From the NCBI GenBank assembly GCA_019614645.1, contig JABWDB010000002.1, positions 20,387,501 to 20,451,500 of the forward strand: a stretch of DNA of 64,000 nucleotides, written 5' to 3'. Of this stretch, positions 1-64,000 are shown in pieces (position 1 is the stretch's first letter; the number at the start of each line of letters is the position of its first letter). The translations under genes and the position numbers were made by a program. The stretch comes from Stratiolaelaps scimitus. Lineage: Eukaryota; Arthropoda; Arachnida; Mesostigmata; Laelapidae. A model generated the notes under the pieces. That model was not told the DNA's origin. It searched no databases and saw only the letters and a list, made by a program, of their open reading frames with translations.

Positions 1-1430
1 GCCAGCAGTAGCGGTGTTGGTGGTGCCGGTGGTTGTTGTAACCCCGTTGCGGCGGTCGGGTGGCGGCTAGATCTTCCGAATTGCTGGATATTTCGAACTG
101 CTGCCGCCACTTCGTCGATGGATGTATTGATTTATTGAGCTTGGCCGAGTGAGTGACTGATGTGAGTGATGCTTGTATGCTCGATGCGCGCCACCGAGTG
201 TGGGTGTGCGCAGTATCGCCGCAACGCGAGAGAGGCGTAAATCGACAAAAGAGGTGAATGCTGCAGATTCGCATCGGCCAGTAAAAAAAAGATTATACGA
301 ACTTTCTGCAATGAACTAAGAAATTATTTTATTCATTGCTCATTGTCACTTGGATGCAGGCTGAGCGCTGGCGACACACGGCGCACAAAACTCGTCGATG
401 GGAGATGCTACTAATTAGATGAAGGAACTGTTGTGCCAGTACGCTACAGCTAGTTACTTCCCCCCGCGCTGCGGCAGTGAGACCCTTCCAGCGAGGATTA
501 CGTTGAACCACAAAGAAATCAAGGCTAACCTATGCATTGGCACGGGTTAGCACTTTGCATTTTGTACCGTACAATACAATGAACCATGATCACACCAACA
601 ACTAAATGAACGTTAGGTACGAGCGGTGTATTCCTCTCCCTAATCGTATCACAGCAAACGCACAAAATATCAAAGCAAGATTGAAAGCACAAAGCTCTCT
701 CAGGAAAATCAGAAAATAACAAGCACTTGGAAACGACGTCATGTTGAGATGCAACGTGGAGTGTCGCTCTCTTGAAGCTTTTCTGTGAGCTATCATTCGA
801 CTCGGATATTGCCGCCTATGGGATCTCACCGTCTCACGAGCCGCTACATGAGTTGAACACAGAGAAATAGGGAGATAGAACGAAAGAAGCAGATGATGAA
901 ATTTAGTGAGTTCGTTTTGTCAACCTGATAAGTTCCGACACTGGAGACCACGACGACGACGCCGCCGCTTCCTCCGTCGGCGAGCAAATCGCGTAGCGTT
1001 GCCTAAGTGCGGCCGTGCTGGTAGAGGTGGTGTCGAAAACTTGAAGTGTGTATTCAGGCGTTACGGCTAAGCGCGCGGTGAAGGAGGAGATGTTCACAAA
1101 GGAGTGTCTCTGCATGTGTGTGTTAAAGGTGCGGGGGTGTGGCCTTCCCTCGCCGCCTGCAATCCCCTGCTGCCGCACGTAGTATAGAAGCGCTGAGGTC
1201 GACTTCCAACGCTAACTGCATAGCTCACACTAGACGCTAGTTACGCCTAATCGCCGTCATTAGAGACACGGATAACGATGCCTTGCCACCCGAGCCTCGG
1301 ACCCCTTCGCCTTCCCGTTCGGAGTTCGCCCGACGGGTTGGCGTCCAATGCCGAACGCGCCTGCCCATAGGCAACGCCTAAACGTTACTCTTCAAAGACG
1401 CACGTTGAGCCTCAAGATATCTGTGCATTC

Positions 1431-1470
<40 letters not shown>

Positions 1471-4400
1471 TGCTTCGGAGATTTCCACAAACTTTCTCAG
1501 CGCCATCGCGACAGCCCACTCCAAGGGTTACGTACACCCACAATTCGGTTGAGTGCTCGCATATGATATGACGCAAAAATGCGCCCACATTAAAAGGCAG
1601 ATAGGTTTGCAAGGATGGTTATTTTCCAATGCAATAAATAGAGATATTGATGAAATGACGCAATTCAGGGCAAACACAAAGCACTCTCGTAGTTGGTATT
1701 ATCTACATACGACGCAACATTAACCATCAGACCCTAAATAGGCTAGAGCCAATGTTGTTAGAGTAAATAAAATTATTTTTCAATCCCAGTCTACAAAATA
1801 ACAAAAGGTAGCAATAGATTGTTTGTACCCAACTTGATACAGTTGAGCAATGGCTCAGCGGTCTAAACATATTTATCACTGGCCATATAACTTGGCTAAA
1901 CGTATGAGATAAGCTTCAAACTCGCACAAGACAGACCTGAATCAGCTTGTGATAATCATTGTTTGGCCCAATTATTACACATACTAATCACACATTGACA
2001 GTGGGCATAATATGCAATGCATATCGTTGACACACATCTTATTCATGTACCTACCGGAGTGAGTGATTTCGTGGTTTGACACTCTACAACAACGAGATTC
2101 ATATTTGTTCATACGTATCAAGCAGGAACGACAGAAGTGATCCTTGCGGTTTATGTGTGTGGTTTGTATATATGTATTACAGATGTGGACATACGATGAG
2201 CACGGGCCATTCGCAAAGATTCCCTGAACGAGCTCAATCATCACTGCCAATCGCAGACCATACGAACGTCCTAGTCCACGAAGCGAACGGACCCCAACGG
2301 GAACCTGGCAGGCAGGATCCCCATCACAGACGGGGCTTTCCGGACAGCGAAGCACATCAACGAGAAGTGCCAACGAATCGGGCTTCGTTTTCGCCCATCG
2401 CTTCAACCACGTTGTTGTCCTTGTTCATCGATTTAGCCGGGTGGGAGATCGCCCCCCGGCGACGGCGCGGAGTTCGAACCGGCTCACGTCGTCGAACCGC
2501 GCACTGCCGGGTCCGCCGAGCACGTCGAACATAATGGTTGTCACCAGCACATCAACACAACCGAAGACGCACGCCGGCAGGCGAGCGACAGACGGACCAA
2601 GATACCGCAGCGGACCAAGGGCTTCCCATAGCGGAACAAAGGCGGAGAGATTCGCTGTGGTAGAACGCTGACATGAAGAAAACTCACACAGGAATAAAAT
2701 ATGGACAACCGAAACCAACCAACTCGAAACATATCATCACTCGAGTTATTGAATCGTCAAACCTTTAAAACACCTCAACTTTAAAACCGAGCTTGCCTAT
2801 TGCAAGTAGCCCCAGTGAATGGATGATAACAGATCGTTGTTATCGAATACGTGAACGACATTACACGTTAGATAGTGAAATCAGTAACACAACTCACACA
2901 AGGTCATGGCAGGTATAATAGTAATACCTTTATTTGCGATTGAATCATTATCGGTGTAGTCGCTAGAAGGAAAGAAACGGTCATACAGATCATCAGAGGG
3001 TCCTACCTATAATGTTTTTCGAGCTGACACTCAGCTGTTCCTCTATCTGACAGGCCTCAGCTCTTAACCTTTAGGTAAGGGGGGGTCCTACCTGTCACGG
3101 GGTATCAAACATACAATGAACGAATACGCGGTTCGTGCGCTATGCAGCCTAGCATCGAGTTGTTTTGCTTTGCGCCAATGCGATCTTGTTTAAAATTGAT
3201 GAATTCGGAATAGCAACGGCACCGAACTACAACTCCAGTTAGGCCGCATTGTCAACAGATGTTCGTGCACAACACGTACGTGCGAGCTCCTTTGAGAATA
3301 GAAAACGAAAAAAGCAAACCAGTCGTTTCGAGACCATCGACCAGTACTGTAATAATCGCAACATGATATTTGGGTATTTACCTTAATTAAACGTAGCAGG
3401 AGGTGTTCTACTTATCACACAGTTCATGCTCGCCCCCTGCATGTTCTGTGCCTTCATGTATTTGTTTTATTTTATAGAGGTTAAGGTTAATTCCTCATGG
3501 ACACGAGGCCTCACAACTAAGGTATTTACCTGGTAGTGTCAGACCCTTACTGATTAAACTCAGAACCTCGATCGTGAATTCCAGAATGTCGTCCTCATCT
3601 TCCGGCAGTGTTTCATACGGTGTCCTATTTTTCAATGCCTTCCTATCCTCTCAGAAGTGACAGTTCACTGTTGAGATATCTTGACGCGATATATATATAT
3701 ATATAGTATATTGCTTTTTTTTTCTTGTGATCTACAAGAAGCAACGAGCTTCATTGGTCCATTGTGTATTCAGCTTTGTTTCGCTATGTCCATCTAATTT
3801 TTCTGTTGTCCACTTTTGTGTGTCCAATATTCTCAAGCATTCTCGCTGGGCAGTGGCGGGCGCGCCGGCTATCAACCACGGCCGCGTTTGAGGCACTTCG
3901 CTCGCTGTAGATTCGATCTGACCATTCCGGATCACATGCGCGCTCTGCTTATGGCGTTTGTCCGTGGATGTGGCGCGTTTCCCATCCGAAGAATGAAACA
4001 CGTTTGGAATACCAAAACATCGACTCCGAGCGCTTATTGCCCTCGTTCTTCCGACGCAATTCGCCATCGACGCCATCCGCAGTGTCCTATCCAAGACCCC
4101 TCTTCGGGTTATGTGGTAGATGGGGTGGGTTGGGCAGCAGTGGCAGGAATATTGGGCCCCGTAGCCTAAACCTATGGTAGCTAGTGCCCACTTTACAGCT
4201 AAAATCGTTCAAAGCTGGCGAGTTCAAGTTCGTGTAGTTGGAAAGTTGGGGAGGCGCAAAGGGCAACGGGCTGCCCCAGGGCCAGAGTTGTAAATGCCAC
4301 TTATTCCAACATGGCGCCACCGTTGCGACGTCTAGATTCGATAAGGAGAGCAGAAACCAAGGGTTCGCTAGGGCGCTCTCTCATATATCTGGATCCCCCG

Positions 4401-7400
4401 CCATACGCTATCTATCCTACCATCTACCGCGACAGGAGATGACCAGAAAACATGGGTGAACCCATAGCTGATGACCCCTCATCTATGCTTTGTATTTTTT
4501 GACGTGGTGTTGTACGGTGTTATTGGTAGGTGGGGTGGCTGACCCGGCGAATGACAGCAGCTTTGAAGCGGGTAGCACACTTTATATAAAGACGTGAGCC
4601 TGGCACGGAGCACCTCATAATAGACAAGATAAAGATTAATTTGTATCGAAGTGGATTTGCAATATATATATATATATATTTATAGAACAAAATAACAACA
4701 TAACATACGCATAAAAAGACAGATGCATACGTACAGATTCAGTCTGGTACGAGAATTCTTCGTCGTGCGAACTTCGTCGTATGCCGGCTGCCTTAAGCTG
4801 TGTTTTCGAACGGAGCCTACGTTGTATCGTATTTTTTCTCGCCAGGTCATTCACGCACACAGAAACGTGGTCACCAGACCCAGGAAGATCTCCCCGTCGG
4901 GGTTTTCGGGCGGAACAGCCGGTTGACTCGAACCCACCGTCCGCGAACTCCATTCTACCCTTACCTCTCTCCGCGTTTCCATCCAGGAGTAGGCAGGACA
5001 ATTGCAAACTCGTCTCGTATCCACTCTGCCAGCACCCCCTGGAATGAACTGGGTGCGTCGAACCAGATGTCTGGACGAAGCGATGCCTCAGTAACGTAGC
5101 TTCGGGGAACGAGCGAGCGATGCTTTCGCTCTACCTTTTCTACGTGGCATCCCGTGCGTGGCAGGACTCAAGGTGGCGTCGGAGACAAATTCCAGCTCAC
5201 TCGTGGGAGTGTATCCCCGCCTCTCATCTTCCGCGTTCTGCCCGTTTCTGCCTCCACGAGAGTCAGTGTCTGGCGGAGGCGGGCGTCGATCTGTCGCTGC
5301 AAGAATCAAACGACAGCCAGCAGCCGCGATGGCTGCTGCTCACGTAGGTTGCGTTCGCTCTGCGCCGTCACTGTCCCCGCTCTGTTCGGCCCGCCAATGA
5401 ACTGCGGGAGCTAGACAGGCAACACGGCAAACATTGGAGAGGGCACTCACGCATCCAAACATTGGCGTGGAGGCGAATAGGGAAATCGTCTTTTTTCCTC
5501 GTTCTCAGCCTCCGTTCGGCCTCCTTCGTTCCTGCCGGGCCCGACCGCGTTGCGACAGACTCGGAGTTTGGGGAACCGACAGGGAAGGCGAGGGGATACT
5601 GGATATCGAACGAGTCAGACGGAGCCTGTCCTCTCCGTCTACAGCTGAGCTTCGGTCACCCCGGACCTGCCACGCGGAGCAAGTCCAACCAACAGGGAAT
5701 TGGGTCTAGCCGTGCCTGAGAAGCACAGTACTGATGCGAACAAAAAGGGATTCTCTTTGGGTTTGGCCATGACCATGGTCATCGCAATGGAGGTAGCGGT
5801 GATGGTGGTTCTGCGAGTGGGGAAACCAGTGCTGTGATGCCTTCTCACCGTCACTGCGTGTAGAAGGAGACATGGGGCCCCCGAACGGAACTTGTGGGGT
5901 CGACCGTTCCGATGTGGTGGTATTGAGGGTGGTGTGCGTAGGCGGTAGTACTGTTCGGTGGTGGCCAGTAGCCTCTGGGGCTGGTGAGGGTCAGCTGCCA
6001 TCTCTGGCTGCTCGCTGGTCCACTATGCCGCTCTCTTTCCTCTGTGTCCTTTTTCCCGTATTTCTCCTCTATACCGTATCCTTTCCTTCTCCCCGCGTAG
6101 GGCGGTATCGACCTCGTAAGCGAAACCCATTTGCCTCTTCTTGGTTCTGCCTCGGTTGAGTCTTGTGCCGTTCATCCTCTCTCTCTCTCCCTCTCTGCTT
6201 ATATTGACCAGCAGGCCAACGGCGAAGCTCTGACAGAGCCGCTGTGTAAGTTTACGGTACCCCACCTTGCCCTCTGTCTGCGACCTCCTCGTCCTTTTCG
6301 TTAGTCCCGTTGCAGTATCCGGAGAAGGCTAATCTGTTCCCTTAACTCCCACCAGCAACGCCCATGGCTTGACCACCATTGCTCCCCCTTGCGCAGACAA
6401 TACGGGGGTGAAGTGGAAAATCTGATGTTGAGCACCCTAAGAACGAAGTGGAGTGGGCTGCTACTGTTGGATAATAAAACAGTGAACGCGAAGCTTAGAA
6501 GCGCACAGATTCCAAACGTGTTTCGGCGAATAAGGTGGGCCCTATGATATAATATATACTTCTTCGGGCAAGAAAAAATATGGACTTGTACAGAAATTTA
6601 TTGATTTATTGGGAAACGTATACTTTGCTTACTCGTCGTTGTAGGTAGCATATATATAACATATTTATATATATAAAGTGTTCAGTTAGACCGTCGGAAG
6701 TCGGCTACCTTTAGTGTGATCTCTAACTAGCTAATAAGGGCTGACAAGCTCAAACGTGAGTTATGATATAGGTAATATTCAGTTGGTACTATTATCTTGA
6801 GGTACTTAGTCGTCACACTAATGGGTTCACAACAAATACAGCCGTCTTTTGAGCTGATTAAGCATCATGGATTACCATAAGTAGCTAACGGTATACTCTT
6901 TTGTGGGGAATGCCTGTTTCCTATAGAGACTTCGACTTCTTAAGAAGGTAACAGAGCCTCGGTTGAAAAAGTAATATAATGGATTTCGATATATTTCGAG
7001 TTTTTTACGTCCTACATTTTATTGTGACCTTTCCATTGTTACCATATATGTAGCAGCTAAACCTGATCAGTTTTCCACATACAGTTGTTCCAGGACTTAA
7101 CCATCGACTGTGATGACATGGTTAGCGCGACAACCATGATCAATTTGTGCTCACCTGCAATAGAGAAAAATATCATCCTTAAGTGATCGGCTATCACTGG
7201 TGGTTTGCAGCGTTTTGCATTTATAAACATTAAGGATAGATTTTGTCGCATTGTACATTAACACATATCTAGATTTATTTGACGGCAATGACAATTGTTA
7301 AGATCCTTGTTAAGAATGCTTTTACTTTTACAAATTACCGGTCTCCATATCCGGCTTGACGCAACCCGATGCTGAAGATCATCATAGAATGCTAAAAACA

Positions 7401-8340
7401 GCTGTGAAAGTCATCATAATTTCTCTTCTCCCTGTCCGACCGCTAATCGAACAGTCGGAATTCTCTGAACGTTGTTGGCCGCCGATCGTTGGCGTTTTCC
7501 CACCCGCACCCATCCTTCGTGTCTGAGCCGAAAACACCCAGATCTACCGAGGGACGTTTGGTAATAGGAGATTTCGTATTAATGACACACCACCATAGAT
7601 GGGCATAGCTGTGCTGTATATATGGCCCGCCTGCGAGGCAGGGCTCGAATTATGGGGGCACGACCGTTCTTTAGTGTATTTCAGTAGGGGGATACCGGAA
7701 ATCAGTGAGCCTTTAGGGCCCTTTCAGAAATCGGGGGACTTTGGCTGAAACCGGGCCCCTAACCATCGAGCTACCAAAAGAGCTGCCGAAATCGCTATTG
7801 CCGTTGGCCAATGTCTGTGTTCGCCAGGTGGTATTGCTCTCTGCTGCCGCATGATTGGCACGTCTGTCACACACAGAGAGCCCTCCCGACGCTTCGTTCC
7901 CCAATCGCCACCACCTCAGCAGCCGACTATACCCTCACCGTCACACACTGTTGGAGGGCCAAACAGGTTGAAAGCCACCATTTCCACATAAGAAATCAAA
8001 TGCGGAGGGACACGAAACGAAAAAAAACCGGCCCCGAGCAGGAAAAACCATTCCCTAAAATTCCTCCCACAGAGAATTTGGTGTTGAACCACGCAGGCGG
8101 GGGCAACTCTCAGGTGCAATAGCAGCGCCAATGCTACCACCACAACTCTTGATCCCCTCGCAACAAGAGAGTCCATACATGTCGAAAACCCCACCTGACT
8201 GCCTCAATTAATCTAAGCAAAGAGAAACACCCCACCTCACTAGCTGGCGCCGGTTAAACCTGGGTCCCTTGTCACCGTTGATGTCGTGTTCACTTTTGTA
8301 TCTATGCCCGTGAAGAGCGAAGCCTGTACAGGTCCGAAAA
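1..8340. other. No gene recognised
   Basis: AT-rich non-coding sequence with (TA)n arrays near 1434, 3690 and 4660. A GC-richer block at about 4700-6400 has many overlapping short frames on both strands, none resembling a known protein. A repeated GGGTCCTACCT lies near 3000 and 3085. Confidence 0.5.
1434..1466. repeat. (TA)n microsatellite
   Basis: About 33 bp of uninterrupted alternating TA. Confidence 0.9.
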
Positions 8341-8377
8341 ATGGCTGCGTCGCTTGACGAGCGCTGCGGTGATAATT
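8341..8377 (+). CDS. Candidate first coding exon (start codon plus strong donor)
   Basis: AAAAATGGCTG is a strong initiation context. The short frame MAASLDERCGDN runs straight into a consensus donor GTAAGT at 8378. No next exon was identified, so this rests only on the start context and donor. Confidence 0.15.
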
Positions 8378-11300
8378 GTAAGTAAAGAATTAGAGAAGTA
8401 CCAAAACTCACTGAATGTAAAAAAAGGCAAAAAGCGAAATGTGTTTCTTAACATCTGATGTTAAATATCTTTCATTTACGGATGATATCATATTGTGTGT
8501 TTTTTCTTATAGCGATATACAATGTTGATGATATTCTTCATAAGACTGGTTATGAAATTCTGATATTATATATTATCCTTTAGAGAACTTCGGGTGTTGC
8601 CAATGCGGCGGCTACTATTTTACAATAGTACAACTTCATTGTGTGTCATACGGGTGTGTCCTCTGATAAAGCTGTGGCAACCGAGGAAAACGTTGAACGT
8701 AAATTTGATTAAGAAATACGGGCGACCCTCGTTTGAGATCTGGTTCCTCCCATAGCCCACTCCGCCACTAGTTTCGAAATTTAAACATTTCCTTCGTTCC
8801 GCGCCCTCCGAAATGTTTTGGCGTGTATGCCACTTGGTTAGCACTGCCTTCATTAATCATCGAAAGCAGAGTTCCACAAACTGAATGGGGCGAGCTACCA
8901 CCAAGCTCTCAATTGATCTCGTTGGCCCTTGAGATAAGCGCAGGTAGCCTCGTCTGGGTTAGGTTGCCTTTTTCATAGAGCCGCTGGCTGAGGGAGATTT
9001 TACTACGGACTAGGTGAAGTTTCTAGCCGTGGATCGAGACGAACATGTGTTATACCTATACCAGTGCGTTAACGTCCACATAAATATGCTCCTAATGCTG
9101 TTGCTCGCGTCGCAGGTCAACCTGAATTCACCTGTAGCATTGTACTTACGAATAGGTAACGGCACGATCGCGCCAGCCTCAGACTCTGGCTTGCAGATGC
9201 AGCTTGCTTGGCCGCTAGTCGTTTAGGCAGCGTCACCCGACCGATTGTGTCAATCTGTTGCAACAAAGTTCCCTCCCGCGACTCTCGGCACGCTCCGACG
9301 AGACTGCCGGCTGGTAAACATCTCATAGATAGTCCCGATTCCCATATGCAGTTAATGAACGGATGCGTCTTGAAGTTTTGATGGAAGCATCTTTTGTGGA
9401 TGCGACCGTTCATCGATTCAACGAGTTAGGCTGGACGCGGTTTACTCGAAGAACGGCAATGTGAAAGCGTTTCGAACAGTACACGTAAAGTGCAGCTAGC
9501 GTTCAAAAGTTCAATTGTGAGCGGTCAAACTCGGCAGAGGCTAATGGTCCGCTTATGTAGTTCGTGTTAATGCGCCCCGAATAACCAGCTATTCACCAAT
9601 TGCCCCACAGAAGTTATCATATACACAGATAGAGCATTTGGGAACAGATCTTTTCAGGAACGTTAACCTAATTTATAGGAGGTACGTAACTGACGACTGC
9701 ATTTGTTATAGTATAATATGCGTTGTAATAATGACACTCATTTCGTATTTGTTTTATCGTTGATAATTCTGCACTCTGTCCTTCTCGCCTGAAAACACAA
9801 GCACACACCAGACGCTTCAAGTCTCGACTTCGCCGCAGTGCTTTACCGCTTTCATTTCTCGCTGCCCAAGACGCTGCCATCTAAGGTTGGCGAATTGTCT
9901 AGGCCCGCTGAATATACGGCCCGCCACCCGTCGGCCATTATTACGTATTCACCGTATACCCAACCGATGATTACTAGGCGAGGCGCGAAGTCTCACAGAG
10001 ACTAACCGATCGTATTCCATCTCCTACGACTGACCACGCGAAGATCAATAAACAGTACGAGCACTATACGGGGAGTACTATATAGTCCTTAACGCGTTTC
10101 TGTTTCCTTCAGCTTTCGCGGCCTTTCCTGACCTTATCTGCCGTCCTCCACGGCTCCCAAGGAGCATTCCGACGCGGTTATCCAAGCAGACCACGCACGA
10201 ATCGAGTAGGACGTAGAGCCGAGTCGCGAGCGTGCGCGATCCCTCCAGCCTGACACTATCATCCGTCGTATATCCCTCAATGCCCCTGAGGGAGCAATGG
10301 CGAAAACGCGAACAAGATGTCTCCCCGAGGACAAGTGGCCTACCCAAATAGCATTAGATTACTCGAGAGATCGAGGCGTAAGTGGAATTCCGACGAACGT
10401 CACATGTGCATACATCGTCAGATATGTATGCTGGCGCTGGTATTGATGGATGGTTGTAACTAATTTTAGTTCCTTTGACTCTGTATATCCGACACCGTAA
10501 GCAAGGACATCGTGATGTGGAAACATGTATGATAGAAGGGTCCCGTTATGTGATGAGTGGTAGATTGGGTGTCGCTCGGAGTATATCACCGTTTGTTGAA
10601 GAGGTCGATGTATGGTCGGGGCTCCGCTTGTCCACGAGGAGGAGCCGGGTTCGAAGCTAGCTGGAACACTCCGTAGATTTTCGAAGCACATTGAATTACG
10701 CGACATGTTGGACCGGTGAATCATTATTCTACTGCATTCACAAGTTGGTCTCCAACGTCTAGCGGCTTCAGCTTGGGTAAAGTGCATTGACACTTTCATA
10801 GCTTTCAGTATTGGCCAGTGTAAATACGATACAATACATATGTTCCCACAACTTCTACAAGTCGCATTGCCCCATTACGTATGAAAGCCGTTGTAGAGCT
10901 ATCCATTGTTTTGGCCTTCTTCGTCGCAACCGCTAACAATAATGACGGCCACAGTAAAACGAAAACTTTTTCATAGTCTATCAGGAAACGGTCATTTAGG
11001 ATTCGGATAGACGACACTGCACCACGACTACCGACAACCTCGTCCGTTACTCCCGTTCCACCTGCCTTCGTTGGGAGATCTAGATTTCTTCGCAAAATCT
11101 AGGCCTCTCTTTGCCTGTCGATGTCGAAGGAGATTATTAGGACCATAAAATCTAACGAGTTCATGGCGGTGGATCCACCACCCGCCCGCTTTTGGGGAAG
11201 ATTCTCATTGGAGGTCTTCTTTGCGCCCATCTTGTGGGTCCAACAGCAAAAGGCTCTCCCAGATTGGTGTGTTCAGTCAGATCCTAGGTACCAGGGGGTA

Positions 11301-12285
11301 CCTAGCCAGGCATAGAAACCGCAGGAAGATCGGGTGGGTGCTGCTTGCTGCCTGCTTTTGCTGCTGCTGCTGCTGTTGGCGAATCCAAGGACGGAAAAAT
11401 AGGCAGTAGAAGAAATCTGAAGTGGTCATCACACATCCTCTTCCGCTCGGTCCTTAGCGCCATGTGACAGGGTGTACCGCCGCCGATGTACTCGATCTCC
11501 TTATTGCGGCGACGGCCTATGGGCTATTACTTGTGGTTTGAAAGCAGCTCGACTCCCCTAGACAACCGTGCCTCTAGAAACCCTCCCAAAGAAGCTATAC
11601 ATCTCATTTTCTCTCCCACCCGTTCGCTCCCGCGTTCTCGACTCTAGCTGCTAAAGTCCACACTACAAGGAATAGGTTTTGGCGTTGGACATTGGCAGCG
11701 ATACGATAGAACCCCTGTCTCCACCCGTCCCGTGTTTAGCTTTCTTCCACCTACGAACTCTCGTGCGGGGAACCGTGCGAGCTCCATCTCAGGGCGAGCG
11801 GAATTACCAGTGTAACCGTCGTGATCAGCTGCTTTGGTAGCTCCTACGTGAATCGTAGGCGTTTTTCGAGTTGCGAAAGGATGAGGAGTGTATGAAATAG
11901 GAAGGGCGATAGAGATAAGGTGACGGCCGCGACAACAGCAATCTGAGGTAGCAGCAGTCCGTTGCCTACGCCCAGACATAGAATGCCCTGACATCTGGAT
12001 GGATCGTGCCCGGATACCCAATAGGTATGGGTGACTATTTTCGTATAGTTGCCGATTTGCGTCCAGGTCCAAACGATAGCATCGGTGCTGCACTGCCGCT
12101 TGCCAACGGGGAATGAAGACGTGGGGTCTGACGACTGTGACACTTGTGGCCACTGGACATTTGTGAGGAAATGCCCCTGGTGAGGAACGTCGGAGCTGGC
12201 CACTCTGAAGATTGGGGATTTAGCTGAGAGAGGAGGATTACACGCATCGCCACAACTCCATATATATATATATATATATATATAT

Positions 12286-12358
<73 letters not shown>

Positions 12359-12511
12359 CTTTCTACCAAGAATCTATGATCTGTTCGATAAACGGGAGGA
12401 AGGAACAAGGCACATCGGGATATCGTGGGAAGTAGTCGGTGGTCGACACAAGAAAACCATTCAGTTGTGCTCATGCCTCAATGGTTTCAACTGGTCGAAA
12501 ATCATTGACAG
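8378..12511. other. No gene recognised
   Basis: Mixed-composition non-coding DNA. A minus-strand frame at 9413-9149 runs into a consensus donor (GTAAGT) but has no other support. Frames at 11644-12203 overlap one another on the same strand and are not convincing. Confidence 0.5.
12261..12356. repeat. (TA)48 microsatellite, one interruption
   Basis: A 96-bp alternating TA run broken only by a G at about 12287. It is the longest of the window's AT arrays. Confidence 0.95.
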
Positions 12512-12783
12512 ATTACCGAGTGGATGGAGGCAACTTGCAGATCCATCTTTGACCAACTTCCGCTGAATGACCGACAGATAGGCAGAGAGTATCTACCATT
12601 TAGAATAATGGTTTCAGATGATGAGCCGACGCCAGGTTTGAGCCAGTTGGACCCGTTGACAGACATTCAAAACATAATGTTAATGAAGGAGTCATACCGG
12701 CGTCACGTTGATGCTACGCGGTTTAATGCTCGAAGTACGGGGCCACAACTTCTCATGCACGTTGTTTATACGTATAAACATAG
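12512..12783 (+). CDS. Exon-like open frame, unknown product
   Basis: Acceptor ATTGACAG and donor ATAG-GTACGG bracket an open frame whose ATG (12524) begins MEATCRSIFDQLPLNDRQIG. The inferred product is hydrophilic, with an acidic segment SDDEPTPG. If unspliced, the frame stops at 12796. It lies just downstream of the longest (TA)n array. No family is recognised. Confidence 0.2.
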
Positions 12784-14769
12784 GTACGGAGAGTGAACAA
12801 CTTTTCGTCCTTTTCAAGAAGCTCATATTATTTTAGGATAGCATGTATTTATCGCCTCTATTTTTGTGCTAACTCAACTTTTATTTATTTATTTATTTAA
12901 CTTCTTTGACCTCCAAGGACGTGGAACCACTTATTCTGCATGCCTCAGTACAAGTGCGTCAAGACTTCATTCCGGACATTTCCGCATAGACATTCGTGTA
13001 TAATTTACTTTCGAGCAAGTTTGAGACTAACTTTTGCGTTATAAATATTATATATAAAAACACACTCGTTATATTTTTCATATGGTGATCCTGATACAAA
13101 AGCATAGTGTGAAACAACGTAACATATATGAGAGCCACACGAAAATCTCCAAGTATAGGACCATCCCTGAACAATACACTATTTATACCGTCATAATGCA
13201 CATAGACATATGCTAACGTACACGCTATTTGATAAATATCTACCTCATAATAAAGAAAATAGATGCTCAGGATGTCCCTATCCTAACTGCTCATCTGTCT
13301 AAGGCGAGTAAAAGTAATGATCGTTCCTGGTTCTGTCTCGCCAGCGAGCAGGCTACGAGGGGTCGGATAGTGCAGGACGCATTAAGCGTCTATGGTTCAA
13401 CAGTGCAAAGGCAGTGACGGACAGCCTTTCCGCTAATCCGCTCGTAACGTAGTAAAGCTGTTGATTGATTAGAAAGAGCGACCACCGACGTAATCATAAT
13501 ACAGCCGAGTGCTGTATAGGAGGTGTACGATGCCATAGAGCGCCGAAATATCCGTAGCTACGCTCAGCTGGAAAATCGTTCATAAAGTCACATTGGCTAG
13601 AACAAAAATAATATTAGCAATCTACTTCCATAAAAACACAAAAAAAACCGTTTGAATACCAAGAATCGACAGGTCGTGGTCGTCATGTTCGGCTGTAACC
13701 GATCGACGATCGGCAATATGAAGAACTGATTTGTTTTTAACTAATTGTTTATAATTAGAGCTTATATTTGTTCTCGTCGCGTACTAGTTGTAGTAGTACC
13801 GGTTTTAATTGTGGCAAAGTCGCCTACATGCATGTAACTTTCTCTGTTTACAACTCTATGAAATTCCTAATGAGCTAATGAGCGGTTTTATGTATCCTCG
13901 GGGATCGGCAACCAGTTTCTGCCATCTCCGATGCCTGTTTTCGAGCCACGCAGTTGTTGTCTGGGTCGTAGATTTCTGGGCAACAGGAGTAGGTCATGGT
14001 TGTTTCAAATGTACATATGTCATGCATGTGAGCTTTGCATCAATGTATGCACGGCATATGGTATGATGTAGCGTAGACGGTCATGTGAAGGTATTCACAA
14101 TGTAGCGAGTGTCGTTAGTGCGGAACTATGAGATACCTAAGATACGAACGCAGCCTTCACTCTCCGCGTTTGCGAATCCGTGCCGCCCCGCTCAGATAAT
14201 CTACCCGATAGTTAGAGCAAACGATCATTAGAGAGCGTAACCAGAGAAAATGAGATGGTCACCAAACTATACTATTTCCATCATAGACACTACTTAGATA
14301 GATAGATATTTCTGAATTTTCACTCTATCATATCTAATAGCTGTAGCTCTAATTATACGCCAACTCTGGCTATTAAAATGATGCGGATTATATGATGATA
14401 ACAACAACAACCATTATAATTATAATATTGCTGTTTACCTTTATCGAACTGCTATAGTGGTAACAGTCTGCATAACTGAAATGGCAGATACTCGCTAAAT
14501 ACCGCTATATCATCAAGGCATTTATGTGCATGTATTATAACCCCCCTTCATGCTTCGTAACACATCAATTCTTTCATAAAATTTATATGCATTTGCTACT
14601 CGTACATTCCAGCTCAGACAACAAAACTTTCGCTCCCTCCCGCGGCAAAACGACCTATTATATATATATACCCGGTCCAAGCAGCAGGTATATATAACCC
14701 ATATAGTGCTAGGAGGTTCCAGCCCTGGCAAAAAATATATACATATATTATATATGATAGTTATCCACA

Positions 14770-14796
14770 CACGCCGCATATGGCATATGCGGCGTG
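14770..14796. repeat. Near-perfect palindrome, 13-bp arms, 1-nt centre
   Basis: CACGCCGCATATG is followed by G and then its exact reverse complement. It is GC-rich within an AT-rich surrounding and could form a cruciform or hairpin. Confidence 0.75.
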
Positions 14797-15305
14797 GCGT
14801 TCATTATTTTTCCTACGGTGCTCTGCTGTGCTGACCAACTGAGAATTGTGGTCGTCGTCATTGTTTGTTGCTTGTTTGGACTCAAACGTCGGAGCACTGG
14901 AGCACGCATTCATCCTTGATGATGCGACTCCAGGGCCTCGTTTTCGCGTAAAAGCGACGGCCAGCAACGGCGAGATGCGCCGCCGCATTCTCACTGTACA
15001 ATGTGTAGTAAGCAAGAATCTACTATGCGTATACGGCGTACAAACAGTGGAACGATGTGGAGCCTCGTCCGACGAAGAGTGCCATGTCTCATTCCAGTTT
15101 CGACTGCTGCCAAAAGAAGATGCAAACAGCCCGATCGCGGTGGTGAATGCTGCTACTGCTGCCGTTGATGTTACTCCGTGACAGGGTAGAGCATTAGAAA
15201 GGGAGGAACATATCGTACTTTTAGCAATAATCACCGCCCCTAGTCGCCACACTACGTTGAGTCTGGTTATCGCTTCTCTAATTCGGGTTTCGTAACACCA
15301 TAAAT

Positions 15306-15308
<3 letters not shown>

Positions 15309-15355
<47 letters not shown>
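15309..15355. repeat. (TA)n microsatellite
   Basis: About 47 bp of alternating TA with one phase break. Confidence 0.9.
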
Positions 15356-18221
15356 CCTAAATGAGAGAGAACATAACGGAAAAAGCCAGTCAATGCCTGA
15401 AGCGGTTCTCCTGTGACCCCCGCCATGTGCAAGATCTGAGGCGGCGGCAACCTGCTGTTGATGCTCGTATGGGCCGGGGAACCGGGCCTGGTGTTTCTCC
15501 ACTCTCCGCCAGGGAGGTGGCAACGCAGCAAGTGTTGCTTGGCTTGGCCGCTACCGTAACCACTTCTTGCAGACAATGCAAGGTGTGTCGGAGGGAAGGC
15601 TTCAGCCGTAGCCGTCAGAGATCATAAGCGAGAGATAAAGAGACGAGTAGGCTAAGATGAATCATAGTTTTATCTTGTCTTTGGCTTGAAAAAGCGGTTC
15701 CCGGTTGAGACTATACATACGTGCATCCGGTTCGCTTTGTTAAGTCCTTAGTATAAACGCCGCCTGCTGCTAGCATTACACACTTGCACGTTAACCACCA
15801 CATCCATCGGTAACCACCAGCACCGCCTGCACCCCTTTTACAACAAAGGCATTATGATATCATCGTTCAAGTCACCTACCAGACTTGTTCATTGTAGGCG
15901 TTTTCTATATTCCTTCCAGCAGGGGCGTTCACTAGTAGTAAAGTGGGCGGCTTCGACCTACATTTCCAGCCATCACCGATGGCCAGAACTCATCATCTCG
16001 CAACGCGTTCGTCGCAGCGACCTTCACCACCTGCTGCGCGACATATGCGTGCGGCCTGCGCTATTCGCTGCCCGTCGCTGCCTTTCATCCGCTCCTTGTA
16101 CCAGTACAACTTCTACTATTACTACTGTAGGACTATTATTTCTTTTGTGTAATCATCGTCGTCGTCGTTGCAGGCTTTTTGCACAGTCCTATTCGCCTGT
16201 CCTACCGCCACAACCACTATTGCTTCTTTCATGACGTACCAAATACCGTCTTGTCCTTGTGGGGTCCTCGGCTCTGTCCACCGTTACCGCGTCCCGCCGA
16301 CAATCTAACCTGCTCGAATAGAAAGAAGCTCCAGTTCTCCAACAGGACACTGCGGCACTCGGACTGCATGCATTGTTATTGGCGCTGCTGTCCTGCCTCA
16401 AGAAGGCTACGAAGCCATCATTGTCGTCACCGGCTCGAAGCACTACATCATGGTATGGCCCCGGCACGAGGGCACCGCTGTCGACTTCGCGGCCGGCACC
16501 ACCGCCGCCGGCTATGAACTGCCACAGTTACCATTGACGAACGGCGGGTCAGCTCTAGCGGAATAATTACCTACGTGACATTCGCCATTTGACGACACGT
16601 GCGAGTGTGCATCGAACAGGAAGATGGAGCATGATGGAGAGAAATAGAGGCGAGCAGAGATATATGGAGAGTGAGGGAGGTGCAGTCAACGAGACGACCG
16701 TGGTTTGGCCGAGGAAGAGACGAACACGAGACACGCAAAAGAGAACGCCAACGAGCCTATTACGAGAATATCAGCCTGGACTGACGTTGTCGTTCGCGCA
16801 CATTTGTAGCGAGTGTAGCCATTCAGCGGAGCCACGTAGCGTTCCTCCTCGAACGTACGGCTGGTTACACGAGACCAACAGGAAACGGCGGCGGTGGTCG
16901 ACATGAGAATCCGAAGCCGAAACTGAACCTCGAGCTGAAGCCGCTCCTCAGACTACCTGGGCCGCCTCACATCTATTGCCTGCTGCCTGTCTGACGTCGT
17001 CTTATGCATTAGGCATTATTCAGTGCTACTGCTTCTGCTGCTGGCGCCACGGTTGCCGCTGCCCCACCTTTTCATATGACTGGCTGCGAAGCTACCGAGC
17101 AATGCGCGATGTCGTGTCGTGCAGCAATGCGATGCCGTGTACGCGGACAGCTGACGACCGTCACCACGGTCCTGCCGCATCGTGACAGGGCCGACGACAG
17201 GATGGAGTGGGCGAGCTAAAAAAAAAGACGACGTCACGGTGGCTCTGGTAGACAGGCAGAGTAGAGGCTCGCCTGTCAAAACCTCGCTGATCGGCTTTCC
17301 GGAGTTTCTTCAAACGAAGTCTACAAGGCTCACGCGGCTTCGCCTTGCCAGCAATCCACGTACACGAGGACAGGAGAAGGCGCTTGGTACCGCAACAGCG
17401 TGATCGCAAGGGGTAGTGTCAGCGGGCGAGTCCCTGACGCAATAATACGTTTGTGTCAGCCATTGTCGTGGGCACTGCACTGAAGGAGGTTGAGAGCGCA
17501 AGTCCATAGATGCGCGTTTAAGCCCGACGAGCTTGGCGCTTGCTGCTGCTTGGAGCCCCGACGTCCACGTGTGACCATCGAGCAGCTTTCTCATCTAGCT
17601 TTAAGTGGGTGCACACCACGCAACGCATAACTGCGGTACGGAGGAAAAGGAGAGAAGCAAGGCGAGAAGCAAAAGGACAAAGCACTTGGTCGAGCGGCAC
17701 TGATGAAACTGGCAGAGCTGAATCGAAGAGGTGAATGATGCGCAAACTATACCGCATAGCAACGTTGCTATGTTACCTTTACTATGTGAAAGTGTGCTTG
17801 TTCAGTGTTTTGCTATATATTGTATACATGCATGCTTGTGCTACTATAGAGATTCAGAGGCGAGTTATGAGTGCTATTTGGAGACGTCTTTCATTAATGT
17901 TGGATCTGCCCGAAACTTTTAGCGCTTTACCCCTTCGTGGACTTCCTTGTAAGAAACGATGCAATTTATTTTAGCGACCGCGGCAACTGTGCACACGTTG
18001 AAGTCTCTCGCTTCATGCTGAGTCACCTGCGGTCTCGGTGTAAAGGGAAGCATACAACCAATTGCAGTGTCCGTGTCGCTTATTATCATAGACTCATATC
18101 AAACGCAATCGACGAGCAACCAATAGTACGCGTTGGTATTTGACCTTCAAATTTCATATGTTTTCTTCAACCTATATTATTGCCTGCCAGTAGGGGCCCA
18201 TCTCGCTTCACATAAATATAT

Positions 18222-18250
18222 GCATATATATATATATATATATATATATA
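18222..18250. repeat. (TA)n microsatellite followed by GA-rich tract
   Basis: About 29 bp of alternating TA followed by GAGGGAGAGAGAGA. Confidence 0.9.
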
Positions 18251-20116
18251 GAGGGAGAGAGAGATGCGTGGGTTTACCTCTGGGTCAAGGTAATAAATGT
18301 CACGCTATCGTATCGACAGAGCGCGAAGCAATCCACGGTTCTTCAGGATAACCTACGCTCCCTATAGATGAATATCGGCCGTACGAGACGAATCGGTCCA
18401 CTGGTGGCGGTCGCCGGCTGCTGCTACCACTAGCGCTTCTTTCGAAGTCGGTACGGCTGTGTCGCCTGTCGTTCCCCGATCGATCAGTCTGATCAGTTCC
18501 GAGCAGTCACCAGGCGCGACGTGGATCCTGCGCTATTCACCAAGTTCTTTCGCTACGGCTGGGGTCGGCTTCCGCTTATGCTGACTCTAATTCGCCTTTC
18601 GAGTCCCTGGCTCCGAGCAGAAGCGGCTTATTCTGACCGAAAGAGCCTGAAAGAGTGGTGCCCTCTTCATATTAATTGCCCACTATGAGCACTCGGTACA
18701 GAGGATAGAAGCAACGACGACGGTGTAGGCGACCACGTAGAGTAGGGGCTCTACAAGTAGAAGACGACTTCGAGGACCAAAAGCATGTAGTCAGTTTCGG
18801 CTGTTTCCGCTGCTGACCCGCCCCATAACTCTGATAGGGAGATATTCGCCAACCAAGCAGAACACGCCAATAGACACTTGAACTCGCATATTATACGTAA
18901 GACAAGTGACCATGCACTCGGCATGAAACACCTATAAGATCTATCCGAACCACCTCAAGTGTAGACACAATCGGACCGAGCATCAATCATCCACATACGA
19001 GTTGTTCTTGGTTGCCTTGCATACGATTGATGAGTAATATTATACCGTGATTGAGAATTGCTCAACCAATACGGATGGCGTTATATTTCGTACGCACGTA
19101 TCGCCCAAGGATAGTAGAGAGGCGCTTCGCCGTAGATTGTAGTACATATTAAGAATTAAGATTCGATCACCACATCCATCACAGACACATGATCTAGTGG
19201 GTCGTCCATTATATCGTTGCGAGAGTCTCATTATTCACGTTCGCTTTAATTGCTTGATGTCGCTAATGTCTCTGTCAATTTACTGCTCGATATTTACTTA
19301 CAGCATTCATCATACAATGGACGTCGGTCGCAACCGTATGTATACAGATCAAGCGCTAGTCTGTGTGTGTGTGTATGAGACTACGTAGTACTGTCTGTAT
19401 GGTCCAGCTTGTGCCCCTGTAAAACTGTACCGAACGACCAGGACGCTAGGGTTCGCTGACAGTTTGTTTGACAAATGCCATCAATAATCGATGGATAATG
19501 CCGGGGCCATTCATTCGGTTGTACGGTGGTCTGCGCACGTGGGGCTTCGGACGCATCGCAGAGGGCGGGCCACCCCACTCAAAGATGGAACTCGAGCGAG
19601 AGGAGCCGCGAATTGACAATGCGCCCGATTACGGACAGGAAATGCAACGGATGAGAGCGGGATGGGATATATCTATGTACGCATGCAAAAGCCATTTGTA
19701 CGATTGTACAAATGACACTCAGGATCAACGATGTCTGTTGTAAATTGCAAACACTTTGGCACAAGTTGCATGTATGGGCGAAGCTAAAACATAAGGATAG
19801 ACCCAAAAAGCGAAATCGGCCATTCTGGCGTCAGTGGGTAGTTTACTAGCGCGGTGCGCCGTCATTGGTCACTGCGAATACCGAGGTGAGTGCGGAAGGA
19901 ATCTCCGTATGCGAGGGAGCTCATATGGCGGCACATTTGCACCAAGCTATAGCACTTGTGGTCACGTCTCGATGTCAGGATGTTGAATGAATCTATCTAT
20001 CTTGTTAGCCACTTGTCTCTGTCTCTCTCTCTCGTGATCATTCATTCGCGCTCTGTTACTCGTTCTATCTGTCTCATTCCTTGTGTGTACGCCACCACAT
20101 GCAAAGTCGGATACAG

Positions 20117-20352
20117 AATGCGTGTCTGATACGTGCGATGGACATATGTATAAGTGTACGCTGTGTCGCCCAGACGAAGTCCATGCCGGGGCCGAGTTGG
20201 GGTTTACGGAAGGGAGAGCCCCGACAGGACCCCAACAGGAAGACACAGAGCAGTTGTACGAGGAATTCGAACCCTGCCATGGATGTCAGCCGGGTCGATT
20301 ACACATCTCTCTGTATATTGAAGTAATGCTTAGCTTGCCGAGTTCTCTGTAG
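20117..20352 (+). CDS. Candidate Cys-rich terminal exon of an unrecognised gene
   Basis: After a long pyrimidine-rich tract the acceptor GATACAG opens a 78-codon frame ending in TAG at 20350-20352. The product begins ECVSDTCDGHMYKCTLC, has an acidic Gln/Glu-rich middle, and contains a second CxxC (EPCHGCQPG). An AATAAA at 20499-20504 is correctly placed for a last exon. An open stretch ending at a strong donor (CCGAG then GTGAGT, 19885/19886) lies upstream. Its last base would complete the first codon here, giving GHCEYR joined to ECVSD across a 231-nt intron. I recognise no family; an extracellular Cys-rich protein is only a guess. Confidence 0.3.
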
Positions 20353-20498
20353 AGATAGACTCTTAACACAGAATGGTTTTAGTAGGCAGAGGCGGTTTGT
20401 CATTTACGTCAAACCTGTACTGAATCGGCGCACGATTTGTGGGAGGTCTCCAGTGGTGTTAATGCGTTTGAAGAAAATTTCATCCTGAAATCGAGACC

Positions 20499-20504
20499 AA
20501 ATAA
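20499..20504 (+). terminator. Candidate poly(A) signal AATAAA
   Basis: This lies about 150 nt after the stop of the Cys-rich exon candidate at 20117-20352 and may end that transcript. It could be coincidental. Confidence 0.25.
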
Positions 20505-20598
20505 AACCAGGACGCTATGGGAAAGGAGCGAATTTATTTATTATTTCTTGTGGCAAAACAGATGAGAATATTTGCTAATCTAAAATGTCTATTACTGG

Positions 20599-20629
20599 TT
20601 TTACGAACAAAGTGCTTTTGTTCGTAAAA
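20599..20629. repeat. Inverted repeat, 13-bp arms, 5-nt loop
   Basis: TTTTACGAACAAA and its exact reverse complement are separated by GTGCT. It lies 120 bp upstream of dispersed repeat copy 1 and may belong to the same element. Confidence 0.7.
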
Positions 20630-20748
20630 AGTTTATTCTCCCGGGAACATTGCGGAATGCGACCAGCAGCCTGCCGTTGTCCACAACTCGAAACGCGTCC
20701 AGACTGGCCTTCGCGATCAGATTGTTTTACCGTGCTAGCTATGACTAA

Positions 20749-20831
20749 AGTAAATTTTCTGGCCTGACTCGCAGCCAACATTTAACGTCCACGGTACTGC
20801 TTTCGGCATTGCGGCATACGACGTACCCTTC
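20749..20831 (+). repeat. Dispersed repeat, copy 1
   Basis: About 83 bp align to 51216-51299 in the same orientation at roughly 75-80% identity, including the identical core AACATTTAACGTCCAC. The family is unknown; it is probably a remnant of an interspersed element. Confidence 0.6.
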
Positions 20832-22292
20832 TCCCTCCGGTGGAACCTAAAACTGTGATCTACCCAGGGCACAAGGTCTCACCAATCGTAGGTCATAAGT
20901 GGACTTCGATCGAGTTGCTTATAACAATGCGTCGTTCAATCCATTATCTAAAGCCAATCGTCGACCGAAATGCTTTTATGCGTGGGTAAGCGTGATCTCC
21001 GCAAAATGAAACGAACGACCAACTGGGGGATAGCGAGCGAGTACAGATTGGGTCAATGAGGAGGTTTCGTGCAGGTTGGTGATTGCCAGAACTTTGATGG
21101 TCGTCACGATAAATCAACCGAATATTAAGCAAGCCTCATTGGTAAGTATGCGACACGGGGTATGGCATAAATACATGCTATTTAGGCCCTCGTACGTATA
21201 GCTCTTGATAAACGGTGATTCGGTGATTTTGCGCAATAGTTACACAAGCCGAGATAGAGAAGAACAAAATGCAGCGGTTATGTTAAAACACGTATTTAGA
21301 ATAAGAGTAATAATGAGAAGTTAAACTTCTTTATTTATTTGTAAAAAATATATGATGGCCAGGCTCGGACCCACAATTGCACGAAGTCAACCTTACGCCA
21401 TTCAGACATTCTGCCGATAACCACCGCAGCGTTGCCCCGCTGAACGCCGCCATATAGAGGAATATTGCTATATCTTCTTAAATCTCTTAGTGCTTCGTCA
21501 CCATCCAAAACTTTCACGACGTCGATAATTATTTCTGTTCATTGACATGGCAGCTTCATCTTTGGTCTCCTCCAGAACGATAATAATAATAGTACAATAG
21601 AGAAGGTAAAGTATGCATTATTTGTTTATTAAGGCAGCTGCACTTTCACAAAGCTTAAGCTCTCTTATATGTCACTTGATTTTGAAGAAAAGCCACTTTA
21701 TTTCGCGCGCGCTCTTTCACTTGTTTTGTCAGATGCGAATTGCGTTTACCACTTTCCTATGAACTTCTTCTTTTTTACAATACGTGCCACGTATAATCTG
21801 CTTCCGTCTCTGAAGAAAAAATCAGTCACTCAGTCACCATGTGATTTGGCTTCCTGCAGCTCGTCAGCTATTCTAGCAAGGCTGCAAGTCAGTCTGCGTT
21901 AAACCGAGACGCCCTTCACTCGCAATCCCCAACATCCCTCACAAGTCTTGTTAACGGTGAACCGCAGTGCCCCATCTAGCCAAGCGTCTTTGCGAACCAA
22001 GGGGATGTCATGTATTTTGATGAGGTTTCCACGCACGCACACACATACCGCATAAGCGCCAGAGGATTCCCCTTTTGTGCTCTCCATAACGCTCATAGTC
22101 AGATGCAACTATCCATCACGGACGAGCAGGATAGAACGACGAGGGGCTGAAAGACCGCTCCCAGGTTGGCTTCAGTTTACGGTCAACGCACCACTAAGAG
22201 ACACCGACCATTGGCACTGGGATATAGGGCGCCATCCACCACCGACACTAACATGGGACGCATTGCTCCCGTGATACCGGTACTATCCCCAG

Positions 22293-22464
22293 ACGTGGCG
22301 GAGTAAGCCTAGACCTGAGGCTCTCCCATGAAATGGCGCTGGGAACGAGAAGACGAAGCATATCGAATGGAGTACCCAACGACGACAAAGGCAGAAGATC
22401 CACAATCGCAAGAATACAGAACGAGATGCCTGCCCTCTCTTCACAGGCATCCGCGAAGTTCAAA
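22293..22464 (+). CDS. Exon-like open frame of unknown product
   Basis: A 172-nt open frame starts after TACTATCCCCAG and ends exactly at a consensus donor (AAA then GTGAGT). It encodes about 57 polar residues, beginning RGGVSLDLRLSHEMALG and ending SSQASAKFK. I do not recognise a family. It lies 380 bp upstream of the Ig-like exon but its end phase does not join that exon directly, so any link would need an intervening exon. The matching splice signals are the main support. Confidence 0.3.
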
Positions 22465-22844
22465 GTGAGTATTCAGCCATCGCTTGAGAGAGAGATAGAG
22501 CGCTAGAGATGGGGGTATCAAGATGGACAGAGAGAGAACGCTTGGCAACGACTTGCAAAAACAGAATTTTTGTCTGTTAATACTGCTGGGTAGGTTTGGT
22601 CCACCGAAGTTAGTGGACGTATCTTTGTGCCCCTTGCATTGTACTCAGGCTCATCTCTCCGGCTTCCTAGAGACCTGTCCTGTGCTTGTCCTCTATAGTC
22701 GACCATGGAGTAATAGAGGACAAAAAGACAATGACGGCGGCACCGGTGGAAGCTCCTTCGAGCCATACGAGCGTTAGCCCTAGACTGTGTCTCGTCAGTC
22801 ACCCGTCTAGTGTACCCCGTTGTCTCCGGGGTGACGCGACACAG

Positions 22845-23089
22845 GATGCACGACTCGGCAAGACGACGAGGCCCCGTCCACCGAGCTAAGGTTGACCTGG
22901 TGGTGCAGGAAGCGATTGGGGAGCGGGCTCCGAGAAGTGGAAACCCTTCCCAACGGGATCCTTGTCATCGCTGCGGTCAAGAGAAGAGAGACATTTGCCA
23001 CCATGGGACTTATGCCATCTGGCGTCTGCGCGGGGGCGAATGACCACGGCGATAGACGTTTTTTGGGGTCTCTGTGGATGTGTGTACAA
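22845..23089 (+). CDS. Candidate immunoglobulin-like (I-set) exon, intact or decaying
   Basis: A 245-nt open stretch lies between a pyrimidine-rich tract ending CACAG and a donor GTATGA. In frame it carries the I-set hallmarks in order: a first Cys (22847-22849), then RLTWW 15-17 residues on with the core Trp, then TLPNGILVI (strand E-like), and a second Cys in CAGANDHG. Similar strings are typical of Dscam and related Ig-superfamily receptors (family knowledge). It is unusual in two ways. The loop between strands E and F is longer than normal, and the Tyr usually two residues before the second Cys is Gly. It may therefore be a diverged or degenerate exon. No partner exon is established. Confidence 0.45.
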
Positions 23090-23603
23090 GTATGAGAGAG
23101 TGGGAGCTCTCAGCGATGCCTAAATAGTGTCGTGTCGACTATAGATATTGAGACATGAAGTCGCGTGACAAATCCTGGTGGCTTTTTTTAACAGAGTGGC
23201 ATTTTCGTTCTGCCAATGCGATAGGCAGTGTATGTGGTTGGTAGACTATGAGCTGCGAGCGAGGTTTTTAGGGATTTACTATAGTAGTTCAACATAACGT
23301 GCATCTAGCAAATGCAACCGATACTGCTGTGGAGTGTCCTTTAACATAGCATATAGTACACCATGACAGCTTGTGCTAATATAGCCACTAGATTTATATA
23401 CCAACCGCTCACCATGGGTACACGGCTCTTAAGTATGACTGACATCATAATTAGCAGTAAAGAATGAACATATAATTTCACAGAATTTCTGTGCGAATCA
23501 AAAATAATCATAGGCACTAGTCCACATATGTTTTGCCAGATAGATAAAATGAGTGAACAGTTTTTCGTGTAGCATGGTGTGCTATATACACATGTAGATA
23601 CAT

Positions 23604-23610
<7 letters not shown>

Positions 23611-23636
<26 letters not shown>
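23611..23636. repeat. (AT)n microsatellite
   Basis: 26 bp of alternating AT. Confidence 0.9.
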
Positions 23637-23641
<5 letters not shown>

Positions 23642-24600
23642 GAAGGCAAACCAACAATTGTGCTATGTATATTTCAATAGACACACGAATCGCCCTCAAT
23701 ATCAGCCAGCGCATAGGGAGGTTAAGAATCCTTCTACAGTTGCACCAAGCAAACCCTCCGTTGTTTTACAATGCTTGGGGGCAACCTAACGATATACGGA
23801 CAATCGTATCCGCGCAATAAAACGCTACATCTTCAAGCGTGGCCCCATTTGCTTCGTAAGCGAACCCATTTCTTTCGGAATGCGTTCTGTTTTTTGCGAG
23901 GACACGATAGGCCACCGCTGTTCGCGTGCTGGAGAAATCTTGCTAAAAGCCTCATCCTGAGCAGCCTACCGAATAGAACGAGGCAGGATACGCGCCCGTC
24001 TGTCCCGCGCAAGTGATCTCGATCTGATTCACCTTTGTACACTGAAGCGAATATCGTGTACCATTGGCGTATCGGCGTCTTCGGAATGACAGTACATTAC
24101 CCCTTCCGTGCAACAGTGAACTTCTATGATACATACATGAGTGGACAAACATATGCTCACAGTAGGATCCGACATAGCTTGGTTAACGCTATGGGAAAAT
24201 GGACGTCCGCTTTCGATTGAAAGTAAGTTGAGAGTTGAAACAGGATGCGGCTTTTCCTATGTGGTAGTCTATTATGGTTTCGAGCGGCTGTAACCGAATG
24301 GGTCTACTGCACGGAGTCACGGTACTTTCAGCTAGAATCTTGTACTCAATGTAACCCTTAGTTCACGAATATTAACAATAAACATAAGAATAATAATAAA
24401 ATGTGAGCGAAAATTCGTTGAAAAGCGAACGTGGAGCTACACGAAAACAACAATTAGATGAGGCCAGGATAACCACACAGATGGACTCTCATGAAGCTAA
24501 GTGGATTTTTTGTTTTTATTTCATTTTGAGCTTTACCTTTGGAACTGCAAATTCACACTGCTTAAGTTCTCGCAAAAAAATTATGATAAAATGTGTATAT

Positions 24601-24650
24601 ATAACAAGGTCAAGATAATCTGATTTATAACACGGTCAGGATCATCTGAC
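24601..24650. repeat. Imperfect tandem repeat, about 25-bp unit, two copies
   Basis: ATAACAAGGTCAAGATAATC and ATAACACGGTCAGGATCATC begin consecutive units. Confidence 0.6.
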
Positions 24651-24856
24651 AAAATATAATGTAAAAACCATGCACACCACAATACAGTGCGAATATTAAA
24701 TCCCCATGACAGGGACCTGTGGGAGTCGAGTGACAGCTATTATTATAATTGCCAACTATTCACAGTTTAACAATATATACAGGTATACTCGTCGATTTGT
24801 TAACACAATTATTGACAAGTAGGATATATTTATATAGATTAGATGTATGTAATCAG

Positions 24857-24985
24857 ATGCTGGTCGAATCCCTCAGCTTGTGTCCGATAGACGCCGGTCT
24901 ATACATCGACGCGTTGAAGCAATTATTGAGTGCGATTTACTCTGCTAATGGTGGATTTGTCAGAAACGGATTATGGGACACCAAG
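24857..24985 (+). CDS. Exon-like 129-nt phase-0 open frame, unknown product
   Basis: The stretch lies between acceptor GTAATCAG and donor AAG-GTGACC and encodes exactly 43 codons, beginning MLVESLSLCPIDAGLY and ending VRNGLWDTK. It is a mixture of hydrophobic and polar residues that reads like a helical protein. The acceptor lacks a strong pyrimidine tract. I do not recognise a family. Confidence 0.25.
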
Positions 24986-27149
24986 GTGACCCACTTGGCT
25001 CGGCTGTGCGATGTTATCATACATACATTCATATAATATATACATATATTATGGTCGTCATCCCCATGTTCCCGTTGCAATCCGCACGTTCAGTATGTTT
25101 TTCTTGAGAGCCCCGCCAATACCGTCGGTGATACAATTCGACCATTGTTTAGACCGATTTTTTGGGTCCCGTTACTATTCATATAATACTTAGCCAAACC
25201 AAAGTTATTATTATTAGATGCATTCGGCATACACCGGCAATCGAGGTCCTCTCGCTCGTTATGTTAATGCATGTGCCACCTGCAAATACAAATGCTTATG
25301 ATTGATCGGTAAAAACTAGAGAGATTTCTGTTTTGTCCGCTCTCTGTTTACCTCTTCCTGGTATTAAACCTACTGCCCCTCTCCTGGGTCTCAGCCTCCT
25401 CTTCATCTAGAGCCTGACGAGCTACGCAAACAGCTCGTACCAATAAAAAAAACAAACACCTAATACACATACACAAAATTGCTCCTGATGGCAAACAGTC
25501 GTTCCATCAACAGATTATGAATGGCGAATAGTCAAGCGGCCAGACACCAGCTGTCAGCCACTGGGAAACTTAGACAAGAAGACGGGGTCCTCACAGGTTT
25601 CTTCGACCATCATCAGGCTGCTCTCCCTCTCAGCTCTCTCAAGCCTTTCGGATCGTTACGTCACACAAGCCCAATGAACTCGTCGTCCTCGAGCGCCAAA
25701 CGCTTGCCGATGTCCCCGTTGATATGCCTCTTCCGTTTGCAGTCGCCGTTGTCAACGAGGCAACAGCATCAGCAGCACGCCAGCCGGAGCGACGTCACCA
25801 CCAACGATGGCGGTAGCAACGACAGCAAACAGCACACTGGAGTGGTGCTAGCACACATTGTGTGTCCCCCTCGGGTAGTCCGTAATAGTAGCAGTAGTAG
25901 TAGTCGTCGGTCCAAGTTCATTTAAATAATATTGCCTTGGGGGCATTAATCTAAGATGGGTAGGAGCCAATGGAAGAAGAAGCTGAGACGAGAGGAAGAA
26001 GAGAAGTTCGGGCTGGTGCTGGCCGGCTGGTCGTCCAGGAAGTTGTTTCTGGGGTTGGAACGGGTTGGGGAGGCGAACTCGGGGGTGGCCACGAACCCCA
26101 CGAGTCGGGGGACGGTAGGGTTTCGTAGCGGTAGTGTAGGGTATGAGAGGCGGTGTAGCCTCACTGCAGCGTCGGCGCCCTGCCTAAGTAAAGGACTCCC
26201 TGTTATCCTGCCTTCCACCAAGCACAAAAGGCAATAGCGTTGTTCATTACATCAGAGAAGTGGCGGCGATGGCTGCGACGAAGAGGTCGGGCCAGGGCGA
26301 AGAGGTTGGGTCCAGGGCGAAGAGGTTGACGGTGACGATCGCAACCGTTCTCGTAGTGTTCACACACAGCTCCGCGAACGCTACACATGCACACACACAC
26401 ACACACAGATCTACCGCCACCAGTAGTAGCGACTGCAGTGGCGGGTTGACGACTTCAGCCTCGAGCTTCTGCCCGACCTGCTGCCTGAACTGGTGCGCCC
26501 CTGTAGCACCCCTGAAAGCGGGCTGCCGTCGCTCCTGCTTGAAGCGAGTAAAGGGGGTTTGGCAACGGCTCGTTCATGCTACGGTCGTCTCGTAGTCGTC
26601 ATTGGCGATTGTCGAACTGGAGGTGAGGTGGTTGGTGGGGTGGATCGTGGAGTAGTTGGGGTAGATCGAGATAGGCTCGTGAAGGCAGGAGACATGAAGT
26701 CTTTATCTCTCTAGGGGAACCGGGAGAGGGGCGTTTGAGGTCGAAGGTTGAGACGGGACATGCGGAGCGTAGCTGCTTTCATACGGTGCCGCCAGCTCGT
26801 TCGTCGAGGGCCATTTGATATCGAGACACATTCGACTGTTGGGTCGGCCACACAGGGCGGATGTGTGTTTGTGTGTGCGTGTGTTCGAATGGGCCCGCGT
26901 GGATGTGACTCTATAAGACTTCGACTCAATGCGTATGTTTGTGTTGCTGGTATTGCTGTGGGAACTGGAGCTGATGTGCTCAAATGGTAGTTGCGCCAGC
27001 ACCGCATTCTACGAGATCGCATGATGGGAACAGCACTGGCTAGTAAAGGCGTTGCGGAAATGAGGCGCTGAGAAGTCGGTCGACCCTCGCATTATGCTCT
27101 TGTCAAATGAAGTCGCACAGTAGCACACCCAAGAAGAACTAAAGATTGC

Positions 27150-27160
27150 GGGGGGGGGGG
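27150..27160. repeat. G11 homopolymer
   Basis: Eleven consecutive G on the plus strand. Confidence 0.9.
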
Positions 27161-27998
27161 TAGGAGACGGTGATGGAACGATAAGGGCAAAATAGCGATA
27201 GACGCGGCTGGTGCAGCACCGCTTTAGTAGCAGCGGCGACAGTGGTGATGGCAGCAGTGGCAACTATTATAAAACAACTACAATAGTGTCAACGCTAGAA
27301 CCAGGTTGCCAATGGTATCGTACAGAGCTGCTGGGCAATTTTTAGAGAATAAGTCAATAAGAATCATTAAATCGTCGTCGTTCATGAACATTGCCATTAT
27401 CACAGCTCATATATTGCATGTATTATTTATAAGTGAAATGCTTGTTTCCTGAAAGGAATAGACGGTAAAGACGGTACACAAAACTCTGTCCACCTTTTTG
27501 CTACTGTTCTTTCGAACATCGTTGTATATAGTTGTGCTCAGCGGAACACGTCCTTTAGCCAGAAACAAAAAAGTTCCTACAGATTTGTCAGGATGGCCAA
27601 CTACACTTCTTTGTTCCTATTTGTTACCTCAACCAACTTGGCAGACAGTGGAATGACAACGCCACTGGCTACATATGTGACAGTTTGCCTTAGCCTGTTG
27701 TCCTCTGCATTAACTGCAAAGTATCGTCAATACTGCCAAAACGACCCGAGGCATCTAATTTTAACAAAATATAATAAGTCAGAAATACAAGAAAATATAG
27801 CCCACGAGCACGAAAAGAACATTACGCCGCCGTTTTGTCAAAGGGCGGCAGTCGCGACGAGACCTCAAGGTTCCCCGAACTGCAGCCGCCACGGGCAACG
27901 ACCCTCAGCTGTTTCTCCATGGTCTTCCTCGGTACTGCTGTGTAGCACTGCTTCAACAGACAACGATCCTGCTACGTTGTGGCAATTGTGCAAAGCTG

Positions 27999-28000
<2 letters not shown>

Positions 28001-28038
<38 letters not shown>
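28001..28038. repeat. (AG)19 microsatellite
   Basis: 38 bp of perfect AG. It makes the Arg-Glu run in a 270-codon plus-strand frame at 27593-28405 that is otherwise unconvincing. Confidence 0.95.
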
Positions 28039-28039
<1 letters not shown>

Positions 28040-31000
28040 CTGCACGGGGAACATAATGCTGACGGAGTCGAATTTCTGCTGCCGCTGCTCCGGCCGCCGG
28101 CTCCGGATGGTCGATTTGGGGCATTTTTATTTGAATTCTCTCTGCTTTCGCTTTATTTCCGCTCACGCCACCGAGCAATCAGGACACCCAACAGGGCGCC
28201 GGACGGTCAGACACCGCCGCAGGACGCAGGACGCCGGGACAGACGAACAGAGAACCAATGTGGGGGCGGAATTCGCGTTCAGGCGAGCGGATGCGAAAAT
28301 ATGAAAAGCGGATCAGAGCGAAAATGTGAACTGGCGCACAAACGGAATCGAGAGAAATTGAGTGAAGGAAAACTGGACAGAATATCGGGCGAATATGGGC
28401 CATAGAGGAATGAGCTCGCAGAGCGTGCTCTGTATTTTGCTGTTCATAAAAACTGGGCTGCGCACTGAGCCAGTTCACGTCAGTTGTCCCACTTGCTCTG
28501 TGCGATTATTATATATTTGTCCTAGACGAATAGTATATATAGCGACGTATGCTCGCCAACGTGGACCCAACGTCCGGCCAATATTGGGCAGAAAAGCCCA
28601 AAAAATAATCGAATGAACACAACGGGAATGAGACCGCCATTGTGTGATTATACATAGGTGAATGCAATTGTGATTGCCTTGTGCTTGCTCAGCAAATGCA
28701 CACATTGGACTGTAGTTGTACCTCAATGTAAAAAATGACACGGCTGCGCTTGAACATAAGCTTAAGCGAATTAGATCATTTGAGGGTAGGTCGTATCGTT
28801 GACATATTTCTGTGAAGTCAAAGTGTTCAGGATGCTCTATGAAGCCCTTGCATTATGCCGAACGAGGTCTTTGCCCTCAGTGGAACCACTGATTCTGTTG
28901 TATTGTGTAAGTGTCCGAATGCTAGAGTTCAATGACATCTACCTGGGATAATGATATAATTAGTAAAATGGAATTTATTAGTGGTTAAAAGGAACTACCT
29001 GGACCTGTTTATCTATCCATCTCTATAAATGTCATACATGTAAGGGAAAACTTAGCTAGAAGTTCCATGTGGTAAATAAACAATCAAATAAATAACGAGT
29101 AGCGTATTGCGAAATCCGTTAAATACATCGATGTCGTAATGCCCTCTTAGGCTCTTGGGCAATGCCGCTTGCCAGACAGAAGGTCATATTTTTATAGACT
29201 AGCCCCAAGCCTTTGAAGAAAATGTATAATTGACTTTCTACAAGCATCTAACTTTTGAGTAGACTGCTGAGGGGCTGTTAGTTAAATCATTCGATCAGAA
29301 GACTAAGTTGACACATAGTAACAACATCCGCTTCATGAGATATGAACAAACTGCCGCCTTCCATCCACTAAGAATTATTATCTATGCATGGATAAAGGAG
29401 ATTAATCAACGGCCGCGCCATGCAAAGTAGTAAAGTGTCCTGGCGTCGCTGTGTCTAGACAGACCCCGTTCGCAACTCAGCCATTGGCCTGATGAGATGG
29501 CTGCCCTGCCGCACACGCTTAGATTATGGCAACAATGTCATCTCCAGTGGTGTTGGCTATTATTTACTGACTGTTGATGGATGGGTATCGGGTTCTAGGG
29601 ATAAAGTTCTGTCCAATTGAGTTGCGAGGTAAAACGTCAACCTATTAGATAGGACGAACATCGTTTTGCAGATAGAGGCCACAGCAAGTCTGAGGATGCT
29701 GAAAACGTTCAAGCTTTAGGAAACGATTTATTTTGTGATTTTCCTCTAGATTTGTCAGAGGACGAACTGCTGGCCCAACCAAACGATAAGTTCCATTAAA
29801 AATGCTAACCGGCGCATCGATATTATGGAGCCTCAACTGCACCATCTGGTATAGGGGATAGTTGGAAGTCCTCATCGGTTAAGTCGAAGCAATGTAGGAG
29901 TCAACAACAACCCTCTGGTTCTACTGAACTTTAAAATTGAAAACTTCTACAACTGGGAGAACAACAACAGTCAACCTCAGTCTAGCGCTGTATAATACGT
30001 AAGCAATGGTCTACCGCTAAGCGTTGCCTAATAATCGCTTGGTAAATATAGAATCTGTTTTCAGACAGTTAAGGAAATGCCCGCCATAATCCACGTGTAA
30101 CGACAACAATTATCCTCAACGGCAGAAATTAAAAAATCATGACATAAATTAAATATATAGGTATCCAATACAGAAAAATATCAGATATGTAGGTTTCTTT
30201 ATGCAATATAAAGGCACACGTTGGTACGTTGTATAAAAAATAAAAGCTCCTACGTTGCAGTTGGCGCGAAGAAGAAATATACAATATGATGACTAGAAGA
30301 TCCAATCGATACGAAGGTTTAGGCGACTCCAACAATGTATGAGATTGTACCATTAGTGAAGTATAACAATCTATGTACGTAATATATAATTGTGTTCAAA
30401 AGATTTCCTAAATTCGAAGGATTTACCACTTTGAGACACATATACAGACAAACACGCTGACGCTCGATTCGCCCTGACTTCTGTGAACGGCCGGCTAGAC
30501 CGGGACATTGAGACTGCGCTGTCATTCATGAACGACCGCGAGCTCTCAGAAAGCCGGCACAGGTCTTGTGGATATAAAATGACTTCTTCAAGCATTGCGC
30601 ACCCTCTGACATATGGCGTCACTCGTTGAATCTCGTTGGCCCGCTTAAGTCAAGGGCTATTCCTATAGCCCGGGGTACCCACCCACCCGCTGTACCGTGC
30701 GCACACATTCATGACATTACTCGGACGGAGCCGGGTTAATGTTAGGAGATCCCGACTTGCTGGCGCCGCTGTCCACCAAGTCACCGACGACGAACTCCTC
30801 TATAGGTTAGCCAGGGTAGCCGGGGCCAGCCGGGGTGGCCATCTCATCAGACTCCAAGTAATTAACCTCCAGTTAAGTATGGAGGAAAGGAACAGATCGG
30901 ACGGATACATCGTGCTGCATCTAAGAGCAGCACATTACACCAAGGGCCAGCAAAGAACCAAGAACTCAAAGAACCCACTCAATGCTCACTCAAGTCCCAT

Positions 31001-32170
31001 ACACAGAGAGAGAGAAAGAGAGAGACGGTGAGACGGTTTCCACTTAGACTGGACTGTGTATAATCGCCAAGGTATACTAACTCCTGCTAGACTTTCAGCC
31101 CTCAGTACGTTTCGGTGATGTGGCAAAGAAACAATGACTACGGGCTGAACGTTATTTTCTTGCTCGAGGAATACACTAGATGGACATTTATATATGTACA
31201 TAATTGCATATATGTGTATATATTATTCCTATCCCGCTCTATCCTTACTTGCCGTTTTGCTGAACGAATCAAATATGAGGCAGCCCTCGAATGCTATATG
31301 ACTATAGACTAGGATGACGATATATCGAGTGGCCCTGTATCGCTAGTTTCCCTCTATCTCTCTATTTCAGCTCTTGCTGCTGCTAGTGCTTGAAGAATGC
31401 ATACTTTGCATGTTCATATTACGACCCGCTTGACACCAAGGCTGTGCGCAGCGAAAGCGTGGAAAATATTGCGATGTATCCCATTGCAATATAGTGTGAC
31501 CGCCTGTCGCGATTGTCGTTCGTGACGACAACTTATCAGAAACACCGTCCGTTCGTTGCCGGCGCCACCGTTAGTTGTTCAGTCGAAAGGCGTCCACTTC
31601 ACGAGTCCCAGGGGTGCGCTCGTTGAGGCTTGGCGTCGTGGGCTCTATAATTCGGGGCCCGCCAGCGTCTGTGTTGGCCCGCCAAGCTCCCCTTCTCCTG
31701 GGCCACGTTCCACAGCCATGTGCAAAGCAAGCAAGCCGCCGCTTACATAGATGAAGGCGTTTGGGCCAACCGAGGAGCTATGTCGTCCTTTGATGGTTGC
31801 CAAGGGCCGTGATCCAAGGCCAGACCTGGCGGCGCCTCGGGATCTCTTTCTCCTTCTCGCTCTCGCCAACTTTACGCGCGCTGGCCAAGATCCACCGAGC
31901 CGCATGGAGACCAACACATATAGTTGGATCTGGGCCTTCTGACCGGCGGGTAGGATCCCTGTTTCACCATGTCCACCGAGCCGCCGCCGGCCATAGTAAG
32001 CGTCCCGCAAACGGATAAAAGGCGGTGGTGAAGCATTGTAGCGCGCGCTCTGTGTCGGCGACATTCATCTCAACCAAGACAGCGCCGAGCGGCTGTAGGC
32101 CCCAGCTAAGGGCGAGGAGCCAAAAGCTGCTGCGGGTCCGAGGCACGGTCAGGCCGGCCAACAACCGCTA

Positions 32171-32209
<39 letters not shown>
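32171..32209. repeat. Compound (AT)12(GT)n microsatellite
   Basis: 24 bp of AT pass directly into about 15 bp of GT. Confidence 0.9.
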
Positions 32210-33934
32210 CATACGTACAGGATCCAATCCAACATAAGCTGGTAAAGATGGGGGTTGCAGAATCACAACACTCTTTCAGATCGAGCCGCTACTGATGCTG
32301 TCGTTGCGGAAGTACCGAGTGCTAGCGGAGTCGCAGGTCATCGTATTGTAGCTGTAGATCCCTTGACACTGCTTGTCCTTCAGACGCGATATTCAAAATG
32401 AGGTCGACGGTACACACTGTGGGAGCAATGTAGCACTGCCTCCCGGATAAGCGAACTTTTGTACTTGTTACTTCCGGTGTTACTTTTATAATCGGATACA
32501 ATCGGATGGCTTAACTCACTGTGCTATCATTTCGAAACGTCAATGTATGCTCGTAATAGTGAAACTAGTGTAGAAATGAGTGATGAACTGTATCTACATG
32601 TCAACAGACTCGGTGACCCCTCATTTCATTTATAGTACGGCGTTTTTAATGTTATTAGCTCCACTATATATAATATTATAAATGATATTATTCCAAAACT
32701 ATAGGTCAAATACATGGATCCCGGTGTCTTGTTCACATTCAGTTACCGTCATGTGCAAATATTTGAGCACGACGTGTATATAAATCCTTCTAAAGCGATT
32801 CCCAAATATAATATTATAATAGTCATAATTATATCATCCAATAATGATAAGTATCGCTTCCCTGAGAATCAATGTCCGCACTGTGAAACACATAATGTAA
32901 TAATAACAGTAGTCACAGGATTCTAGTTGTTCGTGAACCTGTTTGTCTCGACGAACATTTCTAGCTCTTCAGCCAGTTTTACTGACAGACACTGGAAGGA
33001 CTATTTGTCATCGTTTCCACCACTACGTCATCTACAAATATCATACACACCAATGCGGAACACTATGTGGAATAGAGCTTCCCTCTCTATATATGTGTGT
33101 GTCTCAGGGCGTCATCAGGTGGGCATACATACAGACAGTCAGCGGCGCGATTAGCAGTCATTGTAGCCTTTTCTGCCCCTTCCGTTCGTCGACGGGGGAA
33201 AGCTGAGCCTCGAGCTGCTTGAGGGGCTGAGTAGCTGGCTAGGCCGCTGCGACTCAACCCGACATCGTAGACCAACTCCCCGACGAGCTACCTGCGGCGC
33301 CGGCTGCGGTACACCGTCTACCCTGCATGTTCTGCTCGTGGAAAGTTCCTCGTGTGCTTGTTTGCTACGAGTGACTAGCCGGGCAACCTATTCTCTGCTG
33401 GAGTGAACTCTCCGCCAACAGCTCGCTGCTCTCTCCGACAACGATTCCCACGTAATCCGTACGAACTCGCATGGGAGGGAGGGGTGTGACGCGACCATAC
33501 ACATCTGCTTATCCTGCACACTCCAACTACAGAGATAGGCAGGCGTACGAACGGATTGCGCCACGAGTGGAATAGATTAGAGAAGAGGAACGGCAAACGC
33601 AGCATCGGCTATGAGGACACAGTGGGTATGTGTGTCGGCGACCGAAGCCATCGGAGGTGCCCAGAGGTTGGCGGTGGTCAACTGGGGAAGTCTAACCAAT
33701 CCTCTCGTAGTAGGCTTGTGCTTGCACGAACGAAGGCGTGACTGAGACCTACAGCAACGGGTGGAAAAGCCATAGACCAAGAAGAAGGGGGAGGGCACTC
33801 TTAGGAAGTACTGCTTTAGGGATACCCTGGGAATCTGGGAGATGACATGAGCTTCTGGAGAAGACGTCTGAGAATAATGTGGAAGCTTGGGAGATGCGTG
33901 TCGTGTCTGTGATGAGCATGGCTGGACTTCACAG

Positions 33935-34057
33935 TACCGCCAGCGGATAGCGAACGTCTCAACAGACTGAATAAGTGGGTTTCCACAATCATGACAGCGA
34001 TATACCGAAAGAGAATACAAGAGGGTGAGCGTGAGGCAAAGATAGTGGCAACGATCG
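33935..34057 (+). CDS. Exon-like 123-nt symmetric (phase 1-1) open frame, unknown product
   Basis: The open frame runs from acceptor CTTCACAG to donor GATCG-GTGAGG. The 40 full codons start PPADSERLNRLNKWVS and continue with a basic-acidic helical segment RKRIQEGEREAKIV. The composition is unlike neighbouring random frames. Two stop codons lie just upstream in frame, so an upstream exon would be needed. No family is recognised; a transposon fragment is possible. Confidence 0.25.
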
Positions 34058-34100
34058 GTGAGGGTCTACCTACCATTGAGCTAATCCCCTCTAATTGTAG

Positions 34101-34295
34101 CCCCATTTCCGCTTGTTCAACTCGCTCCGCATTGGTGGGCCACTAGCTACGTGTCTCTCTTCGATGCTGTCCGACATCGAAGGGTGCGTGACAACGGACT
34201 CGCTACGGAACAGATACAAAGCTGCATTCGCGGTTGGCAGGCTAGGTGATGCTGTCGAAGAGGAGCTTAGCACAAAATACGACGACGACGACTAA
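34101..34295 (+). CDS. Exon-like open frame ending in DDDD-stop, unknown product
   Basis: After the acceptor-like CTCTAATTGTAG a frame of 64 codons runs to TAA. It contains IGGPLATCLSSMLSDIEG and ends with an acidic tail of four Asp. It lies 43 nt beyond the preceding exon candidate but in a different phase, so the two do not join directly. No AATAAA lies close downstream. Function is unknown. Confidence 0.2.
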   Translation, partial: PHFRLFNSLRIGGPLATCLSSMLSDIEGCVTTDSLRNRYKAAFAVGRLGDAVEEELSTKYDDDD

Positions 34296-35429
34296 ACTGA
34301 GCTCAACACGCGTCTGCTATAGCTATGGTTGTCGTGCTAGGAAAGCCATACACGTAGACATGGAACATTTTATACAAATCACCTTGCAACTCTCAATGGT
34401 TAACTTGAAGCTACACCGCACGTATTGCTACCCACAAGACGATAGTCAACAGAATCGTATGTACTACGGTTCGATTGAATTCTCATAACTAAAAATTGGA
34501 AATCTGAAAGGATTTAAAAAATACAAGGTATCAGACCTTTCTCTGTGCCTACGAAACAAGATCGGTAATAATGAATTACGCAAAAATAAGAAAATGCTAC
34601 GAACGAATTTATCCACACTTCAACGTGAGGCACAACCAGGCTTCTGGGCGAAAAACCCCAGCAGCTAGCCCGCCCAGACAACCAAAAAAGACATCATAGA
34701 AACAGAACATCATATCACTCCGAAAAACATTTTACACATCGCAGGGTATCAAAAGTTCACACCACCTCATAGACGCGTGTGCTGCTTATGCGAAAGCCAA
34801 AGGAACACAACCCCGGCGAGTGACCTATGCTGAAATGTGCTTCGACCGCTTCGTTCGCCTCGTCTCCTCTGTTCTTTTCGCTACCTTCGCTGTCTTTTAG
34901 TTCTTCTACTTGTTCTGATGCTCCTTCATCGTTGGCTGTTCACTTTAGTAAAGCCGACTCCAAGCAGCTCCCCGCATCTGCGCACGTCTCTCCTATGGAC
35001 GATTAAAATTAACTCAATAATATTATGCGCATGCAAATTCCTCGAAGCTAGTTCCCAGCTTTGCTGTGAACTCTCTCCCCACCCCGGTCGACTTCCCGGT
35101 TTCTCTTGTCTGCGGTGCGGCCTGTTCGTCTCGGCCGCTATTTGCCGGTAGTTCAGACATCATTCCGAAACTGACCGACGCATCGATGGTTCGTCCGGAC
35201 GGTGATCCCCGCCAGCTCCGTACATTCGAAAAATAGCTTAATAAAGCGCACGCTGTGTTAATGCGGCTATGTCCATCTGGCAGGACTCGCGGTCCTCATG
35301 GTCCTCGTCGCCTAACTTGCTCTGGGGAACTGGTTACCTGACTTGCATACATGCTGTGTACCAGCAAAGAAATACACTTGCACATTGCCGTGCCGCTCCA
35401 CCCGACAAAGGTAATTCGCCGAAGATCAA

Positions 35430-35582
35430 ATGGAGCCAGAAACTCGTACCAACATTGTGGTGGAAATGGATGCCTTATCAGGGTCTTCCAATGTGGATCG
35501 TGCGAATCGGATACTTGGTTGGGTCAAAGCAACACGATTAGGTAGTGTTCCATGCTTCGACAGCTGCTCCAACGAGAAATGA
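35430..35582 (+). CDS. Small 50-codon ORF or exon, unknown product
   Basis: The ATG opens a frame starting MEPETRTNIVVEMDALSG, continuing with VDRANRILGWVKATRLG and stopping at TGA. Codons are rich in first-position G and A, as in coding DNA. A donor-like GTAGTG occurs at 35542, so it may be an exon ending there. The ORF is short and unrecognised. Confidence 0.2.
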   Translation: MEPETRTNIVVEMDALSGSSNVDRANRILGWVKATRLGSVPCFDSCSNEK

Positions 35583-35778
35583 CATTCAGGAAGACAAGCA
35601 ACAGCTATGATGGCCGACACTCATCCAACCAGGAGTGATATGTAACGCTCGAATAGGTGGTCATAATATCTCATATCAATATTGTTACGACCGCAAAAAA
35701 GGTATATGACGAACCTTTGAGGGGAGTGACTCGAAAAGATGAACGTCGATTAAATGGGCTCCATTCCCCAGCGGTGGT

Positions 35779-35860
35779 CAGCTCGGTGGCTTGGACGGCT
35801 GAGTCTGTGGCAGTAAAAAGCCCAAGACCACAAGTTCGAAACCACTGACGTCATGCATGA
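35779..35860 (+). repeat. tRNA-like sequence, SINE candidate
   Basis: An A-box-like TGGCTTGGACGG (35787-35798) lies 46 nt upstream of a B-box-like AAGTTCGAAAC (35832-35842), the spacing seen in tRNA genes and tRNA-derived SINEs. There is no proper acceptor stem, so it is not a functional tRNA. A weaker tRNA-like segment lies on the minus strand near 21360-21440. Confidence 0.3.
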
Positions 35861-38800
35861 GAGAATTTAAGCATTGTAAATATTGCAGTTTGTTTGATAA
35901 ACCAATTGACCTTTACCTTTACCCCGGCCACACACGTCCATTTTTTCGAGCTTGCGATATCCTAAAATTTGATCAAATCCTGTCAAACACAAAAGCGTAG
36001 ATCAATTAATTTCGTTCTTGCTACTTCATTCTTGTTCCAGATTAGATAGTCTTGTTTGATCGACAGCTCCTCTCAGCGAGCTCTGAATGCATCGTTTACT
36101 TTTGTCCATCAAGATTTTATTTGTACCTCAGACAAGTACTCGGACCCGCTGACGCGAGTCCTCATCGATCTGTTCGCCTACCTCAGGATCTAAGTAAATA
36201 CATTTCTACAGCACCCCATAGCTGAGTGCTTGAAGTTTACGTATGTTTCTAAAAGTGTCGATGCAGTTTGGTGTCGTTCTCTGATCGAGACTTTCCCCAC
36301 TATTTGCATCCGTTCAATCGTATTCACCGCTCAGGGCACCGTTCGATCTGTGTCAACTCTTTGTCGAAATGGAGTCAAGAGGAGACTACGGAACGAGTGA
36401 GCGCAATCAGACGAAACGCGAGAAGGGATTCGAGAACTCCCCGTGGCCTGATTGTAAGAGAAAAGAGAGGGGGTCATGTGCTCAAGTTGAAAATCCATAG
36501 AAGTAGAAGGAATACAACAACCATCTTAAGGCAGCCATTTGAGTCTCTCCCTCTCTCTCTCCCTCTCCCTTCGTCTCGAAGGAAACGTAAGATCTTTATG
36601 CTAATCGGTTCTTTGGGCCTGGTTTTCTCTGGCGCCCTAGTATTTGGCCTGCGTCGCGTGGCGCCTCGTGAAGGGAGGTCACATCGCCGGATGTGTCGGA
36701 GGCGACGAGTGCAGCGTCTCTGAAGGATGTTCAGTCGAACGAAGGATCTGTCACTCAGTCGAGCCAGAGGTTGGGGATACGTATGGAGTTGAATGTTAGA
36801 TGAGAGAAGCGGCCCGTGCCCAAAACGAGCAGGAACTCGGGTCGGCGGGAGCCAACGAGTACTGCGTGCGCCAGTGCTGCATGTGAACACTAACTCAGGC
36901 TGTGTCAAGCGTAAGACGCATAGAAAGGAATAGGCGCGTAAGTACGATGGCACCCAGCCAGCCAGCAAAGCAGGTACACATACATGCACGTTCCATTCAC
37001 TTCATTAATGCTCTGCCCTCTGGGTTAGCAGTTTGGTTTGGCAAAAGTACTCGCGAAGAAGCGCGAGTGGTTCGCCTTTTCAAATTTCCCTGTTTGCCCC
37101 AGCCCTCTTAGTGTTTCGCAAAACGAGAGAGACTTCTATCACTGAGCAACACCCGAAAGGGAAACTCATTATTTGGTGATCATCTCTCTTAGATTTCATC
37201 TTCTGGATGAGCGAAATAGCGAAATCGATCGGGAACAAACCAATTCGAGCTTTGAATGAATACATGTATCCGTTAAACTTGTAATAGAATTGATAGAGGT
37301 ATGCCACTAAATTCAATACATTGGAATGTCTCTGGAAGTTTAAAAAAAAATTCCTCCTCTCAAAAAAAAAGGGTGATAATACACCAGCACCTGCTATTCC
37401 CATGAAATAAATGCTAAGCGCATGAACTGTCCCCTTGGACTTCGGGCCTCGAACGACTTCATACCTGTTACAATCGACAGAATCTTGGATTCGTTGTGAT
37501 AAGTCATAATAAATTCATCCTCACTTTCACCGCACCTTAAAATTGAGCACAAGCAACTATTATATTTCGCGGTAGCCCACACGATACCACGAGCTGAACG
37601 CCAATGACGAGGGGGTCCCTTACATTCAATTGAATGCTTTGTAGACGGGTTTATTATCTTGGCACATTACTGACAGTTCTAACAAAACGAGACAGAAAGA
37701 CTCTTCGAGAAGGTTCTATTATTACTGCTTCCTCGATGTGAACACTCGGTACGCCTCACCTTGAAATCTATTTTCTTAGCTCGAGGACACCTCTGACCTT
37801 TATCCTCGGCTGCCTTTTGCCTGTCTCTTACCAAAAAGACCGCGCTAGGACTGTCTTTTCTAAGACACGATAAGGCAAAAACGGACGAAGAAAAAATCTA
37901 GAAGGACCTAACACACGAAGGTAGGAAGTCTTAGGGACGGAAATTTACAGACCAGAGAAGACTGTTCCTATTTGAGTTGCCCTTCGTGGCTTCTTTCCTT
38001 TAGAAGAGAGAAGAGAAAAGTTGCAATCTACTCGGCAGATCATGGAAAGGCGGGAACGGAATCGAACGCAACGGTCGGCCGATCGATGTTCTCCGTATGC
38101 TGAGCCAATGGTCTCAGCCCAGGCTCAGCTTGCTTGGCTGCTAGAGACAGCATCTCCCACTACTGGACTGAAAGGCAGGAAATTGCGTCTGCACAGCGTG
38201 ACGTAAGCGACTTTGCTTTGGTTCCTCGTTCTCTTACTTCTTCCTCCCTTTTGAAGATAGCTGTCTGTCCATCTCCTTTTTTTTCGCCTCTGCCGCGCGT
38301 AAAACCTTGTTCCTCCGCAACGTCCTTGTTGTACTCATCTTCTGTTCCCCGAAAGCTTCTCCTCCGACAGAAAATCTGCCTCAGTACGACACTCTATCCC
38401 TTCGGGTCTGGCGCGAGGATGACGGGGTCGGGGCGGACAAGGAGAGGATGCGCGCTTTACCCGCAAAAGTCCCCAAAAGAGTGTCTGTCACCCGCCGCCG
38501 CCGTCGCCATCGGAGTTTTGTCGAGTTGGTCGACCGGTGACAACGTCCTTCGACGTCGCGATGTTGTCGGCCGACCGACCGACCGACGTCGTTTTGCTGT
38601 CGATTCAGTCGTTCTGCTGGGTTCGGCCAGTCTTCGTTGATGAGCCTATCTTTTCACGATACTTCGAGCTTGTCGCCAGCGCTTGGTTCTCTCGTGCAGC
38701 CTGTGCTTCTACTGCTGATGCGGCAGCCACTGGTTCCATCGCAAAGCTGTAGCAGTAGCGGCAGCAATCCTTCCGCCGCTGCAGAGGCAGCGCACACGTT

Positions 38801-40575
38801 TCGGCGTCGATTCGATCGTTCACCACCAAGTGGCAAAGCAGGCAAAGACAGCAAAGCGAACGACGAAGCCGAACACCGACGGCTCTTCCAGGACGACACA
38901 AGGGCCCGGTGGGCTCCCTTTACTGTCTTACTGTTCCGAGCTCTCGATTCCTCTCGGCTCTTGCCATCCTGAGCCAAACCGGTCGCGCAGCCCAGGGACG
39001 GCGACTTGGCGGGGGAACCCTCCTGCCTGCAAAGCAGCCTAGAGTGAAACGCTAAGCGGGGACACGCAGATGGACGTCGATGGACTCTTTTATAAAATCG
39101 ACCCAGCGATAGAGGATGAGGCGGAGGCGGAGGAGAGGGCCAAGAAAAGACAGAAGTGCAAGATAAAGGAGCGCTGGGCGGGAAGGGGCAGAGCGGGGCG
39201 CACACTTCCCTTTTAGAAGATTCTTTTCACGCGCTTTAAAAGAACAATAGGATTCGATGAGATGACGACGACGACAAAGACTACCACTACAAGGGCCACA
39301 GCAACGACACCCTGTTTGGTCGGTCGACTCCGGTGTTGGAAGGAGTTTCGCACGCCCCCTACGATTACGACCTGGCATCTCTCTCTCTCCCTCGCTCGCT
39401 CTCCTTCGCTCTGCTGCAACAAGTGCATGACAGGTAGTACTTTTCGATGGTGCTAAAGGAGGACTGATGACAACTCAGTCTCAATGTAACTCGCGCACCA
39501 CTGAGTTAAATACAAAGATCAACGACTGAAAAGCATAGCATCTACTGTAACAACTTGGGTAGACCAGCAAGGTGCGTCTTGCATGCCAATTTATACACAA
39601 GCTTAGTAGCAACAATATCTTTTGCGTGTTTACATTGTATAGAATCTTTAATTAATTGACTCTATTGTGCGTTTGCTTTGTGAAGTCACACATATCTTTG
39701 CTCTTCCTCTCTCAGAAGAACAGACTGTACGTGCGTTGTAAGTGTTGACTAGGCATCAGTAATCTGTGTGAACTGCCGGCAAAAAGCATCTATTGAATGT
39801 GGTGTTAACCTGACCACTCATTCGACATCGTTGGCGGTTATATTCAAACATCCCTGCCACTCAATTGAGCCTATGAAAACGTTGCACTTAATGGTTGATG
39901 GTCCACATTCAGCCTAAGCTAACTCAATTTGCCGCAGGAAACATGAAAAAAAACCGCTCGCCTTGGGCGAACCTCAACACAGGTTATTCACATCGGCAGT
40001 GAGCAAACGACTTCTTGGGCGAGAATGACCAAATAAGTATCTACGCATAAGCTCGCATACATAAGCTTTCAAACCGAACGCCCCACCCTTGCGTCGTTTC
40101 ACTGCGAACGACGGACATTAATATTGAGTTTGGTTAGTGGTGACACGGCCGTGCCGTGCATAACGACATCTAAAGCAGATGGCCACCAACATCCGAACGA
40201 TATTTTGCAGCAACTTTTAAAGCCCTCAATCTTGCTCCGCTGTCAGTCTATCCATTGTGGCTTGTTAATAATTATCATCTATATTTGGCACCCCCCAGTT
40301 GCACTCGCCTAATAGCTAATTAATTTAGAGAACAAGAATCACAGCTGAGTTGTGGCCTACGTCGTCGCCGAACTTCTGAAGCAGCACAGATGGTTGCAGT
40401 TTGGCTCACCCTCTCTCTCTATCTTTCTTTTCCACACCAGCTGGGAGAGCTTGAACTTGGTCGCGTTACACATAGTTGTGGTGGTGGTAGTGTCAACCGC
40501 TAAATACTATGCGATTTAAATAGCTCTTACTGCATGTATGCGCTGATATTCACACACATGCAGAAGTACATACGT

Positions 40576-40598
40576 GTATATATATATATATATATATA
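40576..40598. repeat. (TA)n microsatellite
   Basis: About 23 bp of alternating TA. Confidence 0.9.
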
Positions 40599-43500
40599 CG
40601 AACTTACAACCATCGGCTCTCGACCTTCTCATCACCCTGGCCACTGCTTTGCCGGCGAAGGACCGATGGTTCGGCTTCGTCGGAAGCGACATGTTGAGCC
40701 ATGGGAGAAGCCACCGCCATCACGCCGCTGTTCGGGGTCATTGTATATATAATGTATTGGCGAGGGCAAGCCACCTCATAACCATATCTGATGGGTCTGG
40801 AAGGAGCGGACTCTGCAGCAGTGCGAGAGAAGAGCTCACCTAGTCAGAGGCCATGAAGCCGAACCCCCGCAATCAGCCCCGATCATCCGGCCAAGTCAGA
40901 CACGTAACTTTCCTGTACTAGGTTCTACAATGTACTAGCTACGTAACACGCACGTGCGGCTCTGATGGTCAACGATACCCAGGACAGGCTACAAAGCGTT
41001 CGATTCTGGCGAAAAGCCTCGCGTGGCATGATCAAGCCATGTCTCATATTACCAGGTTCTTAGCAGATCCTCCAGGAAGCTCGACCAGGAGAGGGTGTCA
41101 GAATAAATGCACATGAGCTCATATACTACATATATAAATATGTGCTATATAGACAAATATTAAGGCGAGCAAAAGAGACAAAAAGAGAGAGAGAGAGAGA
41201 GCGTATATATACATATATGAGCTCTATTGGGTAGCCAGAAGAGAGCGGAAGACTTTTCTGTTGTTATTTACGAAGAATGGCTGCATAGTCAGTCTCATAG
41301 AGTAGCTACTGGCTAACTGAAATATACGGGTTAGGTCAATGGACAAGAATATCTAATGACGTCTCGAGACACCCGCGTCATATAGAAAATGAACCATCTT
41401 TGGGCGTCGGCGTCACGAACTTACGTGACGACGCCGTCTCAGTGTATAGGCGACATCTGCGGCAGACACTTCATTTTTATAGACTGCCTGCATTTCTATT
41501 AGATGCCATGGACGTGCGTGGCAAAAATTCGTCCGAATAAATTGACTCTCTTTGTCTTAATTAATACTCTATAGATGCTTAATGGTGGCTGAAACTACTA
41601 CACAATGGACAATACATTAAATTCTATATATGACACATACGAGACGAAATGCTCTTCTGTATTGGTGTGTGAAAACAAACTTTTTAAAATAAGTATATTT
41701 TGTATTAGGCTCTTACCGATATTAAACTAAGTATAGTGGTAATGATGAATATAATAGTTATCGATCTGTACACACGCTTTTTACTGATACGAAGGCTTAA
41801 TGATAGGTATTTACTATTTGTATGAATTCAGCCCACTCAAATCGTTTCGACGTTCCAAATGCGTCGACCTTTCTCCTAAACTACGTAATCGTGTCTCCAA
41901 TTAAACCCGACTGGTGGATGTCATACGTTGCCCCTTCAATTGAATCCAAAGCACTTCGCGCAGTGCGACACTTGAATGCCGACCGACATGCCGGCCATCC
42001 AATGAGCCTGAAGTTGCCAAGCGTTCACCTGGAGACACAATATCTATGGCCATGAATTGAAGTAGGCCAACGGTAGCGAACTCTACGATCAAACGCTGCA
42101 GCTCTCAGCTGCCCGCTCTCTATGAAAGCAGAGATCCTGTGTACCGATTGGGAAGCACGAGGACCTACTACGACACCGATCAGCAACAGCAGAGGTTTGG
42201 CCAGCCGCGTCGATAGATCCAATCGCCGATCTCAGTCAACCAACGGCACAGGACAGTAGCATGGACAACCAGCTATACACTGTATGGGGAACTAGGACGC
42301 CGAACGTTCGATGTATCGATCTGACAAAGTTACACTAATCATAGACCATTCGCGGAACGTGAGGCATCGGTATATTTGCCTGTTATTCGTCCATTATACC
42401 ACTGTAGAATGTCACGAAGATTAAGGATTACGATGACCTAAGTAAAGTCGACGGCTAAACGCAACTCGAGTTATTTCAGAACCTATAGACGAACGTTTAA
42501 TTACATAAACAGTGAATAATCATGCTTGGCAATAGGTGGTTAAACTTGCGTGGAGTGTGGCCGTTGAAATTTGTATAATATGTATGTCTTTTTCTTCAGA
42601 TCAAAGATGTCTTATTGATCTTAAGAAAACTGTCGCATGAATTTTTAACATTTAGCTGGAACTTCTAAGAATATAGACAATGAAATGAATTTGTTGATAT
42701 TCGGTAAATGCCAGGGCATGCATGCTCACTCTATGCGTATGAATTTCCGTGTATGGAAATAATTGACCGACTTTTACCGTTTACGTGAAGTCCAATGAGG
42801 GGAGAATGCTCGAGCCCAATCAACGACAGCGTCTACTGCCTGGGTGTGAACTTACTCAAACCAGTTACATCATTACGTTGCAGCAATCATCTGTTGGTGA
42901 TCTCATGCTTGAACAGAGGTTGCCAAAAACGACCCGCATCGGCTAAAATTTAGGACGGTTATAGCTGGAGACAAGTTGGCTCAAATGTGTTATTACTTCA
43001 TTTTAAGTCTTGTCAACCGCCCTCGACTTCACGGCCTGCTCCGGAGATGACAGCCACAAAAGTGTGGAGAACGACCACGAGAGAGAGACTAACTTCATTC
43101 TGTAGGTTCGTATTGGATTTCGTAACAGCACAGTGGTCTCTACCGTTTTCGAAATGTCTGTTGGACACATGACAGTGACTTCTCGACGGGTGGGGAACTG
43201 ACTCTGATGGACTTACGCCATTGATAAGAACAAACATTGTTCAAGCAGATGAAGTGGCAGATGGTGGGAGACATGTGAAAAATGTACCTGGAAGAAAGTC
43301 AGATGTTCAGGATTGTCAGTGTCTTCAACGACTACATAGTTATGGCTTGTAGGTGGTATGCCCTAAATCATCTTATAGCAGGCAAGCGATTGTTAGCAAA
43401 CGCAAGTGCAATCTGGAGAATACAGATCGGACCTCTATTCCACAACGTCCTCTGCGCCCAATTAGAAATGTGACTTTTTCACCTATTCCGTGGTCGTTTC

Positions 43501-44120
43501 CTCGTGGTACTTCGTAGATGTGAATAACTGCTACATAGACGTGTTTCCACGTTTCCAGACTAAACGTATTTCGACTCGAAGTGACGATCACGTAAATTAC
43601 CTATTAACTGTTACGTGCACGCTGAACTATCCTCATGATGATGGAGTATCACAATGATTTTTGTAAGGAGGCTATTTTATTCGTTCGAAGGCTATAAAAT
43701 GCGGGGTTCTCTTACAAATTTTAATATTACCGTATTATTGCACACCTCGATCACTGAAATGTATTATCGTTACAGCGTGACGCAAGTGTACATATAAGTG
43801 TCCTTCACCTCAGTGTGAAGATTACCCAGTAAATATTAATGTTAATGCTATGCAAATGTTTATAATGAATCACAACGTTAGTGGTCGGCGATACAAACCC
43901 ACACCGGGGCTGTGCGCACTCAATGTGTCTCATTAAACCGCGTTCAGTGATGCTAAAAATATACAGGAGCAAAGGGTGTTCTTATCAGAAGTGATATGAT
44001 TAGTGCGACGATTATTAAATTAGCTTCGCTCAGATTACATGGTGGCTATTCTCTCCGACCCGAGCATTTGCGGGATCTTGCCCTCAACCCCGCCAAATCG
44101 CTGCGTCATAACGAGGTAAA

Positions 44121-44125
44121 TATTA

Positions 44126-44161
<36 letters not shown>
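44121..44161. repeat. (TA)n microsatellite
   Basis: About 41 bp of alternating TA with one G interruption. Confidence 0.9.
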
Positions 44162-44165
<4 letters not shown>

Positions 44166-45174
44166 ATTTTAATTGAAACTAAGAAATACTTATTTTCATA
44201 ATATATGCATTTAAAACATGCTCGGAAAACGCGATCAATAAAATGCGCCTTTAGCAAAAGAGTGACTATTCTGGCGAACAATTTCAAATAGACAAACATT
44301 ATTTAATTATCAAGACTGGTACGAATAAATATTGTAGATATGCTATACTACCGTGGTCAACCCGGCTGACAATTAAACGTTGCCAGCATTGGACGCCGCT
44401 TCGAGTTGTTTGTGATGGATCGAATGAGCAATGAAGTGCGTCGCTCTCAATCGATCATTTCATTAATGTCCATCATACTGTTTGGAGTCTGTTTGGCTGT
44501 TTTCGAAGGTGGCCAGAGATCTGGTACAGTGGCACCTATTATGATGAAACCACGTTTGGTGTGGTCGTCCCGGGAGACCGGCAACATTCGACGGCATAGA
44601 TAGGCACTCCTGTTTAAAACTACCGCTAGGTTTCTGCTGCTGTTTCAGGTCGGGTAGTGTCGGGTGGGGTGGAGTAGTGAGCCCATTGGAGAGCTCCTAC
44701 TCGCTTCGCGAGGGGGAATTCACCATCGGGTGAGTTCAGTCCAGCTATTTCCTATGACTCCTCGGATGAGAGCCGTGACAGGATGAAACCCCACGACAAA
44801 TTATTCTTTCCTATTTGGGAAGAATTATTCGCCAGTGTTCGTTTAGTTGCCCATTTGTTATAGTAACACTAATATATACTAGACTGTCTATCAGCTTGAA
44901 ACATGTGATACGTTTCGCTTGGTATATGTTCAGAGCTGGTATATGTTACTGGGGGAGGGTTCCTTGATGGCTCGGATCGCATCCGACCAATGGGTCATTG
45001 CAACCTCTTTGTGGTCAACGGTGAAAGCGTAGCAATACAAGCAGTCGTTAGCACAGTTTGTTGTAAAGTAAAACAGCAGCTGTAGTGTTTGTATTTCCGA
45101 TTACTCTAAAGAAACTTCCCAGATTTAATTCAAATATAATTTGATACCTAAATGAATTGCGAGTTCTGTGCATA

Positions 45175-45724
45175 TCCAGACTAGTAGAAATAGTGGTAGC
45201 AGTAAACGTAACTGCAATTTCGAAACCAGTTCCTTCAAGGCAGCCGAAAGGAATAAGTTGTTTCACATTGATCACGTTCCTATTACATGGGTATTATTTT
45301 TATATTAGTCTTGTTCTTGACAAGGCCTTATATGCCCCTATAGATGGAACAAGAACGTACTTGCTATGCTGTTGCAATGGGCCGTCCCAGATGTTCATCT
45401 AAACAAAGCCGGCTGTCGAAGAAAGCTGCAGGTTTCAGGTCTTTAGTCTTCCAGACTAGTAGAAATAGTGGTAGCAGTAAACGTAACTGCAATTTCGAAA
45501 CCAGTTCCTTCAAGGCAGCCGAAAGGAATAAGTTGTTTCACATTGATCACGTTCCTATTACATGGGTATTATTTTTATATTAGTCTTGTTCTTGACAAGG
45601 CCTTATATGCCCCTATAGATGGAACAAGAACGTACTTGCTATGCTGTTGCAATGGGCCGTCCCAGATGTTCATCTAAACAAAGCCGGCTGTCGAAGAAAG
45701 CTGCAGGTTTCAGGTCTTTAGTCT
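45175..45724. repeat. Perfect 275-bp tandem duplication (two copies)
   Basis: The block 45175-45449 is repeated directly at 45450-45724 with period 275 bp, and I saw no difference between copies. Each copy encodes the same frame ending GPSQMFI. The identity implies a very recent duplication or an assembly artefact. Confidence 0.9.
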
Positions 45725-46226
45725 TCCCTCGTTGAATAGAATATCTAGTTGTGTCGTTATACTTTACAGCAAGTTTACGCCATAAAACATCTATCGAGAC
45801 ATTGTGTGCCTAGTGAAACTAACTGCTGGGTTTATCAGCTCGTCACGACGGCCGAAGTTGCTGTCGAATTACCTGGTATATAAGCCAGCTTAGGAACACA
45901 TTAGCTCAGGGGAATATATATATCCCGAATGGTGATATTAATGTCAGGGCGAACCAGGCAGGGTTGGTCCTTTTCTTGGCCTTCCGTCTCTGGTCCCTAT
46001 TCCTTCTTGCTTTTGGCAATAAACGACGACCTCTCCGCCCAGCCTTTCCCGTAGGCCCATCTAAGAGCAGCCAGCACAACCATCAGCAGCAGCAGCGAGG
46101 CCAGTGTATCGCTGGAAAAGAACCTTGCTACGCTGAGAAAAACCTTCGTTGCAATTCCAGCGTCTTGACGGTGAGCAAGAGCCGTTATGCTGCTAAGCTG
46201 TGAAAGGAGCAGAGCAATGCGTGAGT

Positions 46227-46254
46227 GCCGCCGCAGCCGCCGCCGCCGCCGCCG
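46227..46254. repeat. (CCG)n trinucleotide run
   Basis: About nine CCG units with one CAG interruption in a GC-rich block. A 140-codon minus-strand frame across it is Arg-rich because of the run and is not convincing. Confidence 0.85.
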
Positions 46255-49200
46255 TTCGAGGCACTCAACACACGCGAGTACGTACACAACGACCGAACGG
46301 CACCAGCCGAATGTTCTAAGTGCGTCTAGCTCCTGCTGATGGAAAAGGGAAAAATGCGGCTGGCAGTGAAAGGGAGCGGCCTGGAGAGGCAAAAGCGTCT
46401 TAAAAAGACTCATTTCCACTTAACATGAGCCGGGCGGCGCGGGGCGATGCTCGCTGGCCTGCTCCCTCGCCCCATTCTCTAACTCTGCTGGGTAAACTTC
46501 GATGACGGGCCAGCGTGGGGTTATTAAGGAGCTGACGGAAAACCACTTGCTACCGCTTGGCATACGGCGTAAGAGGAAAAATCATCGTATTTATTAGATA
46601 TATACATACGTCTATATTTATGTGTGTGTGTGTGCATGTGTATATCTAATTCGTTATTCAATCTGGGTATTGGTTATGGAAGCTGTCGGGAACAACTATC
46701 TGGCAGAATAATAGACACAATGCTCTATTTCGTATGTCCAGTTTCGAAAATTCGGAAATTTCACTGAGCATTTAATACTGGCTTACCGCTTGTTTTTAGG
46801 ATAGACCTAAGATAGCATTAGTCCGTTATTCGTCTGTAATCATAATTTTAGCGATGACTATTATCAGTCAACCGCTTTTTATGTTTCGATGTCAGACACA
46901 AACCTGCAACGACATAAAATCGGTGGTCTCCCCGCATCACCGCTACATGTCTAATTGGTTCACTCTTTGTTCGAGAAGATAGCTTAAACACGCTTACGCA
47001 GCCCAGCTATGCTTTCTCTGAAGATGGTGTCTCTATCCGCCTTTGGTTCGGGCTATGGAGGAGCGCTCTCCCAAACAGCCGCACAAATATCAAATATATT
47101 ACACGCGGGAAGTGCAAGGAGCTGCACTAACAAAAGCTCTGCCAAGAGCATTGTTTCTTCTAGATGCTTGCCGAGTTTAATTGAACCTTTCTTGCGGAAT
47201 AGAAATTGAACGAAGTTTGTGCAGTAGCAGCTATGTTCTCGAAAAGATTACCCGTGGCTGAATGTACAACAGAGCTGCCTATGAACTCAATTCAACCGGA
47301 GCTCTACACTCGCTTCTAATCTAGCCAACCGTCAGAATATAATTAGTTCTCAGCTGTGAAACCTGCTGTTTGACATTACAGTGGTAATGCATTGAACGTC
47401 AGCTGTTTCAACAAGATTGTGCCAACAAACGGTTTCAGACAGTATTGAGCTTGAGTCACCAGCGGAACCTCGCTATATGGTATTGCACAGTGTACCCTCG
47501 TTCTTTCTTAATTTCTGCTCGTCTGGCCTTACTTCTGCAACCTATAATAATATGAATCATTTCGTCACGTACGTCACGCGATGATGGATACACTCAACAA
47601 ATGTCATTTCTAAACATTTACCAATTCATTAGATCATAGGTTAGGATGGAATTAGATTTTATCCTAATGTAAGGTGGCATGTTGTTGACAGAGAAGAAAT
47701 GTGCTTCATCTGAACCGCTATACGTCGTTTATTTCACTCCCTAGTGTTCCCCTTAGCTTTATCCATATTATAGAACGCTTCTTCTCATGACCTTGGCAAG
47801 GTAAGAGCTCTAGCCGGTAAAGGAGAACAACCGCCCGATTCTCATCTCGTCTCTCACTCACATTGCTGCTGCTTTGAGCGCAACGTGTCCAAATGAACGT
47901 CCGAAGCCTGGCTAAGTCCTCCCCTAGTCGCTGGTCAGGTCAGACTCATTTGAGGTGCAGGGCAGCACGTCACCTGCAGGCCATAATAGAAGCCAGGAAT
48001 TGAGGCCGCAACGGCTGGCCGCTGGTTTCATGGCCTGCTACGAACCGTGATACAAGGCCACGGCAGGCGATATCTTCCTCAGTGACCCCAACAGCCATTA
48101 TAAAGGGAACGAGGGAGGCGATTCAGGTCTGCTGATGTCTTACTATTTGCTATCCGTTGTCGGTGGCCAGTGTCTGGCGGATACATTTACTCGATGAGGT
48201 TTGTGCTTTGGCGACATCTGTGACCACTAAAACAGACGCGAACGGTATCGTCTGTTTATAGTACTCGCGAAGGTGCTGGACACGGAAGATGTTGCGTGCC
48301 ACTAAATCTCAGCCATTTCGTATGCAGAAAGAGTGGAATTTCTGCTGGTTCTAGAGGCGTCAAATTTGCAGCATTTACAAAATGTATGACTAAGATGTCC
48401 ACAAACAATGGGTACTCAAGGCTGTTCAAAGAAGAGGAAAATAAAAAAAAAGTGTAATCACATTCTCGTCAACTGTGCACTAAAGCACGTATTTTGTGTT
48501 TAATTCGTACAGATGTGGAAAAAGTAGATTGTCCGTGGGCGTGTTTTTGTAATGGAAAATATGATCAGAGCTAGAAACTAACTTTTATCTAGATACGATT
48601 GAACATTAGTGCGTGTGAAATATGAAGAAGCTGTCTCGTTATCTAATTGCCTGAGATAGACATCCACAGCCGACCAAACAAACACCGGTATACTTCGAGT
48701 TATGCACGGCCGCTATCTAATATAATGTATGGTCTCTATTTAATATAAAATTATTTGCCATACACGTAATCAGTTTTCCATTCGAATCCAATATTATATG
48801 GATGCGTTTGGCCATTGCAATACAATATTCGATTTCCTGCACATCTGCCCTATGTCATCTTGCCTCTCGGATCTGTTCTTCCTCACTGGATAGTGGCACG
48901 GTGGAATCAGTCCTTACTAAAATTGGATATCATTCTAATAGCGTGTGCCAAGGCACTCAACACATGATCCAAAAAAGACAGATAGATAAAACTGAGAAAA
49001 GCAAGACCAAGAGAGAGTCTGCTGACATAGTCCCCCCCGCGAGCTACCGACAGGCAGACACCCTGAAAGGCTGAGCGTGCATCCTGATCGGCACGTGTCT
49101 TCAAGGCATGACCGGTGCGGCGTCGCCATATGAGTTTTGTATTGTCTTCTTCGAATGAAGCGAAGGAGAGTCAGTTGGTGGTAGACGCGCCACGCTAGCC

Positions 49201-49660
49201 GTACGCTGCCCTCTACCGAAGGCAAACAAAACAGAAGAAATCCGCCTTCGTGAAAGAGGAAGATAGAGGACTAAGAGGACAGAAAGAGCGAGAGGGAGCG
49301 AGAGAGAGAGAGAGAAAAGGACCGGCCGCAACGAAGGATCGGCGTGAAGGATCGCTCTCTTGGGAAAATCGCCTTCAATGCTGTGTTCTGGTGCGCATCT
49401 TATAGCCTCGACCAATCACTCCCCTCTGCTCATGGCCGCTCGAATAACGCCAATCCCTCAATTGTCACTCGGGGCCTCCGCGTCCGGCCTCGCCCTGTTC
49501 GCCTTCGAGACAGGCCCTGCGTCACTTCAACGTCGGTTGTCGTGGGCAGGCTGATGTTGCTGTGCCACACTTGCACCAGGCGTTCTCCCGTCCTTCCCCT
49601 TCGTATGTCCCCCACCCCTATCTGAGCCTCCGCGCACTGCCATTCATGTCGTTTACGTGC

Positions 49661-49689
49661 GCCCTCGGCTCGCCCTCGGCTCGCCCTCG
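49661..49689. repeat. 11-bp tandem repeat (GCCCTCGGCTC), 2.6 copies
   Basis: Two full units and a partial third in a GC-rich region. Confidence 0.8.
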
Positions 49690-51215
49690 CAGCTCGATGC
49701 AGCCGTTGTCCGGAGTATCCATCGTCTAGGGGGCTCGAGGCGACGAAGGCTTTCAAGATCTCAAAAAGACAGACTACCCTATATGGCGTCACTACCGACG
49801 CCGTTGCCGCCGTCGGCATCCGCAAGAAGCTCGCCAGCACAGCACAGCCTTAGGGAAGCTGAGTAACTGGCAGAAGTAAAGCAGGCCTCGAACGACTCAC
49901 AGATCCATGCAGCATGCCCCTCGACCAACAGATCTCTCAGCTGTTCGCAGCGCTGTTCGATCCAACACCTGACAACGACGGCGGCGGCGGCGGAGGTGAT
50001 AGCAAAAGCGAATCATGGCGGCAACAGACCGACACTGGTGGGATATTCAGGCTATGGACAGTTCCGTAGTCACGTGGCAGCGGAAACAACTAAGGACCCG
50101 ACCGCTCGGTGTCACAACGGCAGCCCATGGAAAGTACGCAAGCAATACCCCAACTACATGGAGGACGAAATGATAACAGAATAAATTTCAATTTCCTGCA
50201 AAGCGCTACGCCCAAATTGCCACCGAAAAGGCAAGCACGGCCCATGAGGAACTCTTCGATCGCGAGGCTTCTTTTTGGCTCGGCGCCGTCTGATACATCG
50301 CACACAGCAGGTGGGTGCTTGAAGTCTGTTCAGTTGCATGTCACTAGGACAAGGGAGAAAGGGGATAGTCGGTGATCCCGTGTTACTTTCAGAACCCGCC
50401 GTTGCCGGGACCGCCAACGCCACCTGCTTGGACGACACGTGAATGAAGCAATTTACGACATTGACACATTCAGTTTCAGAGAGTACGCGATCGGCTGCGA
50501 GGTCCGGAATCAGCGCCGAGCACAAGATAGTCGTAGACGAATAGCGGGAATACAGACGCCATAGGCTCGTGCCTTTAGCTGCCACAGCTGCCACGACTTG
50601 CCTTTAGCCGGCAACAGACAGATTCACGCATTGGACTGGCTAATACGACGGTGAGCAGGAGAACCGAGAGATGTCGTTTGGTTCCAATACGTATATATTG
50701 CATCACGGCACCACGAGCACTGGTGGTGTTTCGATATCGACTGTGAATAATCAGATAAGTCTTAGACAGAAGAAATAAAGAAGACATAGTCTTAGGTCAA
50801 TTCGACGCACGCCATGTGCCTGGGAAGAGTGGGGAAACTAGTTGAAGACATGTGTGAAGTTGGCCACGATTTTTTGTGTCATTCATTTGTTGGTCGTTTT
50901 TATCGTGTAACCACTTTATATAACCATATGCATTGTCATATGAGGTGTTTCCAACTAATTCGCTAAAACTCGAGTCAAAACGCATTGCTCTTGGTGCATT
51001 TTCTCCAAAGTAATATTTGGTACAGATTCTTCAAAAAACACTAATCTGCCCAGTCCGTGCCTCTCCTTCGTTCCTGGACGGGAAGTGAACTCGTACGGCC
51101 ATCTAATCGAGTAGTATTTCAGTCGTCCAAATTGGAACGCACTTGGTGTTGGCCACTACACAGTAACTGTATTTCTAGTTCACGATAACATTTGCCCATT
51201 CGTAGCAGACCAAAC

Positions 51216-51299
51216 AGTAAATTTTCCAGGCCAACTCACAGCGAACATTTAACGTCCACAAAACTGCTTTCGGCCTTGCTTCATAAGACGGAGCCCTTC
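51216..51299 (+). repeat. Dispersed repeat, copy 2
   Basis: This is the partner of 20749-20831. Similarity starts at AGTAAATTTTC and ends near GAGCCCTTC. Flanks beyond these limits do not align clearly. Confidence 0.6.
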
Positions 51300-51832
51300 A
51301 AATGCAAATGTGCAACCTGCAGCACACCTGTCATATTCCTAATGCACGTAGAACGTTAAGGGGAATTGCGTTTATACCAGAAATTTCAAAAAATCCTTTC
51401 CAAATATGCTGCAGGAACGATGGACCAATAAGTCTAAATAATATGTAAATGTTTCACTTGGCATTGCAGAAGGACACTTCTTATATTTCTTATTATCGAT
51501 GGCGCCATTGCCGTGGCAGCATTGTTCGTACAGCATTTCGAGGTGGAAATTATTTCGATTCATCAACATCTATCTTTCTTCAAAGTGGTACGCCTTTCGG
51601 AGGCGTTTGATAATCGTCGACGACTTCACCTGTCTCAACTCGCCACATGTCGCAAAGGTTATTCATAAACATGGTCATGTGGATGTACGTCTAGCTCGTA
51701 CGATGGACCGTTTTTCCGATAAAATAGCCCTGTTACTTATTTATACACCCACGTATACTTATATCGCTCGCCGTTCTGTGAGGTGCCTTCCGGAAGCCTT
51801 TTCTTCGATCGAAAATTACAGAACAATGATCA

Positions 51833-52033
51833 ATGTGGTTCCCTTTGTGGTTCAACGTTATTCTGTTCCTGCTGTCGACTAGTTGTGCACGATCCAATCC
51901 ATGTTTCGCAAAATGCTGTACAGGCCGACAGAAATTTCTTCAAAAGAAGGGTTGTAGTCACTTCGATCAAGGACATCGGTACGCACTGTATGCTGATATA
52001 GCGGTTAACGCTAATCTCCCTAGCTATCTCTGA
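51833..52033 (+). CDS. Possible small secreted Cys-rich peptide ORF, 66 aa
   Basis: The ATG frame has a hydrophobic N-terminus (WFNVILFLLSTSCA) like a signal peptide. It is followed by a short Cys-containing basic stretch (NPCFAKCCTGRQKFLQKKGC) and a TGA stop at 52031-52033. No promoter or poly(A) signal is evident, and the Cys spacing matches no family I recognise. It may well be a chance ORF. Confidence 0.15.
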   Translation: MWFPLWFNVILFLLSTSCARSNPCFAKCCTGRQKFLQKKGCSHFDQGHRYALYADIAVNANLPSYL

Positions 52034-53537
52034 GGTACATCTCACGATTGATGGGAGACAACAAGGACAGAATGAGTTTGAGGTGAACGATAGAGGCTCT
52101 TCGGCAGACTCAACGAAAAGGAGACCATCCGTCAAAAGTTCCCCTTAGGCTAAGCGACTTCTACAGACGGCGAACAAGTGCTACCATCGCAAGCAGCGAC
52201 CTGCTGCGATGGCTATCCGCTCACTATCCGCAAGGCCCAAGGAGCGAGTACCGCCTACTTCCGCTCTAAAGACGGTAGAGGTCGGATAATCTACGATCTG
52301 CTCGCCTATCCTTCGTTCCCCTAACCTCGCACCCAGCTCACCTTCTGGAAGGAAAAAAAATGGCCACGGCTAATATTTTACATAGCCTAGGCGAGTCGGT
52401 GGCTATGGCGGAGCCAGTCAGCCACGGTGGGTCTTATGGTGTGTGTCGGCCTGAGGTCCAGGCCACACAGTAGCGCCAGAGCGGATCCGGAGATGGTCGT
52501 AAACTTAAATTGAGCCTCTCTCGAACAAATACCTCGAGGAGGAAGGGCTTGCTGCTTAATATAAGACGTAGAAAAGCAGAGAAGGAAAAAGTCGCAAAGA
52601 AGAAAAGGAAGGTGCAAAAGAAGAACAACGGAAGATACCATCTGCGACGTAAGTCGTATGAGGAGAAGCAGAGCTGGCAGAGGCTACGACACCAGCAAAT
52701 CTTCATGTAAATACGTCTGTGTAGCGAAGAGCAAATACCTGCATGTAATTAATACTGAAATTAATATAGTCAAGTAGAACTATACATTCTCTGATCCCTG
52801 ACGAGACTCGGATCGAATTTCCCCACACGAATGTCAGTGGCTACTGGCTACTGATGAGAATTGTTTAGTACGGCATGACGCCACCGGAGCAACGATACCA
52901 AGAAGTATCGGCCTATGCGTGAAACAACTACATCAAATAATAAAACCATAGTATAGAATTCTGCGTGGCTCAACCCCCGTTGAATTGTGTTGACACCGGA
53001 GGCTGCTGCAGCGATTCCGACAGCTCCATCGATGGGGTCTGCCTCACCTCTGGTCATCATATAACCATGGAAACCTGTGGGTGCTTTCTTAAAGTATACT
53101 CTGCTAACGCTCGTGCAAGTTGTGCCAATAGTGGCCCTTTGATCTGGCTTCTGCCGAGGAACACTTGTTTTACAAAGTTATGTTGACCTTAGCCTGCCTT
53201 CTGCTTCAGGGATCCTGACAGCCAGCATCGTGTCCATATTGCCGTACTACGGCGGCCGGTTCTGCGGCGACCTTCTTAAAATTCCGAAAGGGAAGTCAGC
53301 CAATGTTCTTGCATGAGATATGCTCAAAAGCATTTTCTTCTCTGTGTGCGCACGTTAACAAAATCTAGAATTTATAACCGGGGAATTTTAAAGTGACCAG
53401 TGCCTGACTGCGTCGAGTCCAATTGCGGAAATAAAATCGTTTTCCTGTGCAAATACATGTTTGTGTAATAAGATGTTTGCAATATTCTATACATAATATA
53501 TATATACACATACATATATAAATCTTATATATATATA

Positions 53538-53614
53538 CATCGACCTTAGAAAATAGAAACCTTAGGATATATATACATATATATATATATATATATGACA
53601 TCGACCTTAGAAAA
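53538..53614. repeat. Short direct repeats flanking an AT-rich tract
   Basis: CATCGACCTTAGAAAA occurs at 53538 and again at 53599, 61 bp apart, separated by a (TA)n run. This suggests a slippage-type local duplication. Confidence 0.8.
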
Positions 53615-56600
53615 ACCGCATTGGGGAACGAACGGCGGACAAATTCGCCCAGCGTTACTGTTGTTAAAGTGGCTGCGTAGCTTGACTTATGTCCATCGCT
53701 GGAACGTGCCACTAATTGCAAATAGTGATGATTGCAGCTGCGACAAGTCAAATGACGCATATAAACTATTCCATGAAAGCACATTGTGGACCGAATACAA
53801 AAGTGAGAAATGTTAGTACGTTCTAGTATAGTGTACACGTCGGGCAGATGGAGACCAATGTCAAAAGAGTGAATTAGAGTTCGGTCTGGTCACCGTGAAG
53901 TTATCCAGCTTTCAAATATATCATCCACTTCCGCTCAGACAGATTCGAACAGGGGGCGTAAGGTCCCTGTGCCATTTGCGATTAACTCGGTGCCTCCTTG
54001 TGTGCATCGGCTATCCAGCGGTTGTTCCACTTCTAACTATGCTGAACAACACATGTGTGGGATGTGCTCTTGGCTTTGTAATGCACAGACACACTAAGTA
54101 CTGCATACAATGTTCAGCGAGACGAAGTTTAATTTTCTGTGTATTATTAGAATTGCCATTATCCTCCCCCATGATTGGCTCGTTACAGCATCTGTCGGCC
54201 CGAGTGTGGTAGTACCCTGCTCAGAGCATGAGCATTTGGATTATGCTCCTATTAACCTCGGCCTCGCTGCGCAGTGCCTGCTTCTCGGACTAAATTGTCG
54301 GATGTCTTGGGATAGACAGTCGATCTGAGTGAAGTTCGACTTTTATCTTCGTTAAAAATAGCAGCCCAACGACTGGCTAACTTCTTCGGCTTTGTTGTTA
54401 CGCACCTCGTAGGTGTAGCGAGGTTCGATGAATCAAATTATGTTTTGTCTGACTATAGAAAGCGAAATTGCAACAGTTTGTTTTCGTCGGGTGGTAACTT
54501 ATCGTTGGTGTAGCCGAATTGTGCTACTAACTGTCCATAGCGGGAAAACCTTCGATGGACCAATGGACGCCGGCCCCTCATACCACCTGTTAGAGAAGCT
54601 GACGTCAATAAAATCACCTGGTAAGGCACTATCGTATCGATACTAAGTTTTTGGCAACATATCGGTGTTATACGTTATCTGGATGAACTGAGGGGCAAAC
54701 TGCCTCTCGCGCGGCTTTCCATTTTTCCAAGAGCCAACGGCAAATCATGCCAAAGAATCTTCATCCGCTTTTCCTTACGAGTGACCCCTCTTTCCCTGAC
54801 ATATGTCCTCGGTGGGAGTTATCTTCGTGATTGCCGAATCCTGTTTCAGGACACGCATTGCAAACACGGTACATTTCCACTTCTCCTGAAAAGCCCAACA
54901 CCAGCATACCTGATTGACTTTGCGAAAGCAGCCGAAGCATCCGAGGGTTGAGGTTGGCGACGAATCCATGGTGAGATCAAATGTGATCACCGGGCCTTCA
55001 CCTCTTCACGTCACTTTAGCCCACGAAACAACAGTGGACAAGCCAGCCAACCGGCCTAGCTATGCCGACCAGAAGCTTAGCGCAGTGGGCACTGCCATAG
55101 TAAACCGATACCACAATAGGCAGTAGTACTAAAATAGTGTCAACAGCACAGGTATCCCGCGATAGATTGTGATTGCTGGCCGCACAGCACGCTGTAAGTA
55201 TTCCCATTCATCGGTTGTTGTCACACCACAGAGTTGCAGAGACTACCCTCTGTCGTACGGCAGCTCGCACACCGTAGATCATACGCACCGTATACATATA
55301 TATGTATATCGATCGCGTGTATTCTCGATGGTAGACATCGATGTTTTTCGTATGTATACAGACACGCACCAATTCCGTCGAGTTTACACTGCAAGTTGAA
55401 GTGTGGGACGCCGCTTTATTTCTGCGGGCTCCATCTCTTCCTCTCGATTCTCCATTCCCACCACTTTCACAACCATCAATAGCACACTACGGCAAATCAC
55501 TGTGCAGCTGCAACTAGGCGCGTATCCTGGACGCGTAGTATGCGAGAGACATCTACGAGAAACAAAAATCCTTCTACTTCCTGGAGATATCCTTAGTAGA
55601 TCTTCCCAGTTTCCCCACCCGCCCCGTCGTCTTGTTCCCGCTAAACGGTTATGATGACACGCATTACTGCGCGAGTTGTGGCTACTCCGAGTTGTATTAT
55701 GCACTCATTATCATCATCGACATCGTAGTGCCCCGATTAACAGGCCCACACTCACAGATATACTCTTGCCATTTATCGTCGAATGCTTCTGGTAGCGTCG
55801 ACATCACAGTTGGACTAACAGGAATAACGGCACTGTCCGAGTGCAGGTACAGTCGGCGTTGCGAAAGCACAAATCGTCGTTGTGCGTCAAGCCGACGTCG
55901 TTGGTGGACAACACCGCAAACTCCGTCGGTGGAAGCGTTGGCTTCATCGAACGTCAACTTCGGTTGTTACGATGCTGATCATCGCCAGCGTATCATCAAA
56001 GAGATGATTGCGACGTCGCTATTTTGCCTGCTATTGTGGTCGCATCATGGTCGCGACGTTACGGTGGCCGTTGAGACGCTGGGGAGCTCTGTTGCCCCCG
56101 GAGGCAAACGTACGACTGGTTGTCCTGCAGGACCGGCGTTCTGCCCCCGCCAGGCGGCTCGGGCCCGATCCCACGACCACGGGGGGGCGCTGTCTCGGGA
56201 GAGGGCCCAGATGGGAGAGGGAGACACTGACAGCGCAGTCCTTGCCAAGATCGAGAAGGTTGGCCTCGTGTTGCAGCCTGACCGACCGACAAACCGACCG
56301 ATCCACCAGCCAGCCTGCCCAGCGATCCTAGCGTTCGCCAGCATTAGCAGCAACAGCAGCAAGCAGCTATGGGGGTGGTAGGGTGTGTGGGCCCGCTGGC
56401 CTCGTGAAGAAAAGGCGGCGGTGGCCCGATAACAGAGCGTGCAGAGGAAGGAAGGAAGAGAGAGAGGGAGAGAGAGGAACTACGTGGTTTACCTAGTAGT
56501 TCTTCCTTCCATGGCCATAGTAGGCGCATGCGCACTACCAAGCAGACGACGCGTGCTAGTCGTCCATCTGTCTGTCTGCTTTTGCTGCCTATACAGCTTT

Positions 56601-58667
56601 GTAATAGCCTATGCCCACTCCACGACCCCCGATTTTACCCCAAATCGTGTGCGTGTGTGTGTAAGTGCGTATGTTCGCCTGTACATGATATATGTGTGTC
56701 GTCGTGTAGATGAAAGAATGGCCATCTCCTTTTTCGGTCCTTCTCTCTCTCTCTCTCCCTATTCCTAATCCACCTGTTTCCTCGAGAGGCGTTCGCATAC
56801 GAGGCGTATTCATTATCGGACTGAAACTTGAACTCAGCAAAGGATATCTAAATTATTGAAAATCGTACCGATAGATAGGTAGGAATGTTCTGGTGCCACC
56901 TAAAACAAAACAAAACGAAGGCACCCTATGTTGTTTAAATAAAAATTTGCTATCTAATTTTATTCAAACCGGTAGTTAACGTTGCTAGCGGATGGTATAT
57001 GTTGAAACAGCGGCAAGCATTGAATTCAAGTAAAGAGATGTAAAGGCATTAGAATTAAGAAAAACGGAGGTGATTCTCTGGTACATTTTCGATAGATTGA
57101 GAAGATTGCCCGGAAATTAAACATAGTATTCATGTCTAATTCTTGATATATGACTTATACACGCTCCTATTACACTAATATATACTCTGCTCTCGGGACC
57201 CCTGGTTAAGTGTCCCATCGTTGAAAGCTTTTTGATTAAGAATACAGTTTATCTCTCCGGGGCTTCACGATTTCACCCGATTGTCCGAGTTAACTTTTTG
57301 TGTATTCTTTATCGCGCTACGCGTTCTCTCGTACTCGTTGTATCACTGTTACCTGATAGATGACCTGACTTTTAAAAGCAAAACTCAATTTCTACCAAGC
57401 AGGTGAAGCTTTTAGTTTCATGTCGACGAACAGTCATCCATTGACTGTCGTTGTATATGTGAAACACTTGAGCCAGCCAATAGGCCGACTCTATTCTACT
57501 ATGTTCGATCCCGCATAGGCCGCACTGAAGTCTCGCTAAACCTTCCACGTCTAGTACATAGTCGCCGACGAAAAAACAGCAATGGTCCTTGTTCTTGTCC
57601 AAGTCAACGACTGGCCCGCTGCGGCGCTACGTTGCAACAACTCAATTTCCTTCTCCTCGAAGACCTCTTCCCTGAGGATCTTCCGAGCAGGCGTTCGTTC
57701 CCATTGGACCATGAAAAGTGCTGACGCTCGGCCCAAATAGCCCATCACCGAGCCCTAGCTAGGCAAGGACGGGTCACCCTGAATTCCTCGCCCGCTGCGG
57801 GTGCCCGCTCAGGCCCATACCCGCAGCCTTCCATAATATCGCGCGCCAGCGACTGAACCCCTCGTGTCTTGGTGTGTCGCCCTATTCTTTATTGCAGTTC
57901 CTTGTAACGGCCGCACCCCTGTTCTTCAGATTGTCGGCAAGAAGCAGGAAGGCGCGCCAGAGGGCGGAGGATGGATGCAGCAAGCAACTAACCGACTCAT
58001 CTCTATCGACAACAAGACGAGCGTTCATACGAGAGCAATCCATTGGTTGAGGCAAGCTGACCTGCGCAAGCAGAAAGTCCCTCGTCTGTAGCTCTCTCGG
58101 CAATTGTATTCCACGTGCGCGGTGTCGCAAGTGCGAGCTGTCTACCCAAATGGTGAATGGGCGCAGCTGCGGCAACAAGTCTATGTGTTCGGTTGCTTTA
58201 TGTTTTTTGTTTGTGGACTGTTAACTTCGTTGAGTCGTGCTGGCAGGCAAATGAGTTTTTCATAGCAACATGCAGAATCTGTGTGAGGGGTTGATACGAC
58301 TTTCAGTACGAGCTATACAAGTGATCCCTGTACAAGTCTAAACAAATGATTTCAATAATTTGATATTGTGATAAGCTTATAGTTAGACTTCAAATGGGGC
58401 TTCAAGTTACATCGGAAACATACTTTGAGTTGGAAAAGCTTTCAACGAAGGCATGAATACTCGCAAAAATTGAGTCGAAAATGCTCTACTCGAGAAACCC
58501 TTTTGGTGGAATAATGACAATTAGCCGGTAGATAGCCATAGGTTGTGGAGAACCAAACAGTCTCTAGGTAGGAAAAAATATATAGATAGATCCTAATTAG
58601 TCCTCCATTGAGCGTCACGACGGTCAAAAATGAGTGCTGCGCTAAACTGACTGTGCATTGACGTTTC

Positions 58668-58673
58668 TTTATT
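58668..58673 (-). terminator. Candidate poly(A) signal AATAAA of the peptide gene
   Basis: AATAAA on the minus strand lies about 250 nt downstream of the TAG stop, giving a 3' UTR of ordinary length. A second AATAAA at 58977-58972 lies inside the last coding exon, so the signal in use is uncertain. Confidence 0.35.
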
Positions 58674-58920
58674 TGTTAAGCTACTTCACAATGGTTCCCG
58701 TGCCATTCATATTAGAGACAATATTCTGTGCGCTGACTTGATACAATTTTCTTCATGAAGTTCCTCTGTCACCGAACTCGAATCGGTCCACGTTACTTGT
58801 CTGACGCAAAAAGAATTGCACAGTGTGCAGGGTGCACAATGACAATTCATGCGAATGTATTTATGCCAAATGCACAAAATATTGTTAATCGCTGCTGTGT
58901 AACCATGAGGACACTTACGT

Positions 58921-60585
58921 CTAGAGTCCACTTCCAAATCCGTGAGTCATTGTTACTTCTTCGTTTGGGTGTTTATTATTAAGCGAGAGTGGAATTGAGA
59001 TTGGTATTGGAATAGGAATACTGATGCCCTTCTCCAGCGCGGCCTTGCCAGCCTTCTCGATGGCCTTACCGATCTTCTTGAGGCCCTGAAACAATTACAT
59101 TGTATGTGAAGACTTCGCCGCCTAAGAACAACGTCGAAAGTAATTCATGTAGGACGAGAGACGCAGACGAAAATTCGTACCAACCTTTCTAATTTTTTTT
59201 CCAAGCCCATACATCATGACCTGCTCCGACTTCGCGTCGATAAGTTCAATAGCCTCGACAAACTGGCCAAGTTCTTCAAAGGAGACCGTGGTGTCGTCGC
59301 CGTCGTCGTTTTGGTGCTCGACCTTTGCGAAAATGGAGATGTTGAACGATGCACCATGCTCCAAGGCTTTTTTGGCACCTTTTTCTATTGCACGGCCTAT
59401 CTTCTTGATACCCTGTATATTCAGTTTCGAATTACAGCAAACGTGTCCGTGTGTCATTAGCTTTGTAGATCAGACGCCTGATGAAACTTCTCTAAATCTA
59501 GGAGGACATACGGAATAGACCCACCTATATCGAAGTATACCTCATATTTTCTTCAGCCTTTATTGCACATGCGTGAGTGAATTTGAGTCAGCTCTCGGTG
59601 AGGCGTCTTAGAACAACCTATATGAAGGTATTACATACCACAGACTATTGGCGTTCCAATATGACTCAAGATCCTTTCCTGATGTAAAATACTAGAGACT
59701 GTTCATATTAAATAATGAGCTAAGCAGGCTGCCGCAATATGTCTCCTGAGCCTGTAAGGCATCTGACCAAGTGCTACAATATATTCAAAAATAACAAAAT
59801 CTGAATTGTATATACTGTGTATAAACGAATTCACCTTTCGAATCTTCTTGCCCAATCCGTACGTGGTAACACCGCTAGCAGCATTCATTGATTCGAGGGC
59901 TCCGAGAACGGCGTCGAGATCATCGAGCGTTAGGGCGTCACTCTCCGGCGCGGATTCATACCTAGTTTTGGCCAATATTCCTAACTTTGTCAGTAGATCA
60001 AGTGATAAACGTAATCGGAACGAAATATTGATAAGGAACGAAGTTTGCTTTTAATTTTCTCTGTACGATTGACTCATTTGTCACGTTCATCAGCTTCTCG
60101 AGGCTGGTCCTCGTTTTTTTGCAGATTATCGTCAAAATGACTAAACAGAATTAATTTGCATGTACCTTTGGCTATCAATTGCTCTACAGAACCTAAACAA
60201 CAAAGACATCATATACAATACTCACTTGACGGGCACCGCACCTGGAAGCATGTGTGAACACATGGTTAAACTATATATATATAAATAAATATATACGAGC
60301 TTGTGGGTTACCTCACAACTATTCTTCACTGAACAACGTCGAAGGCCTCACTTGCACCATGCGAAAAAAAATTCATGGATATACCATGTACCATGTACAT
60401 CTCAGTTTAAATATCAGAATATATATATATATATATATAGTAATGTATGCTTATATTTAAATAATGCATAACAAGCAGACTTCATAACATGATAAGCAAT
60501 TTTACACAGCGTGGCTAGTAAGTACTTTCGTACCAGCGTAAGCTGCCAACCCAACGAGCGCTAGCAGAAGAACAGCGGACTTCAT
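58921..60585 (-). CDS. Secreted two-module cecropin-like antimicrobial peptide precursor, 5 exons, 195 aa
   Basis: Exons in transcript order: 60585-60534, 60241-60226, 59961-59835, 59412-59185 and 59085-58921. All introns are GT-AG and the exons join in frame to a TAG stop. Residues 1-17 (start MKSAVLL, end AYA) form a signal peptide with an AxA cleavage site. Residues 24-56 are acidic with no basic residue. Module 1 spans about 57-96: YGLGKKIRK, then GIKKIGRAIEKGAKKALEHG, then a short hydrophobic stretch. Residues 97-132 form a second acidic spacer. Module 2 spans about 133-161: YGLGKKIRK, then GLKKIGKAIEKAGKAALEKG. Residues 162-173 alternate Ile with Pro or Ser. Hydrophobic residues recur every 3-4 positions across each exon junction, giving a Lys-rich amphipathic helix of net charge about +8. 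This resembles the N-terminal helix of insect cecropins (family knowledge). Membrane-active antimicrobial function is inferred. There are no cysteines. A venom or salivary helical peptide is the main alternative. Confidence 0.85.
60420..60439. repeat. (AT)n microsatellite in intron 1 of the peptide gene
   Basis: About 20 bp of alternating AT inside the 292-nt first intron. Confidence 0.85.
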
Positions 60586-60619
60586 CGTAGTGTATCAACT
60601 GGACGGGCGATTCAAGACA

Positions 60620-60658
60620 CGACTGCGATTCAGGGAACATTTCACGTCACTTTATAGA
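60620..60658 (-). promoter_or_regulatory. Core promoter (TATA box and initiator) of the peptide gene
   Basis: Read on the minus strand, a TATA element TCTATAAAG lies at 60658-60650. An arthropod-type initiator CAGTC lies at 60625-60621, with the A at 60624 about 30 nt downstream of the TATA element. This predicts a 5' UTR of about 39 nt before the ATG at 60585. The spacing is what is expected of a TATA-Inr promoter; the start site itself is inferred. Confidence 0.6.
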
Positions 60659-60674
60659 CGATCACGCAAAGTAC

Positions 60675-60684
60675 GGGACACTCC
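60675..60684 (-). promoter_or_regulatory. Rel/NF-kB-like site upstream of the peptide gene
   Basis: The plus-strand decamer GGGACACTCC matches GGGRNNYYCC at every position. It lies at about -51 to -60 from the inferred start site, where Rel sites sit in immune-inducible insect peptide genes. One decamer can occur by chance; its position and the nature of the downstream gene make it credible. Confidence 0.5.
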
Positions 60685-60728
60685 ACGTCCTAGTTCGTAG
60701 TCTCATAATCTGCCCAAATCCAGGATGA

Positions 60729-60734
60729 CTTATC
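60729..60734 (-). promoter_or_regulatory. GATA-factor motif (GATAAG) upstream of the peptide gene
   Basis: GATAAG on the coding strand lies about 45 bp upstream of the kB-like site. Paired kB and GATA sites are known in insect antimicrobial peptide promoters. A hexamer alone is weak evidence. Confidence 0.3.
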
Positions 60735-61878
60735 CGCGATTAGCCTTGAGTATCTCAACATTCCGATGATGCGACTACGGCCACAACTCTTTCGGTTTTC
60801 CAGTGCAACTGCGACAGCCAATGCAGATGTTATAGTCAAGAAAAAAAAATTGGGTTAGAACTAGGCTCACGACAATAAGATGTCATTGTCCCTGCACTCT
60901 TGATAGTAGTACACTGATCTTACATTGGATCAGATCATAGTGAAATTCCTATAGTTATCGGAATTAAGTATGATCGCATTTATAGGACCTTGGGCACGTT
61001 GACGATAAAGCTGTGATTTACAGGTTTAAGGGTATTTACGTCCATTCGGGATAGTGCAAGTAGTATTGGAAGGACGATAAATGTAAACGTTGCGGCTAAT
61101 CTACAAACGGATGAAATTTGAAAGCAAACAAATAGGTTCCATCGATACTGACAGTAACTCATTTGATAAACCGAAGAAAAGCTGGTCGATCTATCCGGCC
61201 GTTGCGATGGTATAGATAAGAGTGATGCGAAGATCGATATGTCTTGTCGAAAACTAATGCTAAAAAGAATGATAACTGCCTTGCACGATATAGACCTGAA
61301 GCTTACTACAGCAAGTAACTAGAAGATAGTAAGTGCCAGTAACGAGTGCGATAATTAGTAAATAGTATTTTAATGATATAACAATAAGAGGTAGCCTTTT
61401 AGTGCCTCCGGAAGGCTCGAGTTTGTAGGTGCACGATCCAACAACAGATCTCACTCGGCAGTGTCTATGAGTAGGTAAAATGGAAAAAAACTGATATCAT
61501 AGGTGTATAGTCTCGGTTCACCTTCGTGAACGCCTCTTATTTTCCTATCCACCCTACACATTGCGCTTAACTTCTCTAAATGTTGTTTGAATCAACCGAG
61601 ATCTGACACAGGTGTACCCGCCTGCACCTTCAATGATAGCCTCGTGCTTTTCGTGGAGCATTTCAAAACAATAGGCTAAGCCTCAGTAGCGTTATTGTTG
61701 TTTCATCGCTCCCGCTGAGTAGAGAAGGACCCAGTCTCGGCACTCAACCGCTCGTCGTCGACCGGGCAATCGAGTTGAGTCAGACAAAAAGTTTGACATC
61801 AGCCGGCCGGCAGGCAGTGTCCGGCCTCTGCGGGCGCGAAGCGAGCCCATATCTCGAAGGGTCTGGTCCTTGCTGCAG
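60735..61878. other. Intergenic region between divergent transcripts
   Basis: Upstream of the peptide gene on one side and of the 61879 exon candidate on the other. A short minus-strand frame at 61162-60980 has a hydrophobic segment but no clear gene signals. Confidence 0.4.
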
Positions 61879-62279
61879 GGGCCGGGTCCCTGATGCTGAA
61901 GCTCCCGTGGCTGCAGGCCAAGTACTTGGCAGGGAAAAAATCCCTTCTGTATGTCTGTAGTCACCAGGCAGGGACGGAGGCACGAGCAACTTTTTATCAA
62001 CGAAGCTGTTTTGCAGGGGAAATCTGCCCTGAGAAAGGACCGAAACTAGGATGTCAGAGCGCGAACCAAGGGGTTTGGCACACGGAAACTACACTTTTGT
62101 TGGATGTGGACAATAGCCATGTATGCAGCGACGATGTACCTATATTGCATCTATCTCCAATGCCAAACAGACGGCTTGTCTGTTTATTCCTACACATTGA
62201 TGCAAAAGGATTTCTAGAAAAATGCATGGCAAACATACCTATTCTTGTAAACGAGGGCGGGATTACTCGCTTGACCTGA
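61879..62279 (+). CDS. Candidate terminal exon or short gene, 128 codons from first ATG
   Basis: The acceptor GTCCTTGCTGCAG (ending 61878) opens a frame that runs through ATG 61893 to TGA 62277-62279. An AATAAA follows at 62357-62362. The product starts MLKLPWLQAKYLAGKK, contains six or more Cys and ends NEGGITRLT. No known domain is evident and there is no clear signal peptide. It diverges from the antimicrobial peptide gene, whose ATG is about 1.3 kb away on the other strand. The combination of acceptor, long ORF and poly(A) signal lifts it above random ORFs, but it could still be chance. Confidence 0.3.
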
Positions 62280-62356
62280 GGCTAACCCGAATTCGATAGT
62301 TCATCATTAATAATATAGACCGCCTCTGTGTTGAAAACCTGTGGACCCGCCTGATC

Positions 62357-62362
62357 AATAAA
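62357..62362 (+). terminator. Candidate poly(A) signal AATAAA
   Basis: It lies 78 nt downstream of the TGA at 62279 and is consistent with the end of a plus-strand transcript. Confidence 0.25.
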
Positions 62363-63311
62363 ATTTGCTCAGCTGGTTGGTATTACCGACAAGTGTTGCA
62401 TAACATTTTTTTCAAGTAAACATTCGATGAGGAAAATCATTATTATATTCATGATGCACGGTGGAGCAGGTCGTAAGGAGCGTTGTCGGCTCCGTGTGTA
62501 AATATGATTGAAAATTAATATCATAAATGTATAGTATAGTATTAAATGAATGTTATTTTCTTTATAAAAAGAAAATGGATACAACAATAGAGAATACAGA
62601 TGGGACTGTTGGTAGCGCAGACTGCAGGAACACGAACACTATGGCGACGTCAGAAGTAGCGCAGTGTAAATTCCTTGAATTATTCTAGAGAGATGAGTCT
62701 GGGTCCGGTTTCAGAGACCATCCCAACTACCTGGATGAACCTGTGCAATATCACCCGCTCGTCTAATGGGTCACGACACCGATGAGGATAGAATGGTGGT
62801 CAGTTTCTTCAATCAGTGTCCAGTGGTACGGTAGGCCGGGCGGACCTGGCAAGACTCAAAGCTAGTTGAATCATGCCGACTTAGGGGGTGAGACACGGAT
62901 AGCAAGAGCAGGAAGGTAGGCAGCCAGACAACCAGACGACAGAAAAGTTCTACGAGATATAGAGGGAAAAGATTGCCACGAGTTGTGTTCGCTTGTGAGT
63001 GCTTCCACGAAGCCACGTTACTATAGAGGAGTTAAATGCGCAAGGGACGTAGTCCTCACGCCATAACTAGACCGAGTGTAACTCAGACGAATTAGCATGT
63101 TCGCACAGCATGGTTGAACCTACTTCGAGGTACGTGCCAACTGTAACTGATTGATTGATTCGCTTTCACTGTGGAATCTCGATTCAGGAAAGACCTATGA
63201 AATGAAAACGCAGAACTCGTAAAATAGGTTTTTATTTATCATTGTTATTATTATAACTCTTATTGCATATTAACTGCTCATCATATCACTCGTTACATCG
63301 ATACGAAATAT

Positions 63312-63362
<51 letters not shown>

Positions 63363-64000
63363 CGTTAAGGTTATTCTCTAGTTATTGTTTTCATTGTCTA
63401 ATTATTATAGCTCAATTATTCTGTCTGTCCACACCCCCGCGTTGAACGCCTCCTTTCTGACTTGCTCCAAAGCTCATCATTTAGTCAGTCTATGAACATT
63501 GTCGGCTTTCGCCACCCGTGATCGCGGTGGAACTGCACCATGCTGACAATGATGTTCCTTTTCAACGGGGATAGCTTTGGAAATCCCCGAATCTCGGCAG
63601 GAACTGGGTGAACAAGGGAGTTAATTTCCATTCTGATCGTTCCAGCTGTTCCTTTATGTTAGATAAGTTTTCTCTGAGCAAAGTCGCTGGAGTCAGTTTC
63701 AGAATGGCATCTCAATACTGCCTCGCTGGCAATTAGCATTACATTAAAATGACACGCTGTATCAATTACTGATACACGATCTGTTGTCGTGAGCGTTTGC
63801 TTGTTTGTCTGGCTAGCTGACTGTATGTTGAGCCAGCAGCGCTCGTTACTTATTGACACGAACAATTTTATAGAGCAAGCGTGCTATGTTCTTTGTATGC
63901 AGTATAATTGTGAAGAAATATTACAGTTACACTGATTCATAGAAATTGGCAACTGTAAATCGTCTCACTTACGTTCAACACAATGTCTATATTAATCGTA
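62363..64000. other. No gene recognised
   Basis: AT-rich DNA with the (TA)23 array. A minus-strand GTAAGT donor near 63974 could belong to an exon largely outside the window. Confidence 0.4.
63316..63361. repeat. (TA)23 microsatellite
   Basis: 46 bp of uninterrupted alternating TA. Confidence 0.95.

Follow-up and report, generated by a model that had tools for sequence, protein, structure and literature searches.

The 64,000-nucleotide stretch of Stratiolaelaps scimitus DNA analysed here (the window) carries, at 58921-60585 on the minus strand, an intron-containing gene whose predicted product is a secreted precursor with two Lys-rich amphipathic helices, each preceded by an acidic segment, and in which the repeat unit coincides with an exon. 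The gene is confirmed at the sequence level as real beyond chance, because its homology to a protein of the mite Tropilaelaps mercedesae runs across a predicted splice junction and because synonymous saturation between its helix copies is accompanied by conservation of the protein. An antimicrobial role is the probable, predicted function of this conserved exon-repeat precursor.

The initial annotation had drawn a five-exon frame encoding a signal peptide, two acidic segments and two Lys-rich helix modules, and our analysis reproduced this model at the same place, the signal peptide being judged by eye. The joined coding frame of 588 nt gives 195 amino acids plus a stop, all four introns (292, 264, 422 and 99 bp) have GT-AG ends, exons 1 to 4 end in phases 1, 2, 0 and 0, in that order, and the splicing as drawn is a prediction. 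The exons are as follows.

60534..60585, minus strand: exon 1, signal peptide MKSAVLLLALVGLAAYA; intron phase 1.
60226..60241, minus strand: exon 2, a 16-nt micro-exon and the least certain exon; intron phase 2.
59835..59961, minus strand: exon 3, acidic segment 1 and the initial third of helix 1 (YGLGKKIRK); intron phase 0.
59185..59412, minus strand: exon 4, the 76-aa repeat unit of phase 0-0, with the remainder of helix 1, the SFNISIF tail, acidic segment 2 and the initial third of helix 2.
58921..59085, minus strand: exon 5, the remainder of helix 2, the Ile/Pro tail, VTMTHGFGSGL and the stop.

Exon 2 is an uncertain detail of the model. A four-exon alternative without it, in which exon 1 is joined to an acceptor before 59980, keeps the frame open over 196 amino acids and alters only the residues between the signal peptide and acidic segment 1; two more in-frame N-terminal joins exist and are less plausible.

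The modules of the predicted protein follow one another as signal peptide, short linker, acidic segment 1, helix 1 (GLGKKIRKGIKKIGRAIEKGAKKALEHG), SFNISIF, acidic segment 2, helix 2 (GLGKKIRKGLKKIGKAIEKAGKAALEKG) and Ile/Pro tail, with net charges of -6 and -10 for the first and second acidic segments and of +8 for each helix. The helical hydrophobic moment reaches 0.66 in one helix, a value matched by none of 5000 shuffles, and 0.56 in the other (shuffle p 0.0018). These properties support the earlier description of a secreted precursor made of several modules, its cationic amphipathic helices set apart by acidic spacers. An AlphaFold model of exon 4, built with the Tropilaelaps protein (P0001, see below) as alignment, places helices at 2-32 and 45-69 with a pLDDT of 56, so that the cationic part and its tail, and acidic segment 2 as well, are helical in this low-confidence model; P0001 modelled alone has a pLDDT of 46. 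Both models are of low confidence and too poor for fold inference. A strand-like reading of the SFNISIF tail was set aside, with an alternation test giving p 0.28 and the low-confidence model making the tail helical.

A search of about 5.8 billion proteins, in which relatives must share 5-residue words, yielded a sole clear relative, BIW11_07224 of T. mercedesae (P0001), an unnamed hypothetical protein whose homology to the window protein, module order included, is significant (E 1.6e-27). The alignment continues through the predicted exon 3/4 junction and takes in the acidic segment and the tail besides the helix, so the similarity amounts to more than Lys/Ala composition. The gene had been called apparently undescribed, which holds in so far as it matches no named family, but not entirely, given this relative. 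Stratiolaelaps is a laelapid by the title of a paper (PMC7936031), and the title of another reference places Tropilaelaps in Laelapidae; the insect setting in which the initial annotation had discussed cecropins does not apply to a laelapid mite. A two-sequence profile search returned P0001 again, together with P0002 at E 2.8, and a module-profile search, whose length limits leave out P0001, returned P0002 only (E 0.21). P0002 (113 aa, ENA) looks bacterial by eye, has only a Lys/Ala-rich run in common and was taken as a chance match.

The two mite proteins share the acidic segment, the motif TYG[LF]GK[KR][IL]RK, the stretch G[IL]KKIGRAIEKGAKK and a short hydrophobic tail, and the repeat spacing of about 78 aa in P0001 is close to the 76-aa unit of the window protein. 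They differ in that P0001 has three units, against two helix modules in the window protein. The complete middle unit of P0001 is 78 aa long and its helix has decayed (GLEKIGHILNGGSYKG), while the other two units keep theirs. The P0001 model has no signal peptide; its initial M falls at the second residue of one unit and its end lies inside another, and since it starts and stops inside units, the gene model is probably incomplete.

In the window gene, introns 3 and 4 are both of phase 0 and interrupt the helix at the same point, after GLGKKIRK, so that exon 4 is one entire repeat unit between two phase-0 introns; in Tropilaelaps the unit is known from the protein alone. A whole-unit exon of phase 0-0 could be gained or lost without a frame shift, and we infer that module number changes through duplication or loss of whole exons. 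Between the two helix copies 23 of 28 codons differ, and 17 of these 23 differences are synonymous (pS 0.93, pN 0.17; Fisher p 5.8e-10 on rounded site counts); pN between the acidic segments is 0.47 over 21 ungapped codons. This comparison indicates that purifying selection is strong on the helix, where pS is saturated, and weaker on the acidic segment.

The end of exon 5, VTMTHGFGSGL followed by the stop, resembles the Tropilaelaps stretch VTYGFGKRLRK and would be what remains of the beginning of a third module that has decayed. One further element stands beside it.

58913..58918, minus strand: GTAAGT donor-like site, 2 nt past the stop, at the expected donor position of the next repeat exon.

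GTAAGT occurs eight times in 64 kb on the strand of the gene, and the copy at 58913-58918 may be left over from a repeat exon that was lost or may belong to a 3'UTR intron; a search for a relic exon downstream of the gene, as far as 54000, found none.

The gene appears to be single-copy. Exon-by-exon searches of the genome (426,401,914 bp in 145 contigs), scoring three candidates each, gave three matches at E <= 0.001 with the window protein and two at E <= 10 with P0001, all of them the gene's own exons, and no convincing further copy was found within the window (next best E 5.7) or in the 10 kb past its end (best E 8.1). In the window as a whole, 10 of 42 stop-to-stop frames of at least 120 aa had no Pfam family at E <= 0.01, and no tRNA or Rfam RNA at gathering score was detected over 1-64000; such a frame scan would miss short exons, and the neighbours of the gene are unnamed. 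Positions 45175-45727 hold two perfect tandem copies of a 275-bp unit (100% matches, no indels), which point either to duplication in the very recent past or to an artefact of the assembly. In viral contigs, 112 stretches fitted the pattern and none was confirmed.

The initial annotation had described the modules as cecropin-like and could match them to no named family. The likeness stands for the helix but does not extend to family membership, and the second statement agrees both with the protein searches and with Pfam, where ten families appeared at E <= 10 and none exceeded its own cut-off. The best of them, CitG (E 0.032), and the other sub-cut-off families were taken as chance, and Cecropin (PF00272), covering residues 145-156 with E 9.9 and 6.5 bits where the cut-off is 25, ranked last, below the other nine. 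A genome scan with PF00272 gave no match over the cut-off and two below it (C13, E 0.256; C1, E 5.12), neither being the window gene; in a control scan, 1 of 14 genomes had a sub-cut-off match. Nothing convincing emerged from the translations of the C13 and C1 places or from tblastn searches in which the two mite proteins served as queries (best E 1.3). Cecropin membership was rejected on these profile scores. Searching the PDB by sequence and by profile gave no significant match among natural peptides of known structure, the closest being a cecropin-like peptide (GLKKLGKKLEGAGK against GLKKIGKAIEKAGK; E 0.28, and 1.3 by profile). Two designed dTor repeat proteins headed the PDB list (E 1.2e-9 and 8.4e-8) and were discarded as sums of 12 and 9 stretches of less than 5 bits each.

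The traits of cecropins given in one source (PMC6929098) include a Pro/Gly hinge with a hydrophobic C-terminal segment, short precursors of 58-79 aa, and Trp at position 1 or 2 in most members, some dipteran ones lacking it. The window protein has the basic amphipathic helix of the cecropin type, as judged from its charge (+8) and moments, and like insect cecropins it combines a Lys-rich helix, with a GLKKIGKAIEK pattern like that of one solved cecropin-like peptide, with a hydrophobic segment behind it. It differs from them in having two modules in 195 aa rather than one peptide, acidic spacers and, it appears, an Ile/Pro or SFNISIF tail in place of hinge and second helix: Gly is followed by SFNISIF or ISIPIPIPI with no clear hinge and second helix, and the low-confidence model runs helix 1 through the tail. 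Trp is absent from the whole protein, which is not a strict criterion.

Parallels in architecture come from other multipeptide precursors. Spider venom linear-peptide precursors, as outlined in PMC8290080, consist of a signal peptide, an acidic propeptide and cationic peptides with anionic linkers, and the window protein shows each of these elements by sequence; like the complex and binary precursors (cupiennins, oxyopinins and others), it places several cationic helices and anionic linkers in one chelicerate precursor. The spider linkers, however, end in PQM or iPQM motifs (Arg with Glu), and such linker ends are missing from the window protein. A motif scan of its 195 aa found no furin-type RXXR site and no PQM motif; a single iPQM-like tetrad, RAIE, lies within a helix, as do all seven dibasic pairs, so cleavage at dibasic sites would cut the helices up. 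P0001, on the other hand, carries five PQM-like and four iPQM-like tetrads, some close to helix starts, among them ENER (137-140), eight residues ahead of a helix; EKNR (217-220) closes the last unit, after which a further helix would come, and processing of the spider type may occur in Tropilaelaps. Spider sequences were not among the matches of the protein searches with the window protein or the profiles. Baramicin and, cited alongside it, apidaecin are tandem antimicrobial precursors, termed a 'protein operon' in PMC8423362; they too release tandem related peptides from one precursor, but Baramicin has furin RXRR sites where the window protein has none, and the peptides are of different kinds. 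Polyprotein antimicrobial genes are already known as such.

Two candidate promoter elements lie together within 65-100 bp upstream of the ATG.

60651..60656, minus strand: TATAAA box; it precedes the ATG by about 70 bp.
60675..60684, plus strand: kB-type motif GGGACACTCC, of the form GGGRNNYYCC; the TATA box is 18 bases away.

The window contains four GGGRNNYYCC sites, fewer than the shuffle mean of 8.44, and the expectation for a 150-bp stretch is about 0.01-0.02. The motif was spotted while reading the upstream sequence, without prior prediction, and its weight was lowered for this reason; as one kB-type site, it hints weakly at immune induction. The minus strand carries another kB-type site, GGGGATTTCC, at 63579-63588, which puts it some 3 kb upstream of the gene.

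On balance we favour, with somewhat better than even confidence, a secreted precursor of two Lys-rich amphipathic, membrane-disrupting antimicrobial peptides that would be masked by the acidic segments until cleavage and would likely be immune-inducible. Its starting points are directly visible: the open frame, the module order, the opposite charges of spacer and helix, and a helix conserved between copies and with Tropilaelaps. In the proposed mechanism, infection would drive transcription through the kB-type site by way of Toll/Dorsal, removal of the signal peptide would let the precursor leave the cell, and the acidic segments would balance the positive helices and keep them harmless until a protease cut the precursor, perhaps at the conserved Y|G that precedes GLGKK or GFGKR; helix-plus-tail peptides of about 30-45 residues would then be freed, insert into anionic microbial membranes and kill. 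This reading is supported by the P0001 homologue, the selection on the helix, charge and amphipathicity, the kB motif with its TATA box, the signal peptide, the Toll pathway reported in Acari for which BLASTp gave no canonical peptides, and the precedent of other tandem antimicrobial precursors, and it is weakened by the lack of RXXR or PQM sites that would free the helices, by the single homologue, by the Pfam and PDB non-matches and by the low pLDDT.

The same peptides could instead serve as salivary or venom cytolysins, aimed at prey in the predatory mite or at host tissue in Tropilaelaps, rather than as immune effectors. We regard this as unlikely: the precursor logic equals that of the spider venom peptides (PMC8290080), Stratiolaelaps is a predator (PMC7936031) and P0001 has ENER shortly ahead of a helix and EKNR where a unit closes, but the window protein lacks PQM motifs and a kB-type promoter motif suits immunity better. 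A true, highly diverged cecropin, in which a single-peptide gene was duplicated internally in mites, strikes us as improbable. The position of the hydrophobic tail after the helix, the cecropin-like nature of the best natural solved peptide and the PF00272 row speak for it, yet scores of this size (6.5 bits against 25; E 0.28 and 1.3) amount to no significant homology, the genome has no PF00272 match over the cut-off, precursor and tail differ, and Lys-rich amphipathic helices easily converge.

A secreted protein that stays whole, with a function in storage, lipid binding or signalling and its opposite charges forming an internal helical bundle, appears less probable still: no cleavage site can be recognised between the modules of the window protein and acidic segment 2 is also predicted as helical at low confidence, but charge asymmetry, amphipathicity and selection are concentrated on the cationic helix while the acidic parts drift more, and in Tropilaelaps the helix has decayed in a single unit, the other two retaining it. 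That chance open frames were joined by eye where no gene exists is scarcely credible. The short exons, the micro-exon and the choice of more than one N-terminal join would allow it; the P0001 homology across the junction and the synonymous saturation alongside protein conservation tell strongly against it.

The antimicrobial reading bears on a reported gap in mite immunity. A 2025 survey (PMC12027997) reports that BLASTp turned up none of the canonical antimicrobial peptides in Varroa or any other Acari examined, except for putative ctenidin homologues in Varroa and Galendromus only; the same text describes an intact Toll pathway for Varroa and further Acari, cautions that genes as short as these escape BLASTp, and notes that genetic readouts of mite immunity are missing. 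A defensin response has been reported in Dermanyssus (PMC9937463), so the statement that mites have no antimicrobial peptides is not absolute. Among the matches listed in the open literature, no paper treated the family of the window gene: by title, none on laelapids and antimicrobial peptides dealt with mite peptides, a paper touching on Tropilaelaps, cecropin and antimicrobial peptides mentions Tropilaelaps a single time, for a sequence placed in a defensin tree, and the Tropilaelaps genome paper contains neither the word 'antimicrobial' nor the word 'defensin'.

We tentatively suggest, as a possibility short of even confidence, that laelapid mites own an unrecognised family of immune polyproteins built on a symmetric repeat exon with a splice junction inside the helix, in which dose and diversity would grow by exon duplication, and that this family may be the 'missing' inducible system of mites without canonical peptides. 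The gene would then offer a candidate effector and a readout gene for mite immunity, both in a predator sold for biological control and in a parasite of honey bees. It would also illustrate clearly how peptide modules multiply by entire exons.
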